55,248 bases of DNA from assembly GCF_000719975.1 (NCBI RefSeq), contig NZ_JOIJ01000021.1, forward strand, positions 1 through 55,248, written 5' to 3'. Positions 1 through 55,248 of this stretch are shown here, piece after piece; position 1 is the stretch's first letter, and each line of letters opens with the position of its first letter. Under the pieces are notes generated by a model that was not told the origin of the DNA, ran no database searches, and saw nothing but the letters and a program-made list of their open reading frames with translations. This stretch comes from Prauserella rugosa (GTDB taxonomy: Bacteria > Actinomycetota > Actinomycetes > Mycobacteriales > Pseudonocardiaceae). A program made the position numbers and the translations under genes.

Positions 1-134
1 GACAGGACCTCACCCTCGGCAGGTCCGCCGACCTCGACTACGGCCGCAGCATCACCGATGCCTGCCTCGACTGGGACACCACCGCCGAACTGCTCGACCG
101 ACTCGCCGCCGGAGTGCGCGCCCGCCGCGGCTGA
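1..134 (+). CDS. Class I DAHP synthase, C-terminal end (partial)
   Basis: Only the last 44 codons are inside the window; the 5' part lies upstream. The tail reads GRSITDACLDW...LLDRLAAGVRARRG, which matches the C-terminus of AroF/AroG/AroH-type class I 3-deoxy-7-phosphoheptulonate synthases (E. coli AroG has GKSITDACIGW...VKARRG). That enzyme joins phosphoenolpyruvate and erythrose 4-phosphate at the entry to the shikimate pathway. M. tuberculosis has a class II DAHP synthase next to the same exoribonuclease gene, so a class I enzyme here is a notable difference from that synteny. The feedback-inhibition type (Tyr, Phe or Trp) cannot be told from this fragment. Confidence 0.85.
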   Translation, partial: QDLTLGRSADLDYGRSITDACLDWDTTAELLDRLAAGVRARRG

Positions 135-168
135 CCGGCCGGAAACGGCCCCGGTGCCCCGCGGCCGT

Positions 169-669
169 TCAGTCCGCGAAGCCGGCGCGGCGGCGCACCT
201 CGTCGATGACCTTCCACCGCGCCAGGTTGTGGCGGGCGTCGGCGAGTGCGTCGTGCGCGTCGGCGGGCGCCTTCGGCAGCGTGGGTTTGCCCACGTCCTC
301 CCACCGCTGACGCAGGTCGCGCGTGAAGCGGGGCAGCTGGCGCGGCAGCTTCGGCATCGGACCCCACAGCTGGGCCAGCGCGACGTGGTCGTACGCGGCG
401 TACCAGGCCCACAACTCGATACCGTCGGACGGCTTGCCGAAGAACTCCAGCAGGTCGTCGCGGATCCGCTGTCTGCTGCGCCAGGCCGGGTCGGCGGGTT
501 TGGGCAGCTTGTCGAGCACGTGCTCACGCACCCACTTGCCCGCCTTGCCCGGGTCGAACTCGGTGGACACCGCGTAGAAGCTGCGGCCGGTCTCGTCCAC
601 GACACCGATCGACACCAGGTCGATGGTCACGCCGTCCTCGATGAATTCGGTGTCGTAGAAGAATCGCAC
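169..669 (-). CDS. 3'-5' exoribonuclease, DEDD family (Rv2179c-like)
   Basis: A 166-aa protein beginning MRFFYDTEFIEDG, the first acidic motif (D6-T-E8) of DEDD exonucleases; later acidic positions fall in WAWYAAYDHVAL and in DAHDALADARHNL near the C-terminus, which supplies the final His and Asp. It resembles M. tuberculosis Rv2179c, a 3'-5' exoribonuclease with RNase T-like fold. The frame is open further upstream, but family alignment puts the start at the GTG just before RFFYDTEF. It sits tail-to-tail with the DAHP synthase gene and downstream of the plsC gene, as in mycobacteria. The RNA substrate in vivo is not known. Confidence 0.85.
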   Translation of the reverse strand: MRFFYDTEFIEDGVTIDLVSIGVVDETGRSFYAVSTEFDPGKAGKWVREHVLDKLPKPADPAWRSRQRIRDDLLEFFGKPSDGIELWAWYAAYDHVALAQLWGPMPKLPRQLPRFTRDLRQRWEDVGKPTLPKAPADAHDALADARHNLARWKVIDEVRRRAGFAD

Positions 670-727
670 CGCAGCACCGTATCGGTGCCCTGCCGGCGGC
701 CGACACGGGTGGGGCCGGCCTGCGCGG

Positions 728-1483
728 TCAGCCCGCGCGCGTCTCCGGCATGCGTGCGACGTCGCCCGCACCCGGCCCCTCGGCGGGCGTGGACAGGCTC
801 ACCGCACCGGCGAGTTCCTCCTTCGCCTTCGCCGCGTAGACGTCGACGTACTCCTGACCGGACAGCTCCATCAGGGCGTACATGATCTCGTCGGTGATGG
901 AGCGTTCGACGAAGCGGTCGCCCGCGAGTCCCTCGTAACGGGAGAAGTCCAACGGCGCGCCGAACCGGATCTCCAGTCGGCGCGGCCACCACATCTTCGA
1001 GCCGATGGGGTTGACCTTGTCGGTGCCGATCATCGCGACCGGGATGACCGGCACCTGGGCCTCGAGCGCGATGCGCGCCACGCCCGTCTTGCCCTTGTAC
1101 AGGCGGCCGTCGGGCGACCGCGTGCCCTCGGGGTAGATCCCCAGAAGGCGCCCCTCTGCGAGCAACCGGGCGCCGGTGTCGAGCGCGGCCTGTGCGGCCG
1201 ACGCGCCGGAACGGTCGATCGGGAACTGGCCGGAGGCGGTGAAGAACCACTTCTTCAGCAGCCCCTTGAGCCCCGGCGAGGTGAAGTACTCCCGTTTGGC
1301 GGGAAAGGTCACCCGGCGCGGCACGTACAGCGGCATGAAGAACGAGTCGGCCACCGCCAGGTGGTTACTCGCGATGATCGCGCCGCCGCTGGCGGGGATG
1401 TTCTCCAGCCCCGTCACCTTCGTCGGCCAGAACAGGCGCAGCAGCGGTCCGAGCAACACGTACTTCAGCAGCCGATACACCAC
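728..1483 (-). CDS. plsC: 1-acyl-sn-glycerol-3-phosphate acyltransferase (PlsC family)
   Basis: This 251-aa membrane-associated enzyme should acylate lysophosphatidic acid to phosphatidic acid. The NHLAVADSF segment gives the catalytic H-X4-D motif and GIYPEGTRSPDG gives the EGTRS substrate motif; the N-terminus is hydrophobic (LLKYVLLGPLLRLFW). It is the counterpart of M. tuberculosis Rv2182c. A GTG at 1501 is in frame, but codons 2-3 from there spell AGGAGG, an ideal Shine-Dalgarno for the GTG at 1483 with a 9-nt spacer; the resulting N-terminus also fits the family better. A further GTG at 1480 is possible. Glycolipid rather than phospholipid acceptors cannot be excluded. Confidence 0.88.
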   Translation of the reverse strand: MVYRLLKYVLLGPLLRLFWPTKVTGLENIPASGGAIIASNHLAVADSFFMPLYVPRRVTFPAKREYFTSPGLKGLLKKWFFTASGQFPIDRSGASAAQAALDTGARLLAEGRLLGIYPEGTRSPDGRLYKGKTGVARIALEAQVPVIPVAMIGTDKVNPIGSKMWWPRRLEIRFGAPLDFSRYEGLAGDRFVERSITDEIMYALMELSGQEYVDVYAAKAKEELAGAVSLSTPAEGPGAGDVARMPETRAG

Positions 1484-1734
1484 CGGGCCACGCCTCCTCA
1501 CGTTCTCGGCCGATCGGCCTCACTCGATCAGGCAGATCACACTAACGAACACGGCGGGCAGCCGGACAACAGCGGTCGGCCCGCCCGTTCTTTCTCACAG
1601 CTCGTTCCCACAGCGGGCGCGGGCGGCGGGTCCCCGCCGCCTGCCGGAGTTCCGGCCCCGTGCGCCACTCGGTCGTGCGACCATGGACACGATCACCCGA
1701 CACCCGCCACGCAGACCACGAAAGGCCCCGCGGT

Positions 1735-2043
1735 ATGCCCGTGCTCGCCGGCGCCGAGCCGCTGCCCCGCTCCGGGACGAGTGGCACCGGCGTGCTGCTG
1801 TGCGACGGATTCACGGGAAGGCCCGCGAGTATGCGCCCGCGGGGCGAGCAGGCGGACCGGAACGGCTGCGCGACGTGGGAGCCGCAGGCCGGCATCGGCG
1901 GCATCGGTACCGATCCGTCGACGGACTCCCACCCCGTCTTGCAGAGCAGCGTCCACGTCGCCACCCTCGAGAGCGACGCGCCGGTCATCTTCGAACGCAG
2001 CGTCGAGTTCGTACGTGCGGTCAGGCAGGTGGGGACCAAGTGA
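1735..2043 (+). pseudogene. Alpha/beta-hydrolase (carboxylesterase) remnant, core deleted
   Basis: The 102-codon frame joins two ends of a carboxylesterase-type alpha/beta hydrolase. The N-terminal part (MPVLAGAEP, then GVLLCDGFTGRPASMRP) matches the usual start and the HGFTG oxyanion motif, with the His changed to Asp. The C-terminal part (SVHVATLESDAPVIFERSVEFVR) matches the segment around the catalytic His. The roughly 150 residues between them, including the nucleophile elbow (G-x-S-x-G) and catalytic Asp, are missing and replaced by about 50 unrelated residues. The stop overlaps the GTG of the next gene, as expected of an intact two-gene operon. A coding remnant with another role cannot be ruled out. 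Confidence 0.7.
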
Positions 2044-2645
2044 GCAGACCAGGCTCCGACGGACCGGACAACGTCGACGCGACGTTCGAGGAGATCGTCG
2101 CCGACCTCCGAGCACAGGGATTCGACGAACCCGCCTTCGATGACGCCGACCTCGACCGGCGCCCTGGCCGAGGCCGCGACGGCGACACCGGGGACGGTGC
2201 CGACCTCGGCGAGTTCGGTGACCCCGGCGACCGGCGCGATCGGACCGACCGGGGCGACGACACCGACCGCGGTGGCGGCGTCGACGAGCTCCGCAGGCCC
2301 TCCGACGAGCCCGCGCCGACCGAACCGGGGTGGCGGGACAGCCCGATCGCCTGGGACGAGACGATGTTCGGCCCGGCACCGGGCGATCCGGACGACCCCG
2401 ACGACCACTTCGTTCCACCCGAGCCCCCGCCGCTGCCCAAGCCGCGCAAGGGCGCGCTGGTGATCCTGCTGCTGTTCGTACTCGGCCTGGTGTTGTTGAT
2501 CGCGCCGTCGCTGATCGGCATGGCGGCCTCGATCGCGACCCCGGTCGGCATGCTCTCGCTCGCGGCCGGGCTCGCGTTGCTCCTCCTGCGCGTACGCCAG
2601 GGCCCACCGCCGGGCGCCGACCCGACCAACGGCGCCCAGGTCTGA
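2040..2645 (+). CDS. Conserved hypothetical membrane protein
   Basis: A 201-aa protein whose GTG start overlaps the stop of the hydrolase remnant by four bases (GTGA). The N-terminal part starts with a short motif (FEEIVADLRAQGF), followed by about 90 residues very rich in Asp, Gly and Arg and likely disordered, then WDETMFGPAPGD and a proline-rich linker. The C-terminus has two closely spaced membrane segments (GALVILLLFVLGLVLLIAPS and the next hydrophobic stretch with GMLSLAAGLALLLLRV), so the acidic domain should face the cytoplasm. Proteins of this layout occur next to the esterase gene in related actinobacteria. No catalytic motif is visible and I do not assign a function. Confidence 0.75.
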   Translation: MSRPGSDGPDNVDATFEEIVADLRAQGFDEPAFDDADLDRRPGRGRDGDTGDGADLGEFGDPGDRRDRTDRGDDTDRGGGVDELRRPSDEPAPTEPGWRDSPIAWDETMFGPAPGDPDDPDDHFVPPEPPPLPKPRKGALVILLLFVLGLVLLIAPSLIGMAASIATPVGMLSLAAGLALLLLRVRQGPPPGADPTNGAQV

Positions 2646-2706
2646 CCCGCCCGGACGTCCTCGCCGTCACCCCGAACGCCCACCGGGACCGCTCAGCCAC
2701 CGGCCC

Positions 2707-3672
2707 TCAGGGATAGGACTCGAGGGTGTGCCACAACGCCGCCGGGCCGAGCACCGTGTCCGCGTCCGGGGCCACCCGGCCACGTAGCTGCCGGTCGGCC
2801 GTCACCACGACGAGGTGATCGCGTGGCCGTGCGGCGCGGAGCGCGCGAGCCGCCGCGACGAGGGCGGCGTCCCCGTCCCCGGGCCCCTCCTGCCCGTGTC
2901 GAACGTCCCCGCCGTGCGTGGGGTGCCCGTGCTCGGGTGTCTCCTGCCCGGCGCGGACGATCTCGACGTCCGCCCCGCCGTCGAGCTGCTCGACCCCGTT
3001 CGCCGCGCCCTCGACGACGAGCACCACGCGCGGCCACCACGTCCAGTGCTCCGCCTCGGGCAGCCAGCCCAGGCCGATGTCCGGGGCGCGCACGCCGACC
3101 CGCGCGAGTCCGGCGAGGCGGTCCCGCAGGCGGGCGACCGCCGCGGCACGGTCGCGCCACCAGCCGTCCGGCCTCGCCCCGATGACGTTCGCCGCGTCGA
3201 CGAGGACGACCAGTTCCCGGTCGAGCTGATCGCGCAGGCCGGGCCAGGCTGCGGCGAAGCCGGCGTGCAGCGGGTAGTCGTCCACCTCCGCGGGCGGAAC
3301 CCAGCGCAGGGCCGTGCTCTCCGCGTTGGTCACGCGGGGCTCGGGGACCTGGCCGACCGCCGTGGCCAGCACGGTCGTGTAGCGCCACCTGCCGTGGTCG
3401 TCGGCTCGCTGGGCGAGTACGCGGAAGGCCTCGCACGGGACGGCGGTCTCCTCCTCCGTCTCCCGCGCCGCAGCCTGCGCCGAGGTCTCGTCGGACTGCA
3501 CGGCGCCGCCGGGCAGCGCCCACGACCCGCCCTGGTGCGTCCATCCGGCGCGGTGCTGAAGCAGCACCCCCTGGCGCGGGTCGCTGAGCAGCAGGCCGGC
3601 CGCACCGAACAGTCCCCAGTGGCGCTGACCGCATGCGCACGTGACGAACCCGTCGCCGTCCCCGACAAGCAT
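2707..3672 (-). CDS. NUDIX hydrolase fused to a PIN/NYN-like domain
   Basis: The 321-aa protein has an N-terminal NUDIX domain (about residues 20-150); the box reads GGAVQSD-E-TSAQAAA-RE-TEEETAV, keeping all catalytic acids but with Ala in place of the last Gly. A short Cys-containing start (VTCACGQRHWG) precedes it. The second half (from about residue 160) begins ELVVLVDAANVIGARPDGWWRDR and ends DHLVVVTADRQLRGRV, the pattern of the first and later acidic motifs in NYN/PIN-type nuclease domains. The first half should cleave a nucleoside diphosphate derivative; the second may act on RNA. The ATG lies 6 nt after a TAGATT hexamer, suggesting a leaderless transcript. Confidence 0.8.
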   Translation of the reverse strand: MLVGDGDGFVTCACGQRHWGLFGAAGLLLSDPRQGVLLQHRAGWTHQGGSWALPGGAVQSDETSAQAAARETEEETAVPCEAFRVLAQRADDHGRWRYTTVLATAVGQVPEPRVTNAESTALRWVPPAEVDDYPLHAGFAAAWPGLRDQLDRELVVLVDAANVIGARPDGWWRDRAAAVARLRDRLAGLARVGVRAPDIGLGWLPEAEHWTWWPRVVLVVEGAANGVEQLDGGADVEIVRAGQETPEHGHPTHGGDVRHGQEGPGDGDAALVAAARALRAARPRDHLVVVTADRQLRGRVAPDADTVLGPAALWHTLESYP

Positions 3673-3719
3673 CGTTCGAATCTAGCCTCTTACGCCCGCG
3701 GATTCCCAGGGTTCGGTGA

Positions 3720-4679
3720 TCATCGGAGCGCACCGCCCTTCGTCGGCGACGGCCCCTCGGCCGCCAGCGTCGCGGCACCCACGATCGCGGCCTCGTCGCC
3801 GAGTTGCGCGGTGCGGATGCGCGCCAACGGCCGTCGTTTGCCTCCGGTGACCGACCGCATGTACACCTCGCGGGCCTCGTCGAGGAACAGGGGCGCCGAT
3901 TCGGACACCCCGCCCCCGATCACGACGATCTCGGGGTCGTAGACGTCGGCGACGAGCGCGAGCCCCTCCCCGAGCCAGCGGGCCAGCTCGGCCATCGCCA
4001 TCCGGGCGATCGGGTCGCCGTCGCGCGCGGCGCCGGCGACCCGCCTGCCGGTCACCGCGTCCGGGTCCTCCCTCGCCAGCACCGTCGAACGACCGGGGCG
4101 GGTGGCGAGCAGTTCGACCGCCGTCGCCGCGAGCGCGGTACCGCTGCAGTAGCGCTCCCAGCACCCGGCCTTGCCGCACGGGCACGTCCGCCCACCCGGC
4201 ACCAGGCACAGGTGCCCGAGCTCGGGTGCCACGCCGTGGGCCCCGCGGAACAGCTCACCGTTCAGGAGCAGACCGGCGCCGATGCCCGTGCCCAGTGCCA
4301 CGAACACCCCGACCCGGCAGCCGCGCGCGGCACCGAACCGGTGCTCGGCGAACGTCGCGGCGTTCGCATCGTGTTCGAGGGTCACGGGCAGGCCGACCCG
4401 GTCGGCGATCCGGTCGGCCACGTCGGCGTCCCGCCACGGCAGGTGCGGGGCGAACATCACGGTGCGGCGGTCGTCGCCGACGAACCCGGCGACGGCCAGG
4501 CCGACCGCCTCGACGTCGTGCCGTGTGCGCAGCTCGCCCACGACACCCGCGATCGCCTCCTCCAGGGCCGCTTCCCCGCGTGCGGTGGCGGTCCGCGCGG
4601 TGTCCAGCAGACCGCCACTCGCGTCCACGACGCCGGCCCGCACGCTCGTGCCGCCGACGTCGATGCCGATCGCCGCCAC
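3720..4679 (-). CDS. glk: ROK-family glucokinase
   Basis: A 319-aa sugar kinase of the ROK family that should phosphorylate glucose with ATP. It opens with AIGIDVGGTSVRAGVVD (phosphate-binding loop), has the substrate segment VTLEHDANAA and catalytic Asp region, ELGH, and the ROK zinc signature CPCGKAGCWERYCSG. The GTG start has a GGGGGAG Shine-Dalgarno 8 nt upstream and lies only 5 nt after the previous gene. In Streptomyces coelicolor the orthologous glkA lies next to SCO2127 and is tied to carbon catabolite control; the neighbour here looks like the same partner. Specificity for glucose is inferred from family and context. Confidence 0.9.
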   Translation of the reverse strand: MAAIGIDVGGTSVRAGVVDASGGLLDTARTATARGEAALEEAIAGVVGELRTRHDVEAVGLAVAGFVGDDRRTVMFAPHLPWRDADVADRIADRVGLPVTLEHDANAATFAEHRFGAARGCRVGVFVALGTGIGAGLLLNGELFRGAHGVAPELGHLCLVPGGRTCPCGKAGCWERYCSGTALAATAVELLATRPGRSTVLAREDPDAVTGRRVAGAARDGDPIARMAMAELARWLGEGLALVADVYDPEIVVIGGGVSESAPLFLDEAREVYMRSVTGGKRRPLARIRTAQLGDEAAIVGAATLAAEGPSPTKGGALR

Positions 4680-4684
4680 CGTCG

Positions 4685-5308
4685 CTACTCCCCCGCGTCC
4701 CAGTTCCTGCGCGGACGCACGGTGACCTTGTGCACGCGACGCCCCGCGCCGCCGGCGTCCGCCCCCGCCGCTGCACCTGTCCGCGCCCCCGCGCCGGACG
4801 CGTGGGACGGGTCGGGCGGTGGGCCAGGCCGGGACGCCGGTCGGTATCCCGGCATGTGCACGCCCTCCTCGGGCTGCCACCGGTCGGCCAGGACCGCCCG
4901 CAACAGCGCGATGAGCTGCGCCGCCTGGTCCAGCACCCGCGCGGCGATCTCCGGCGCCTCGCCGCGCACCACGGAGACGACCGCACACAGTGGACACCAC
5001 GAGCACGACGTCCACGCCGTGTCGGCACCGTCCCGGGCGCCGGTACCTGCGGCCTTCGGGGAATCGGCACCGCTGTCTGCTCCGTTCCCGGCTCCGTTCT
5101 CGGACCCAGCGGCCGCACCGGCGGAACAGGACGCCGGATCGCCCGCACCGTGGCCCGCGGCGAACACGGCCCGCAGCCACGGCTCTGCGCGTTCGGTCAC
5201 CAGGTCGACCAGCAACCGGATCTCCTCGGCGAGCCGCGCGCTGTCGGCGCCGGGGCCTGCCGCCCCGGCGTACGGACCGTCGGTGCCGGCCCCCTCCGTG
5301 CCGCTCAT
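4685..5308 (-). CDS. Hypothetical protein, SCO2127-like, upstream of glucokinase
   Basis: A 207-aa protein with a helical N-terminal part (LAEEIRLLVDLVTERAEPWLRAVFA), a low-complexity Gly/Ala linker, then SCSWCPLCAVVSVVRG, a CxxCPxC motif that could bind metal, followed by EIAARVLDQAAQLIALLRAVL. The C-terminal third is Ala/Gly/Pro-rich and ends in basic residues. Its ATG overlaps the stop of the ArsA-like gene (ATGA) and it precedes glk by 5 nt, so the four genes are one operon. By position and the Cys motif it resembles S. coelicolor SCO2127, reported to influence glucose utilisation; that identity is my recollection, not an alignment. Confidence 0.72.
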   Translation of the reverse strand: MSGTEGAGTDGPYAGAAGPGADSARLAEEIRLLVDLVTERAEPWLRAVFAAGHGAGDPASCSAGAAAGSENGAGNGADSGADSPKAAGTGARDGADTAWTSCSWCPLCAVVSVVRGEAPEIAARVLDQAAQLIALLRAVLADRWQPEEGVHMPGYRPASRPGPPPDPSHASGAGARTGAAAGADAGGAGRRVHKVTVRPRRNWDAGE

Positions 5309-6465
5309 TCGGTTCCCTCCAGGTGCACGAGCACGCCGCGGGAATCGGATTCGGCATCCGTGATCCGGCAGGCGCGCAGTGGTTCGGGCAGCGCGATCAG
5401 CCTGCGGACGCCGTCGACCGTGATCGCGAGGTCGTCGTCGACCCGCGCGAGGTCGACGACGCTGTCCCGGGCGAGCGGCACCGCCACCCGGAGCTGGTAC
5501 CCGGCATCGGTGGCGGTCATCCGCAACAGCGGCGCGAGATCGGTTCCGCCGTCGCCTGCGGCATCGCCGAGCGGATCCGAGGAACCGTACAGCTCCTCGG
5601 CGATGGCCCGCAGCGCGTCGAGGCCCACCGGTTCGGCCGCGCGGTGTTCGACGGTGCGGAGGCGCTCGGCGGCGGTGCCGAATCCGGACCGGCCGAGCTC
5701 GGCCAGCACCTCGTCCTGCTGGGCGCGCCGCGTGCGAACCCACGACGCGGCGGCGCCGCGCCACCAGCCGGGCGCGGGCATCACGCGGTTGGCGATCATG
5801 CCGTCGACGCGGATACCGCGCAAGGCCAGCGCCGTCAGCGTCCGGCGGGTCTCGGCCACGACGACGCGTTCGGGCGTGAACACGAGCCGCACGGCGGTGC
5901 GCGCCGGGTCGGTGAGCAGGTCCCGCAACGACCCGGTGCGATCGGCCAGCGCCTCCAGCGAACGCGCCAGACCGGACCGTTTCCCCAGCGGACCCGCCAT
6001 GCGCCGGACGTAGGCGGAGACGGCGTCGGGCAGCGCGAGCAGGCGCAGGGTCTCGGCGGTCGGCCCGCAGTCGACGACCACCGTGTCCCACCGCCCGTCA
6101 CCGGCCAGGCGCTGCACCTCGGACAGGGCCAGGAGCTCGTCCACGCCCGGAATCACGGTGAGTTCCTCGGCCTCGAGCCCGTCGAGACCGGCGCCCCGCA
6201 CCAGCGCGGCCCGCAGCTGCGCCCGGACGCCGTCCCAGCTGTCGTCGGCCAGTGCCCGCACGTCGAGCTGCGCACCGTGCAAACCTGCGGTCACCTCGGT
6301 CGGTGCGTGCCCCAGCGACATCGCCACCGCATCGGCCAGCGAATGCGCCGGATCGGTGGACACGACGAGCGTCCTGCTGCCCCGAGCCGCGAGCGCGGCG
6401 CCGGTCGCGGCGGCCAGCGTGGTCTTGCCGACGCCGCCTTTCCCCGTCAGCAGCAGCAGCCGCAC
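5305..6465 (-). CDS. ArsA-like ATPase (Rv2184c-like)
   Basis: A 386-aa P-loop ATPase of the ArsA/Get3 class with the deviant Walker A GKGGVGKTT at residues 8-16, the switch I segment STDPAHSLADA and the switch II segment VDCGPTAETLRLL. The His of the usual D-x-x-P-T-G-H motif is replaced by Glu-Thr, and the metal-binding Cys residues of true arsenite pumps are absent, so arsenite transport is unlikely. The C-terminal 70 residues resemble the small alpha-crystallin-like domain seen in bacterial ArsA relatives. The GTG follows the SRPBCC stop by 5 nt and has GAGG upstream. M. tuberculosis Rv2184c has the same neighbours. The client protein is unknown. Confidence 0.85.
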   Translation of the reverse strand: MRLLLLTGKGGVGKTTLAAATGAALAARGSRTLVVSTDPAHSLADAVAMSLGHAPTEVTAGLHGAQLDVRALADDSWDGVRAQLRAALVRGAGLDGLEAEELTVIPGVDELLALSEVQRLAGDGRWDTVVVDCGPTAETLRLLALPDAVSAYVRRMAGPLGKRSGLARSLEALADRTGSLRDLLTDPARTAVRLVFTPERVVVAETRRTLTALALRGIRVDGMIANRVMPAPGWWRGAAASWVRTRRAQQDEVLAELGRSGFGTAAERLRTVEHRAAEPVGLDALRAIAEELYGSSDPLGDAAGDGGTDLAPLLRMTATDAGYQLRVAVPLARDSVVDLARVDDDLAITVDGVRRLIALPEPLRACRITDAESDSRGVLVHLEGTE

Positions 6466-6470
6466 GCGCC

Positions 6471-6914
6471 TCAGCCCTTGGCCTCGACGCGCTTCTTGAG
6501 CTCCTTCAGAGCCGTGTCCATGATCATCTTCTCGGCCTTGCGCCGCAGCATCCCGATCATCGGCAGGGCCAGCTCCACCGACAGCGTGTACGTCACGCGC
6601 GTACGCTCGCCGTCCAGCGGTTCGAGGGCGTACCGGCCGTTCTGCGCCTTCTGCATCTGGCCCTTGACGAGGTGCCAGCTCACCGACAGCCCGTCGTCGG
6701 CCCAGTCGTACTCGAGCGTGTAGACGTCCTTGACCGGCCCCGAGTCGAGCGTGAAGCGCACCTGGGACGCGCGGCCCCGCTCGTCGGTCTCGAGCACCTC
6801 GGTCTCCTGCACCGCCTTCGCCCATTCCGGATACGCGGGCAGATCGGCGATGACGGCCATGATCCGCTCGGGAGCGGCATCGACCTCGATGGACTGCGTG
6901 GACTGGTCGGCCAT
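6471..6914 (-). CDS. SRPBCC (START/Bet v1-like) protein, Rv2185c-like
   Basis: A 147-aa protein with a single SRPBCC fold: MADQSTQSIEVDAAPERIMAVIADLPAYPEWAKAV is the classical N-terminal strand-helix pattern of the polyketide cyclase/dehydrase subgroup, and the C-terminal amphipathic helix ends KKRVEAKG. Such proteins bind hydrophobic ligands or act as coenzyme Q10-binding-like carriers. It is first in the operon with the ArsA-like ATPase. A TACGCT hexamer lies 8 nt before the ATG and no Shine-Dalgarno is visible, which suggests a leaderless mRNA. The ligand is unknown. Confidence 0.85.
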   Translation of the reverse strand: MADQSTQSIEVDAAPERIMAVIADLPAYPEWAKAVQETEVLETDERGRASQVRFTLDSGPVKDVYTLEYDWADDGLSVSWHLVKGQMQKAQNGRYALEPLDGERTRVTYTLSVELALPMIGMLRRKAEKMIMDTALKELKKRVEAKG

Positions 6915-6941
6915 GGCGCTAGAGCGTAGCGGTCACGCCGT

Positions 6942-7730
6942 TCACCATCGCAGCACGTAGGGGCGTGCCGTCTTCTGAAAATGTCCGACGTTGCGGCATT
7001 CGGTCACCCCGACCCGCAACGCGTGGGTCAGCGGCTGGTGCACGTGCCCGAACAGCGACCATCGCGGCTGCTCACCGACGATCAACTCGGTCAGCGCCGA
7101 CGACCCCAGCTCGCCGCGCCTGGCGACCACGTCGTAGGTCAGCTCGGGCAGCGCGGGCGGGATGTGACTGCACAGCACGTCGAATCCACTCAGTGCCGCG
7201 GCGGCCTTGTCGTACTCCTCGCGGGTGCGCAGGTACGGCCGCCAGGCCTGGTCGGTGCGCGGGGTGACGCCGTCGGGCAGGACGGCACCGCCGATGAACG
7301 CGAACCGCAGCCCTCCGATGTCGCAGACCTGCCCGTCCACGAAATGCAGTCCCGGCGCCTCGAACTCGGGCCACAGCGCGGGCGCGTCGACGTTGCCGGG
7401 GATCGCGTACGTGGGCGCCGGCAGTGCGGCGAACAGCCGGGCGTACTGCTCGCGCACGGCCTCGTCGAGGGCCCCGCGCGGATCGTCGAGCCCGCCCCAC
7501 AGCCGCTTCGACAGCTCCACCATCTCCTGCCGGCGGCCCTCACGGCGCAGCGTCGCGAACGTCGCGACGTTGTCCGCACCGAACAACGCGCCCAGGATGC
7601 CGCCGCCGTGCTCGTGGTAGTCCACGAAGTCGATCAGGTCGCCGAGCACGACGAGCGCGTCCGCGCCGTCGCCCGCCCGCGCGAGCGCCTCGGCGTTGCC
7701 GTGCACGTCGGAGACCACATGAACCCGCAC
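6942..7730 (-). CDS. Metallophosphoesterase, calcineurin-like
   Basis: A 262-aa cytoplasmic metallophosphoesterase with every metal-binding motif: DVHGN (residues 8-12), GDLID (31-35), GNVD, SHIPP and the terminal GHVH. It should hydrolyse a phosphomonoester or diester using two metal ions; the substrate cannot be told. The GTG start lies 4 nt after the stop of the upstream SRPBCC gene. A TACAGT hexamer made by the last codons of that gene lies 6 nt before the GTG, so the gene may also have its own leaderless transcript. It is downstream-linked to the SRPBCC gene at 8142. Confidence 0.87.
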   Translation of the reverse strand: MRVHVVSDVHGNAEALARAGDGADALVVLGDLIDFVDYHEHGGGILGALFGADNVATFATLRREGRRQEMVELSKRLWGGLDDPRGALDEAVREQYARLFAALPAPTYAIPGNVDAPALWPEFEAPGLHFVDGQVCDIGGLRFAFIGGAVLPDGVTPRTDQAWRPYLRTREEYDKAAAALSGFDVLCSHIPPALPELTYDVVARRGELGSSALTELIVGEQPRWSLFGHVHQPLTHALRVGVTECRNVGHFQKTARPYVLRW

Positions 7731-7734
7731 GTGA

Positions 7735-8142
7735 TCACTGTACCGAGGACCGCGGAGGCTCCCCCGCGGCGCGACCGTCCTCCAGAGTCGTCTTCAGATC
7801 GAGGGCGATGGCCTTCGCGGCGCGCGCCCTGCGGTCGAACTCGCGGCGCAGCCGTGCCGGCGTCAAGGGCTGACCCGCGGGCGTCGCGCGCAGGAAGTAG
7901 TGCAGCACGGTGCCGTCGAGCACCGGTTCGAGCCACACCTCCATCGTGCCGATCAGCGCGCCCCGCACCGTCCAGCGAAGGCCCTGGTCACCACGGTCGG
8001 TATAGACTTCGAGCACCAGATCGGGCCAGTACCTCCGCCACGCGGCGGGGTCGGCGAACACGGCGGCCACCGTACCGGGAGGCACGGTCAGGAAGGTCTC
8101 GTCGACGATGTCGAGCGCGGGCTCGGAAACGGAACCGGTCAC
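7735..8142 (-). CDS. SRPBCC family protein (Rv2186c-like)
   Basis: A 135-aa protein with a second SRPBCC/START-like fold (VDETFLTVPPGTVAAVFADPAAWRRYWPD, then RGALIGTMEVWLEPVLDG and a basic C-terminal helix). It lies divergent from fadD15, as Rv2186c does from Rv2187 in M. tuberculosis, which supports a link to lipid or acyl metabolism. The chosen GTG start has no Shine-Dalgarno; a TACCAT hexamer ends 9 nt before it. No catalytic residues are evident and the ligand is unknown. Confidence 0.8.
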   Translation of the reverse strand: MTGSVSEPALDIVDETFLTVPPGTVAAVFADPAAWRRYWPDLVLEVYTDRGDQGLRWTVRGALIGTMEVWLEPVLDGTVLHYFLRATPAGQPLTPARLRREFDRRARAAKAIALDLKTTLEDGRAAGEPPRSSVQ

Positions 8143-8227
8143 GGTTGCGGAATGGTATGCGCCTCGCAACAGGCGCCCACCCACCCATGGTGAAACGGAC
8201 GGACACGGGCTAAGTTGACCGGCGAGT

Positions 8228-8239
8228 AACAACGTTGTT
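8228..8239. promoter_or_regulatory. Perfect 12-bp palindrome before fadD15
   Basis: AACAACGTTGTT is a perfect palindrome and conspicuously AT-rich for this genome. It lies 26 nt before the fadD15 start and about 85 nt before the divergent SRPBCC gene. A TTGACC -35-like hexamer is at 8215-8220. The position suits an operator for a dimeric regulator such as a TetR-type fatty-acid repressor, but none is encoded nearby. Confidence 0.45.
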
Positions 8240-8265
8240 GAGGTTTCCCCAGTTCGGAGGTTGAC

Positions 8266-10059
8266 GTGCGCGAGTACAGCGCCCCAGCACTACGGCCCAT
8301 CGCCGACGACGAGAACGCCTCCGACGTCGTCTGGGCGAACGCCGAACGCTTCGGCGACACCGTGAGTTTCCGCAGGCGGGTCGACGGCTCGTGGCACGAC
8401 GTGACCGCACGCGAGTTCGCGGCCGAGGTCACCGCCGTGGCCAAGGGGCTGCTCGCGGCGGGCATCGAACAGGGTGACCGCATCGGCCTGATGTCGAAGA
8501 CCCGCTACGAGTGGACGCTGCTCGACTTCGCCATCTGGGCCGCGGGCGGCGTCACCGTTCCCATCTACGAAACGTCCTCGGCCGAGCAGATCCACTGGAT
8601 CCTGTCGAACTCCGGCGCCAAGGGCATCGTCGTGGAGACGGCCGAGCACCGGGCGACACTCGACGAGGTCACCGAGCGCCTGCCCGAACTCGCCCACACC
8701 TGGCAGATCGAGGGCGACAGCCCGGCGGTGGACACGCTGTCCTCGACCGGCGGCGACCGCACCGACGACGAGCTGCACGCCCGCAGGCGCGCGGTCAAGG
8801 CCGACGACGTCGCGACGATCTGCTACACCTCGGGCACGACGGGCAGGCCGAAGGGCGTCACGCTGACACACCGCAACCTCCTGTCCGAGGTGCGCGCCGA
8901 CATCGACGCGTTCCCCGACCTGATGGAGTCGGGCAACTCGCTGCTGCTGTTCCTCCCGCTGGCGCACATCCTGGCGCGGGCCATCGCCCTGACGGCGTTC
9001 GCCTCGCGGGTCACGCTCGGCCACACCGACACCTCCGACCTGGTCGCCGACCTGGGTGCCTTCCGCCCGACGTTCGTCGTGGCGGTGCCGCGCGTGTTCG
9101 AGAAGGTGTACAACTCGGCCAAGCTCAAGGCGCACGCGAGCGGCAAGGGCAAGATCTTCGACGCCGCCGAGGCCACGGCCATCGAGTACAGCCAGGCCAC
9201 CGACGCCGGCAAAGTCGGCCTCGGACTCAAGCTCAAGCACGCCGTGTTCGCCAAGCTGGTCTACAGCAAGCTGCACGCGGCCCTCGGCAGCCGCTGCATC
9301 GCCGCCGTGTCCGGTGGCGCCCCGCTCGGCACGCGCCTGGCGCACTTCTTCCGTGGCATCGGGGTTCCCGTGTTCGAGGGCTACGGCCTCACCGAGACGA
9401 CCGCCGCCGCCGCGGTCAACACGCGCGAGGCGTTCAAGGTCGGCACGGTCGGCAGGCCGGTCAAGGGCACGTCGGCGCGCATCGCCGAGGACGGCGAGGT
9501 GCTCCTGTCCGGCGGCGTCGTGTTCGGCGAGTACTGGCGCAACGAGGAGGCGACCGCCGAGTCGCTCGAGGACGGCTGGTTCCACACCGGCGACCTCGGC
9601 GAGATCGACGACGAGGGCTTCCTCAAGATCACCGGCCGCAAGAAGGAGATCATCGTGACGGCCGGCGGCAAGAACGTCGCACCGTCGACGATGGAGGACA
9701 CCCTCAAGGCGCACCCGCTGATCAGCCAGGCGATGGTGGTCGGCGACCAGCGTCCGTTCATCGCCGCGCTCGTGACGATCGACGAGGAGTTCTTCCCGAC
9801 GTGGAAGGAACAGAACGGCAAGCCGGCCGACGCGACGGTCGCCGACCTCGCCGACGACGAGCAGCTGCGGGCGGACGTGCAGTCGGCCGTCGACGAGGCC
9901 AACAAGCTGGTCTCGCACGCCGAGTCGATCAAGAAGTTCACCGTGCTGCCGAAGGATTTCACCGAGGCAGGCGGTGAGGTCACGCCCAGCATGAAGCTCA
10001 AGCGCAACGTGGTGAGCAAGAACTACGCGGGCGACATCGACTCGCTGTACGCGAAGTAG
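8266..10059 (+). CDS. fadD15: Long-chain fatty-acid-CoA ligase (FadD15 type)
   Basis: A 597-aa adenylate-forming enzyme that activates long-chain fatty acids to acyl-CoA via an acyl-adenylate. The P-loop CYTSGTTGRPKG is at about residues 186-197, the A5 motif YGLTETT follows, and the C-terminal GWFHTGDLGEIDDEGFLKITG and GRKKEIIV carry the ATP/ribose Asp and hinge; the near-terminal MKLKRNVV contains the catalytic-loop Lys. Length and divergence from an Rv2186c-like gene match M. tuberculosis fadD15 (Rv2187). The GTG start has a GGAGG six nt upstream. A palindrome lies in the promoter region and a hairpin terminator follows the stop. Confidence 0.93.
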   Translation: MREYSAPALRPIADDENASDVVWANAERFGDTVSFRRRVDGSWHDVTAREFAAEVTAVAKGLLAAGIEQGDRIGLMSKTRYEWTLLDFAIWAAGGVTVPIYETSSAEQIHWILSNSGAKGIVVETAEHRATLDEVTERLPELAHTWQIEGDSPAVDTLSSTGGDRTDDELHARRRAVKADDVATICYTSGTTGRPKGVTLTHRNLLSEVRADIDAFPDLMESGNSLLLFLPLAHILARAIALTAFASRVTLGHTDTSDLVADLGAFRPTFVVAVPRVFEKVYNSAKLKAHASGKGKIFDAAEATAIEYSQATDAGKVGLGLKLKHAVFAKLVYSKLHAALGSRCIAAVSGGAPLGTRLAHFFRGIGVPVFEGYGLTETTAAAAVNTREAFKVGTVGRPVKGTSARIAEDGEVLLSGGVVFGEYWRNEEATAESLEDGWFHTGDLGEIDDEGFLKITGRKKEIIVTAGGKNVAPSTMEDTLKAHPLISQAMVVGDQRPFIAALVTIDEEFFPTWKEQNGKPADATVADLADDEQLRADVQSAVDEANKLVSHAESIKKFTVLPKDFTEAGGEVTPSMKLKRNVVSKNYAGDIDSLYAK

Positions 10060-10073
10060 ACCCACTCGGCGCC

Positions 10074-10118
10074 ACACAGGGGGCGGTGCTCGCACGATGC
10101 GGGCGCCGTCCCCTGTGT
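10074..10118 (+). terminator. Hairpin terminator after fadD15
   Basis: ACACAGGGGGCGG (10074-10086) pairs with CCGTCCCCTGTGT (10106-10118): 13 pairs including one G-U, around a 19-nt loop, 15 nt after the fadD15 stop. There is no U-run, as is common in actinobacterial intrinsic terminators. The sequence from 10112 is a 16-bp unit (CCTGTGTCGTGTCAGC) repeated exactly in tandem to 10143. Confidence 0.7.
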
Positions 10119-10254
10119 CGTGTCAGCCCTGTGTCGTGTCAGCATCCACGCGGCGCCGGGTCGCGGGCCGTGGGCGGTGTTCGCGGCGTCGTGGCAGCGT
10201 CCCGCCGGCGGTTCGTCGACGAGCACCACCGACTCCACGGCTACGCGGAACGAC

Positions 10255-10385
10255 AACACCGGTTCCCGAAAGCCCAACACCGGTTCCCGAAAGCCCAACA
10301 CGGGCTCCTGGATCCGCAACACGAGTCCCTGGATCCGCAACACGCGCCCCTGGGGCCGCAACACGGGGCCCTGGGAGCGCAACAC
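10255..10385. repeat. Tandem array with exact 21-bp period
   Basis: AACAC occurs seven times at 10255, 10276, 10297, 10318, 10339, 10360 and 10381, exactly 21 bp apart. Unit bodies drift along the array, from CGGTTCCCGAAAGCCC on the left to GGGCTCCTGGATCCGC in the middle and GGGGCCCTGGGAGCGC on the right, so neighbouring units are most alike. The array fills the gap between fadD15 and ftsI and ends 11 bp before the ftsI stop codon. Because 21 is a multiple of three, the minus strand stays open and reads as a heptad repeat (VLRIQGL-like), but no start signal supports a gene. The rest of 10119-10254 holds nothing I recognise. Confidence 0.9.
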
Positions 10386-10395
10386 GGGCGTGGCG

Positions 10396-12345
10396 TCACT
10401 GGCGGCGGATCAGCGGGACCACCGGCGACTTCTTCTCCGACAGGGGAATCTCGTAGCGCTGGGCGAGGTAGGAGGCCATCTCCTTGAACAGCGGCGCGGC
10501 GGAACTGCCCTCCGGCAGGGTCGTGTCCGGAGCGTCCAGGCGGATGCCCACCACGAACCGCGGGTCGTCGGCGGGCAGGATGCCGGCGAAGGTGATGTTG
10601 TACAGGTCGTCGCTGTAGGCACCCGTCTCCGGGTTGATCTGCTGACCCGTACCGGTCTTGCCGGCGACCTGGTACCCCTCGATGGCCGCCTGCGGCGCCG
10701 TGCCTGCCTCGTAGGTGTCGCCGTCCTGCACCGTCGCACGCAGCATGTCGCGGACCTGCCGCGCCGTGTGGGTGCTGACCACCCGCGTCTCGTCCGGCTT
10801 CGGCTCGGCCACACGCCGCCCGTCCGGGGTCCGCGTCGCCGAGACCACCCGTGGTTCGACGCGCACGCCGTCGTTGGCGATGGCCTGGTACATGCTGGCC
10901 ATCTGCAGCACCGTCATCGACAGACCCTGACCGATCGGCAGGTTGCCGAACGTCGTGCCCGACCACTGGTTGCGCGGCGGGATGTATCCCGGACTCTCGC
11001 CCGGCAGCCCGGCACCGGTGCGCTGGCCGAGGCCGAACTTCTTCAGCATGTCCAGGTAGCGGTCCGGTCCCAGTTCCTGCGCGAGCATCAGCGTGCCCAC
11101 GTTGGAGGACTTGGCGAAGATGCCGGTCGTGGTGAACGGCTGGGTGCCGTGCTCCCACGCGTCGTGCACCGTGTGGTCGGCGACCTTCATCGACCCCGGC
11201 ACCCGGTGCACGTCGTCGGGCTTGGTGATGCCCGCCTCGATGGCGCCTGCCGCGGTGATGACCTTGTTGACCGAGCCGGGCTCGAACGGTTCGGTCACCG
11301 CCTTGTCGGTGAGCAGATCCGGGTCGAGGTTGCCGGGGTCGAGGGTCTTGTCGCTGGCGAGACCGTAGATCTCGCCGGTCTTGGCGTCGAGCACCACCGC
11401 GCTGCCGCCGTCGGCGTGCGACTTCTCGACGTAGTCCTTGAGCATCCGCTGGACGTTGTACTGCACGTCGGAGTCGATCGTCAGTTGCAGGTCCGAGCCC
11501 GCCGTGGCGGGCTGGAGGTCACGTTCGGTGCCGGGGATGACGACGTCGGTGCCCTGGGCGGTGTCGGCGACCTGCCTGCCCGGCTTGCCGGTGAGCACGT
11601 CGTTGCGCGCGCTCTCCAGCCCGGCCAGGCCCTCGATGTTGTGCTTCGACTGGTCCGGGTCCTCCATCCGCCAGTTCGCGTAGCCCACGATGTTCGAGCC
11701 GACGTTCCCGGCCGGGTACTCCCGCTTCGCGCGCTTCTCGTACCCGATCTCCGGGTACTCGGACTGGATCTCGTCGGCCACGGACGGCTGGACGTCGTCC
11801 ACGAGGTAGGTGAACGAGGATTTGCGGTCGCGCAGTTCCTCGAGCAGGTCCTCCTCGGTCGTCTTGCCGGGCACCTTCTTCGCGATGTACTTCGCGATCT
11901 CGGCGACGTGCGAGTCGTAGTTCTCGTCCGAGTCCGGGTTCTTCTTGGCGAACTCGGCCCATTCCTTGCGCATCAGCCGCAGGTTGGCCCACAGCGTGCG
12001 GGTCTCGACGCTGAACGCCAGCTGCGCGCCGTTGCGGTCGAGGATGTCACCGCGCTGGGCCGGGATGTCGATGGTCGAGGTGCGCTGCTGCTCGGCGCGC
12101 GCCGACAGCGCCTCTGCCTGGAAGCCCTGCACATGGACGAGCTTGATACCGGTCGCGGCGAGGATCACCGCGAGTGCGATGCGCCCGATGACGAACCGGC
12201 TGCGCGTTCCACCGTCCGCTGTGGACGCTCGGCCCGCGCGGCGGGCCTTCGCCGAGTAGGTACGTCCCGCTCCCCCGCGTCCCTGCGGTGACGACGATGC
12301 CGAGTGTCTCGACCCCGCCGGACCTGCCGGTCGCTTCGGTCGCAT
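10396..12345 (-). CDS. ftsI: Division-specific peptidoglycan transpeptidase (class B PBP)
   Basis: A 649-aa class B penicillin-binding protein that cross-links septal peptidoglycan (PbpB in mycobacteria). A basic cytoplasmic N-terminus precedes one membrane anchor (VIGRIALAVILAATGIKLV). The dimerisation domain contains RGDILDRNG, and the transpeptidase domain has S358-V-N-K361, S413-S-N415 and K563-T-G565. No PASTA domain is visible. The ATG at 12345 has GGAGGGG 4 nt upstream; an earlier in-frame start lacks such a site. It is last in the mraZ-rsmH-ftsL-like-ftsI order within this window; the rest of the usual dcw cluster (murE, murF and so on) does not follow, and a repeat array does instead. 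Confidence 0.95.
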   Translation of the reverse strand: MRPKRPAGPAGSRHSASSSPQGRGGAGRTYSAKARRAGRASTADGGTRSRFVIGRIALAVILAATGIKLVHVQGFQAEALSARAEQQRTSTIDIPAQRGDILDRNGAQLAFSVETRTLWANLRLMRKEWAEFAKKNPDSDENYDSHVAEIAKYIAKKVPGKTTEEDLLEELRDRKSSFTYLVDDVQPSVADEIQSEYPEIGYEKRAKREYPAGNVGSNIVGYANWRMEDPDQSKHNIEGLAGLESARNDVLTGKPGRQVADTAQGTDVVIPGTERDLQPATAGSDLQLTIDSDVQYNVQRMLKDYVEKSHADGGSAVVLDAKTGEIYGLASDKTLDPGNLDPDLLTDKAVTEPFEPGSVNKVITAAGAIEAGITKPDDVHRVPGSMKVADHTVHDAWEHGTQPFTTTGIFAKSSNVGTLMLAQELGPDRYLDMLKKFGLGQRTGAGLPGESPGYIPPRNQWSGTTFGNLPIGQGLSMTVLQMASMYQAIANDGVRVEPRVVSATRTPDGRRVAEPKPDETRVVSTHTARQVRDMLRATVQDGDTYEAGTAPQAAIEGYQVAGKTGTGQQINPETGAYSDDLYNITFAGILPADDPRFVVGIRLDAPDTTLPEGSSAAPLFKEMASYLAQRYEIPLSEKKSPVVPLIRRQ

Positions 12346-12399
12346 CGGTCCCCTCCGGATCACTCCCCCGGGCCGCCGCCGTCACGGCGTGCCCGTCTC

Positions 12400-13272
12400 T
12401 CAGTCCACAGTCTCCTCCGCGGGACCGCTGTTGCGGTCGTCCGCGTGGTCGCCGCGCGTGTCGGCCCCGGCCTGGCGGTTCTGCGCGCCGTCACCGTTGC
12501 CCGCCCCGCCGGCATCAGGGTCGCCTCCGTCACGCTGCCCGCCGGGACGCTGGTCCGAGTCGCCGGAGTTGCCCGAGTCGCCCCTGTTGCCGGCGTTTTC
12601 GGCGTTGTTGTCGTTGTTGTCGTTGTTGTTGCCGGCGTTGTTGCCGCCCCGTTCCCCGGCAGCTTGCGTGACATCGCCCTCGGTGCGGTCGCCGGACTGG
12701 TCGGCCGGCGGGGCGGGCGGAGCGGGCTTGTGCGCCGCTTCCGGCTCACCGACCACGCGGACCTTGCCGTCGTCGCCGACCACGAGCCGTGCGGGGTTAC
12801 CGCCCGGCACCATGCCGAGTTTCTCGGCACGTTCGGCGAGTTGTCCCGGTGCCTCGGCCGTCGCGACGGCGCGCTGCAGTTCCTCCGAGCGCTCGGCCAA
12901 GTCGGCGTTCGACTGCCGCAGCTCCTCGAGCCGGTAGGAGTCCGAGATCGCCTGGGTCGACAGCCAGAGGGTGGTGGCGACGCCCACGGCCATCAGCGCC
13001 ATGAGCATGAGCACGAACGAGGCACGCGAACGCGGCCACCGCAGGCGCAGCCGGAGCCGTGTCGGCTCGGGCTGTTCCCGCTGCTGTGCCTGTCGCCGCA
13101 ACGCGTCTGCGCGCTGCGCCCTGCGGGCGTAGGCGCGTTCGGCTGCGGAGCTGCGCCGTTTCGGCGAGCCGACGACGTCGGGAGCGGCGGCCGGTGCCTG
13201 CCTCGGTGCCCGCCGCGGGCTCTGCCGTCGGCGTTCGGCCGGCTGGGGGCGAGGACGTGCGGGTGCGGTCAT
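12400..13272 (-). CDS. FtsL-like division protein with Asn/Gly-rich tail
   Basis: A 290-aa bitopic protein between rsmH and ftsI, the position of ftsL and of M. tuberculosis Rv2164c. The N-terminal 85 residues are basic and disordered; one membrane helix ([20 protein letters not shown]) is followed by a short coiled coil ([20 protein letters not shown]) and the LGMVPGG motif seen in FtsL-type proteins. The last ~110 residues are low complexity, rich in Asn, Gly and Asp, and extracytoplasmic; the Asn run is written with AAC codons, giving a GTT-repeat tract at about 12595-12640. Its ATG overlaps the rsmH stop. Septal FtsQLB-type function is inferred from position and topology. Confidence 0.82.
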
Positions 13273-14228
13273 GAGGCAGCCGCTCCAATCCGTTCGGCCG
13301 CGCGCAGTCGTACGGAGGCCGCACGCGGGTTGTGCTCGATCTCCCGCTCGCCTGCCTTCTCGGCGCCGCGGGTCAGCAGGCGGAATTCGGGGCCGTGCCC
13401 GGGAAGTTCGACGGGCAGACCCTCGGGGGTCCGTGAGGTGGACCGCTCGGCGAACGCACGTTTGACGATGCGGTCCTCGAGCGAGTGGTAAGCTTCGACG
13501 ACGATCCGGCCGCCGTCGACGAGCGCGTCCAGTGCCGCAGGCACCGCTGCGCGCAACACGTCGAGCTCGCGGTTGACCTCGATGCGCAACGCCTGGAAGG
13601 TCCGCTTGGCCGGATGTCCCCCGGTGCGCCTGCTCGCGGCGGGCACGGCGTCGTACAGCAGCCGCACGAGACGCTCGCTGCGGGTGAACGGTTCCTTCTC
13701 CCGCTCGGCCACGACCGCCTTCGCGATCCGCTGGGCGAAGCGCTCCTCGCCGTACTCGCGCAGGATGCGGGTGAGGTCGGCGACGGAGTAGGTGTTGAGC
13801 ACGTCGGCCGCGCTCGGACCGCGTGTGGGGTCCATGCGCATGTCCAGCGGTGCATCCTGGGCGTAGGCGAAACCGCGGTCGGCGACGTCCAACTGCATCG
13901 ACGACACCCCGAGGTCCATCAGCACACCGTCCACTGCGGACAGACCGAGTCGCTCGAGGACGTCGGGGAGTTCGTCGTAGACGGCGTGGACGAACTCGAC
14001 CCGGTCCCCGTGCGGCGCCAGGCGCCGGCGGGAACGCTCGAGTGCGTTGGGATCACGGTCGAGACCGATGAGCCGGAGCCGCGGATGCGCGGCCAGGAGG
14101 GCGTCGGCGTGCCCGCCGAGTCCGAGGGTCGTGTCCACGAGGATCGCGTCGCGGTCAGCCAGGGCCGGAGTGAGGAGCTCGACGACCCGGTCGAGAAGGA
14201 CGGGCAGGTGCGCGGCATCGTCGGTCAC
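13269..14228 (-). CDS. rsmH: 16S rRNA (cytosine1402-N4)-methyltransferase
   Basis: A 319-aa SAM-dependent methyltransferase (RsmH/MraW) that methylates N4 of C1402 in the ribosomal P-site region. [13 protein letters not shown] and [14 protein letters not shown] form the family signature and SAM loop; [21 protein letters not shown], and the C-terminal [14 protein letters not shown] and [12 protein letters not shown] are also present. The GTG at 14228 has AAAGGGGG 6 nt upstream. A longer open frame reaches into the hairpin region between mraZ and rsmH but is not supported. It is second gene of the division cluster. Confidence 0.95.
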
Positions 14229-14287
14229 TGCGCGCCCCCTTTCACTCCCGCCCCACTGGGATCCGATTCCGCCGTGAGCGGATGTTC

Positions 14288-14366
14288 GTGGGCGGATGCC
14301 TTCAGGTTGCGGGCCTGATACCGGGGAAGGTGCATCAGGGCCGCAGCCTGAGGGCATCCGCGCCAC
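14288..14366. repeat. 79-bp imperfect palindrome between mraZ and rsmH
   Basis: The arms GTGGGCGGATGCC / GGCATCCGCGCCAC, TTCAGG / CCTGAG, TGCGG / CCGCA and GCCTGAT / ATCAGGGC pair in register around the loop ACCGGGGAAGGTGC, giving a nearly continuous stem of about 30 pairs with small bulges. It lies inside the 205-nt mraZ-rsmH gap and therefore in the operon mRNA. It could be a dispersed REP/MITE-like element, a processing or attenuation hairpin, or a member of the actinobacterial 'mraW' RNA motif reported near this gene. Confidence 0.85.
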
Positions 14367-14433
14367 GTGTTCTCGCGTGCGTTCCGGGTCCCCCGCCGAC
14401 TCCGGACCGCCGCCGGCGTTCCGAGTCCGTGAC

Positions 14434-14865
14434 TCAGAAGACGCCGGGCAGGATTTCCTCCTGCGCCTTTGCGTAGTTGTCCTCGTTCTCGTCCAGATAG
14501 GACTGCCATGCCTCGGCGTCCCAGATCTCCAGCCTGGTGATCGCACCGATCACCACGCACTCCTTGTTGAGCCCGGCGTAGCGCCGCAGCTCGGACGCGA
14601 TCGCGATGCGCCCCTGGCCGTCCGGTCGCTGCTCGTCGGTGCCTGCGAACAGGTACCGCTGATACGCCCGCACCGATTCGTTGGTGAACGGTGCTTCGGC
14701 GACCTTCCTGGCCATCTGCTCGAACTCCGCTCGCGGGAAGACGTAGAGGCAGTGGTCCTGACCTTTGGTGATCATCAGGCCCCCCGCCAACGCTTCCCGG
14801 AACTTCGCGGGCAGTGTCAGCCGCCCTTTGTCGTCCAGCTTCGGGGTGTGAGTGCCGAGGAACAT
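14434..14865 (-). CDS. mraZ: Transcriptional regulator MraZ
   Basis: A 143-aa protein with two AbrB-like SpoVT domains: [26 protein letters not shown], with the first D-x-K-G-R-L-x-L-P motif, and [18 protein letters not shown] with the second. MraZ binds GTGGG-type direct repeats in its own promoter and represses the division cluster. Here four such repeats at 10-bp spacing lie between -35 and +1. It is the first gene of the cluster, as in most bacteria, and the counterpart of Rv2166c. The ATG has AGGGGAGG 8 nt upstream. Confidence 0.95.
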
Positions 14866-14945
14866 CGGCCTCCACCTCCCCTACCGATTCCGTGCGGGCC
14901 GTCCTGTCGGACCCACCGGCACCGGCCACGGAGCTCCCTTCCGCC

Positions 14946-14985
14946 CCACTGATCACCACCGTACCCCACTTCGCACCACAGTCAA
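14946..14985 (-). promoter_or_regulatory. mraZ promoter with four MraZ boxes
   Basis: On the minus strand a -35 TTGACT (14985-14980) and -10 TACGGT (14963-14958) are 16 nt apart. GTGG starts at 14979, 14969, 14959 and 14949, four direct repeats with an exact 10-bp period (GTGGTGCGAA, GTGGGGTACG, GTGGTGATCA, GTGGGGCGGA). This is the known architecture of MraZ operators and places the bound protein across the -10 element. Transcription should start near 14951, leaving a leader of about 86 nt. Confidence 0.85.
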
Positions 14986-15316
14986 CGGCGAAACGCGTCC
15001 CTCGATCGAAGATCTGCGCGGTATTCCCAGGTCATGGCGGCGGTTGGTAGGTGGGGAGCCGTGGGGGAACATCGCCGCCCCGGGGGATGATCGGCCGTCT
15101 TCCGTCGCCCGAACGGTCCGTTTTCCACCGGTTTCGCGTGCGTGGGGCGCCGGGGTGGCGGGATGTGGGGAGTCCGGTGGGAGGTAGTGGGGACGCCGGT
15201 GGGAGGTCGTGGGGACACGGCTACGACGGGCAACCGGCATGAGCTGGTCGGCGGTGGGAAAGGATCCGGCGGGCGGTCACCCTCGCCCGGGTGCGGCGAC
15301 GGGTGGCGCGTGGGGG
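14986..15316. other. Intergenic region between mraZ promoter and espG-like gene
   Basis: These 331 nt contain no convincing gene. Short open frames on the minus strand here (for example 15233-14982) are proline- and histidine-rich products of the local repeats and lack start signals. A 22-bp tandem repeat occupies 15174-15217 (annotated separately). Confidence 0.6.
15150..15217. repeat. 22-bp tandem repeat with GTGGG motifs
   Basis: The unit CCGGTGGGAGGTAGTGGGGACG (15174-15195) is followed by a copy with two changes (15196-15217), and a degenerate 24-nt copy precedes them (15150-15173). Each unit carries TGGGA and TGGGG 10 bp apart on the plus strand, the spacing of MraZ boxes but in the opposite orientation to mraZ and about 170 bp beyond its -35 element. 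Confidence 0.8.
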
Positions 15317-16216
15317 TCAGCCGCGGGAGGTCGGGCGAACCGCGATGCCGGAATCCGTGGTCCGATCCGCTGCCACGCCGGGCGCGTCCGGGCGGCCCGT
15401 TGCCGCACCGCCGGCTGCCTGCCCACGTTCGGCGGCGGAGGCTGGGTGGTCGGATCCGGCGGTGTCCGCGGTCCGGGCGAGGTCGGCGAGTCGTGCGGCG
15501 ACGCGTTCCCGGTCGGCGGGGGCGACGGTCGTCCAGGGCAGACCGTCGGCGCCCGGCGCGGTCACTCCGGTGTAGGCACCGACATCGGTCAGGAACCAGG
15601 TCAGCCCGCCGACCCGGTTGCGCCTCCCGGACCCCGCCCCCAGTCGGTACACGGAGAACTGTCCCGCGGCCAGGACCGGACGGGCCTGGATCGCGAGCAC
15701 CTCACGCAGCTGCCGTTCGTGGGCACGGGATCCCGACACCTCGCCGAACACCGGGTCGTCGGCGGCGGCGAGCGCGGTCGAGGGCAGGCTGACACCGTTG
15801 CCCGGTCCTGCTTCGACATCGGGCAGCACCGCGGCCGCCTCGGCGAACTCCCGGCCCTCCCCGACCGCGGCGAGTCCGATGGTGCGCTGGGGCTGCACCG
15901 CCAGCACGCCGCGTCCGGTGGTGCGCGCGGCGACGACGGCGCGCAGGGGATGCGGATCGTCGAGGTCGAACAGGAACTCGCCCTCGACGGTCACCGGCGC
16001 CGAGGCCAGCACCGCGAGGCGCTCGGTGAGCGCCGGATCGAGCCTGCCGTCCGGGACGAGGCCGCGCTCGGCAAGGTTGGCGTAGACGTCCTCCCGGATC
16101 CGCGCGCGTTCGGCGCCGGTGCGGCCACCGCTCGGCACGTCGAGCACGCCGGGCGGCGGGCCGGCGCACAGGTCGGCCCACAGGATGTCGAACGCGGACG
16201 CCGAGACGCGGATCAT
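15317..16216 (-). CDS. ESX secretion-associated protein, EspG family
   Basis: A 299-aa protein of the EspG family: the N-terminal FDILWADLCAGPPPGVL and the spacing of later segments (GEFLFDLDD, RGVLAVQP, and SVYRLGAGSGRRNRVGGLTWFLTDVGAYT) fit the EspG fold. EspG proteins are cytoplasmic chaperones that hold PPE proteins soluble before type VII secretion. The gene directly follows a PPE-like gene with a four-base overlap (ATGA), so its likely client is that product. No ESX core genes (eccB, eccC, eccD, mycP) are in the window, so secretion must use a machine encoded elsewhere. The last ~50 residues are low complexity. Confidence 0.82.
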   Translation of the reverse strand: MIRVSASAFDILWADLCAGPPPGVLDVPSGGRTGAERARIREDVYANLAERGLVPDGRLDPALTERLAVLASAPVTVEGEFLFDLDDPHPLRAVVAARTTGRGVLAVQPQRTIGLAAVGEGREFAEAAAVLPDVEAGPGNGVSLPSTALAAADDPVFGEVSGSRAHERQLREVLAIQARPVLAAGQFSVYRLGAGSGRRNRVGGLTWFLTDVGAYTGVTAPGADGLPWTTVAPADRERVAARLADLARTADTAGSDHPASAAERGQAAGGAATGRPDAPGVAADRTTDSGIAVRPTSRG

Positions 16217-16782
16217 GCCCGGCTGCTCAGCGACGGCGGTGCGGTGAACGACCCGGCGGGCACCGCGTCCCGCAACGCACGATCGCGGGCGTACAGCACG
16301 TCGATCGCCTGCCGCCGGGCGCGTTCGGCCTGCTCCCTGCGCTCGGCCAGCGCGTCGGTGAGTCCCACGAGGGCGGCGAGGTCGCCGCCGCCGACGGCGT
16401 CGCGGATCGTCGCCGCGGGGTCGTAGGCGACCGGCTCGGGCATCGCCGCGCGTGCGCGGGCCGCCGCGCCGGCCTGCGCGGCCACGCCGCCGCCGACCTC
16501 CGATGCGGTCTCGGCGGCGTGCTGCGCCCACTGCCCTGCCCGGGCGAACGCGGCGCGCAGCGCCTCACCGCCCTGCCCCTGCCACGCTTCCTCGGACCCG
16601 GAACTCGCAGCGGTGAGCGCGTCGACCGCGTCCTGCAGCCGCTGTCCGAGCCCGGCCCATCCGCGCGCGATCTCGCCGGCCGACTCCGGGTCGTTGCCGG
16701 CATCGACCTCGGCCTTGAGCTGCTCGTGGCTGTACGACTCGTAGCGCACGTCCGGCTCGGGCGTTCCGCGATCACCCGTCAT
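16213..16782 (-). CDS. PPE-like/WXG-type helical protein
   Basis: A 189-aa helical protein. The segment EIARGWAGLGQRLQDAVDALTAA, then EEAWQGQGGEALRAAFARAGQWAQHAAETAS, forms the helix-turn-helix hairpin of WXG100/PPE proteins with W-Q-G as the turn. It has no Gly/Asn-rich mycobacterial tail and instead ends in a second helical pair. The ATG has GGGAGG 5 nt upstream and lies within the last codons of the DUF3558 gene (11-nt overlap). As partner of EspG it is the probable secretion substrate of an ESX system. Confidence 0.78.
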   Translation of the reverse strand: MTGDRGTPEPDVRYESYSHEQLKAEVDAGNDPESAGEIARGWAGLGQRLQDAVDALTAASSGSEEAWQGQGGEALRAAFARAGQWAQHAAETASEVGGGVAAQAGAAARARAAMPEPVAYDPAATIRDAVGGGDLAALVGLTDALAERREQAERARRQAIDVLYARDRALRDAVPAGSFTAPPSLSSRA

Positions 16783-17413
16783 TCGGTCCTCCCGGAAGGT
16801 CGGGTGCGATGAGCTCGGCCACGGTCCTCGCCCTGACACAGGAGGATTCCGTGTCCGTGAAGTCCACAGAGGACACGTCGACGTGGACCGACGACGACGG
16901 TCCCGTCGCGAGCAGGACGGCGCAGGTGCCGTCGTCGGCCGCCAGGTCGGCGACCCGCATCGCGTCCCGGCCGCCGATGCGCATCCGTTCGGCCTCGCCT
17001 TCCCCGGCGGTGCGCAGGGCGTCCAGTCCGGAGGTGTCGTCGACGGTGATCGTCACGCCGCCGGTCCCGGATTCGGTGTAATCGCAAGACGGTGCACCGG
17101 CGACGTCCCTGCGCTGCCCCTCCTCCGTGAGCCCGGCGGTGGACCGGTCGGCCGGGTCGAGCCAGGCGCAGGGGTCCACCGCCTCCGAGCCCGAGCCGCC
17201 GGCCGCGTCCTCGGCCGCCGTGCTCGACTCGGCGGCCGAGGTCACGACCGGCCCGGCGTCCTGCTGGGCGCGCGATTCCGGCCCACCCCCGACGTGGCCG
17301 CAGCCCACCGTCGCCGCGGTGAGCACGGCCACCGTCACCAGCCCGGCCAGCCCCGGCATCCCGCGCAGCCGCGTGCCGAGGGCCCGGGTGCGGTCGCGGG
17401 CGGCCGGATTCAT
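16772..17413 (-). CDS. DUF3558-type lipoprotein
   Basis: A 213-aa predicted lipoprotein with a twin-Arg-rich N-terminus, a hydrophobic segment (GLAGLVTVAVLTAATVGC) ending in a lipobox Cys, a Ser/Ala-rich linker and a globular domain beginning VDPCAWLDPADRSTAGL with the second Cys in APSCDYTE and a later pair (DDGTCAVLL, TESSCVRA). The DPC-x-W-L start and C-x-Y region are hallmarks of DUF3558. Its ATG overlaps the preceding stop (ATGA). DUF3558 genes accompany EspG/PPE cassettes in Pseudonocardiaceae; the function is unknown. Confidence 0.8.
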   Translation of the reverse strand: MNPAARDRTRALGTRLRGMPGLAGLVTVAVLTAATVGCGHVGGGPESRAQQDAGPVVTSAAESSTAAEDAAGGSGSEAVDPCAWLDPADRSTAGLTEEGQRRDVAGAPSCDYTESGTGGVTITVDDTSGLDALRTAGEGEAERMRIGGRDAMRVADLAADDGTCAVLLATGPSSSVHVDVSSVDFTDTESSCVRARTVAELIAPDLPGGPNDG

Positions 17414-17862
17414 CCGCCCTCGCAATCGACGCCGCCCATGTCGCCCGCGGCCTGCTCGTCCTGGGCGCGGTAGCGCTCGAGGGCGGCCTCGATCTGCCCG
17501 CGCAGGTCCGCCAGCTGTCTGCCGAACGCCACGAGTGCGGGCACGGCCGCCCTCGCCGACGCCGCGCCGTTGCCCGCCGCCGCGTCCGACACGGGCTCCA
17601 CGCCGGCCGCGGGGTCACCACCCGAGTCCCCCGCAGGATCGAGGCCGTAGCGCGCCATGAACTCGCCCAGCTCCGCCGCATAGCCCCCGCCGAGGGGCAC
17701 CGAACGCGCCAGCACCTTGGCCTCGCGCACCATGCGGGCGACCTCGTCCTGCAGGTCGGTGATCTTGCGCAGCGAGTCCTCCGCCAGCTCCGGCGAGACG
17801 GTGAACGCACCGGCCGGGATGTCGACGGGTCCGGTCACGGGCGCGGGCGTTCCGCCGGTCAT
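17410..17862 (-). CDS. Small helical protein, first gene of the EspG cassette
   Basis: A 150-aa protein with a short Gly/Pro start, a helix (ELAEDSLRKITDLQDEVARMVREAKVLARSV), a middle linker rich in Ala and Gly, and a second helix (VPALVAFGRQLADLRGQIEAALERYRAQ). The two-helix layout is like PE or WXG100 partners of PPE proteins, although no W-x-G or PE motif is seen. The ATG has GGGAGG 4 nt upstream, and a clear -35/-10 pair lies 65 nt before it, so this gene heads the four-gene operon. I infer that it is the heterodimer partner of the PPE-like protein. Confidence 0.68.
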   Translation of the reverse strand: MTGGTPAPVTGPVDIPAGAFTVSPELAEDSLRKITDLQDEVARMVREAKVLARSVPLGGGYAAELGEFMARYGLDPAGDSGGDPAAGVEPVSDAAAGNGAASARAAVPALVAFGRQLADLRGQIEAALERYRAQDEQAAGDMGGVDCEGG

Positions 17863-17927
17863 CACGCCTCCCGTTCCCGCACGAGCAGTCGTCGTGGCTC
17901 TCCGTAACCATGCGATTCCAGTCGGCA

Positions 17928-17955
17928 ATCCTAGAGGTCTGCCCGCAGATGTAAA
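17928..17955 (-). promoter_or_regulatory. Promoter of the EspG-type operon
   Basis: On the minus strand TTTACA (17955-17950) and TAGGAT (17933-17928) are 16 nt apart, a good match to the housekeeping sigma consensus. Transcription would start near 17921, about 59 nt before the first gene. Confidence 0.6.
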
Positions 17956-18115
17956 CCCCGCGTGCGAGCGCGGCCACACGGCCTGCGAACCTCACGGCGC
18001 GCAGCCGCTGTGCAGCCGCTGCCACGGCTCTGGACCGCAGGCGTCGGCGGCGGGCCGGTTCCCACGATGTCACCGACTGCGGCACTCGGGGTGAATGTCT
18101 CGAATTCGCGTCTGT
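17956..18115. other. Spacer between divergent EspG and MoxR operons
   Basis: Together with the two promoters this forms the 310-nt divergent gap 17863-18172. Apart from a direct repeat of GCAGCCGCTG near 18001-18023 I see no gene or structured element. Confidence 0.5.
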
Positions 18116-18143
18116 TTGACACACTTCATGGGAACCTGAATAC
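18116..18143 (+). promoter_or_regulatory. Candidate promoter of the MoxR operon
   Basis: TTGACA (18116-18121) is a perfect -35 hexamer; GAATAC (18138-18143), 16 nt downstream, is a weaker -10. It lies 30 nt before the MoxR gene, which has GGAGG at 18164-18168. Confidence 0.5.
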
Positions 18144-18172
18144 GGGCGCGGACATGGGAACGTGGAGGTCGT

Positions 18173-19375
18173 GTGACGTCGAGAGGGCATTCAGCCGCTA
18201 CCGCCGACACGTTCGGTGACCACGCCGCGCAGTCCACCCCCGCGCAAGCCGCCCCCGAGCACACGCAGGGCGGCGACGGGATCGGCGGACCCGGGGGACC
18301 CGGTGGCCTGGGCGATCTGCACGAGACCGCCCGCAGGATCGCGGCGAACGTGGAACGGGTCCTGGTCGGCAAGCCCGACGTGGTCCGCATCGCGCTCGTG
18401 ACCCTGCTCGCCGAGGGCCATCTGCTGGTGGAGGACGTGCCCGGGGTCGGCAAGACCTCGTTGGCCAAGGCACTCGGCCGGTCGATCGACTGCAGCGTGA
18501 GCCGCATCCAGTTCACGCCCGACCTGTTGCCCAGCGACGTGACCGGCGTGTCGATCTACAACCGGCAACGCTCCGAGTTCGAGTTCCGCCCCGGCCCGGT
18601 GTTCGCCAACATCGTCGTCGGGGACGAGATCAACCGCGCGTCCCCGAAGACACAGTCGGCCCTGCTCGAATGCATGGAGGAGCGGCAGGTCACGGTCGAC
18701 ACCACGACCTATCCCCTCGAGTCGCCGTTCATGGTCATCGCCACCCAGAACCCGGTGGAGATGGAAGGCACCTACGCCCTTCCCGAGGCCCAGCGCGACC
18801 GGTTCACGGCACGGGTGTCGGTCGGTTACCCGGATCCGCAGGCCGAGCTCGCCATGGTCGACGAGCACGCGGGCCACAACCCGCTCGACGAGCTCACGCC
18901 GGTCTCCGACGGGGCGACCGTGCACCGGCTCGCGCGCACCGTCCAACAACTCCACGTCGCGCCGGAGGTCCGCCAGTACGCCGTGGACATCGTGGCGGCG
19001 ACCCGGCAGCTGCCCGAACTGCGCCTCGGCGCCTCGCCGCGTGCCACGCTCCAGTTCGTGCGCGCGGCGCGTGCTCAGGCCGCACTGTCCGGCCGCGACT
19101 TCGTCGTACCCGACGACCTGCACGCCGTGGCCGTTCCCGTGCTGGCGCACCGGCTCGTGCTCACCACGGAGGCGCAGGCCGCCCGCCGCTCCCCCGCCGA
19201 CGTCGTGCGGTCGGTGCTGCAGCGCCTGCCCGTACCGCAACGTGGCACCGTGCCCGGCGCTTCCGGCAGTGGCGTGTCCGGCAGTGGCGTCTCCGGTAAC
19301 GGTCACCGGCCGCAGCACGCCGCGCCCGCGCCGGGACGTCCGGGCGGGTCGGCGGGCGACCACATCGGACGCTGA
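18173..19375 (+). CDS. MoxR-type AAA+ ATPase
   Basis: A 400-aa AAA+ ATPase of the MoxR family. After a disordered start, the core holds Walker A GVGKTS (residues 91-96), Walker B VVGDEINRASPKTQSALLECMEE, sensor 1 (VIATQNP) and a C-terminal lid with the arginine-finger region; the last 50 residues are Gly/Ser-rich. MoxR ATPases act as chaperones that mature or activate partner complexes, typically with a von Willebrand or DUF58 protein. The next two genes encode exactly such partners (DUF58 protein, transglutaminase). A near-perfect -35 element lies upstream. The complex assembled is unknown. Confidence 0.92.
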   Translation: MTSRGHSAATADTFGDHAAQSTPAQAAPEHTQGGDGIGGPGGPGGLGDLHETARRIAANVERVLVGKPDVVRIALVTLLAEGHLLVEDVPGVGKTSLAKALGRSIDCSVSRIQFTPDLLPSDVTGVSIYNRQRSEFEFRPGPVFANIVVGDEINRASPKTQSALLECMEERQVTVDTTTYPLESPFMVIATQNPVEMEGTYALPEAQRDRFTARVSVGYPDPQAELAMVDEHAGHNPLDELTPVSDGATVHRLARTVQQLHVAPEVRQYAVDIVAATRQLPELRLGASPRATLQFVRAARAQAALSGRDFVVPDDLHAVAVPVLAHRLVLTTEAQAARRSPADVVRSVLQRLPVPQRGTVPGASGSGVSGSGVSGNGHRPQHAAPAPGRPGGSAGDHIGR

Positions 19376-19388
19376 CCCGGGCACGATC

Positions 19389-20702
19389 ATGACCACCTCC
19401 GCGGGACGGCCGAAACCCGCGTTCCTGCGCGCACTGTCCGGGCTCACCACCCGGGGACGCTGCCTGTTGGCCGCGGGCGTGGCCGCGGCCGTCTGCGCCG
19501 CGGTGCTCAACGAACGCGGCCTGCTGCGCATCGCGGTGTTCGTCGTCGCGCTGCCCCTGCTGACGGTGGTGCTGGCCTCGGCGTCCCGGGTGCGCATCGG
19601 CGCCCGCAGGGTGATCGCCAGCGAACGCGTCCCCGTCGGCGGTGACGGCGAGGTGCGGCTCGACCTGTGGCGCACCGGGCGGCTTCCGGCGGGCGAGATC
19701 CTGGTCGAGGACCGCGTGCCGCAGGTACTGGGCATGCGTCCGCGGTTCGTCGTCGAGCGCCTTCCCCACCGGCCCGTGTCGCTGCGCTATCCGATCCGCC
19801 CGGGGCTGCGCGGGGTGCACCGCATCGGATCGTTGCGCGCGACCGTCACCGATCCGTTCGGGCTGTGCGAGTTCGACCGTGACCTGGCGCCCCCGTCGCG
19901 CATCGTGGTCGTCCCGCGGGTGACCCCGTTGCACGGTCTACCGGGAGGCGCAGGCGCGGCGGGCGGCGAGGCAGGCAGCGTCCGCCTGCACGCGGGACAG
20001 GGCGAACCCGACGTCATGGTGCGCCAGTACCGCACCGGCGACGACATGCGGAAGGTCCACTGGCGCTCCACCGCACGCCGCGACGAGGTCATGGTGCGAG
20101 TCGAGGAACGCCCGTGGCGCGGCGGGACGACGGTGCTGCTCGACCACCGCGCCGCAGCACACCACGGCGTCGGATCCCCGGACGGCAGCCTGGAGTGGGC
20201 GATCGAGTTCGCCGCGAGCGCGTGCCTGCACCTCGGCCGCGCGGGCACCCCGGTGCGGCTGGTCAGCGGACACGGCACACCGATCGTCGATCCGCCCCAG
20301 CAGGCCGGGCCCCAGGCCGACGGCGTCGTGCTCGACGCGCTCGCCGCGCTGACGCCCACCCACGAACGCGAACTCGCCACGGGCGCCGACCCGGGCCACG
20401 GGCAGGAACTCATCGCGGTCCTGGGCACCGTCGGACCGCAGGGTGTCGCCGAGTTGACCCGCGCACGCACCCGCGGGGTCCGGAGCCTGGCCGTGCTGGT
20501 CGACACCTCGTCCTGGCAGGCCCCCTCGTGGCAGGGTCCCGGACGTGGTGCGGGGCCGCCGGTCCACGACGCCGCGACCCTGCTGCGGGCCGCGGGATGG
20601 GGCGTGGTCGTGGCGGACCGGCACACACGGATCGACGAGGCGTGGACCCAGCTGTGCGCGCTGCCTGCCCGCGGTCCCGTGCAGACGGGAGGTGTGTGGT
20701 GA
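19389..20702 (+). CDS. DUF58 domain protein
   Basis: A 437-aa protein with two N-terminal membrane helices (CLLAAGVAAAVCAAVLN and IAVFVVALPLLTVVLAS) and a DUF58 domain: VTDPFGLCEFDRDL, the diagnostic VRQYRTGDDMRKVHWRSTARRDEVMVR-type segment (R-x-Y-x-x-G-D-x-x-R-x-I-x-W), and a vWA-like C-terminus. It sits 13 nt after the MoxR gene and overlaps the transglutaminase start by four bases (GTGA). MoxR, DUF58 and TgpA-like triads are widespread and thought to form a membrane machine; its task is not established. Confidence 0.9.
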   Translation: MTTSAGRPKPAFLRALSGLTTRGRCLLAAGVAAAVCAAVLNERGLLRIAVFVVALPLLTVVLASASRVRIGARRVIASERVPVGGDGEVRLDLWRTGRLPAGEILVEDRVPQVLGMRPRFVVERLPHRPVSLRYPIRPGLRGVHRIGSLRATVTDPFGLCEFDRDLAPPSRIVVVPRVTPLHGLPGGAGAAGGEAGSVRLHAGQGEPDVMVRQYRTGDDMRKVHWRSTARRDEVMVRVEERPWRGGTTVLLDHRAAAHHGVGSPDGSLEWAIEFAASACLHLGRAGTPVRLVSGHGTPIVDPPQQAGPQADGVVLDALAALTPTHERELATGADPGHGQELIAVLGTVGPQGVAELTRARTRGVRSLAVLVDTSSWQAPSWQGPGRGAGPPVHDAATLLRAAGWGVVVADRHTRIDEAWTQLCALPARGPVQTGGVW

Positions 20703-23284
20703 GCGTCGGAACCCCCACTCCCCCGGCACCGCCGCCGTCCGCCCCACCGTCCACGCCGTCGCCGGGCCCGGGCTCCGGGTCCCGCCGCGGACCCGTCCTG
20801 ACGGTGCACGGCGTCGTCGCCCCGCTCGCGGCCGCGCTCGCGGTGATCGCCGCGGCCACGGCACTCAGCGGTGTGGTCCAGGGGTGGGCGTGGTTCGGCG
20901 ATGTCCTGGTCGCCACGTTGCTGATCGCGGCGACCGGCATCGGCACCAGGGCGGTACGCCTGCACCCGTTCCTCGTCGGGGCGGCCCAACTGCTCGTGCT
21001 GCTGATGGTGGTCACGGGCTCGTTCACCACCACCGGGGTGCTCGGCGTCCTGCCGGGTCCCGAGGCGTTCGGCGAGCTGCACCGCGTGCTGCTCAGCGGA
21101 TTCGAGGACATCCGCACCGGACTGCCGCCCGTGGAGGCGAGCCACGGGATCCGCTGCCTGATCATGATCACGCTCGGGCTCGTCGCGCTGGTGGTCGACG
21201 TGCTGGCGGTCACCGCCGCGGCACCGGCCGCCACGGGCCTGATGCTGCTGTGCGTCTACGCGGTGCCGTCGGCACTCACGGCGGAGATGCTGCCCTGGTG
21301 GACGTTCACGCTGGGCGTCGTGGCGTTCGCGGGACTGCTCGCCGTCGACGGCAGTCACCGCCACCGGGTGTGGCGCAACCGCACGCCGGTCCGCGGCGCG
21401 GGGGTGAGCGCCGGGTCGGTGTCGGCCCCGCTGGCGGTCGTCACCGCCGCCGTCGTCGCCGGTCTGGTCGCGGGCGCCACCATCACGGTCGTCGGCACCG
21501 AGGGCAGTCTCCCCGGCAGCGGCTCCGACGAACGCGACGCACCGGGCGGGCTGGGCGTCTCGCCGTTCACATCGCTGCGCGGCATGCTGGGCGACCGTTC
21601 GGCGGCCCGGATGTTCGAGGTCGACGGGCTCGGCGACAACGCCGCACTGATGCGCGCGTTCACACTGTCCCGCTACGTCCCCGGCGAAGGCTGGGAACTG
21701 CCCGAGGGCAGGCGGATGCCCGCGGGCCAGCCCGCGGACGGCCCGCTGCCCCGCGCGCCGGGCGACACCGTCTCCGGGGACGCCCGCACCGTCCGCGTCA
21801 CCCCGATCAACTGGCTCGACGTGTGGCTGCCGACCTACGGCAGGGTCCGCAGCATCGACCCCCCGTCGGAGGGCTGGTACTACGACCCCGGCAGCGGTTC
21901 GGTCTACAGCGAGGACCGGCGCCGGCCGCGTGCGTACACGATGACGACGTCGCTGGACGAGCCGACGACCGCGCAGCTGCGCGCCGAGGGCACCGTCACC
22001 GGTGCGGCGCCGCAGTACCTGGAGGCCGACGACGTCGATCCGCGGGTGCACGGGCTCGCCGAGCGCCTCACCCGGAACCAGGACACGACGTTCGACAAGG
22101 CCAGAGCGGTGTGGCGGTACTTCACCGATCCGTCCAACGGTTTCGTCTACGACACCCGGACCGCGCCCGCGTCGGACCCGGACGCGCTGGCCGACTTCGT
22201 CCTCAACGGCAAACGCGGGTTCTGCGAGCAGTACGCCTCGGCGATGGCGGTGATGCTGCGCTCGATCGACGTGCCCTCCCGGGTCGCCGTCGGGTTCACA
22301 CGGGGCTATCAGAACGGCGAGGGCTCGCGGGTCATCACCTCACAGGACGCGCACGCCTGGGTCGAGGTGTACTTCGACGACCTGGGATGGGTCACGTTCG
22401 ACCCGACCCCGCTCAGCAACGGCCGCGGCTACACGCCCGACTACCTCGACACCCCCGACGATCCGCTGCCCGACGACCCCTCCGAGACGGAGTCCGAACC
22501 GGACAGTGCCACGCCGAGTTCGGAGACGCCCGCGCCGGCCCCGGACGCCGAGCAGGACGCGCAGGCTCAACAGGACCCGCGGTCCGGCCCGCCCGCGCAG
22601 TGGCCCGGCTGGCTGGCGGGCGGATTCCTGGCCGCAACGACCGCGGCCGTGCTCGTGATCGGGCGACGGTTCGTCACGCGACCGGCCGCATCGGTGCGCG
22701 GGGCGACCGCGGCGGCGGTGGCTGCTACCTGGGGCGTGTCGTTGGTCCTGGCGGCGTGGCTGGTGCACTGGGCGGTTCCCGTGGTCGTGTTCGTCGCCGT
22801 CGCCGCGCTGCTGGGTCCGGCCGCCGTCCGCGAGTGGGTCCGGCATCGCAGGCTCGCCGAGGTCGCGCACGGCACCCCCGAGTCCGCCGACGCGGCATGG
22901 CGGGAGGTGCTGGCCGAATGCGCCGACCGGGGACTCGATCTCCCGCCCACCGATACGTTGCGCCAGGCCGCCGGCACGATCGACGACCGGTTCGGCCTCG
23001 ACGACGAGGGCCGCGCTCACCTCTGGGAGATCGTGCACGCCGTGGAGCGGTCGTGGTACAGCCCGGCGGGCGCCGGGACGACCGCGACCTCCGGCGCGGT
23101 GCCCTCGGGCCCGGGCGACTCAGCGGTGGATTCGGGCGCAGTCGACTCGGGGGCGGCGTCGCCGGTGTCCGGCCCGGCCGGGCTGGGCCGGGCCGTGGCC
23201 GGGCTGCGGGCCAGTCTGGACCGGCAGGTGCCCGTGCCGTGGCGTGGCCGGATCCTGCCCCGCTCGCTCCTCCGGCGCGGCTGA
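20699..23284 (+). CDS. TgpA-like membrane transglutaminase (DUF3488, DUF4129)
   Basis: An 861-aa membrane protein. A proline-rich start is followed by six or so membrane helices (DUF3488), an extracytoplasmic transglutaminase-like domain with the triad C509 (GFCEQYASAM), H552 (DAHAWVEVYF) and D568 (WVTFDPTP), an acidic linker, two further membrane helices and a cytoplasmic DUF4129 tail (SADAAWREVLAEC). The intact triad suggests an active cysteine peptidase or amide-transferring enzyme outside the membrane. The GTG at 20699 has GGGAGG 6 nt upstream. It completes the MoxR-DUF58-TgpA operon. Confidence 0.92.
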   Translation: MSVGTPTPPAPPPSAPPSTPSPGPGSGSRRGPVLTVHGVVAPLAAALAVIAAATALSGVVQGWAWFGDVLVATLLIAATGIGTRAVRLHPFLVGAAQLLVLLMVVTGSFTTTGVLGVLPGPEAFGELHRVLLSGFEDIRTGLPPVEASHGIRCLIMITLGLVALVVDVLAVTAAAPAATGLMLLCVYAVPSALTAEMLPWWTFTLGVVAFAGLLAVDGSHRHRVWRNRTPVRGAGVSAGSVSAPLAVVTAAVVAGLVAGATITVVGTEGSLPGSGSDERDAPGGLGVSPFTSLRGMLGDRSAARMFEVDGLGDNAALMRAFTLSRYVPGEGWELPEGRRMPAGQPADGPLPRAPGDTVSGDARTVRVTPINWLDVWLPTYGRVRSIDPPSEGWYYDPGSGSVYSEDRRRPRAYTMTTSLDEPTTAQLRAEGTVTGAAPQYLEADDVDPRVHGLAERLTRNQDTTFDKARAVWRYFTDPSNGFVYDTRTAPASDPDALADFVLNGKRGFCEQYASAMAVMLRSIDVPSRVAVGFTRGYQNGEGSRVITSQDAHAWVEVYFDDLGWVTFDPTPLSNGRGYTPDYLDTPDDPLPDDPSETESEPDSATPSSETPAPAPDAEQDAQAQQDPRSGPPAQWPGWLAGGFLAATTAAVLVIGRRFVTRPAASVRGATAAAVAATWGVSLVLAAWLVHWAVPVVVFVAVAALLGPAAVREWVRHRRLAEVAHGTPESADAAWREVLAECADRGLDLPPTDTLRQAAGTIDDRFGLDDEGRAHLWEIVHAVERSWYSPAGAGTTATSGAVPSGPGDSAVDSGAVDSGAASPVSGPAGLGRAVAGLRASLDRQVPVPWRGRILPRSLLRRG

Positions 23285-23454
23285 CGTCTCCGCGCCGGGC
23301 CCGCACCGGCACCTGCCGGCGTCCCGGCGAACGCAACCCGGGTGAGCGCAGGCGGGTCAGGTGGGCCGACACGACTCGAGCAGGGCACCGGCCCGCGGTG
23401 CCCTGCTCGAAGTCCGTATGCGGATGTCACGCCCGATCGCGGGCGCGGCGTTCG

Positions 23455-23868
23455 TTATCGATCGTCGAACCGATGGCGCAGCCGATCCTCCATCTTCTGC
23501 GCGAAGGAGCTGCGTTTGGCCTGAGCGGCGCCGGACGAGCCGCCGCCGGAGTCCCCAGAACCGCTGCCGGCGTCCTCCGGCTCCCCACCTGCTCGCATGG
23601 CAGTGACGACGAGCACCACCCCCAAGAACATCACCAGGAAGCCGAACACGCTGATCAGCGGGATCTCGGCCACCCGCACCGGCACGACGACGCCGAGCAC
23701 CAGCAGGCCGATGCCCAGCACGAACAGCGCCCCGCCCTGCAGGCGCCGACCGCGCCTCGGGCGGCGCACCTTGGCGCCCCGTACCGACGATGCGAACTTG
23801 GGGTCCTCGGCATAGAGCTCGCGCTCGATCTGGTCGAGCAGCCGCTGCTCATGCTCGGAGAGTGGCAT
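23455..23868 (-). CDS. DUF3040 membrane protein (Rv2169c-like)
   Basis: A 137-aa protein beginning MPLSEHEQRLLDQIERELYAEDPKFASSVRG, the DUF3040 signature, followed by a basic patch and two membrane helices (GALFVLGIGLLVLGVVVPV and ISVFGFLVMFLGVVLVVTAM). The C-terminus is Gly/Ser-rich with a basic end. M. tuberculosis Rv2169c is very similar and lies just upstream of its mraZ region. AGGAGGAAAG is 3-12 nt before the ATG, and an 8-bp inverted repeat (TCCGGTGC...GCACCGGA, 23893-23915) lies within the leader. The function is unknown. Confidence 0.87.
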   Translation of the reverse strand: MPLSEHEQRLLDQIERELYAEDPKFASSVRGAKVRRPRRGRRLQGGALFVLGIGLLVLGVVVPVRVAEIPLISVFGFLVMFLGVVLVVTAMRAGGEPEDAGSGSGDSGGGSSGAAQAKRSSFAQKMEDRLRHRFDDR

Positions 23869-24074
23869 CTTTCCTCCTCCGGCACAGCGCTTTCCGGTGC
23901 CTCTCGCGCACCGGACCGCATTTCATCGTGGACCCTGACAGCCCCAGGGTCGGGGTGTCACCCTCCAGGATACGAGCACTGCGCGCCGCCGACTACCCGA
24001 TCTCACCTTCCAGCAGGACTCTTTCCTGCGACGACGACACAGCAGAGCACGCGCCGCACGGAACGCGATCAACA

Positions 24075-25349
24075 TCACCTCTCATCGGGTGACAACAGCG
24101 AGGCCGGACGCACCGCTGCGGAGCCGAATCTCGACCGCGCGTCATCCGCGGCCCGTTCCGCATCCCGCCATCGTGGTTCCGCGGTCAGCGAGGGGGTGTC
24201 GAAACTCAACTGTTCCGCCACGTCCCCGTCGGACAGGCCTTCGACCCGTACCCCGACCAGACGCACGGCGACCGAGCCGTCGCCGGACGTGGCCTCCCGG
24301 AACAGTTCGGCGGCGGTGGCGTGGACCTCACGGGCCACGTCGGTGGCCGAGCCGAGCGTGCGCGCCCTGGTGATCGTCCGGAAGTCGGCGAACCGCACCT
24401 TGATCGACACCGTGCGCCCGCGCAGCTCCTTGGCACGCAGCGACGCGGCGACGCGTTCGGACAACCGCAGCAGTTCCCGGTCGAGCACGCCACGGTCGCG
24501 GACGTCGGTGTCGAACGTGTGCTCGGCGCCGAGGGACTTCTCGTCCGACTCCGGCACCACCGGACGGTCGTCCCGTCCATGGGCGAGCGCGTGCAGGTGC
24601 TCGCCCGCCGCGGTGCCCACGCTGCGGCGCAGCCGTTCGACGGGGGCCGCGGCCACGTCGGCGATCGTCGTGAACCCGTGGCTGCGCAGTGTCTCCTCGG
24701 TGCGTTTTCCCACGCCCCACAGCGCGGAGACCGGCAGCGGGTGCAGGAACTCCAGCGTGCGGGCCACCGGCACGACGACCATGCCGTCCGGTTTGGCCAT
24801 GCCCGAGGCGAGTTTGGCGATGAACTTGGCCCTGCCGACCCCGACCGAGCACGTGATGCCGTGGTCGGCCGCCACGCGCTCGCGGATCCGGGCGCCGAGG
24901 TCGGCCGGCGTGGCACCGAGCCTGCGCAGCGCGCCGCTGACGTCGAGAAACGCCTCGTCGAGACTGAGCGGCTCGACCAGCGGCGTCAGTTCCCGGAAGA
25001 TCGCCATGACGCCGTCGGAGACCTCGCGGTAGGCGTGCCTGCTCGGAGGGATCCACACCGCGTCCGGGCACAGTCTGCGCGCGGCGCCCGCGGGCATCGC
25101 GGACCGCACGCCGTACCGCCGGGCCGGGTAGTTGGCCGAGAGCACCACCGACCGCGGACCGGCCCCGGCCACGATCACCGGACGCTCCACGAGCTCGGGG
25201 CGCTCACGCAGTTCGACGGCCGCGTAGAACGCGTCCATGTCGACGTGCAGGATGCCGCACCCGGTGTCGTCCGGATACTCGGCACGCGGCGTGCCGGTGC
25301 GCACCACGAAGCGCTCGTGCCCGCCGGGCAGCTGCGCGTTACGTCCCAC
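24075..25349 (-). CDS. dinB: DNA polymerase IV (Y family)
   Basis: A 424-aa Y-family translesion polymerase. The palm motif ILHVDMDAFYAAVE supplies the first catalytic Asp and the steric-gate region, PLSLDEAFLDV the Asp-Glu pair, and SVGVGRAKFIAKLAS the fingers/palm signature; two helix-hairpin-helix stretches (LWGVGKRTEETLRSHG) and a little-finger domain follow. EQLSFD near residue 390 matches a sliding-clamp-binding motif. The C-terminus extends about 30 residues past it. The GTG is 6 nt after TACTCT, suggesting a leaderless mRNA; I see no LexA box upstream, so SOS control is not supported. Confidence 0.93.
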   Translation of the reverse strand: MGRNAQLPGGHERFVVRTGTPRAEYPDDTGCGILHVDMDAFYAAVELRERPELVERPVIVAGAGPRSVVLSANYPARRYGVRSAMPAGAARRLCPDAVWIPPSRHAYREVSDGVMAIFRELTPLVEPLSLDEAFLDVSGALRRLGATPADLGARIRERVAADHGITCSVGVGRAKFIAKLASGMAKPDGMVVVPVARTLEFLHPLPVSALWGVGKRTEETLRSHGFTTIADVAAAPVERLRRSVGTAAGEHLHALAHGRDDRPVVPESDEKSLGAEHTFDTDVRDRGVLDRELLRLSERVAASLRAKELRGRTVSIKVRFADFRTITRARTLGSATDVAREVHATAAELFREATSGDGSVAVRLVGVRVEGLSDGDVAEQLSFDTPSLTAEPRWRDAERAADDARSRFGSAAVRPASLLSPDER

Positions 25350-25477
25350 GGCGTCAGAGTAGCCGCGGGCCCTGACAGTCCCGGGTCACCCGGCCCCGCT
25401 CACGACCAGGAGACCGTGTGACTCACTCGGGCTGGGTGATCCGGGGTGGGTGGTCCGGCCTGGGTGGTTCGGGTGGC

Positions 25478-26239
25478 TCATTCGGGCCTGCGCGCCAGCA
25501 CGTGCAGTCTGCTCGCGATGTCGCGCAGCGGAGGCGTGACCGCCGCCCTGTCCTCGAACTCGGTCACGTCGCGTTCCCACGTCGCGTCGGCCCCGTCCGG
25601 TTCGGCGTCGAGCTGATGCACCACGTCGGCCACGACGCCGTCACCCTGCATGTGCGTGACGGTCAGGCCCGCCCCGCCGAGCAGCATCTCCAGGCCCGAG
25701 GTGTCGAACCGGCGCAGCACCGTCTCCGAGTCGCCGGAGAGCACACCGTCGGGCGCGGTCAGCAGCGCGGTGGCCTCGGTGAGCCTGCCGGCGAGCGCGC
25801 GCTGCAGCACGGCCGCGTGCCGGTTGGCCGCCAGCACCGACACGGCCCCACCCGGCGCCGTGACCGCCGCGAACGCCCGTACGGCGGCGGCCGGATCGTC
25901 GACCACCTCGAGCAGGCCGTGCGCGAGCACCAGGTCGGCGGACGACTCGGGCACGGCCGCCGCCAGCGCGTCGGAGTCGTCGGCCACGACGGTGATCAGC
26001 TCGTCGACACCGACCTCCCGGGCACGGCGGCGCAGCGTCGCCCGCGCGTCCGGGTTCGGTTCCACGACGGTCACCTCACAGTCGTGGCCCGCCAGGGGCA
26101 CGGCCCAGCCACCACTGCCGCCGCCGACGTCGACCACCCGCGGCCTGCCCGACCGCCGCTCGCGCGCCTGCGCCAGCTCCGCTTCCAGCAGTCGCCGTAC
26201 GGCCGGGGATCCGTGGCCGGCCGCGTACTCCGTTCGCAT
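25478..26239 (-). CDS. Class I SAM-dependent methyltransferase
   Basis: A 253-aa methyltransferase with motif I VVDVGGGSGGWAVPLA, an acidic end of strand 2 (VTVVEPNPDA), an Asp after strand 3 (VVADDSDAL) and motif IV region ADLVLAHGLLEVVDD. The substrate is unknown; the layout is like small-molecule or tRNA-modifying enzymes of the UbiE/SmtA type. TACGCT lies 8 nt before the ATG, consistent with leaderless translation. The 128-nt gap to dinB holds short GGGTGGTTCGGG-like repeats (25431-25485). Confidence 0.85.
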   Translation of the reverse strand: MRTEYAAGHGSPAVRRLLEAELAQARERRSGRPRVVDVGGGSGGWAVPLAGHDCEVTVVEPNPDARATLRRRAREVGVDELITVVADDSDALAAAVPESSADLVLAHGLLEVVDDPAAAVRAFAAVTAPGGAVSVLAANRHAAVLQRALAGRLTEATALLTAPDGVLSGDSETVLRRFDTSGLEMLLGGAGLTVTHMQGDGVVADVVHQLDAEPDGADATWERDVTEFEDRAAVTPPLRDIASRLHVLARRPE

Positions 26240-26397
26240 GGGCGCCCAGCGTAGTCACGCCCGTCGGCGACCGCGCATCCTGTGCACCGGACACGCCGCG
26301 GGTGACGGTGCGGGTCACACGCCCACCCACGTGAGGGATCTCGCCTGCGATCACGGGACCGCGCCGTGACGCTGCGCGAGCCGATACGCTTCGGGGC

Positions 26398-27246
26398 GTG
26401 CATACGGTCGCGGTACTGAGTCTCAAGGGAGGCGTGGGCAAGACGACGGTCGCCCTCGGCCTCGCCTCCGCGGCGCTGCGCAGGGGCGCCCGCGCCCTCG
26501 TCGCCGACCTGGATCCCCAGGGCAACGCCACCGCGACACTGAATCCCCCGATGACCGAGGCCACGCTCACCGCCGTGCTCGACACCCCGCGCGAAGCGGT
26601 GATCGACCGGGCCTTGGCCCCGAGCGGGTGGAGCCCCGAGCTCGACGTGTTCGTCAGCTCCGAGGACCTCGAGCTGCTCAACGAGCCGGGACCGGACGCC
26701 CGGCGCATGGACAACCTCGCCAGGGCGCTCGACGTGCTGCGCACCCGTCCGCGCGGTGATCGGCCCTACGAGATCGCGATCCTGGACTGCCCGCCCTCGC
26801 TCGGCAGGCTCACCCGGTCGGCCCTGCTCGCCGCGGACACGGCGCTGCTGGTCACCGAGCCGACCATGTACGCGGTCTCCGGGGCCGAGCGGGCGTTCGA
26901 GGCGATCGAAGCGGTGCGCCGTGGCCCCAACCCGCGGCTCCGGTCGGCGGGCGTCCTGGTCAACCGCCTCCGCCCGCGCTCGTACGAGCACCACTACCGC
27001 GTGGAGGAGCTGCGCGAGACCTTCGGCAGGGCGGTCATGCCGACGGCCATCCCCGACCGGCTCGCCATCCAGCAGGCGCAGGGCGCGTGCATGCCGATCC
27101 ACGAATGGCGCTCGCCGGGCGCGCACGAGATCGCCCTCACGTTCAACATGGTGCTCGCGAAGATCCTGCGGTCGAGCCGCGCGGGACGGCACCGCCTCCC
27201 CGGCGAGCCCGACGCCGACTCCCAGGCCCAGCCGGATTCGGCCTAG
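26398..27246 (+). CDS. ParA/MinD-type ATPase, orphan
   Basis: A 282-aa deviant Walker A ATPase: MHTVAVLSLKGGVGKTTVALG puts KGGVGKTT at residues 10-17, DLDPQGNAT is switch I and ILDCPPSLGRLT is switch II. The C-terminal part keeps the ParA fold and the IPDRLAIQQAQG segment. No parB gene or parS-like inverted repeat is close, so a role in chromosome partition is doubtful; positioning of some other cargo is possible. The GTG is 7 nt after TACGCT with no Shine-Dalgarno, a leaderless arrangement. It ends 3 nt before the DNA glycosylase gene, so the two are co-transcribed. Confidence 0.88.
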   Translation: MHTVAVLSLKGGVGKTTVALGLASAALRRGARALVADLDPQGNATATLNPPMTEATLTAVLDTPREAVIDRALAPSGWSPELDVFVSSEDLELLNEPGPDARRMDNLARALDVLRTRPRGDRPYEIAILDCPPSLGRLTRSALLAADTALLVTEPTMYAVSGAERAFEAIEAVRRGPNPRLRSAGVLVNRLRPRSYEHHYRVEELRETFGRAVMPTAIPDRLAIQQAQGACMPIHEWRSPGAHEIALTFNMVLAKILRSSRAGRHRLPGEPDADSQAQPDSA

Positions 27247-27249
27247 CCC

Positions 27250-28083
27250 GTGCCCGAGGGCGACACGGTCTTTCTCACCGGGCGCGTCGTGGCACGCGCG
27301 CTGGCCGGCTCGGCCATCACGCGCAGCGACTTCCGGCTGCCGTCCCTGGCGACCACGGACCTCACGGGCCGGGTGCTCACCGACGTCCGCACCGTCGGCA
27401 AACACCTGTTCTTCCGCTTCACCGACGGCCGGACGACGGATGCATCGGCCCGGCCCGCGCTGAGCCTGCACAGCCACCTGCGCATGGACGGCGAATGGCG
27501 GGCCCTGCGTCGCGGCGCGCGGTGGAGCGCCCCTGGCCACCACGTGCGGGTCGTGCTCACCGGCGGGGACGCCGAGGTGATCGGCGTCCGGGTGCACGAC
27601 GTCGCACTGGTGCCCGTGGCCGAGGAACACCGCTTCGTCGGCCACCTCGGACCCGACCTGCTCGATCCGGAATGGACGGACGAGCACGCCGCACGTGCCG
27701 TGGCAGGCCTGAAATCCGAACCCACGCGGGAGATCGCGGCGGCCCTGCTGGACCAACGCGTGGTGGCCGGGATCGGCAATCTGTACGCGCTGGAGCTGTG
27801 CTTCCTGCTCGGGGTCACCCCGTGGACCCCGGTGTCCGATGTGGATTCCGCGCGGGCCGTGTCGTTGGCGCGCAAGCTCCTGCGCGCCAACGCCCGCCGC
27901 TGGGAGCAGAGCACCACGGGCGAACTCACGCGCGGACGGCGAACCTGGGTCTACGAACGCTCCCGCGTCGGTTGTTTCCGGTGCGGCGGACCCGTTCGTG
28001 TGGCCACCCACGGAACCGGCACCGACCACCGTCCCGCGTGGTTCTGCCCCCGGTGCCAACAGGGCCCGGTCCCCGCCGAGTGA
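27250..28083 (+). CDS. Fpg/Nei-family DNA glycosylase (endonuclease VIII-like)
   Basis: A 277-aa base-excision glycosylase/AP lyase. PEGDTV at the very start gives the catalytic Pro1 and Glu2 after Met removal, SHLRMDGEW and the helix-two-turn-helix region (ALLDQRVVAGIGNLYALELCF) carry the lysine and Asn contacts, and the zinc finger is C-F-R-C...C-P-R-C. Residues after PEGD favour the Nei rather than the Fpg branch, so oxidised pyrimidines are the expected substrates. The GTG start is 4 nt after the ParA stop. The gene is followed by the long pyrD leader region. Confidence 0.9.
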   Translation: MPEGDTVFLTGRVVARALAGSAITRSDFRLPSLATTDLTGRVLTDVRTVGKHLFFRFTDGRTTDASARPALSLHSHLRMDGEWRALRRGARWSAPGHHVRVVLTGGDAEVIGVRVHDVALVPVAEEHRFVGHLGPDLLDPEWTDEHAARAVAGLKSEPTREIAAALLDQRVVAGIGNLYALELCFLLGVTPWTPVSDVDSARAVSLARKLLRANARRWEQSTTGELTRGRRTWVYERSRVGCFRCGGPVRVATHGTGTDHRPAWFCPRCQQGPVPAE

Positions 28084-28109
28084 CGTCCCTTTCCGGTACG
28101 CCCCGCCAA

Positions 28110-28176
28110 CACACGAGGGCGACAACACACGAGGCGACACACGAGGGCGTGACGTACGAGGGCGATGACACACGAG
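28110..28176. repeat. Degenerate ACACGAGGGCG tandem repeat
   Basis: CACACGAG or a near variant recurs about every 15-18 bp (28110, 28127, 28139, 28155 as TACGAG, 28169), with GGCGA linkers. It lies between the glycosylase stop and the pyrD leader promoter. Confidence 0.6.
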
Positions 28177-28188
28177 CTCGAAAACACG

Positions 28189-28218
28189 TTGCTGCGCCGT
28201 GCCGGACGCGCCTAGCGT
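28189..28218 (+). promoter_or_regulatory. Promoter of the pyrD leader
   Basis: TTGCTG (28189-28194) and TAGCGT (28213-28218) are 18 nt apart, a good housekeeping-sigma arrangement. A start near 28225 would give a leader of about 295 nt before pyrD that includes the 12-codon ORF and the hairpins. Confidence 0.6.
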
Positions 28219-28249
28219 GGTGGTACACGAGAAAGGAGGTGGTCCGACA

Positions 28250-28288
28250 GTGAACAGCTATAGGACTCGTGAGGTGGCTGTCCGCTAG
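28250..28288 (+). CDS. Candidate 12-residue leader peptide MNSYRTREVAVR
   Basis: A GTG-initiated ORF of 12 codons ending in TAG. Its Shine-Dalgarno region (28230-28245) reads AGAAAGGAGGTGGTCC, which pairs with about 16 nt of the 16S rRNA 3' tail with a single G-U, far longer than usual. The codons TAT, AGG, ACT, CGT and GCT are unlike the GC-ending codons of all neighbours, hinting that the nucleotide sequence rather than just the peptide is conserved. GGTGGTCCG (28238-28246) is complementary to CGGACCACC (28298-28306), and the ORF's own GGTGGctgTCCGC can pair with the same strand. A leader-peptide or structured-RNA function is inference; expression is untested. Confidence 0.55.
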   Translation: MNSYRTREVAVR

Positions 28289-28340
28289 GACGGTATGCGG
28301 ACCACCGCGTGCTGCCCGGCGAATACCAGGCAGTCACCGG

Positions 28341-28412
28341 CCCCCGACGCTCCCGAGGACCGGTCCACCACGGGCCCGGACGGCTGACGACGTCCGGGAG
28401 TCGCGTCGGGGG
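28341..28412 (+). terminator. Terminator or attenuator hairpin before pyrD
   Basis: CCCCCGACGC (28341-28350) pairs perfectly with GCGTCGGGGG (28403-28412), enclosing a second hairpin CCCGGACG (28375-28382) / CGTCCGGG (28391-28398). TTTCCCTCTTCC follows directly. The downstream tract to 28519 contains a 15-bp direct repeat (CCAGCACGCTGTCTC) near 28427-28456 and no gene. Confidence 0.65.
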
Positions 28413-28519
28413 TTTCCCTCTTCCTCCGCCAGCACGCTGTCTCTCCAGCACGCTGTCTCCCCCAGCACTGCCGCGGGCCCGCGCACGATGCCGCGCCGCA
28501 TAGGGCACCATCGACACTC

Positions 28520-29569
28520 GTGCTCTTCGATTCCTTCGTCCGCCCCGCGCTGTACCGCCTGCACGGTGACGACCCGGAACGGGTCCACGAACGCACCGTC
28601 CGCGCGCTGGGCACGCTGAGTGTGGCGCCGCGCGCCGCGCGGTCGGCCCTCCGCAGACTCACCGCCGCCGACGAGCAGGTCACGGTGTTCGGCGTGCGGT
28701 TCCCCGGCCGCGTCGGCCTGGCCGCGGGCATGGACAAGGATGGGCGGGCACTGCACGCCTGGCCCGCGCTGGGTTTCGGATTCGTGGAGATCGGCACCGT
28801 CACCCGGCACGCACAACCGGGCAATCCGCGGCCGCGCCTGTTCGCGCTCCCGGCCAGTGACGCCGTCATCAACCGGATGGGCTTCAACAACGCCGGCGCC
28901 GACGCGCTGGCCGCCCGGCTCGAGCGCCACGGCAGGCCCGAGGTGCCGCTCGGCATCAGTATCGGCAAGTCCAAGGTGACGCCGCTGGAGGACGCTGTCA
29001 CCGACTACCGCACGTCGCTGCAGGCGCTGCGCCCGTACGCCGACTACGTCGCCATCAACGTCAGTTCCCCCAACACGCCCGGCCTGCGCACGCTGCAGGA
29101 CCGCGATTCGCTGGCCGAGATCCTCGCCGCGCTGCGGGACGCGGCACCGCGCACGCCGCTGCTGGTCAAGGTCGCCCCCGACCTCACCGACGACGCACTC
29201 GGCGAGCTGTTGCAGGTGTGCGTCGACCACGGCGTCGCGGGCGTCATCGCCACGAACACGACGTTGCGCCGGGACGGGCTCGCCCCCGCCGACACGGCGA
29301 CCGCAACCGAAACGGGTGGCCTGTCCGGGCGGCCGCTGACCCGGCGCGCCCGCGAGGTGGTCCGCTTCGTGCATCGGCAGACCGGTGGTGCGCTGCCGAT
29401 CATCGGAGTGGGCGGGATCGGCGGGCCAGCCGACGCCGAGGCCATGCTCGACGCCGGAGCCGCGCTCGTGCAGGTCTACACCGCGTTCGCGCTGCACGGA
29501 CCCGGCCTCGTGCGCCGGATCAACCGCACCCTGGCCGCCGAATCGGGCCGTTGGCCGTCGGTCTTCTGA
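28520..29569 (+). CDS. pyrD: Dihydroorotate dehydrogenase (quinone), class 2
   Basis: A 349-aa flavoenzyme that oxidises dihydroorotate to orotate in pyrimidine synthesis, passing electrons to quinone at the membrane. The N-terminal helices ([19 protein letters not shown]...) are typical of class 2. [40 protein letters not shown] with the catalytic Ser of class 2, LLVKVAPDL and the FMN phosphate loop [11 protein letters not shown] are all present. No Shine-Dalgarno stands before the GTG. The only clear promoter lies about 295 nt upstream behind a leader ORF and terminator-like stem. The last 50 nt overlap the convergent gene. Confidence 0.94.
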
Positions 29570-30869
29570 CCGTGCGGGTGCTCAGCTGGCGCAGGTAGGC
29601 ACGCCAGCACCGGTAGTCGGTGATGTCCCGGCCCGCCGACGCGGCGACGGGGTCGCACAGCAGCCCCGTCGCGGTCCTGCCCTCGGCCAGGTCGATGCCG
29701 CCGAGGGCCATCGGCTCGGCCAGCCCGGCGAGGAATCGGCCCAACCCCGCCTCCGAGACGATCCACCGTTCCCCCACCAGCGAGCCTCCGCCTGCGGCCG
29801 TGCGCACCACGCCCGGCTGGGCAGGCCGTCCCGGCAGCACGACCATCCGGTAGTGCGGCGCGGTCTCGGCGACCCCGGCGAACCGCGCCCCGATCGAGAT
29901 CAACCGGTCGTTGAGGGGTTGCCCACGCAGGTACGCACCGAACACCACGAGTTCGACCCCGGTGTCGGGGAACGGCTCGTCGGCGGCCACTCCCGTGAGC
30001 TGGGCGACGACGTCGAGGGCGATCTGGTCGTCGAAGGCCGCGGTGAGCACGGCCAGTTCGGCGACGCCGCGGTCGGCCACCGCGGTCGCCGCCACATCCA
30101 GCGTGCCGACGAGGGTCGCGGCGGTGGGCTCGAGCCCGGACATCGGGGTCACCACGGCGTCGACGCCGTCCAGTGGCCGCGCGCCGCGTCTGGTCCAGCG
30201 GCGCAGACTCGCCGGCAGGTCGATGGCCGACACCGACGCTCCGGTCGCGCGCAGCGTGTCCACGGTGGCCGCGAACGCCGGGTGCTCCGCACGGTCGAGA
30301 TCCGGGACGGCGATGCGCGGATGTTCGCCCGCCCCGAACCGCACACCCTCCGGCCACGTGCGCGCACCGGCGCCGGCCGATCCGGGCCCGGCCAGTGCCG
30401 CCGCGGTCCGCTGGGCGATCGCAACGTCCCGCGCGATCACCTGCGAGCCCGACCGTCCCGGCACGAGACCGGCCGTGGGCCGGAAGACCACGTGCGTCCC
30501 GCACCGCTGGGGCCAACCGGGGGTCCACACGGCGTCGAGCGCGCCCAACATCGGGTCCTGTGCCAGCCGGTCCGCGCCCGCGGCGTCGACGTATCCGAGG
30601 ACGATCGCCCCGGCCTGCACGAGCCGGCTCACGTGCTCGCCCGTCTCCGCGGTCGCGACGGTCGCCCCGGCCAGAGGCGGATGTTCCCCGCTCTGGATCC
30701 GTTCGTCGACGTGCTTGGCATCGACGAGCACGTCCTCGCGTTCGCGCAGCCGTATCCAGTCCGGACGCCCGACACCGCGGGTCATCCCGTCGTAGGCGGC
30801 CACGGCGCGTTGGTGGATGCTGACCGGAGGAACGACGAGGGATTCGGTCTGGACCGGGAATGGATGCAC
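29520..30869 (-). CDS. Degraded amidase with allophanate-hydrolase C-terminal domain
   Basis: The 449-aa product aligns end to end with allophanate hydrolase (AtzF-like) but its amidase half is shortened and has lost the Gly-Gly-Ser-Ser signature and the Lys-Ser-Ser catalytic triad: where the signature should be it reads [22 protein letters not shown]. The C-terminal third ([34 protein letters not shown], and [12 protein letters not shown]) is a well-kept allophanate-hydrolase G domain. It cannot be a normal amidase. The C-terminus runs 50 nt into pyrD on the opposite strand, suggesting an ancestral stop was lost. AAAGGG lies 7 nt before the GTG, so it may be expressed. No urea carboxylase gene is near. 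Confidence 0.75.
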
Positions 30870-31071
30870 GCCGTCGCCCTTTCACCCGTGACAGTGCCCT
30901 GAGCAGGCGCCGGATACCCCGCCGTCTCGGCGACGAATCGGGGTGTCCGCGCGAACCGTTCCCCGTCGAGACCGCCGCGGCGGCGTTTCCGGCGACGGCG
31001 CACGGGCGTTAACCACCGGTGTCGGACGGTTACGTGGACCGAGGACTCCCGGCCGGGTGTGGGGTCGGGGG

Positions 31072-32109
31072 TCAGGAGAGTTCGCGCAGGGCGACGGCGA
31101 GGCCGGCGAGCCGGTCGGTGGCGTCGGTGAGCGCCTCCTTCGCGGGCGCGGCACCGTCGCTGCTGGCGGCCACGGCACGCCCCGCGGCGGCCACGAGCGT
31201 CCCGTAACCCTCGATACCCTCCTCGAGCTGTCCGCGGAGGGTGGTCACGGCCGAATCGAGGCCGTCACGTTCGCGTGCGGGCGCCGCGTCCCGGGCCCGC
31301 TCGATCGATTCCAGGCGCGCGGCGAGGCCCCGCAGCGCCGCGGAGGCGTCGATCGCGGTCGCCCGGGCGTCCTCGACGTCGAAGCCGTTCGCACCGGAGG
31401 GCGCGCCGTGCTGCGGGCGGGCCAGCTGATCGAGCAGGTCCGTGAGCGTGCGCTCGCTGCGCGCCAGTTTCTCCATCGGTGCACGCGCCGCCGATCCGGT
31501 GGGCGGCAGGATGGAGGCCGGGTCGGGCCGCGGCGGGTCGACGCGCTTGAGCCGCCGCATCTTCGCGCCGGACGACACAGCGAGCGCACCGAACACGACC
31601 GTGCCCATCGCACCGCTCACCGCGCCCTCGATGCCCTCGTAGGGCCCGGCGAAGCCGAAGTAGCCGCCGACGGCCCAGAGCACGCACAGCAGTGTCAGGA
31701 CGGTCCAGAACGTCAACATCCGCCGCGTCCACCGCACCCTGCGCAGATGCTTGGCCTCGGGCGAGTTCCAGCGGACGATCTTGTCGCGCACGTCGGTCAC
31801 GACCGTCAGATCGACCTTGGGCCGCGCCGCGGGCACCGGCCGCGGCGAGTCGGCGGCGTCCCGCGTCTCGGCCGATCCGGTGCCGCTCGCCTCGATGCCA
31901 CCCGCGCCGGTACCGGCGCGGGTGGTGTCGGGGGCGTCGGTGGTGTCGGGGGCGTCGGTGGTGTCGGGGGCGGGCCGGCGCTTGTCCTCGGGCAGGTACT
32001 TCTGCACCGTCTGCTGCGCCTTCTCGGCATAGTCGGGCAGCCGCTGGATGTGCTTCTCGAGCTTGGCCGTCAGCTCCGTGAAATCCCGCTTGCCCGACTT
32101 ACCCGCCAT
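31072..32109 (-). CDS. pspM: PspM-like membrane protein of the phage-shock system
   Basis: A 345-aa membrane protein immediately downstream of pspA, the position and architecture of M. tuberculosis Rv2743c (PspM). An amphipathic N-terminus is followed by a linker, two membrane helices (MLTFWTVLTLLCVLWAVGGY and a second around GAVSGAMGTVVFGALAV) and a C-terminal coiled-coil (ERTLTDLLDQLARP and later helices). The linker contains DAPDTT repeats from an 18-bp tandem repeat at about 31919-31970, likely variable among strains. In mycobacteria PspM anchors PspA at the membrane. The ATG has AGAGG 7 nt upstream; a GTG one codon earlier is possible. No pspN homologue follows. Confidence 0.82.
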   Translation of the reverse strand: MAGKSGKRDFTELTAKLEKHIQRLPDYAEKAQQTVQKYLPEDKRRPAPDTTDAPDTTDAPDTTRAGTGAGGIEASGTGSAETRDAADSPRPVPAARPKVDLTVVTDVRDKIVRWNSPEAKHLRRVRWTRRMLTFWTVLTLLCVLWAVGGYFGFAGPYEGIEGAVSGAMGTVVFGALAVSSGAKMRRLKRVDPPRPDPASILPPTGSAARAPMEKLARSERTLTDLLDQLARPQHGAPSGANGFDVEDARATAIDASAALRGLAARLESIERARDAAPARERDGLDSAVTTLRGQLEEGIEGYGTLVAAAGRAVAASSDGAAPAKEALTDATDRLAGLAVALRELS

Positions 32110-32153
32110 CACCGCACCTCTCCGCGAGTCGTGAACCGCGCCGGTTCAGGACC

Positions 32154-33017
32154 TCACGCCTGGTTCTTCTGCTGCTCGGCCTGCACGCGCTGCTGGATCT
32201 CGTTCTGGACGTCCGCGCTGGCGGTGGGCTGGGTGGCACCCGCCGACGCACCGGACGACGCGGCGGCGCCGTCGGTCACCTGCGCGGCGGACGAACCGCT
32301 GTTCATCGACGCGCGGATCTGCTCGAGACGGCTGTGGCCCGCGAGCTGCGTGGTCGAGTGCTGCACCTCGAGCATCCGGCCCTGCACCGAGTTCTGCGCG
32401 AGCTCGGCCGAGCCCACGGCGGTGGTGTAGCGCTTCTCGATCTTGTCCCGCACGTCCTCGAGCGACGGCGTGTTGTCGGGCGCGGCCAGCTGCGTCATCT
32501 GGTTCAGCGACGCCGAGACCTGCTCCTGCATCTTGGCCTGCTCCAGCTGCGAGAGCAGCTTCGTGCGCTCGGCCAGCTTCTGCTGAAGCATGCTGGCGTT
32601 CCGCTCGACGGCCTGCTTCGCCTGCTCGGCGGCCTGCAGCGCCTGGTCGTGGAGGGTCTTGAGGTCCTCGATGCTCTGCTCGGCGGTCACCAGCTGCGCG
32701 GCGAAGCCCTCGGCGGCCGTCTCGTACTCCTGGGCCTTGGCCTCGTCGCCCTTCGCCCGCGCCTCCTCGGCCAGCACCAGCGCCTGCCGGGTGGACGACT
32801 GCAGCTTCTCGACCTCGCCGAGCTGGCGGTTGAGCTTCATCTCCAGCTGACGCTGGTTGCCGATCACCGACGCGGCCTGCTGCGACAACGCCTGGTGGTT
32901 ACGCTGCGCCTCCTCGATGGCCTGCTGGATCTGCACCTTCGGGTCCGCGTTCTCGTCGACCTTCGCCGAAAACGCCGCCATCAGGTACTTCCACGCCTTC
33001 ACGAAAGGGTTGGCCAT
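32154..33017 (-). CDS. pspA: Phage-shock protein A (PspA/IM30)
   Basis: A 287-aa protein of the PspA/IM30/ESCRT-III family, almost wholly alpha-helical: [27 protein letters not shown] is the amphipathic membrane-binding helix and first hairpin, followed by long coiled coils up to about residue 220. A flexible Ala/Ser-rich segment and a short Gln-rich helix ([19 protein letters not shown]) end the protein. It should polymerise on stressed membranes and preserve envelope integrity. It lies between clgR and pspM, the mycobacterial order. A GGAAC-N18-CGTT promoter 74 nt upstream indicates induction by an ECF sigma factor of the SigE type. Confidence 0.93.
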
Positions 33018-33090
33018 CTCGTCCGCCTGCCTTCTCCACGTCCCACGGGCTTACTGGTCCGGTGCTGTCACCGCGTGCCGTCGACCTGGC

Positions 33091-33117
33091 AACGTGCGAC
33101 CCCCGGTATCGGGTTCC
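33091..33117 (-). promoter_or_regulatory. SigE-type ECF promoter of pspA
   Basis: On the minus strand GGAAC (33117-33113), 18 nt, then CGTT (33094-33091). This is the -35/-10 pattern of actinobacterial SigE/SigH-type sigma factors. Transcription would begin near 33085, leaving a leader of about 67 nt before pspA. The 249-nt gap 33018-33266 shows no gene. Confidence 0.65.
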
Positions 33118-33266
33118 ATCGTGTCAGGTCGACGGCGGTCCTTCCACAAGACCCCGGAGGATTTCAGGGTTTCCACCGACCCGAGGTGAGCGACCCGGAC
33201 GATCTTCCGGCCGCCTTCGACGTCCGCCCGTTCCCGCGCCGTGTCCACGGCGGCGTGCGGACGCGC

Positions 33267-33731
33267 TCAGGCGACGAGTACGGCCTTGGCGTCCGGCTGG
33301 TGAATCGTGGTCCGCAGGACCGGCGACAACGAGAACTCGCCCAGGTCGTTGCCGACGATCGTGCCGGCGACGAGCGAGCCACCCTCGAATCCCTCGCCAT
33401 CGCGTGCGGCGTCGGCCGTCGCGCGGTCCGGCGTGCGCTCGTCGGCGGTCTCCGCTCCGGCGCGGGCACCGTCGGTGGCCACCGCCTCGACCGAGTCGAG
33501 TGCGGACACGTCGGCGGCGACACTGATCAGCAGGTCGGACAGCGGCAGGTCGAGCGCCTCGCAGATCGACGCGAGCAGTTCGCTCGACGCCTCCTTCTGC
33601 CCCCGCTCCACCTCGGACAGGTAACCCAGACTCACCCTCGCGGCGCGCGAGATGTCCCGCAGCGTCCGATGCCTCGTGGTGCGGGCATGCCGGAGCCGGT
33701 CACCGATCGCCTCACGCAGCAGCACGGTCAT
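33267..33731 (-). CDS. clgR: Transcriptional activator ClgR
   Basis: A 154-aa regulator with an N-terminal XRE-type helix-turn-helix (residues about 8-65: [45 protein letters not shown]), closely like ClgR of streptomycetes and mycobacteria, which activates clp protease, lon and, in mycobacteria, pspA. The middle is Ala/Asp-rich and the C-terminus ends in DAKAVLVA, with two terminal small residues of the type recognised by Clp protease; known ClgR proteins are ClpP substrates. The ATG has GGGAGG 6 nt upstream. A perfect ClgR box precedes its promoter. Confidence 0.9.
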
Positions 33732-33802
33732 CACGCGCCTCCCTTCGACTAGCGCCCACGGTACCGACCGCGACCGACACCGCACAGTCATTCGCACGGC
33801 CC

Positions 33803-33819
33803 GTCCGCCATCGGCGAAC
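33803..33819 (-). promoter_or_regulatory. ClgR box upstream of clgR
   Basis: GTTCGCCGATGGCGGAC on the minus strand matches the published ClgR consensus GTTCGC-N5-GCG exactly. A TACCGT -10 (33763-33758) without a good -35 lies downstream, putting the box about 60 nt before the start, as expected for positive autoregulation. Confidence 0.7.
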
Positions 33820-33869
33820 ACCCGCCGCGGAGCGATTCCGCAGGGCATCCGTTCGGATCAACGCCGCGG

Positions 33870-34346
33870 TCAGCCGAGTTGTTCCGCAAGCAGCTCGAGC
33901 ACCCCGCGCACGGCCCCGGTCCGCACCGCGTCCCGGTCACCCGATATGTCCAGCGTACGTGGGTGAGCACCGGTGGGCCCGCACACGGCGACATGGACGA
34001 TGCCCGGCCGCACCCCGTCCTGGGAGGCCGGTCCGGCCACGCCGGTCAGGCCGAGACCCCAGTCGGTCTCGCACCGGAGACGGGCGCCGTCGGCCAGCTG
34101 GGCCGCCACATCGGGATGCACGGGGCCGTGCTCGTCGAGCAGGTCCTGCGACACGCCCGCCAGGACGTGTTTGAGATCGGTCGCGTAGACGACGAGGCCG
34201 CCCCGCAGCACGGCGCTGGAGCCGGGCACCTCCGCCAACGTGGCACACACCAGCCCCGCGGTCAGCGATTCGGCAGCGGCGACGGTCTGTCCCACCTCGG
34301 TGAGGCGGTGAACCACCCGCCGGGGCAGCGCACCGGGTTCACTCAC
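33870..34346 (-). CDS. CinA C-terminal domain protein (nicotinamide-nucleotide amidase)
   Basis: A 158-aa stand-alone CinA C-terminal domain. TVAAAESLTAGLVCATLAEVPGSSAVLRGGLVVYATDLK carries the Ser-containing signature, then HPDVAAQLADGARLRCETDWGLGLTGVAGP and a conserved end (GVLELLAEQL). The family deamidates nicotinamide mononucleotide (PncC). The N-terminal molybdopterin-binding half of full CinA is absent, as is usual in actinobacteria. The GTG overlaps the pgsA stop by four bases. The old link to competence does not apply here. Confidence 0.88.
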   Translation of the reverse strand: MSEPGALPRRVVHRLTEVGQTVAAAESLTAGLVCATLAEVPGSSAVLRGGLVVYATDLKHVLAGVSQDLLDEHGPVHPDVAAQLADGARLRCETDWGLGLTGVAGPASQDGVRPGIVHVAVCGPTGAHPRTLDISGDRDAVRTGAVRGVLELLAEQLG

Positions 34347-35032
34347 GACACGGCCTGCCTCGCGCTCGCCCGCAGCCGCAGGGCACGCACGACGTAGTCG
34401 ACGCCCGTGGCCACGGTCAGCACCAGCGCCACCCCCATAACGGTCCACGTGACCACGTCGAGGAACGCAGGCAGTGGCAGCAACACCAGCCCGATGGCCA
34501 CGACCTGGGCGAGGGTCTTCGCCTTGCCGCCGCGGCTGGCCGGGATCACGCCGTACCGGATCACCCAGAAGCGCAGCAGCGTCACGCCGAGCTCGCGCAC
34601 CGCGATCACGATGGTGATCCACCAGGGCAGTTCGCCCAGGATGCTCAGCCCGACCAGCGCCGCCCCGATCAGGGCCTTGTCGGCGATGGGGTCGGCGATC
34701 TTGCCGAAGTCGGTGATGAGGTCGTACTTGCGGGCGACCCACCCGTCGATGCGGTCGGTCAACGCCGCCACGGCGAACAGGCCCGCGGCCACGTACCGCC
34801 ACACCTGCCCGGCGAGGCCGTCGTCCGCGCCCGCCGCGAACAGGGCGATCACGAACAGCGGCACCAGCACCAGCCGCGAGATGGTGAGCAGGTTCGCCAC
34901 GTTCCACGTCGACGGCACGGCCGGGCGAGCCGGGCTGCCTGCCGGATCCGCGGATTCGGCACTCTTCGGCACCGAGCCCTCGGACCCGTGGGGAAGGCCA
35001 GATGCGTCGTTGCGTCCGGCTTCGGCGGTCAC
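34343..35032 (-). CDS. pgsA: CDP-diacylglycerol-glycerol-3-phosphate 3-phosphatidyltransferase
   Basis: A 229-aa CDP-alcohol phosphatidyltransferase with the signature D-G-W-V-A-R...G-K-I-A-D-P-I-A-D in [19 protein letters not shown] and IADPIADK. It should make phosphatidylglycerophosphate in the membrane; about six membrane segments follow a polar 40-residue start. The neighbour order rimO-pgsA-cinA-clgR is the same as around M. tuberculosis pgsA3 (Rv2746c), and because actinobacteria carry several paralogues the alcohol acceptor is inferred. The GTG overlaps the rimO stop by four bases. Confidence 0.9.
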
Positions 35033-36522
35033 GGCGCCGCGTCCGTCCCGACGGGGCACACCACCAGATCCACGCCCGCACTGTCGACGACCTCGCACCG
35101 GACGAGTTCGCCCACCTTCACGCTGCCCGCGTCGAGCACGACGCACTCGCCGTCGACCTCGGGCGCCTGGTGTGCGGCGCGGCCCGTGACCTCCACGTCG
35201 TCGGTGCCGTCCGTGGAGTCGGTGCCGTCCGCGCCGTCCGCGGAGTCGGCGGAGTTGCTGCCGGGGGCCTGCTCGACGAGCACGTCGACGACGGTGCCGA
35301 TCCGCTCCTCCGCACGCTGCGCGGTGAGCTCCTCCACGAGCGCGGAGACACGGGCGACCCGCTCGGCGATCACGCCCGCGTCGAGCTTGCCGTCGTAGCC
35401 CTCGGCCTCGGTGCCGTCCTCGTCGGAGTAGCCGAACACGCCCACGGCGTCGAGCCGCGCGCCGGTGAGGAACCGTTCGAGCTCGGCGACGTCGTCCTCG
35501 GTCTCGCCGGGGAATCCCACGATCACGTTCGTGCGGATACCCGCCTCGGGCGCGTACTCCCGGATCTGGTCCACGAGAGCCAGGAACGAGTCGGTGGATC
35601 CGAAGCGGCGCATGCGGCGCAGCACCGACTCGCTCGAATGCTGGAACGACAGGTCGAAGTAGTCGGCGACCCCGGGGGTCGTGGCGATCGCCCGGACCAG
35701 GTCGGGGCGGGTCTCGGCCGGTTGCAGGTACGACACCCGCACCCGCTCGATGCCGTCGATGCCGGCCAGCCGCGGCAACAGCGCCTCGAGGGCGCGCGTG
35801 CCGCCGAGTTCCCGGCCCAGGTCCTTGCCGTAGGACGTCGAGTTCTCGCTGACCAGGAACAGCTCGCGGGCGCCCTGCGTCGCCAGCCACTGCGCCTCCG
35901 CGACCACCTCGTCCGGGTGGCGGGAGACGAACGAACCGCGGAACGACGGGATCGCGCAGAACGAGCACCGGCGGTCGCAACCCGAGGCGATCTTCAGCGC
36001 CGCCACCGGAGAGTCGTCCAGGCGTGAGCGCAGCACGCGCGGGCCCCATCCGGCGTGCCCGGGGACCTCGACGTCCGAGGCCGCGGCGGGACGTTCGACA
36101 GGGCTGATGGGCAGCAGCTTGCGACGGTCGGACGGCGTGTGCGAGGCGACCGTGCGCCCCGCGGCGATGTCGTCGAGCCGCTCGGCCAGCTGCGGGTAGT
36201 GGTCGAAGCCGAGCACCGCGTCGGCCTCGGGCAGGTTCTCCGCCAGTTCCTTGCCGTAGCGCTCGGCCATGCAGCCGACGGCGACGACCTTGGCACCGGT
36301 GTCCGAGGCGGCCAGCAGCGTGTCGACGGAGTCCTTCTTCGCCGATTCGACGAAGCCGCACGTGTTGACCACCACGACGTCGCTCTCGCCGGGGTCGCCG
36401 GCCAGCTCCCAGCCTCCCGCGGCGAGCCGCCCCGCCAGTTCCTCGGAGTCGACCTCGTTGCGGGAACAGCCAAGCGTCAGCAGGGAGACCCTGCGAGCGG
36501 GAGCGGAATCTGCGGAAGACAT
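35029..36522 (-). CDS. rimO: Ribosomal protein S12 methylthiotransferase
   Basis: A 497-aa radical SAM methylthiotransferase. The UPF0004 domain ([45 protein letters not shown]) supplies three cluster Cys residues, [12 protein letters not shown] the radical SAM CxxxCxxC, and a TRAM domain ends the protein. RimO modifies Asp88/89 of ribosomal protein S12. The TRAM region is interrupted by a 25-residue Ser/Asp/Gly/Thr repeat ([19 protein letters not shown]), probably a surface loop. TACTCT lies 7 nt before the ATG, with GCGACA 18 nt further up, so a leaderless mRNA is likely. Confidence 0.93.
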
Positions 36523-36529
36523 CCCGACA

Positions 36530-36559
36530 AGAGTAACGACCAGGCCATCGGCATGTCGC
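36530..36559 (-). promoter_or_regulatory. rimO promoter (leaderless type)
   Basis: On the minus strand GCGACA (36559-36554) and TACTCT (36535-36530) are 18 nt apart, and the ATG follows 7 nt later. On the plus strand TAGCGT (36574-36579) stands 7 nt before the divergent acetyltransferase GTG, so both genes of the pair may be leaderless. Confidence 0.55.
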
Positions 36560-36586
36560 CGCAACCCGCCAGCTAGCGTTTGAGCG

Positions 36587-37084
36587 GTGGAGTCACCGAT
36601 CATTCGCCGCGCTCGCATCGCCGATGTCCCTGCGATCAAACGTCTCGTCGATGCCGACGCCGGCAAGGTGCTCCTGGAGAAGGACCTCGTCACGCTCTAC
36701 GAGGCCGTGCAGGAGTTCTGGGTGGCCGAGCGCGACGGCGCGGTCGTCGGATGCGGGGCGCTGCACGTGTTGTGGGAGGACCTCGCGGAGATCCGCACGG
36801 TGGCCGTCGACCGCGCGGTCCGCGGCCAGGGCGTCGGCCACGCCCTGGTGTCGGCGTTGATCGACCTGGCCCGCAGGCTCGGCCTGCCGCGCATCTTCGT
36901 GCTGACCTTCGAGACGGAGTTCTTCGGCAGGCACGGATTCCGCGCCATCGACGGGGCGCCGGTGCCGGAGGAGGTCTACGAGGAGATGCGCCGCTCCCCC
37001 GACACGGGCGTCGCCGAGTTCCTCGACCTTCCGTTCGTCAAGCCGAACACGCTGGGCAACACCCGCATGCTCCTGGAGCTGTGA
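36587..37084 (+). CDS. Amino-acid N-acetyltransferase (GNAT, Rv2747-like)
   Basis: A 165-aa GNAT enzyme similar to M. tuberculosis Rv2747 (ArgA-type N-acetylglutamate synthase). [18 protein letters not shown] is strand 1/helix 1, [19 protein letters not shown] is the acetyl-CoA-binding Q-x-x-G-x-G/A loop, and [15 protein letters not shown] the family's strand 5 and Phe-rich loop. It has the short form without an amino-acid kinase domain. Acetylation of glutamate for arginine synthesis is inferred from that resemblance. The start follows TAGCGT by 7 nt without a Shine-Dalgarno. Confidence 0.88.
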
Positions 37085-37104
37085 CCACCCGCAGTTTCAC
37101 AGCC

Positions 37105-37220
37105 CCCGAGGGCCCTTTGGTTGCGTTCAACGCAACTGATGTTCCCTTCGCGCCGCTCCCCGGAGCTGGGGGTGCGATGGGAACAATAGTCGCGTTCAAC
37201 GCGACTATGGGGCCCTCGGG
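37105..37220. repeat. 116-bp nested palindrome between argA-like gene and ftsK
   Basis: The element is bounded by CCCGAGGGCCC (37105-37115) and its exact complement GGGCCCTCGGG (37210-37220). Inside lie a self-palindrome GTTGCGTTCAACGCAAC (37120-37136), an inverted pair GTTCCC (37141-37146) / GGGAAC (37179-37184), a central hairpin GCTCC-CC-GGAGC (37155-37166), and a second self-palindrome of 23 nt with arms ATAGTCGCGTT / AACGCGACTAT (37186-37208). It fills the convergent gap, so it may end transcription from both sides, but its order suggests a REP- or MITE-like unit. Confidence 0.9.
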
Positions 37221-37230
37221 AGCACCGGGG

Positions 37231-39978
37231 TCAGGGGGTGGCCGGGTCGTCGGCCTCGTCGTCGGCGTCGCCGGGCGGGTCCTCACCACGGATGAACGCC
37301 AGGGTGGCGGGCAGGTCCTCGGGTTTGACCAGCACGTCGCGCGCCTTCGAGCCCTCCGACGGCCCGACCACTCCCCTGCTCTCGAGCAGGTCCATCAGCC
37401 GTCCGGCCTTGGCAAAGCCGACGCGGAGCTTGCGCTGCAGCATCGAGGTGGACCCGAACTGCGAGGTCACGATCAGTTCCGCGGCCTGCAGCAGCACGTC
37501 GAGGTCGTCGCCGATGTCCTCGTCGATCTGCTTCTTCTCGTCGGCCTTGGCCTGGGTGACGCCCTCGGTGTAGTCGGGCTCGGCCTGTTGCTTGGTGAAG
37601 TCGACGATCGCCTGGATCTCGTCGTCGCCGATGAACGAACCCTGGATGCGGATGGTTTTGCCCGCACCCATGGGCAGGTACAGCCCGTCGCCCATGCCGA
37701 TGAGCTTCTCGGCCCCCGGCTGGTCGAGGATGACGCGCGAGTCGGTGAGCGAGGACGTCGCGAACGCCAGCCGGGACGGCACGTTCGTCTTGATCAGGCC
37801 GGTGACCACGTCGACCGACGGACGCTGGGTCGCCAGCACGAGGTGGATCCCGGCGGCACGCGCCTTCTGCGTGATGCGCACGATCGCGTCCTCGACGTCG
37901 CGGGGCGCCGTCATCATCAGGTCGGCCAGCTCGTCGACGATCGCGAGGATGTACGGGTACGGCCGGTACTCGCGTTCACTGCCGGGCGGGGCGGTGATCT
38001 CGCCATTGCGGACCTTCTTGTTGAAGTCGTCGATGTGCCGGACCCGGTTGGCCTGCATGTCCTGGTAGCGCTGCTCCATCTCCTCCACGAGCCAGGCCAG
38101 CGCGGCCGCCGCCTTCTTCGGCTGCGTGATGATGGGCGTGATCAGGTGCGGGATGCCCTCGTACGGCGTCAACTCGACCATCTTCGGGTCGATGAGGATC
38201 ATGCGGCACTCGTCCGGCGTCGCGCGGGCCAGCAACGACACCAGCATGGAGTTGACGAAGCTCGATTTACCGGAACCGGTGGACCCGGCGACGAGCAGGT
38301 GGGGCATCTTCGTCAGGTTCGCCGTGACGAAGTCGCCCTCGATGTCCTTGCCGAGGCCGATCACCATCGGGTGCGGGTCCTTGGCCGCCTTCGGCGATCG
38401 CAACACGTCCCCGAGGCGCACCATCTCGCGGTCGGAGTTGGGGACCTCGATACCGACCGCCGACTTGCCGGGGATCGGCGCCAGCAGGCGCACGTTGTCG
38501 GTGGCCACCGCGTAGGCGATGTTCTTGGTCAGCGCCGTGATCTTCTCGACCTTCACGCCGGGGCCGAGTTCGACCTCGTAGCGGGTCACCGTCGGGCCGC
38601 GCACGAACCCGGTGACCTGCGCGTCGATGTTGAACTGCTCCAGCACACCGGTGATCGACTCGATCATGGCGTCGTTGGCCTTGCTGCGGGCCTTCGGCGG
38701 ATCACCCAGGGTCAGCAGGTCCGGGGAGGGCAGCTGGTAGTCGCCCTCCACGGTCCGCGTGATCGACAGGGCCGGTTCCGAGCGCGTCTCGGCACCGTCC
38801 CCGGAGGAGCCGGAGGACCCCGAGCCCTTCGGGGCCGCCTTGGCGGCGGCACTCGGCTTCGCCGCAGGTGTGGCCTTCGCGGCGGCACCGGCCGCCGACG
38901 TCACTGAGGACTCCGAGGAGGCCCCTGCATCGGCGGGTTCGAGCATGTCGTCGAGGGTGGACTCGGTGCCCTGTCCGCCCGAGGTGGACTGGCGCCTGCG
39001 GGACGGCTTGCGCAGCCGCACCGCCGACGGGTCGCCCTCGGCCACGGGGTCGGCACCGCTCCGCCTGCCGCGCGGCGCGTCGTAGTCGGCCGTGTCGACA
39101 CCGTCGCCGTCGGCGTCGGCGCGGTCGGCGTCGTCGTACGGCTCGGCGCCCCATTCGCTGAGCCTGCGCGGGATGTCGCGCACCGGTGTCCCGGTGAACA
39201 CGAGGACACCGAACAACAGCGCCAGCACCAGCAACGGCGTCGCCACCCACACCGTCACGCCGCGCGCCAACAGGTCGCCGGAGAACCAGCCGAGCCAGCC
39301 TCCCGCGTACATCTGCCCCTCGTGGGCCTGGGGCCGCGCGTTGAGCAGGTGCAGCAGGCCGAGCACGGACAGGCTCATCAGCATCGTGCCGATCACGCGC
39401 CGCGGCCGCGTGTCGGGATTGGCCTCCGAGCGCATGAGTGCGACCGCCACGACGAGCAACACGAGCGGCACGGCGACCGAACCGGCCCCGAACACGCTGC
39501 GCATACCGATGGTCACGACGTCGCCCACCGGGCCCGCGCTCTCCCACAGCACGCCCACGGCCGTGATCAGCGCCAGGGCGATCAGCCCCAGCGCGAGGCC
39601 GTCCCTGCGGTGCTCGGGCTCCAGGTCCCGGGTCCTGCCGACGGCCCTGGCCAGCCCGCCGACGCCTTTGGCCGCAAGGTTCCACCCACCGCGAACGGCC
39701 GAGCCGGCGGCGCCGGAGCCCTTCCCGCCACGACGGGCGGACTGCGCCGACCCCGTGGACTTGCGCGGCGGGGTGCGCGACGACGACGCTGCACGGGTCC
39801 GCGACGACGAGGCTGCACGGGTCCGCGACGACGAGGCGCGCTTGGCCCCACCCGCGCCGGAACCGCTCCGCGCACGCGTGCTGCCGGACTTCGCGCCCTT
39901 GCCGGACCCGCCCGACTTCGCGGACCCGGACCTGCCGGCCGCGCCGCCACGTCCCTTCGTCACCGACCCACTCGCCAT
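37231..39978 (-). CDS. ftsK: DNA translocase FtsK
   Basis: A 915-aa septal DNA translocase. A basic Ser/Arg-rich start with an exact SSSRTRAA repeat (near residues 45-65) precedes four membrane helices (residues about 125-270), a Pro/Ala-rich linker, and the RecA-like motor with Walker [10 protein letters not shown] (Lys571), Walker B-like [24 protein letters not shown] and [10 protein letters not shown]. The C-terminal gamma winged helix ([25 protein letters not shown]) binds KOPS-type sites. It pumps chromosome ends through the closing septum and activates dimer resolution. It is the counterpart of Rv2748c and not an ESX EccC. The ATG follows TACCGT by 6 nt. Confidence 0.94.
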
Positions 39979-40097
39979 GTCCCCACGGTAACCGGCTGAC
40001 CACCTGCGTCCCAGCCGCCACACGCGGCACGCCCGTCCCGGACTCACGTCACATCCCATCGGTGACCCTCATCCGTGCGCGTGACATCCTGCTCCGC

Positions 40098-41018
40098 ATG
40101 GCGAGCAGGACCACCGACAGTGACGACCTTCCGGGCGACGATCCCGGAACCGGGGCCGAGCGTTCCGGCGCCGCACCTTCCGGCCCCACACCGCCCGGCC
40201 TCACATCCTCCGGCCCCACCGGCGGCGCACCCTCCGCGACGCCGGGCGGAGGTACCCCGGCGATCTGGCGCGCGATGCTGGCCGCCGATCACAACCTGGT
40301 CCGGCTCGCGGGGCGCCTGCGAGTCAGCGGGTCGGTGCCGCGCGAGCTGCGCGGACGCCCGCTGCTCATCGCCGCCAACCACATCGGCAACTTCGACCCG
40401 TTCGTGCTCATGGCGGCCTGCCGCAGGATCGGGCTGGCGCCGCGGTTCATGCTCGCCGGCGGACTGCTCGACGCCCCCATCCTGGGCACGGCACTGAAGG
40501 CGAGCGGGCACCTGCGCGTCGACCGCGGTTCGGCCTCCGCGGTCCAGCAGTTCGCCGAGGCCGTGGAGGAACTGCGCTCGACGCAGGTGCCGATCATCGT
40601 CTACCCCGAGGGGCGGATCAGCCACGATCCGGGCCTGTGGCCCGAACGGGGCAAGACCGGGCTCGCCCGGCTCGCCCTGGGTTCGGGGGTGCCGGTCGTG
40701 CCCGTCAGCCAGTGGGGCGCGCACGAAGCGGTCTACTGGGGCACCCAGACCGTCAACGGCCTCGGCGACCTGGTGCCGTTGGCTCGGTCCGGATTCACCT
40801 CTCCCCTGCGCAGGCCGACCTTCCGCGTGCACTTCGGCGATCCGGTCGATCTCGGCGAGTTCGACGCCGGCACCCCGGGCCACGCGGTCAAGGCCCACGC
40901 GAAGATCATGCGGACGATCACCGCCGGGCTGGTGCCGCTGCGCCGCGACGAACCCGACGTCCCGCGGTTCCGCGATCCGACCAGGCCGACCGACTCGGTC
41001 AGCCCGTGGCGCCCCTGA
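40098..41018 (+). CDS. Lysophospholipid acyltransferase family protein
   Basis: A 306-aa PlsC-type acyltransferase with a ~55-residue Pro/Gly-rich start, then the H-x4-D motif in AANHIGNFDPF, FMLAGGLLDAPILG, and IIVYPEGRISHDPG as the EGR/EGT motif. It differs from the other acyltransferase at 728-1483 in length and motifs, so the two probably use different acceptors. A GTG at 40062 is in frame, but the ATG is favoured because the extra residues are not family-like. It lies between ftsK and the Lrp gene, a site that in M. tuberculosis has other genes. Confidence 0.83.
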   Translation: MASRTTDSDDLPGDDPGTGAERSGAAPSGPTPPGLTSSGPTGGAPSATPGGGTPAIWRAMLAADHNLVRLAGRLRVSGSVPRELRGRPLLIAANHIGNFDPFVLMAACRRIGLAPRFMLAGGLLDAPILGTALKASGHLRVDRGSASAVQQFAEAVEELRSTQVPIIVYPEGRISHDPGLWPERGKTGLARLALGSGVPVVPVSQWGAHEAVYWGTQTVNGLGDLVPLARSGFTSPLRRPTFRVHFGDPVDLGEFDAGTPGHAVKAHAKIMRTITAGLVPLRRDEPDVPRFRDPTRPTDSVSPWRP

Positions 41019-41021
41019 CGG

Positions 41022-41498
41022 TCACGGCCGCCGGGTGGGCAGCACCGTGCCGGTGCGCACGGGGTCGAGCACGAACAGCGTCGTGTACCGCTTGACGTTC
41101 GGATCCTCCTGGAACAGGCGTTTGGCGACCTCGTTCTTGTGCCGCATGCCGACGCAGGCCAGCACGACGACGTAGTCGTAGTCGCCCGAGACCTCGTAGG
41201 CCTGCTGCACCTCCGGGGTGTCGAGCAGTCTGGCCCGGTACCGGCGTCCCTCCTCGGGGGTGTCGTCCTCGATGGTCACCAGACACACGGCCAGGATGAC
41301 CTCCGGCACGTGGCGCGGGTCCAGCACCGCGACGTTGTGGCTGAGCAGTCCGCCCGCGCGGTAACGCTGCACCCGCCGCAGCACCGCGCTCGGCGACAGC
41401 CCGACCACCTCGCCCAGGTCCCGCAACGTGCGGGAGGCGTCCCGTTGCAGCGCGTCGAGCAGCACGTGGTCGAGGTCGTCCAGCACCAGATCGCTCAC
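41022..41498 (-). CDS. Lrp/AsnC-family transcriptional regulator
   Basis: A 158-aa regulator: an N-terminal helix-turn-helix (LDHVLLDALQRDASRTLRDLGEVVGLSPSAVLRRVQR) and a C-terminal RAM ligand domain (VILAVCLVTIE... YEVSGDYDYVVVLAC). It is divergent from an EamA exporter gene, a frequent pairing in which Lrp senses an amino acid and controls its export. An inverted repeat, ACGCAA-N5-TTGCGT, overlaps its own start codon. The GTG start is chosen because translation from an upstream codon would add a non-family extension and read through that repeat. Confidence 0.88.
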   Translation of the reverse strand: MSDLVLDDLDHVLLDALQRDASRTLRDLGEVVGLSPSAVLRRVQRYRAGGLLSHNVAVLDPRHVPEVILAVCLVTIEDDTPEEGRRYRARLLDTPEVQQAYEVSGDYDYVVVLACVGMRHKNEVAKRLFQEDPNVKRYTTLFVLDPVRTGTVLPTRRP

Positions 41499-41513
41499 GC
41501 AATGATGTTGCGT
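41497..41513. promoter_or_regulatory. Candidate Lrp operator
   Basis: ACGCAATGATGTTGCGT is a perfect 6-bp inverted repeat with a 5-bp centre, overlapping the GTG of the Lrp gene. Its length and position fit an autoregulatory Lrp/AsnC site that could also affect the divergent exporter. Confidence 0.5.
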
Positions 41514-41589
41514 CAGCGCGGGACAACTTTCAATCGGCCCCACCGCGCGGACCGCTACCGTCGCAGACGGCCCTTCCGCCACGTCCCTG

Positions 41590-41640
41590 CCAGATCCCCG
41601 CCAGATCCCCGCCAGCGCCCTCTCTCAACGCCCTCTCTCA
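41590..41640. repeat. Two short tandem repeats in the exporter leader
   Basis: CCAGATCCCCG is repeated exactly (41590-41600, 41601-41611), followed by CGCCCTCTCTCA twice with 13-bp period (41616-41627, 41629-41640). They lie 38 nt before the EamA start, within its probable leader. Confidence 0.75.
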
Positions 41641-41677
41641 GCTCGCCCTGTCACCTCTCGATCTCGAGGAACGCCCC

Positions 41678-42673
41678 ATGACGACCACGCGGCCCACGAC
41701 GCCTGCCGGCCGAGAGTCCGCACCCATCCCGTTCCGCCCCCACCCGGCACGTGGTGTGCTGCTGTTGCTCGTGGCGTCGGTGTGCTTCGGCAGCTCCGGG
41801 GTCATCGGCAAACCCGCCATGACCGCGGGGCTCTCCCCGGAGCAGGTCGCCGCCGCCCGGATCGGCCTCGCCGCCCTGGTGCTGCTGGTGTGCGTGTCCC
41901 TCACCGCACCCCGGCTGCTGCGGGTGAGCAGGGGCCAGTGGCGGTTGCTGGTCGCGTACGGCCTGCTCGGGGTCGCGGGGGTGCAGTTGCTGTACTTCGT
42001 GGCCGCGTCCCGCATTCCCGTCGGCGTCGCGATCCTGCTGGAGTTCACGTCCCCGGTGCTGGTGGCGCTGTGGGTGCGGTTCGTACGCCGGGTCCGACTG
42101 CCGTGGCCGATGTGGCTGGGCATCGCGTTGGCCCTGACCGGACTCGCGATGGTCGCCCAGGTGGGCACCGGCCTGACGCTGGACGTGATCGGACTGCTCG
42201 CCGGGGCGGGTGCCGCCGTGTGCTCGGCCGCCTACTTCCTGCTCGGCGAACGCGGCGTGGCCGACCACCATCCCCTCGGCATGGTCACGTGGGGCATGAC
42301 GGTCGGTGCCGTCGCGATGTGCGTCGTCGCGCCCCCGTGGACGTGGCCTGCCGAAGTGGTGACCGCGCCGGCGGAACTCGGACCGTGGCATCCGCCCGTG
42401 TGGACGTTGTTGATCGCCGTGGCACTGCTGTCCACGGTGCTGGCCTACGCGACGGGAACCGCCTCGTTGCGCCATCTTCCGGTGGCCGCGGCGAGCGTGC
42501 TCGCCCTCGTCGAACCGCTCATCGCGACCGGTGCGGCATGGCTGCTGCTCGGCGAGGCGCTGACGTGGTCGCAGGTGCTCGGCGCCGGGGTGCTGCTCGG
42601 AGGAGCGCTCCTGGTGCAGCTGACGTCCCCCAGGAAGCAGCCGGTCGGCGAACCGCTGCCGGTGACCGACTGA
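41678..42673 (+). CDS. EamA-family (DMT) exporter
   Basis: A 331-aa inner-membrane transporter with ten predicted helices in two EamA repeats (starting ARGVLLLLVASVCFGSSGV and ... VIGLLAGAGAAVCSAAYFLLG). The second repeat ends VAAASVLALVEPLIATGAAWLLLGEALT, the diagnostic EamA segment with P-L-x-A and E. Members export amino acids or other metabolites. The divergent Lrp-type gene supports an amino-acid substrate. GAGGAA stands 9 nt before the ATG, and tandem repeats lie in the leader. Confidence 0.9.
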   Translation: MTTTRPTTPAGRESAPIPFRPHPARGVLLLLVASVCFGSSGVIGKPAMTAGLSPEQVAAARIGLAALVLLVCVSLTAPRLLRVSRGQWRLLVAYGLLGVAGVQLLYFVAASRIPVGVAILLEFTSPVLVALWVRFVRRVRLPWPMWLGIALALTGLAMVAQVGTGLTLDVIGLLAGAGAAVCSAAYFLLGERGVADHHPLGMVTWGMTVGAVAMCVVAPPWTWPAEVVTAPAELGPWHPPVWTLLIAVALLSTVLAYATGTASLRHLPVAAASVLALVEPLIATGAAWLLLGEALTWSQVLGAGVLLGGALLVQLTSPRKQPVGEPLPVTD

Positions 42674-42764
42674 CCCGCCGTTCCCGCGACCGGCACCGCG
42701 GCCAGGGGTCGTCCGCCCGGCGTGACGGGGTGATTCTCGCTCGCGCCGGGCGTTCGGCGCCGGG

Positions 42765-47249
<4,485 letters not shown>

Positions 47250-47301
47250 GCGGCCTCACTTCGTCTCCCGGGCTGCGCCGATCGTAGGCGCACACACCCG
47301 G

Positions 47302-47703
47302 TCAGACGTCGGAAACGTGGACCTCGTGCCCTCCGGATCGCAGTGCACCGACGGCGCGCTCCACGTCCGCCTCCTTCACCAGCAGGTGGTCGGTGTCGAA
47401 CGTGGACATGCCGAACAGTGCCACGCCCGCTGCGGCGAGTTCGCTCGACAGCGCCGCCACGATGCCGGTGAGCGTGAACGCCAGCGGTCCGCGCACCGTC
47501 AGCAGCCGCCATCCGCGTTCGGCCTGCGCCGACTCGGGGACGGCGTCGGCGGGGCACACGACCGAGAGTTCGTCTCCGGTGCGGGTGACGGACACGAACG
47601 CACCGTCACTCCGGTCGAGCAGGCCGGCAGGCACGGGTGCGGCGGCGCCGAGGCGGGCGACCGCGTACTCCCCCGGCCGGACGTCGATGGCGAGTCTGCG
47701 CAC
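47302..47703 (-). CDS. ACT-domain protein
   Basis: A 133-aa protein made of two ACT-like halves: a first (RRLAIDVRPGEYAVARLGAAAPVPAGLLDRSDGAFVSVTRT) and a second (WRLLTVRGPLAFTLTGIVAALSSELAAAGVALFGMSTFDTDHLLVKE), the layout of small amino-acid-sensing proteins of the aspartate-kinase ACT type. It may bind an amino acid and control a partner. It starts 5 nt after the thyX stop, so it is co-transcribed with thyX. The target is unknown. Confidence 0.8.
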   Translation of the reverse strand: MRRLAIDVRPGEYAVARLGAAAPVPAGLLDRSDGAFVSVTRTGDELSVVCPADAVPESAQAERGWRLLTVRGPLAFTLTGIVAALSSELAAAGVALFGMSTFDTDHLLVKEADVERAVGALRSGGHEVHVSDV

Positions 47704-47708
47704 GGCGA

Positions 47709-48461
47709 TCAGCCCTCGGCCACACGGGGACTGGTGGCGATCTCGGTGCCGTCGGGCAGGGTCGAGATCGTGAAGTCGGCGAAGACGTTCTCGGCCGCCT
47801 TCTGCAGCTCGCGCAGGCACGCGACCGCCAGCGCGCGGATCTCCACGTCGGCGTGCTCGGTCGCACGCATGGCGATGAAATGCCGCCATGCGCGGTAGTT
47901 GCCGGTGACGACGATGCGGGTCTCGGTGGCGTTGGGCAACACCGCGCGGGCCGCCTGCCTGGCCTGCTTGCGGCGCAGCGTCGCGTTCGGTGCGTCGGCG
48001 AACTTTCGTTCGAGGCCGGCGAGCAACTCGGTGTAGGCCTCGACGCTGGCCCGGGTCGCGGCGAGGAACCGCTCGTGCAGCTCGGGGTCCTCGGCGATGA
48101 CGTCGGGCTCGACGAACGCGGCGTCGGTCTCGGGCACGTACCGCTGTGAGAGCTGTGAGTAGGAGAAGTGCCGGTGGCGGATCAGCTCGTGGGTCACCGA
48201 TCGCGAGATGCCCGTGATGTAGAAGGTGACCGAGCCGTGTTCGAGGACTGACAGGTGCCCGACCTCGATGATGTGGTCGAGGTAGCCGGCGTTGGTCGCG
48301 GTCCTCGGGTTGGGTTTCTGCCACGACTGGTAGCACGCCCGGCCCGCGAACTCCGCGAGCGCCTGTCCGCCGTCGGCGTCGGTGCTCCACGGGACGTCCT
48401 CGGGCGGGAGGAACTCCGTCTTCGCGATCAACCGCACCTGCGGCGACACCGTTTCGACCAC
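47709..48461 (-). CDS. thyX: Flavin-dependent thymidylate synthase
   Basis: A 250-aa FAD enzyme that makes dTMP from dUMP using methylene-tetrahydrofolate. The ThyX motif [13 protein letters not shown] is at residues 95-107, and [31 protein letters not shown] and the C-terminal [13 protein letters not shown] are near-identical to M. tuberculosis ThyX, which is also 250 aa. The frame is open upstream, but the GTG at 48461 has GGGGAG 6 nt before it and gives the expected length. It corresponds to Rv2754c. The 226-nt gap upstream is shared with a divergent regulator gene. Confidence 0.95.
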
Positions 48462-48626
48462 GTACTGCTCCCCTCTCCTGACCAGCCGGCGGGCCCGGCC
48501 ACGGCCGCCGGGGCCCGCTGCGTGCTGCACCGCGCAGCGTACTGGGCCGAACCGCTGCTCGTCCGGCCCGGCAGCCGCGACGGCTGTCCCCTCGGGCTGC
48601 TCGACGACACCGCCACCAACGGCACA

Positions 48627-48688
48627 TGACATCATCGATGACGTCATTCTCCTTGCATGATGTCATGCGTGACGTCACCATGAAGTCA
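48627..48688. promoter_or_regulatory. Cluster of TGAYGTCA sites before the RHH gene
   Basis: TGACATCA (48627), TGACGTCA (48639), TGATGTCA (48658, read as TGACATCA on the other strand) and TGACGTCA (48670) form two pairs, each spaced 12 bp start to start; TGAAGTCA (48681) follows 11 bp on and overlaps the ATG at 48688. The region is AT-rich relative to its surroundings and has no other reason to be so. It is a probable operator for the ribbon-helix-helix protein encoded next, and may affect divergent thyX. Confidence 0.7.
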
Positions 48689-49407
48689 TGGACCTCACTC
48701 CGTATCTGGACCGACTTCGCGAGGACCTCACCACGAGCGCCTCCGCGGGGGACGAGGACATGCAGCGGGCCGCGGGGGTGCTGTCGGCGGCACTCGAACC
48801 GGCTGCGCGGCTCACGCTCATGAACGCCCTGGCCGACATGGCCGAGGAGGTGACCTCCCGACTGGACGGGCCCACCGTCGACGTCCGCCTCGACGGCCGC
48901 GACGTCCGGGTCGTGGTCGACGGCGGGGTCACCGGCGGCGGCGAGGCCGCCGGTGCCGGACCCGGCGCCGACGGTGCGTCCCACGGCGACGCCGCGGCAC
49001 GGGGCTTCTCGTTCGGCGACATCGCCGGCTCGTCCGGGGACATCAGCCGGATCACGCTGCGCATCGTCGAGCAGATCAAGGAACAGGCCGAGCAGGCCGC
49101 CGCCGCGCAAGGGCTGTCGCTGAACTCGTTCGTCGCACAGGCCGTGCAGCAGGCATTGCGGGCGAGCGCGCAGGGCCAGCACGGCCACCCCGGCCACCGG
49201 CGGGCTCGCACCCACGAGCGCCCCCGCCGTGGTCCGCAGCAGCGCCGCGGCCACGACGGCCCCGGCCACGCCGGCAACGACGACAGAAACAACGGCAGAA
49301 ACAACGCCGAGCACGACAGGGACCGCGAGGCCGGCGGGACTCGCGGGGACCACGAGCAGCGCCCGGGCACCGACCGGTCGCACCTGCACGGATGGGTGGA
49401 AGGCTGA
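48688..49407 (+). CDS. Ribbon-helix-helix regulator, HicB/antitoxin-like
   Basis: A 239-aa protein with a helical N-terminal domain (MDLTPYLDRLREDLTTSA... ALEPAARLTLMNALADMAEE), a Gly-rich linker, and a ribbon-helix-helix domain (SRITLRIVEQIKEQAEQAAAAQGLSLNSFVAQAVQQAL) like HicB-type antitoxins and Arc-type repressors. The last 90 residues are very hydrophilic, rich in Arg, His, Gly, Asn and Asp, and probably bind nucleic acid nonspecifically or are disordered. No toxin gene is adjacent. The stop overlaps the ATG of a DUF4097 gene, its likely partner. Paired TGAYGTCA repeats directly upstream suggest autoregulation. Confidence 0.8.
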   Translation: MDLTPYLDRLREDLTTSASAGDEDMQRAAGVLSAALEPAARLTLMNALADMAEEVTSRLDGPTVDVRLDGRDVRVVVDGGVTGGGEAAGAGPGADGASHGDAAARGFSFGDIAGSSGDISRITLRIVEQIKEQAEQAAAAQGLSLNSFVAQAVQQALRASAQGQHGHPGHRRARTHERPRRGPQQRRGHDGPGHAGNDDRNNGRNNAEHDRDREAGGTRGDHEQRPGTDRSHLHGWVEG

Positions 49408-50330
49408 TGAACGAGCACGCGGGCACGAGCGGACAGCCGGAGGACCCGATCCGGGTCGAGACCGTCGAGCTGGAGACAGGCGGCGAACCCGCGGAGGTCG
49501 ACGTCGACATCCCGTTCGGGTCGGTGACGCTCCTGCTCGGCGACGGGCCGTTCTCGGTGACCGTCCGCCACGACCCCCAGGCGCACCTGCCGTGGACCGA
49601 CAGCGTGACGAGCCTGCTGAACTGGGTGGGCGAGCGCTTCGGCGCGGCCGAACTGGCCGGTACACCCGCGGAGGCGGTGGCGCAGTGCCGCATCGAGGCC
49701 GGCGGCGGGCGCATCGTGGTGCGCGGTCCGGGCTCGCTGCCGTTGCACGCGGTACCGCTCGGCGTCACGGTGCACGCGCCGGAGGGCAGCTCGGTACGAG
49801 TGCGTGCCGCGGCGGGCCCCATCACCGTGGACGGCACGTGCGGAGGCGCGGATCTGAGCACCGGATCCGGTGCGGTGCGGCTGGGCGACGCCGACGGTGC
49901 GGTGACCGTCCGCGCGGGCGGCGGGGACGTCACGGCCGGGACCCTGCGCGGCGGGCTGCAACTACGCGGCACGGGCGAGGTCGCCGTCGGTGGGCTGGCT
50001 GCGCCGTCGGCGGTGTCAACGAGCGACGGTGACGTGCGGATCGGCGAGGTCTCCGGGGACGTCCTGGTGCGCACCAGCAGCGGGCACGTCACCGTCGAGA
50101 ACGTCGCGTCGGGGGCGATCGACGCCACGACGGGATCGGGCACGATCCGAGTCGGCATCGGCTCGGGCGTGGCCGCGGAGATCGACCTGTCGTCGGGCTC
50201 GGGCCGGGCCGTGAGCGAGCTCGACGTCTCCGACATGGCACCCGACCGCGACGTGCCCGTGTCGGTGCGCGCCCGCACCGGGGTGGGCGATGCGATCGTC
50301 ACCTCGGCGCTCACCGCGGCCGCGCGCTGA
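49407..50330 (+). CDS. DUF4097-type beta-repeat protein
   Basis: A 307-aa protein whose C-terminal two thirds is a parallel beta-repeat: successive ~20-residue units such as GTCGGADLSTGSGAVRLGDA, DGAVTVRAGGGDVTAGTLRG and SSGHVTVENVASGAIDATTG match DUF4097. No signal peptide or membrane segment is seen, so it is probably cytoplasmic. The start overlaps the stop of the RHH gene (TGATG), implying translational coupling. Similar pairs occur in other actinobacteria but their function is unknown. The last 20 nt overlap the convergent AlkX gene. Confidence 0.83.
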   Translation: MNEHAGTSGQPEDPIRVETVELETGGEPAEVDVDIPFGSVTLLLGDGPFSVTVRHDPQAHLPWTDSVTSLLNWVGERFGAAELAGTPAEAVAQCRIEAGGGRIVVRGPGSLPLHAVPLGVTVHAPEGSSVRVRAAAGPITVDGTCGGADLSTGSGAVRLGDADGAVTVRAGGGDVTAGTLRGGLQLRGTGEVAVGGLAAPSAVSTSDGDVRIGEVSGDVLVRTSSGHVTVENVASGAIDATTGSGTIRVGIGSGVAAEIDLSSGSGRAVSELDVSDMAPDRDVPVSVRARTGVGDAIVTSALTAAAR

Positions 50331-51525
50331 CCTCCCCGGCGAGCTCGGTCGCCAGGTCGCCGGCCTCGCCGACCACCACGTCGTCGAGTTCCAGCCAGTC
50401 GGCCGTCTCCCGCAGCTGGGCGGCGAGTTCGGCGGCGACGTGGCCACGGTCGACGTCGGCCTCGGCGAAGGCACCGGGCACCCGCAGCACCGAGGCGGTC
50501 CGGTCCGCCTTCAGGTCGACCCGGCCCACGAGTCGCCCGTCGAGCAGGAACGGGAACACGTAGTAGCCGTACTCGCGCCGGGCGGCGGGCACGTAGATCT
50601 CGATGCGGTAGCGGAAGCCGAACAGTCGCTCGGTGCGGGCGCGTTCCCAGATCAGCGGGTCGAACGGGCACAGCAACGCCCGTCCGGTGACCGTACGCGG
50701 GGTCGTCGCGGCCACATGGCGGTACGCCTGCGGCCGCCAGCCCTGCACCCGCACCGGTTCGAGTGTCCCGTCGTCAACGAGCTCGCCGATCGCCGCACGG
50801 GTGATCTCGGGGCCGAGCCGGTAGTAGTCCCGCAGATCGGTCTCGGTGCCCACCCCGAGCGCCTCGGCCGACCGTGCCACCAGTGCCCGCGCGGCCTCGG
50901 CCGGTTCGACCCGGCGCGCACGGACCGCCGCGGGCAGCACCCGCTCGGTCAGGTCGTAACACCGTTCGAACCCGCGCCGCGTGCCCGTGGTCAGCTCGCC
51001 GATGCCGAACAGCCACTCGCACACCTTCTTGACGTCCGAGCGTTCCCACCACGATCCCGGCGTGCGCCGCTCACCGCCGGTCAGCTCCCGTTCGATCGTG
51101 CCCGCACCGACCGGGCCGAGCTCCTTGACGACCGCCAGCACGTCCTCGACCAGGCCGGTGGACTCGTCGACGAGCCGTTCGTAGCCACGCCACCAGCCTC
51201 GCCGTTTCGCGCCCGACATCAACAACGGCCAGTCCTCGACGGGGATCAGGCTCGCCTCGTGCGCCCAGCACTCGACGAGCAGCCGCGGCCTGCGTGCGGT
51301 GTCGGTCCAGGCCGCGTCGTCGACGAGCGCCGGGTCGTACGGCCCCAGCCGGGCCAGCAGCGGCGCGTAGTGCGCCCGCATGGCGACGTTCACCGAGTCG
51401 AGCTGCAACAGCTTCGTGCGGCCGAGGGCGCGGTTGAGATGCCGCCGGGTCGGCTCGCCCGCAGGCCGGGGGTCGGTGAACCCCTGGGCCGCCAGCGCCG
51501 TACGTCGGGCCACGGACAGGCTCAT
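50311..51525 (-). CDS. YcaQ/AlkX-type DNA crosslink glycosylase
   Basis: A 404-aa protein of the winged-helix HTH_42 family. LLQLDSVNVAMRAHY carries the Q-L-D form of the family motif (Q-x-D in AlkX/YcaQ, Q-x-Q in AlkZ), LVECWAHEASLIP and CPFDPLIWERARTERLFGFRYRIEIYVPA are strongly conserved. E. coli YcaQ removes alkylated bases and unhooks interstrand crosslinks; the same is inferred here. A GTG at 51534 is an equally possible start. It does not sit in a biosynthetic cluster, so it should be general repair rather than self-resistance. Confidence 0.82.
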   Translation of the reverse strand: MSLSVARRTALAAQGFTDPRPAGEPTRRHLNRALGRTKLLQLDSVNVAMRAHYAPLLARLGPYDPALVDDAAWTDTARRPRLLVECWAHEASLIPVEDWPLLMSGAKRRGWWRGYERLVDESTGLVEDVLAVVKELGPVGAGTIERELTGGERRTPGSWWERSDVKKVCEWLFGIGELTTGTRRGFERCYDLTERVLPAAVRARRVEPAEAARALVARSAEALGVGTETDLRDYYRLGPEITRAAIGELVDDGTLEPVRVQGWRPQAYRHVAATTPRTVTGRALLCPFDPLIWERARTERLFGFRYRIEIYVPAARREYGYYVFPFLLDGRLVGRVDLKADRTASVLRVPGAFAEADVDRGHVAAELAAQLRETADWLELDDVVVGEAGDLATELAGEVSARPR

Positions 51526-51569
51526 CGTTCTCACGGTTCGCCATGGTGGCAGGCGCCACCGACACTCCG

Positions 51570-51598
51570 CCGCTACTGCCGCTACTGCCGCTACTGCC
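51570..51598. repeat. 9-bp tandem repeat (CCGCTACTG) after priA
   Basis: Three exact copies of CCGCTACTG and a partial fourth lie immediately beyond the priA stop codon, between it and the AlkX gene start (69-nt gap). Confidence 0.8.
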
Positions 51599-51603
51599 GG
51601 GGC

Positions 51604-53751
51604 CTAGATGAGGTCGAGCGGGTCGAGGCGGATCCGCACCGGGCTGTCCTCCTTACGCGCGCCCCGCACGGCGGCCAGGGTGTGGGCCGCCGCGGCCAGG
51701 GCACGTCCGTCCCCGCGCGGCACCCGCACGAGCGCGCGTTCGCGGTCCGACCGCCCCTCCTCGTCGACCTCGCCCAGCGGCACCGGGCCCAGGATCTCGG
51801 CGCTGTCGGGCAGGTCGATCTCGTCGAGCGCCTCCGCCAGGGCGTCCGGTGCGGCGTCGAGACTCGCCATGCGCACCGCGGGAGGGAAGCCGAGCTCGCG
51901 CCGTTCGGCCAGTTCGGATTCGGCCAACCAGCCCGGGTCCCACCGCACCAGCGCCTGCACCACGGGGATCGCCGCCTCGGCGCCGACGACGACCCGGCCG
52001 CCGTCCGAAGCGGGGCGCACGAGCGCCGCGGCCGCCATCCAGCGGCGCAACGCCTCCTCCGAGGCACGCAGGTCCTGCCTGCCCAGCAGCGCCCATCCGT
52101 CCAGCAGCAGGGCGGCGCCGTATCCGCCGTCGGCGACCGGTTCCGCACCCGGCGTGGCCACGACCAGCGCCGGGGCCGAGGCCACCTCGGAGAGCACCTC
52201 GCCGCCGCCCGAGGTCCGCACGGCGACCCCGGCGAACGCCCGTCCCAGCTCCTCGGCGGTCCGTTTGGACCCGATCACGACGGCACGCAGGCGCGTCGAC
52301 CCGCACGCGCTGCACCGGAAGGCCGCGTCGGTGACCCCGCACCACCGGCACCGGGGTGATCCGGCCTCTCCCCCGCTCGGCAACGACAGCGGGCCCGCAC
52401 AGTGGCGGCACCGCGCACGTGTGCGGCACTGCGCACACGCCAGGCCAGGGACGTAGCCACGCCGCGGCACCTGCACCAGCACCGGAGCGCCCGCCCGGAG
52501 GCTCGCGCGCGCGGCCTCGAACGCCACCGCGGGCAGCCGCGCCGCCCGTGCCGCCTCGTCCCGCGCGACGTCGAAGTCCTCGCCGGTGGGCGTCACGCGT
52601 GGCGCCGCGGCCCGCACCTGCTCCCTGGTGGCGGTCAACGGCTGGGCCCACCCGGACTCGAGCAGCAGCTGCGCCTCGGCCGTCCTGGCGAACCCGGCCA
52701 CGAGCAGCGACGCCCGGTCGGCGTGCGCGCGCACCATGAGCACGTCGCGGACCTGCGGGTACGGCATGTGGGGGTCGACGTGCAGGTCGTCGCCGTCGTC
52801 CCACACCACGTACAGCGCCGGATCGGCGACCGGGGCGAACATCGCGGCGCGGGTGCCCACGACGATCCGCGCAGTGCCGCGTTTGACGGCGAGCCAGCGG
52901 CGGTACCGCTCCGCCGGGCCCAGGTCCGCCGACAGCGCCGTCACCGTTGCGGACCCGGCGAGCGCGGCGCACGCCGCCGTCACGCGCGCCACGTCCCGGT
53001 GGTCGGGCATGACCAGGACCGCCCCGCGGCCCTGGGCGGCCACGGTGGCGGCCAGTTCGGCGAGTCGGGCGGGCCAGTCCTCCCCCGGCAGCGCCTGCCA
53101 CACCGCGTTCGCCACGCGGCCCGCGGCCAGCGCGGCCACGTAGGAGCCTCCCCACCGGTACCGCTCCCACGCCGCGGCGTCCGGGGCTGCCTGCGGCGTG
53201 GTGTCGGCCCCGGACGCCGTATCCGTGTCCTCCGCCTCGACGGCGGCATGGCGCGGCGGGATCGCCAGACGAGCCACGTCCATGAACGTGCCGCCGTAGC
53301 GCTCGGCCACGGCCCGGCACAGTGCCGCGAGGCGCGGCGTGAGGACGACCTCGCTGGAGACCACGCGCTCGAGGAAGGCCAACCGGCCGCGGTGGTCGGT
53401 CGTGGTCGCGCGTTCGACGAGGAACCCGTCGACCAGCTGTCCCGCGAACCGCACCCGCACGCGGCAGCCGGCGACGGCACGTTCGTCGAGCTCGCGGGGC
53501 ACCTGGTAGTCGAACGTCCGGTCCAGATGCGGCAGCGGCACGTCGACCGCGACCCTGGCGATGGGGTCGCGGTCGGCGGGCTGCTTACGGCCCTTGTCGC
53601 TGCGCTTGCCGCCGCGCGGCCGCCCGGCGGTTTTCCGGCCTGCCTTCGCGCCCCGTGCGTCCGCTGCGTCCCCTGCCTTCCCCGAGTTCGCCGTCGTCGG
53701 CGTGGGAAGGTCGTCCAGATCCCACAGCGGGGTCGGTTCGGGGCCGGTCAC
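51604..53751 (-). CDS. priA: PriA-like primosome protein without helicase motifs
   Basis: A 715-aa PriA relative. A basic 60-residue start precedes the 3'-DNA-binding domain (VAVDVPLPHLDRTFDYQVP), a helicase-fold region, the zinc-binding Cys cluster (CAQCRTRARCRHC...CRWCG...CSACG), and the C-terminal domain (RELGFPPAVRMASL). In place of the Walker A loop it has no G-x-G-K-T, and the DExH box is replaced by WDDGDD, so ATP hydrolysis is unlikely; this loss is known for actinobacterial PriA. It probably acts as a structural restart factor. The GTG start lies 25 nt after the upstream acyltransferase stop. Confidence 0.92.
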   Translation of the reverse strand: MTGPEPTPLWDLDDLPTPTTANSGKAGDAADARGAKAGRKTAGRPRGGKRSDKGRKQPADRDPIARVAVDVPLPHLDRTFDYQVPRELDERAVAGCRVRVRFAGQLVDGFLVERATTTDHRGRLAFLERVVSSEVVLTPRLAALCRAVAERYGGTFMDVARLAIPPRHAAVEAEDTDTASGADTTPQAAPDAAAWERYRWGGSYVAALAAGRVANAVWQALPGEDWPARLAELAATVAAQGRGAVLVMPDHRDVARVTAACAALAGSATVTALSADLGPAERYRRWLAVKRGTARIVVGTRAAMFAPVADPALYVVWDDGDDLHVDPHMPYPQVRDVLMVRAHADRASLLVAGFARTAEAQLLLESGWAQPLTATREQVRAAAPRVTPTGEDFDVARDEAARAARLPAVAFEAARASLRAGAPVLVQVPRRGYVPGLACAQCRTRARCRHCAGPLSLPSGGEAGSPRCRWCGVTDAAFRCSACGSTRLRAVVIGSKRTAEELGRAFAGVAVRTSGGGEVLSEVASAPALVVATPGAEPVADGGYGAALLLDGWALLGRQDLRASEEALRRWMAAAALVRPASDGGRVVVGAEAAIPVVQALVRWDPGWLAESELAERRELGFPPAVRMASLDAAPDALAEALDEIDLPDSAEILGPVPLGEVDEEGRSDRERALVRVPRGDGRALAAAAHTLAAVRGARKEDSPVRIRLDPLDLI

Positions 53752-53776
53752 GCCGTCTTCTTTACCAGAGCGGCGC

Positions 53777-54955
53777 TCACGTCCCGGTGCGGGCCGTCCG
53801 TCTCGGCAGGGCGTCGATCCCCTTGTTCAGCAGGGTGAACGCGGGTTGCTCCACCCACCGGGTGAGCGCCCAGCCGAGCAGCACCGCCGTGGCCAGGTAG
53901 GCGGGGATCCAGCCGAACCACGGCACACCGAGATCGGCCAGGTGGCGCGCCACGAGCGAGCCCATGACGTAGTGCATGAGGTACACGCCGTACGAGATCC
54001 CGGCGAGCCAGCGGATGGGCCGGGCGAAGTTCGTCAGGAACCGCGCATCCCACACCGGCTGGTAGGCCGCCACGCAGATGAGCACGAGCGCGACGGCGAA
54101 CGCGACGACCGAGTCGCCGGGCGGCGGGTGCTTGGTGTGCGCCACGAGGACGACGACGAGCATCAGCAGCAGCTCGGTGAACGTCATGCGCTGCTTGGAC
54201 CACCGGAAGATCGCCACGCCCGCGATCAGCAGGTGGGCCCGGTTGAGGCCGGTGCCGTCCATGAACATGCTGACCCACTCCGGCGGCACCATGCCCGGGC
54301 CCATGAACAGGTAGCGCAGGGCCAGCGGGAACAGCAGCACGCCCCACATCACGAGCGAGGCCGCGCGTCCGCGCACCCTGCCCTTCCAGGCCAGCAGCGC
54401 GATCGCCGTGAACCCGCAGACCTGGATCGGCACGGTCCAGTGGGCGCGGTCGATGTACTGCACGCTGTCGAGCAGGTTGGGCATCAGCGCCAGGTTGCCG
54501 ACGAGGTCGGTGTAGGACGGCCGGTAGAAGCCCTCCGGGTGCAACGCGATGCTGGCGGCGAAGATCACCACGACGGCCACGAAGAACGCGGGCAGCAGGC
54601 GCGCCAACCGGCGCAGCCACCAGCGCAGCGGCGGCTTCTTGCCGATCGTCATCGCGGCGAAGTAGCCGGAGATGACGATCAGCAGGGACGCGCCGAACGG
54701 GAAGTCCATCTGCAGCGGTCCCGGCGGCAGGTCGTAGCCGGGCAGCGTGTGCGGGGTGAGGAACGTGGTGTGGAAGGCCAGGACCGCGAGAATGCCGAGT
54801 ACGCGTACCGCGTCCCAGCTGATGTGCCGGGGGCTGCGCACCGGCGCCGCGGGCGCGCCCGCGGACTCCGTCGAGCCTGTCGCCGCCGCGGTCACACCGC
54901 CCGTACCGCTGTCCGCGCCGCCGGGGCGGCTGCCGGTTCCCTGAGTGTCCACCAC
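53777..54955 (-). CDS. Membrane acyltransferase (acyltransferase-3/OafA type)
   Basis: A 392-aa integral membrane acyltransferase with about ten helices. ISWDAVRVLGILAVLAFH gives the R-x10-H-type motif of acyltransferase-3 proteins, and GISYGVYLMHYV and a ...RWVEQPA end the fold. Such enzymes O-acetylate glycans or antibiotics; the substrate is unknown. It sits between priA and metK, where no such gene is expected, so it may be an insertion. The start is uncertain: the GTG at 54955 is 9 nt after TACGCT; an in-frame codon at 55090 would translate through the metK terminator and is unlikely. Confidence 0.78.
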   Translation of the reverse strand: MVDTQGTGSRPGGADSGTGGVTAAATGSTESAGAPAAPVRSPRHISWDAVRVLGILAVLAFHTTFLTPHTLPGYDLPPGPLQMDFPFGASLLIVISGYFAAMTIGKKPPLRWWLRRLARLLPAFFVAVVVIFAASIALHPEGFYRPSYTDLVGNLALMPNLLDSVQYIDRAHWTVPIQVCGFTAIALLAWKGRVRGRAASLVMWGVLLFPLALRYLFMGPGMVPPEWVSMFMDGTGLNRAHLLIAGVAIFRWSKQRMTFTELLLMLVVVLVAHTKHPPPGDSVVAFAVALVLICVAAYQPVWDARFLTNFARPIRWLAGISYGVYLMHYVMGSLVARHLADLGVPWFGWIPAYLATAVLLGWALTRWVEQPAFTLLNKGIDALPRRTARTGT

Positions 54956-55028
54956 AAGTTCCGAAGCGTATGACACCGCATCACCCGTCCGGGCGGCAGG
55001 TGACCCGTGTGTCTCGAATTCACACCGA

Positions 55029-55075
55029 AAGGAAAACGGCCCCTGGTCAGGGACCGTGCTGGGGCCGTTCTCCTT
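55029..55075 (-). terminator. Terminator of metK
   Basis: AAGGAGAACGGCCCC (55075-55061) pairs with GGGGCCGTTTTCCTT (55043-55029) over 15 positions with one mismatch, with an inner GGTC/GACC stem; the 3' arm ends in T-rich TTTTCCTTT. It lies 46 nt after the metK stop. Confidence 0.8.
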
Positions 55076-55120
55076 GCACTCTCCGGTCACGCCCGCCGTG
55101 CCGGCGCGCGATGCGCGGCG

Positions 55121-55248
55121 CTACGCGCCGGTGGCGCGCACGAGGTCGTCGGCGCGGTTGGTGTTTTCCCACGGCAGGTTGGCGTCCGGGCGACCGAAGT
55201 GCCCGTAGGCCGCGGTCTGGGCATAGATCGGCCGCAACAGGTCCATGT
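55121..55248 (-). CDS. metK: S-adenosylmethionine synthetase, C-terminal end (partial)
   Basis: Only the last 42 codons are in the window; the gene starts beyond it. [20 protein letters not shown] and [19 protein letters not shown] are the conserved C-terminus of actinobacterial MetK, which makes S-adenosylmethionine from ATP and methionine. A strong terminator follows. MetK next to PriA is an actinobacterial arrangement, here separated by the acyltransferase gene. Confidence 0.93.

Follow-up and report, generated by a model that had tools for sequence, protein, structure and literature searches.

What is the short element that lies ahead of pyrD in Prauserella rugosa? The initial annotation, made from the letters alone, read it as a pyrD leader with a very strong Shine-Dalgarno (SD) sequence, a 12-codon open reading frame (ORF) and switchable hairpins, and offered, as an alternative, an autonomous RNA that binds ribosomes. 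Below, we weigh these readings against comparative evidence; "the window" denotes the whole 55,248-nt stretch of DNA that was analyzed.

Identity and genomic setting of the element

In an Rfam covariance-model scan, window positions 28225-28421 (+) matched RF02471 (Ms_IGR-5) over model positions 1-184 with an E-value of 2.6e-19, and this was the single match to the family in the whole 5.2-Mb genome. The score of 92.2 bits over the full model, against a gathering score of 45 bits, makes the element a member of a known Rfam sRNA family, catalogued before and not new as such. The features discussed here are as follows.

28189-28194 (+), candidate -35 box TTGCTG, 18 nt upstream of the -10 box, read from the sequence
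28213-28218 (+), TAGCGT, -10 box in the promoter of the RNA itself, position conserved in 262 copies
28225-28421 (+), Ms_IGR-5 sRNA (RF02471), whole model matched, 92.2 bits versus a gathering score of 45
28230-28245 (+), extended Shine-Dalgarno sequence AGAAAGGAGGTGGTCC, complementary to the entire 16-nt 3' tail of 16S rRNA
28250-28288 (+), 12-codon ORF, GTG to TAG, MNSYRTREVAVR, length and frame conserved
28263-28267 (+), GGACU (codons 5-6), predicted 5' strand of the pseudoknot, from covariation and outgroup comparison
28273-28282 (+), GGUGGCUGUC (codons 8-11), predicted 5' strand of helix P3, from alignment, RNAalifold and covariation
28298-28306 (+), CGGACCACC, the switch strand of the initial annotation, confined to this genus and a few relatives
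28318-28327 (+), GGCGAAUACC, conserved motif ahead of the P3 3' strand, unpaired in the proposed fold, from the alignment consensus
28329-28338 (+), GGCAGUCACC, predicted 3' strand of helix P3, from alignment, RNAalifold and covariation
28341-28412 (+), predicted P4 stem (28341-28350 with 28403-28412) enclosing hairpin P5, from RNAalifold and covariation
28362-28366 (+), GGUCC in the P5 loop, predicted 3' strand of the pseudoknot, from covariation and outgroup comparison
28520-29569 (+), pyrD (dihydroorotate dehydrogenase), a neighbor only, outside the RNA, adjacent at 19 of 279 loci

As far as the accessible text of the sources goes, a transcription unit of Ms_IGR-5 with mapped and linked ends was reported in Streptomyces avermitilis and filed as an sRNA, not as cis-regulatory (PMC8780764), RNA-seq support was reported in S. 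lividans (PMC8079986), and a homologue carries ribosome reads in M. abscessus and M. smegmatis in a study that itself warns that ribonucleoproteins can co-isolate with ribosomes (PMC4974804); the name also occurs in PMC10454040. The term Ms_IGR is absent from the main text of PMC5521070, on peptides coded by sRNAs. In the literature searched, with subscription papers, the original report and supplements outside its scope, we found no function for Ms_IGR-5 and no description of the ORF, of the match to the 16S tail or of the pseudoknot. The initial annotation had left open whether the element was already described: as a family it is listed, while these three parts of it were not found in that literature.

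Ms_IGR-5 is widespread in actinobacteria. At an E-value of ≤0.001, RF02471 was matched in 131 of 197 genomes of the class sample (130 over the cut-off; one match per genome, except two in assembly G085), in 30 of 41 genomes of relatives and in 31 of 149 genomes of the phylum sample, with 21 of the latter outside the class and 5 of those 21 over the cut-off; none of the 14 control genomes had a match. An exact degenerate pattern of the element's 5' half was present in 120 of the 197 class-sample genomes, and a control pattern had no match among those listed in the same scan. Among the pattern matches listed are the genera Streptomyces, Mycobacterium, Nocardia, Micromonospora, Cellulomonas and Nocardioides. 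Conservation beyond close relatives, which had been proposed as a check on the element, was observed. Three families (f27, f38 and f36) had no exact-pattern copy in 15, 8 and 7 sampled genomes, respectively, and Ms_IGR-5 may have been lost or have diverged in such lineages. One divergent copy (L217) lies on contig VFLI01000053.1, labelled as a Spirochaetia MAG, by misbinning or transfer, and the two loci of G085 (L030 and L121) come from an assembly with a reported contamination of 5% that could be a mixed bin.

For comparison, 279 loci were reduced to 262 distinct copies by removing 14 duplicates, two loci in the wrong register (L019 and L059) and one that lacks the anchor (L159); the below-cut-off class-sample element of G022 was left out of the set. 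The Rfam model contributed 152 copies and the sequence pattern 110 (among the pattern matches listed), L217 being one of the 110, and counts over 261 leave out L242. Because the search pattern itself imposed GGAGGTGRTYC, GGAC and GTGAGGTGRCTG, with GAGGTG likewise given by construction, these letters are uninformative for the 110 copies that it found. In all copies, GGAGGTG and GAGGTG were also the anchors of the comparison, yet both are present in 131 of 131 class-sample loci. Twenty copies from outside the class, with L300 left out, formed the outgroup.

Within the flanks examined, pyrD adjoins the element at only 19 of the 279 loci, namely, in the window, in 6 of 6 congeners, in 3 others of its family and at 9 named loci (among the pattern matches listed) of Amycolatopsis, Prauserella, Actinokineospora and Actinophytocola, all of which we take to be genera of the family Pseudonocardiaceae. 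In the class sample, pyrD was near 1 of 131 loci within the flanks examined, and that locus is the window itself. The distance from the stem to pyrD, measured at 17 of the 19 loci, ranges from 40 to 1353 nt, and a CA(G/C)CAT box stands directly ahead of the pyrD GTG in 14 of the 17. A crude gene caller placed the next gene on the opposite strand at 171 of the 261 copies (171 of the 233 next genes called) and on the same strand at 62, and it called none at 28; the corresponding counts in the model-found set were 108, 26 and 18 of 152. The 47 downstream proteins, from 56 hand-picked loci, fell into 37 Pfam families, the commonest being THAP4_heme-bd (7), PNPOx_N (6), PNP_phzG_C (6) and DHO_dh (4), and the 40 upstream proteins scanned, of 43 listed, fell into 31. 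Since pyrD is rarely adjacent, the next gene is mostly on the opposite strand and the downstream families are diverse, we conclude that the element is a stand-alone RNA and not a pyrD leader, and the proposal that ribosomes on the mini-ORF control readthrough into pyrD finds no support.

The 40 nt upstream of GGAGGTG contain 262 TANNNT boxes in 262 copies, every one starting 20 to 24 nt before GGAGGTG, which bears out the -10 box of the promoter first annotated (28213-28218). This box at a nearly fixed distance and, in the accessible text of PMC8780764, the linked transcript of S. avermitilis both agree with a stand-alone RNA. The terminator-like stem annotated at 28341-28412 is present but belongs to the RNA's own conserved 3' domain, and the P4 stem likely doubles as the RNA's terminator.

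The Shine-Dalgarno sequence, the 16S rRNA tail and the ORF

The 16-nt SD match with one G-U pair was confirmed: AGAAAGGAGGTGGTCC (28230-28245) pairs with the 16S tail GGATCACCTCCTTTCT at 16 of 16 positions, one of them a G-U. At up to one mismatch, RAAAGGAGGTGRTYC occurs in the 5.2-Mb genome only at this site. The tail string GGATCACCTCCTTTCT is absent from the window's own draft assembly and present in 9 of 21 genomes searched, among them the congener G200, from which the 16S partner used in the pairing counts was taken. Of 261 copies, 237 pair with GGATCACCTCCTTTCT at 16 positions, 23 at 15 and one at 14, where 7 of the 16 positions (GGAGGTG) are the anchor of the comparison; the nine non-anchor positions all pair in 141 of 152 model-found copies, and eight of them pair in the other 11. 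Each of the 20 outgroup copies pairs over the full 16 positions, with GG(A/G)GGTG as the anchor.

The variation at single positions follows the tail closely. Its penultimate C faces a G in all 152 model-found copies and in 109 of the 110 found by pattern; at the positions facing the three inner Us, A and G interchange, with single exceptions; opposite the tail G is a C or T, with one exception; and opposite the last U, purines occur in 144 of 152 model-found copies. One position beyond the other end of the tail is much freer (G in 149, A in 89, T in 13 and C in 10 of 261). Judged by this comparison, the free SD positions vary as the wobble rules for pairing with the 16S tail predict.

The matched RNA starts at 28225, 10 nt before GGAGGTG (28235), and the spacing between GGAGGTG and the start codon (28241-28250 in the window) is 8 to 10 nt in 258 of 261 copies and 8 to 11 nt in 260. 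This spacing seems longer than is usual between an SD sequence and a start codon, and together with the weak start codons it may make initiation slow.

The ORF has 12 codons in 251 of the 262 copies, 13 in 8, 14 in 1 and 11 in 1; the remaining copy (L157) has no in-frame ATG, GTG or TTG, and 12 codons ahead of its stop there is an ATC in frame. In model-found copies only, the length is 12 codons in 143 of 152 and 13 in 8, with no start in 1, and the triplet 12 codons ahead of the stop is TTG in 73, ATG in 49, GTG in 22, others in 8 and CTG in none. The stop codon itself varies (TAG in 234, TGA in 14 and TAA in 13 of 261 copies). GGAGGTG and the GAGGTG of the ORF are 36 to 38 nt apart in 250 of 262 copies, and because the length change sits between the SD sequence and the start, the reading frame is kept. 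In all 20 outgroup copies, the frame stays open up to a stop codon and spans 13 to 15 codons, with an ATG, GTG or TTG start in 11 and only CTG, ATT, ATC or ACG in 9, and the C-terminal half of their ORF is similar.

Codon usage and codon variation were also examined. The ORF had been said to use codons foreign to this genome, which holds for TAT, ACT, GCT and AGG (0.7, 1.3, 4.4 and 6.2 per 1000 in the 38 crudely called genes of the window) but not for CGT, which at 10.4 per 1000 is not very rare. Among the ORFs with an ATG, GTG or TTG start (252 of 262 copies, 200 distinct), codons 2 to 4 are hypervariable, with synonymous changes in 35 of 121, somewhat above the 18% expected, and codon 7 is most variable at its first base (R/C/S). 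All 131 class-sample loci contain GAGGTG (codons 8-9, Glu-Val); within the ORF of the window (28271-28276), this hexamer is itself SD-like. We read the mini-ORF as real, and as probably selected for translation of a defined length and under constraint at the RNA level rather than for its peptide.

Pairing between the ORF and the 3' domain

Filters on P3 and P4 pairing, length and similarity were passed by 131 of 261 elements, 101 of which were aligned. On this 101-copy alignment, RNAalifold predicted P3 (codons 8-11 with GGCAGTCACC), P4 and, more weakly, a hairpin P1 at the SD flank. Taken jointly, P3, P4, P5 and the pseudoknot were paired in 93.9% of cells, a figure to which P3 and P4 contribute a fraction biased upward because the rows were preselected on these two helices, and 23 of 30 pairs had changed on both sides. 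None of 500 shuffles was as high on any of five measures, and sliding the strands by 1 to 3 columns cut the pairing of the joint fold to 30 to 45%. Covariation, which had also been named as a check, was found for the joint fold.

The pseudoknot would join GGACN of the ORF (codons 5-6) to N'GUCC in the P5 loop. With the loops read by eye, the seven copies with GGAT in the ORF have ATCC in the loop in five and GTCC, where a wobble is possible, in two; one GAAC copy has GTTC, and three GGGC copies retain GTCC, again with a wobble. At the fifth pair, 58.5% of 253 copies (8 of 261 left out) are Watson-Crick, compared with 30.5% in shuffles and 39.1% in the highest of 2000, in a test of a kind that relatedness inflates; the wobble base of codon 6 tracks the P5 loop. 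For the pseudoknot alone, 0 of 500 shuffles reached its paired cells, double-changed cells or covariation score, and shuffles were as high in 82 of 500 on changed pairs and in 99 of 500 on pair types. An outgroup scan that required GTC in the P5 loop gave a complementary run of 4 to 8 nt in 20 of 20 copies (for example, UCGACC:GGUCGA and CGGGACC:GGUCCCG), with a mean score above all 5000 partner permutations among sequences that are related; in L290, the best run is in another register, and GGAC and GUCC are present as well. The outgroup scan for P3 by duplex energy gave noisy output.

Outside the comparison set, L159 is the sole relative that lacks GAGGTG. It has GAGGAG instead, which changes Val to Glu, and its frame is 12 or 13 codons long. 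The 3' strand of L159, GCAGAACCTCC, is changed too and, read by eye, still complements the altered ORF strand, so that P3 can form. In this copy (∼1505-1600, reverse complement), almost nothing lies between the stop codon and the P3 3' strand. The comparisons indicate that codons of the ORF form the fold, codons 5-6 in the pseudoknot and codons 8-11 in P3, and that both covary.

These partners differ from those first proposed. CGGACCACC had been named as a switch strand that pairs either with the SD flank or with the ORF, but just 10 of 261 copies, 7 from this genus, carry GGACCACC between the stop codon and the 3' strand of P3, and the ORF strand has its conserved partner instead in GGCAGTCACC (28329-28338). 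The motif GGCGAATnCC (28318-28327), upstream of the P3 3' strand, is well conserved and has no partner in the fold.

Two further helices were considered and rejected. P1, in which GUCC of the SD flank pairs with GGAC of the ORF, can form in 97.8% of cells but does not clearly covary, with 48 of 500 shuffles as high, and the pairing with 16S rRNA explains its letters. The structure that cmscan prints for RF02471, which Rfam types as an sRNA gene, pairs the SD sequence with ORF bases, and its structure line, unlike the fold found here, has neither P3 nor the pseudoknot between ORF and loop. That SD helix (model positions 14-19 with 55-60) has possible pairs in 92.9% of cells, with 149 of 500 shuffles as high, so no covariation above shuffles, a result that bears on the drawn structure and not on membership in RF02471, which is based on score.

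Possible functions and relation to known systems

The best explanation we can offer is that the element is a free-standing sRNA and a miniature mRNA in one transcript, encoded by a single genomic copy. Of the two proposals made at the outset, that of an autonomous, ribosome-binding sRNA fits the evidence best. Beyond this, we see about an even chance that the RNA is gated by translation, the transit of the ribosome opening the ORF strands, freeing the 3' domain and coupling the state of the RNA to translation. A 30S subunit with an intact 16S tail would load at the 5' end, and the ribosome crossing the ORF would pull the pseudoknot and P3 apart. The freed GGCAGUCACC and the P5 loop (GUCC) would then become open to pairing with other RNA, or to decay, and the state of the RNA would thereby report whether translation runs. 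Comparison supports the tail pairing, the length and frame of the ORF and its pairing with the 3' domain, and from these we infer the refolding by the ribosome; the initial idea that translation chooses between structures is retained in this form, with other pairing partners.

Known RNAs offer partial parallels. Dual-function sRNAs such as SgrS and RNAIII carry a short ORF and a structured RNA on one transcript. Ms_IGR-5 resembles them in having a conserved, translatable short ORF in a structured RNA and differs from them in that its ORF is near-universal in the copies compared and nearly fixed in length, with codons that would themselves be the pairing strands. tmRNA is likewise a structured RNA with a short ORF read by ribosomes; unlike tmRNA, Ms_IGR-5 has its own SD sequence and start codon, and an ARAGORN search of the window turned up neither a tmRNA nor a tRNA gene, so that the tRNA-like domain with tag ORF that characterizes tmRNA was not seen there.

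Could the RNA instead be a decoy whose 16-bp pairing holds 30S subunits, for example, in stationary phase, with the ORF merely letting the ribosome load and leave? The strongly conserved tail pairing and the RNA start just 10 nt before GGAGGTG would suit this role, which we nonetheless consider unlikely, as it leaves the constant ORF length and stop and the pairing of codons with the 3' domain unexplained, and a gene present once in the genome would have to be expressed at a very high level if its RNA were to titrate ribosomes. Less credence still goes to a sensor of 16S 3'-end maturation or integrity, in which only 30S subunits with an untrimmed tail would use the start site and cleavage or processing of the tail would thus be monitored. 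The pairing does extend to the penultimate C of the tail, with its G in every model-found copy, the 9 of 20 outgroup copies that have no ATG, GTG or TTG would rely on SD pairing, and the accessible text of PMC12274833 describes a toxin that removes the anti-SD sequence, but tail complementarity alone could serve plain binding.

An mRNA for a micropeptide, whose 12-residue product MxxxRTREVAxR would be what matters, ranks lower again and seems improbable to us. The kept frame, the Glu-Val of all class-sample loci, the similar C-terminal half in the outgroup and the slight excess of synonymous changes in codons 2 to 4 are what one could cite for it, but those same codons are hypervariable, codon 7 changes most often at its first base, a pattern at odds with selection for a peptide, the wobble base of codon 6 tracks the P5 loop, and L159, as read by eye, alters Val to Glu while its compensated 3' strand retains P3. 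The attenuation of pyrD can be dismissed as highly improbable: pyrD does lie downstream in the same orientation, both in the window and in the six congeners sampled, but it does so at few loci elsewhere, at widely varying distances and mostly behind a box of its own, and the usual next gene is on the opposite strand and of diverse family. The conserved same-strand position upstream of pyrD that would mark a leader-peptide attenuator was thus not found (19 of 279 loci; 171 of 233 next genes on the opposite strand). As for a terminator and an antiterminator that exclude each other under control of the ORF, P3 and the pseudoknot involve the ORF, P4 pairs without it, and the CGGACCACC strand is local. 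With the actinobacterial attenuators trpL, leuL and ilvL, as covered in the accessible text of PMC8079986, Ms_IGR-5 shares a short ORF beside alternative helices; unlike them, it has no regulatory codon run and no conserved downstream gene, and it has a strong SD sequence where several of the attenuator leaders are described there as leaderless.

What the comparison adds to the catalogue entry is a conserved ORF whose codons hold the fold together and an SD sequence that matches the complete 16S tail. A translated ORF would also give a concrete reason for the ribosome reads reported on the Ms_IGR-5 homologue, as far as the accessible text of PMC4974804 describes them. Taking translational gating further, Ms_IGR-5 might be a phylum-wide gauge of both the integrity and the activity of ribosomes, in which only a 30S subunit with a complete tail could start the ORF and the passage of that ribosome, not the peptide, would unlock a pseudoknotted 3' domain that acts on other RNAs. 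We regard this extension as speculative and rather unlikely; were it true, translation would be the input, the shape of the RNA the output and the ORF a lock sized by ribosome geometry. If translation does reshape Ms_IGR-5, it would be a deeply conserved RNA that senses the state of the ribosome directly, in the phylum to which Streptomyces and the mycobacteria belong.
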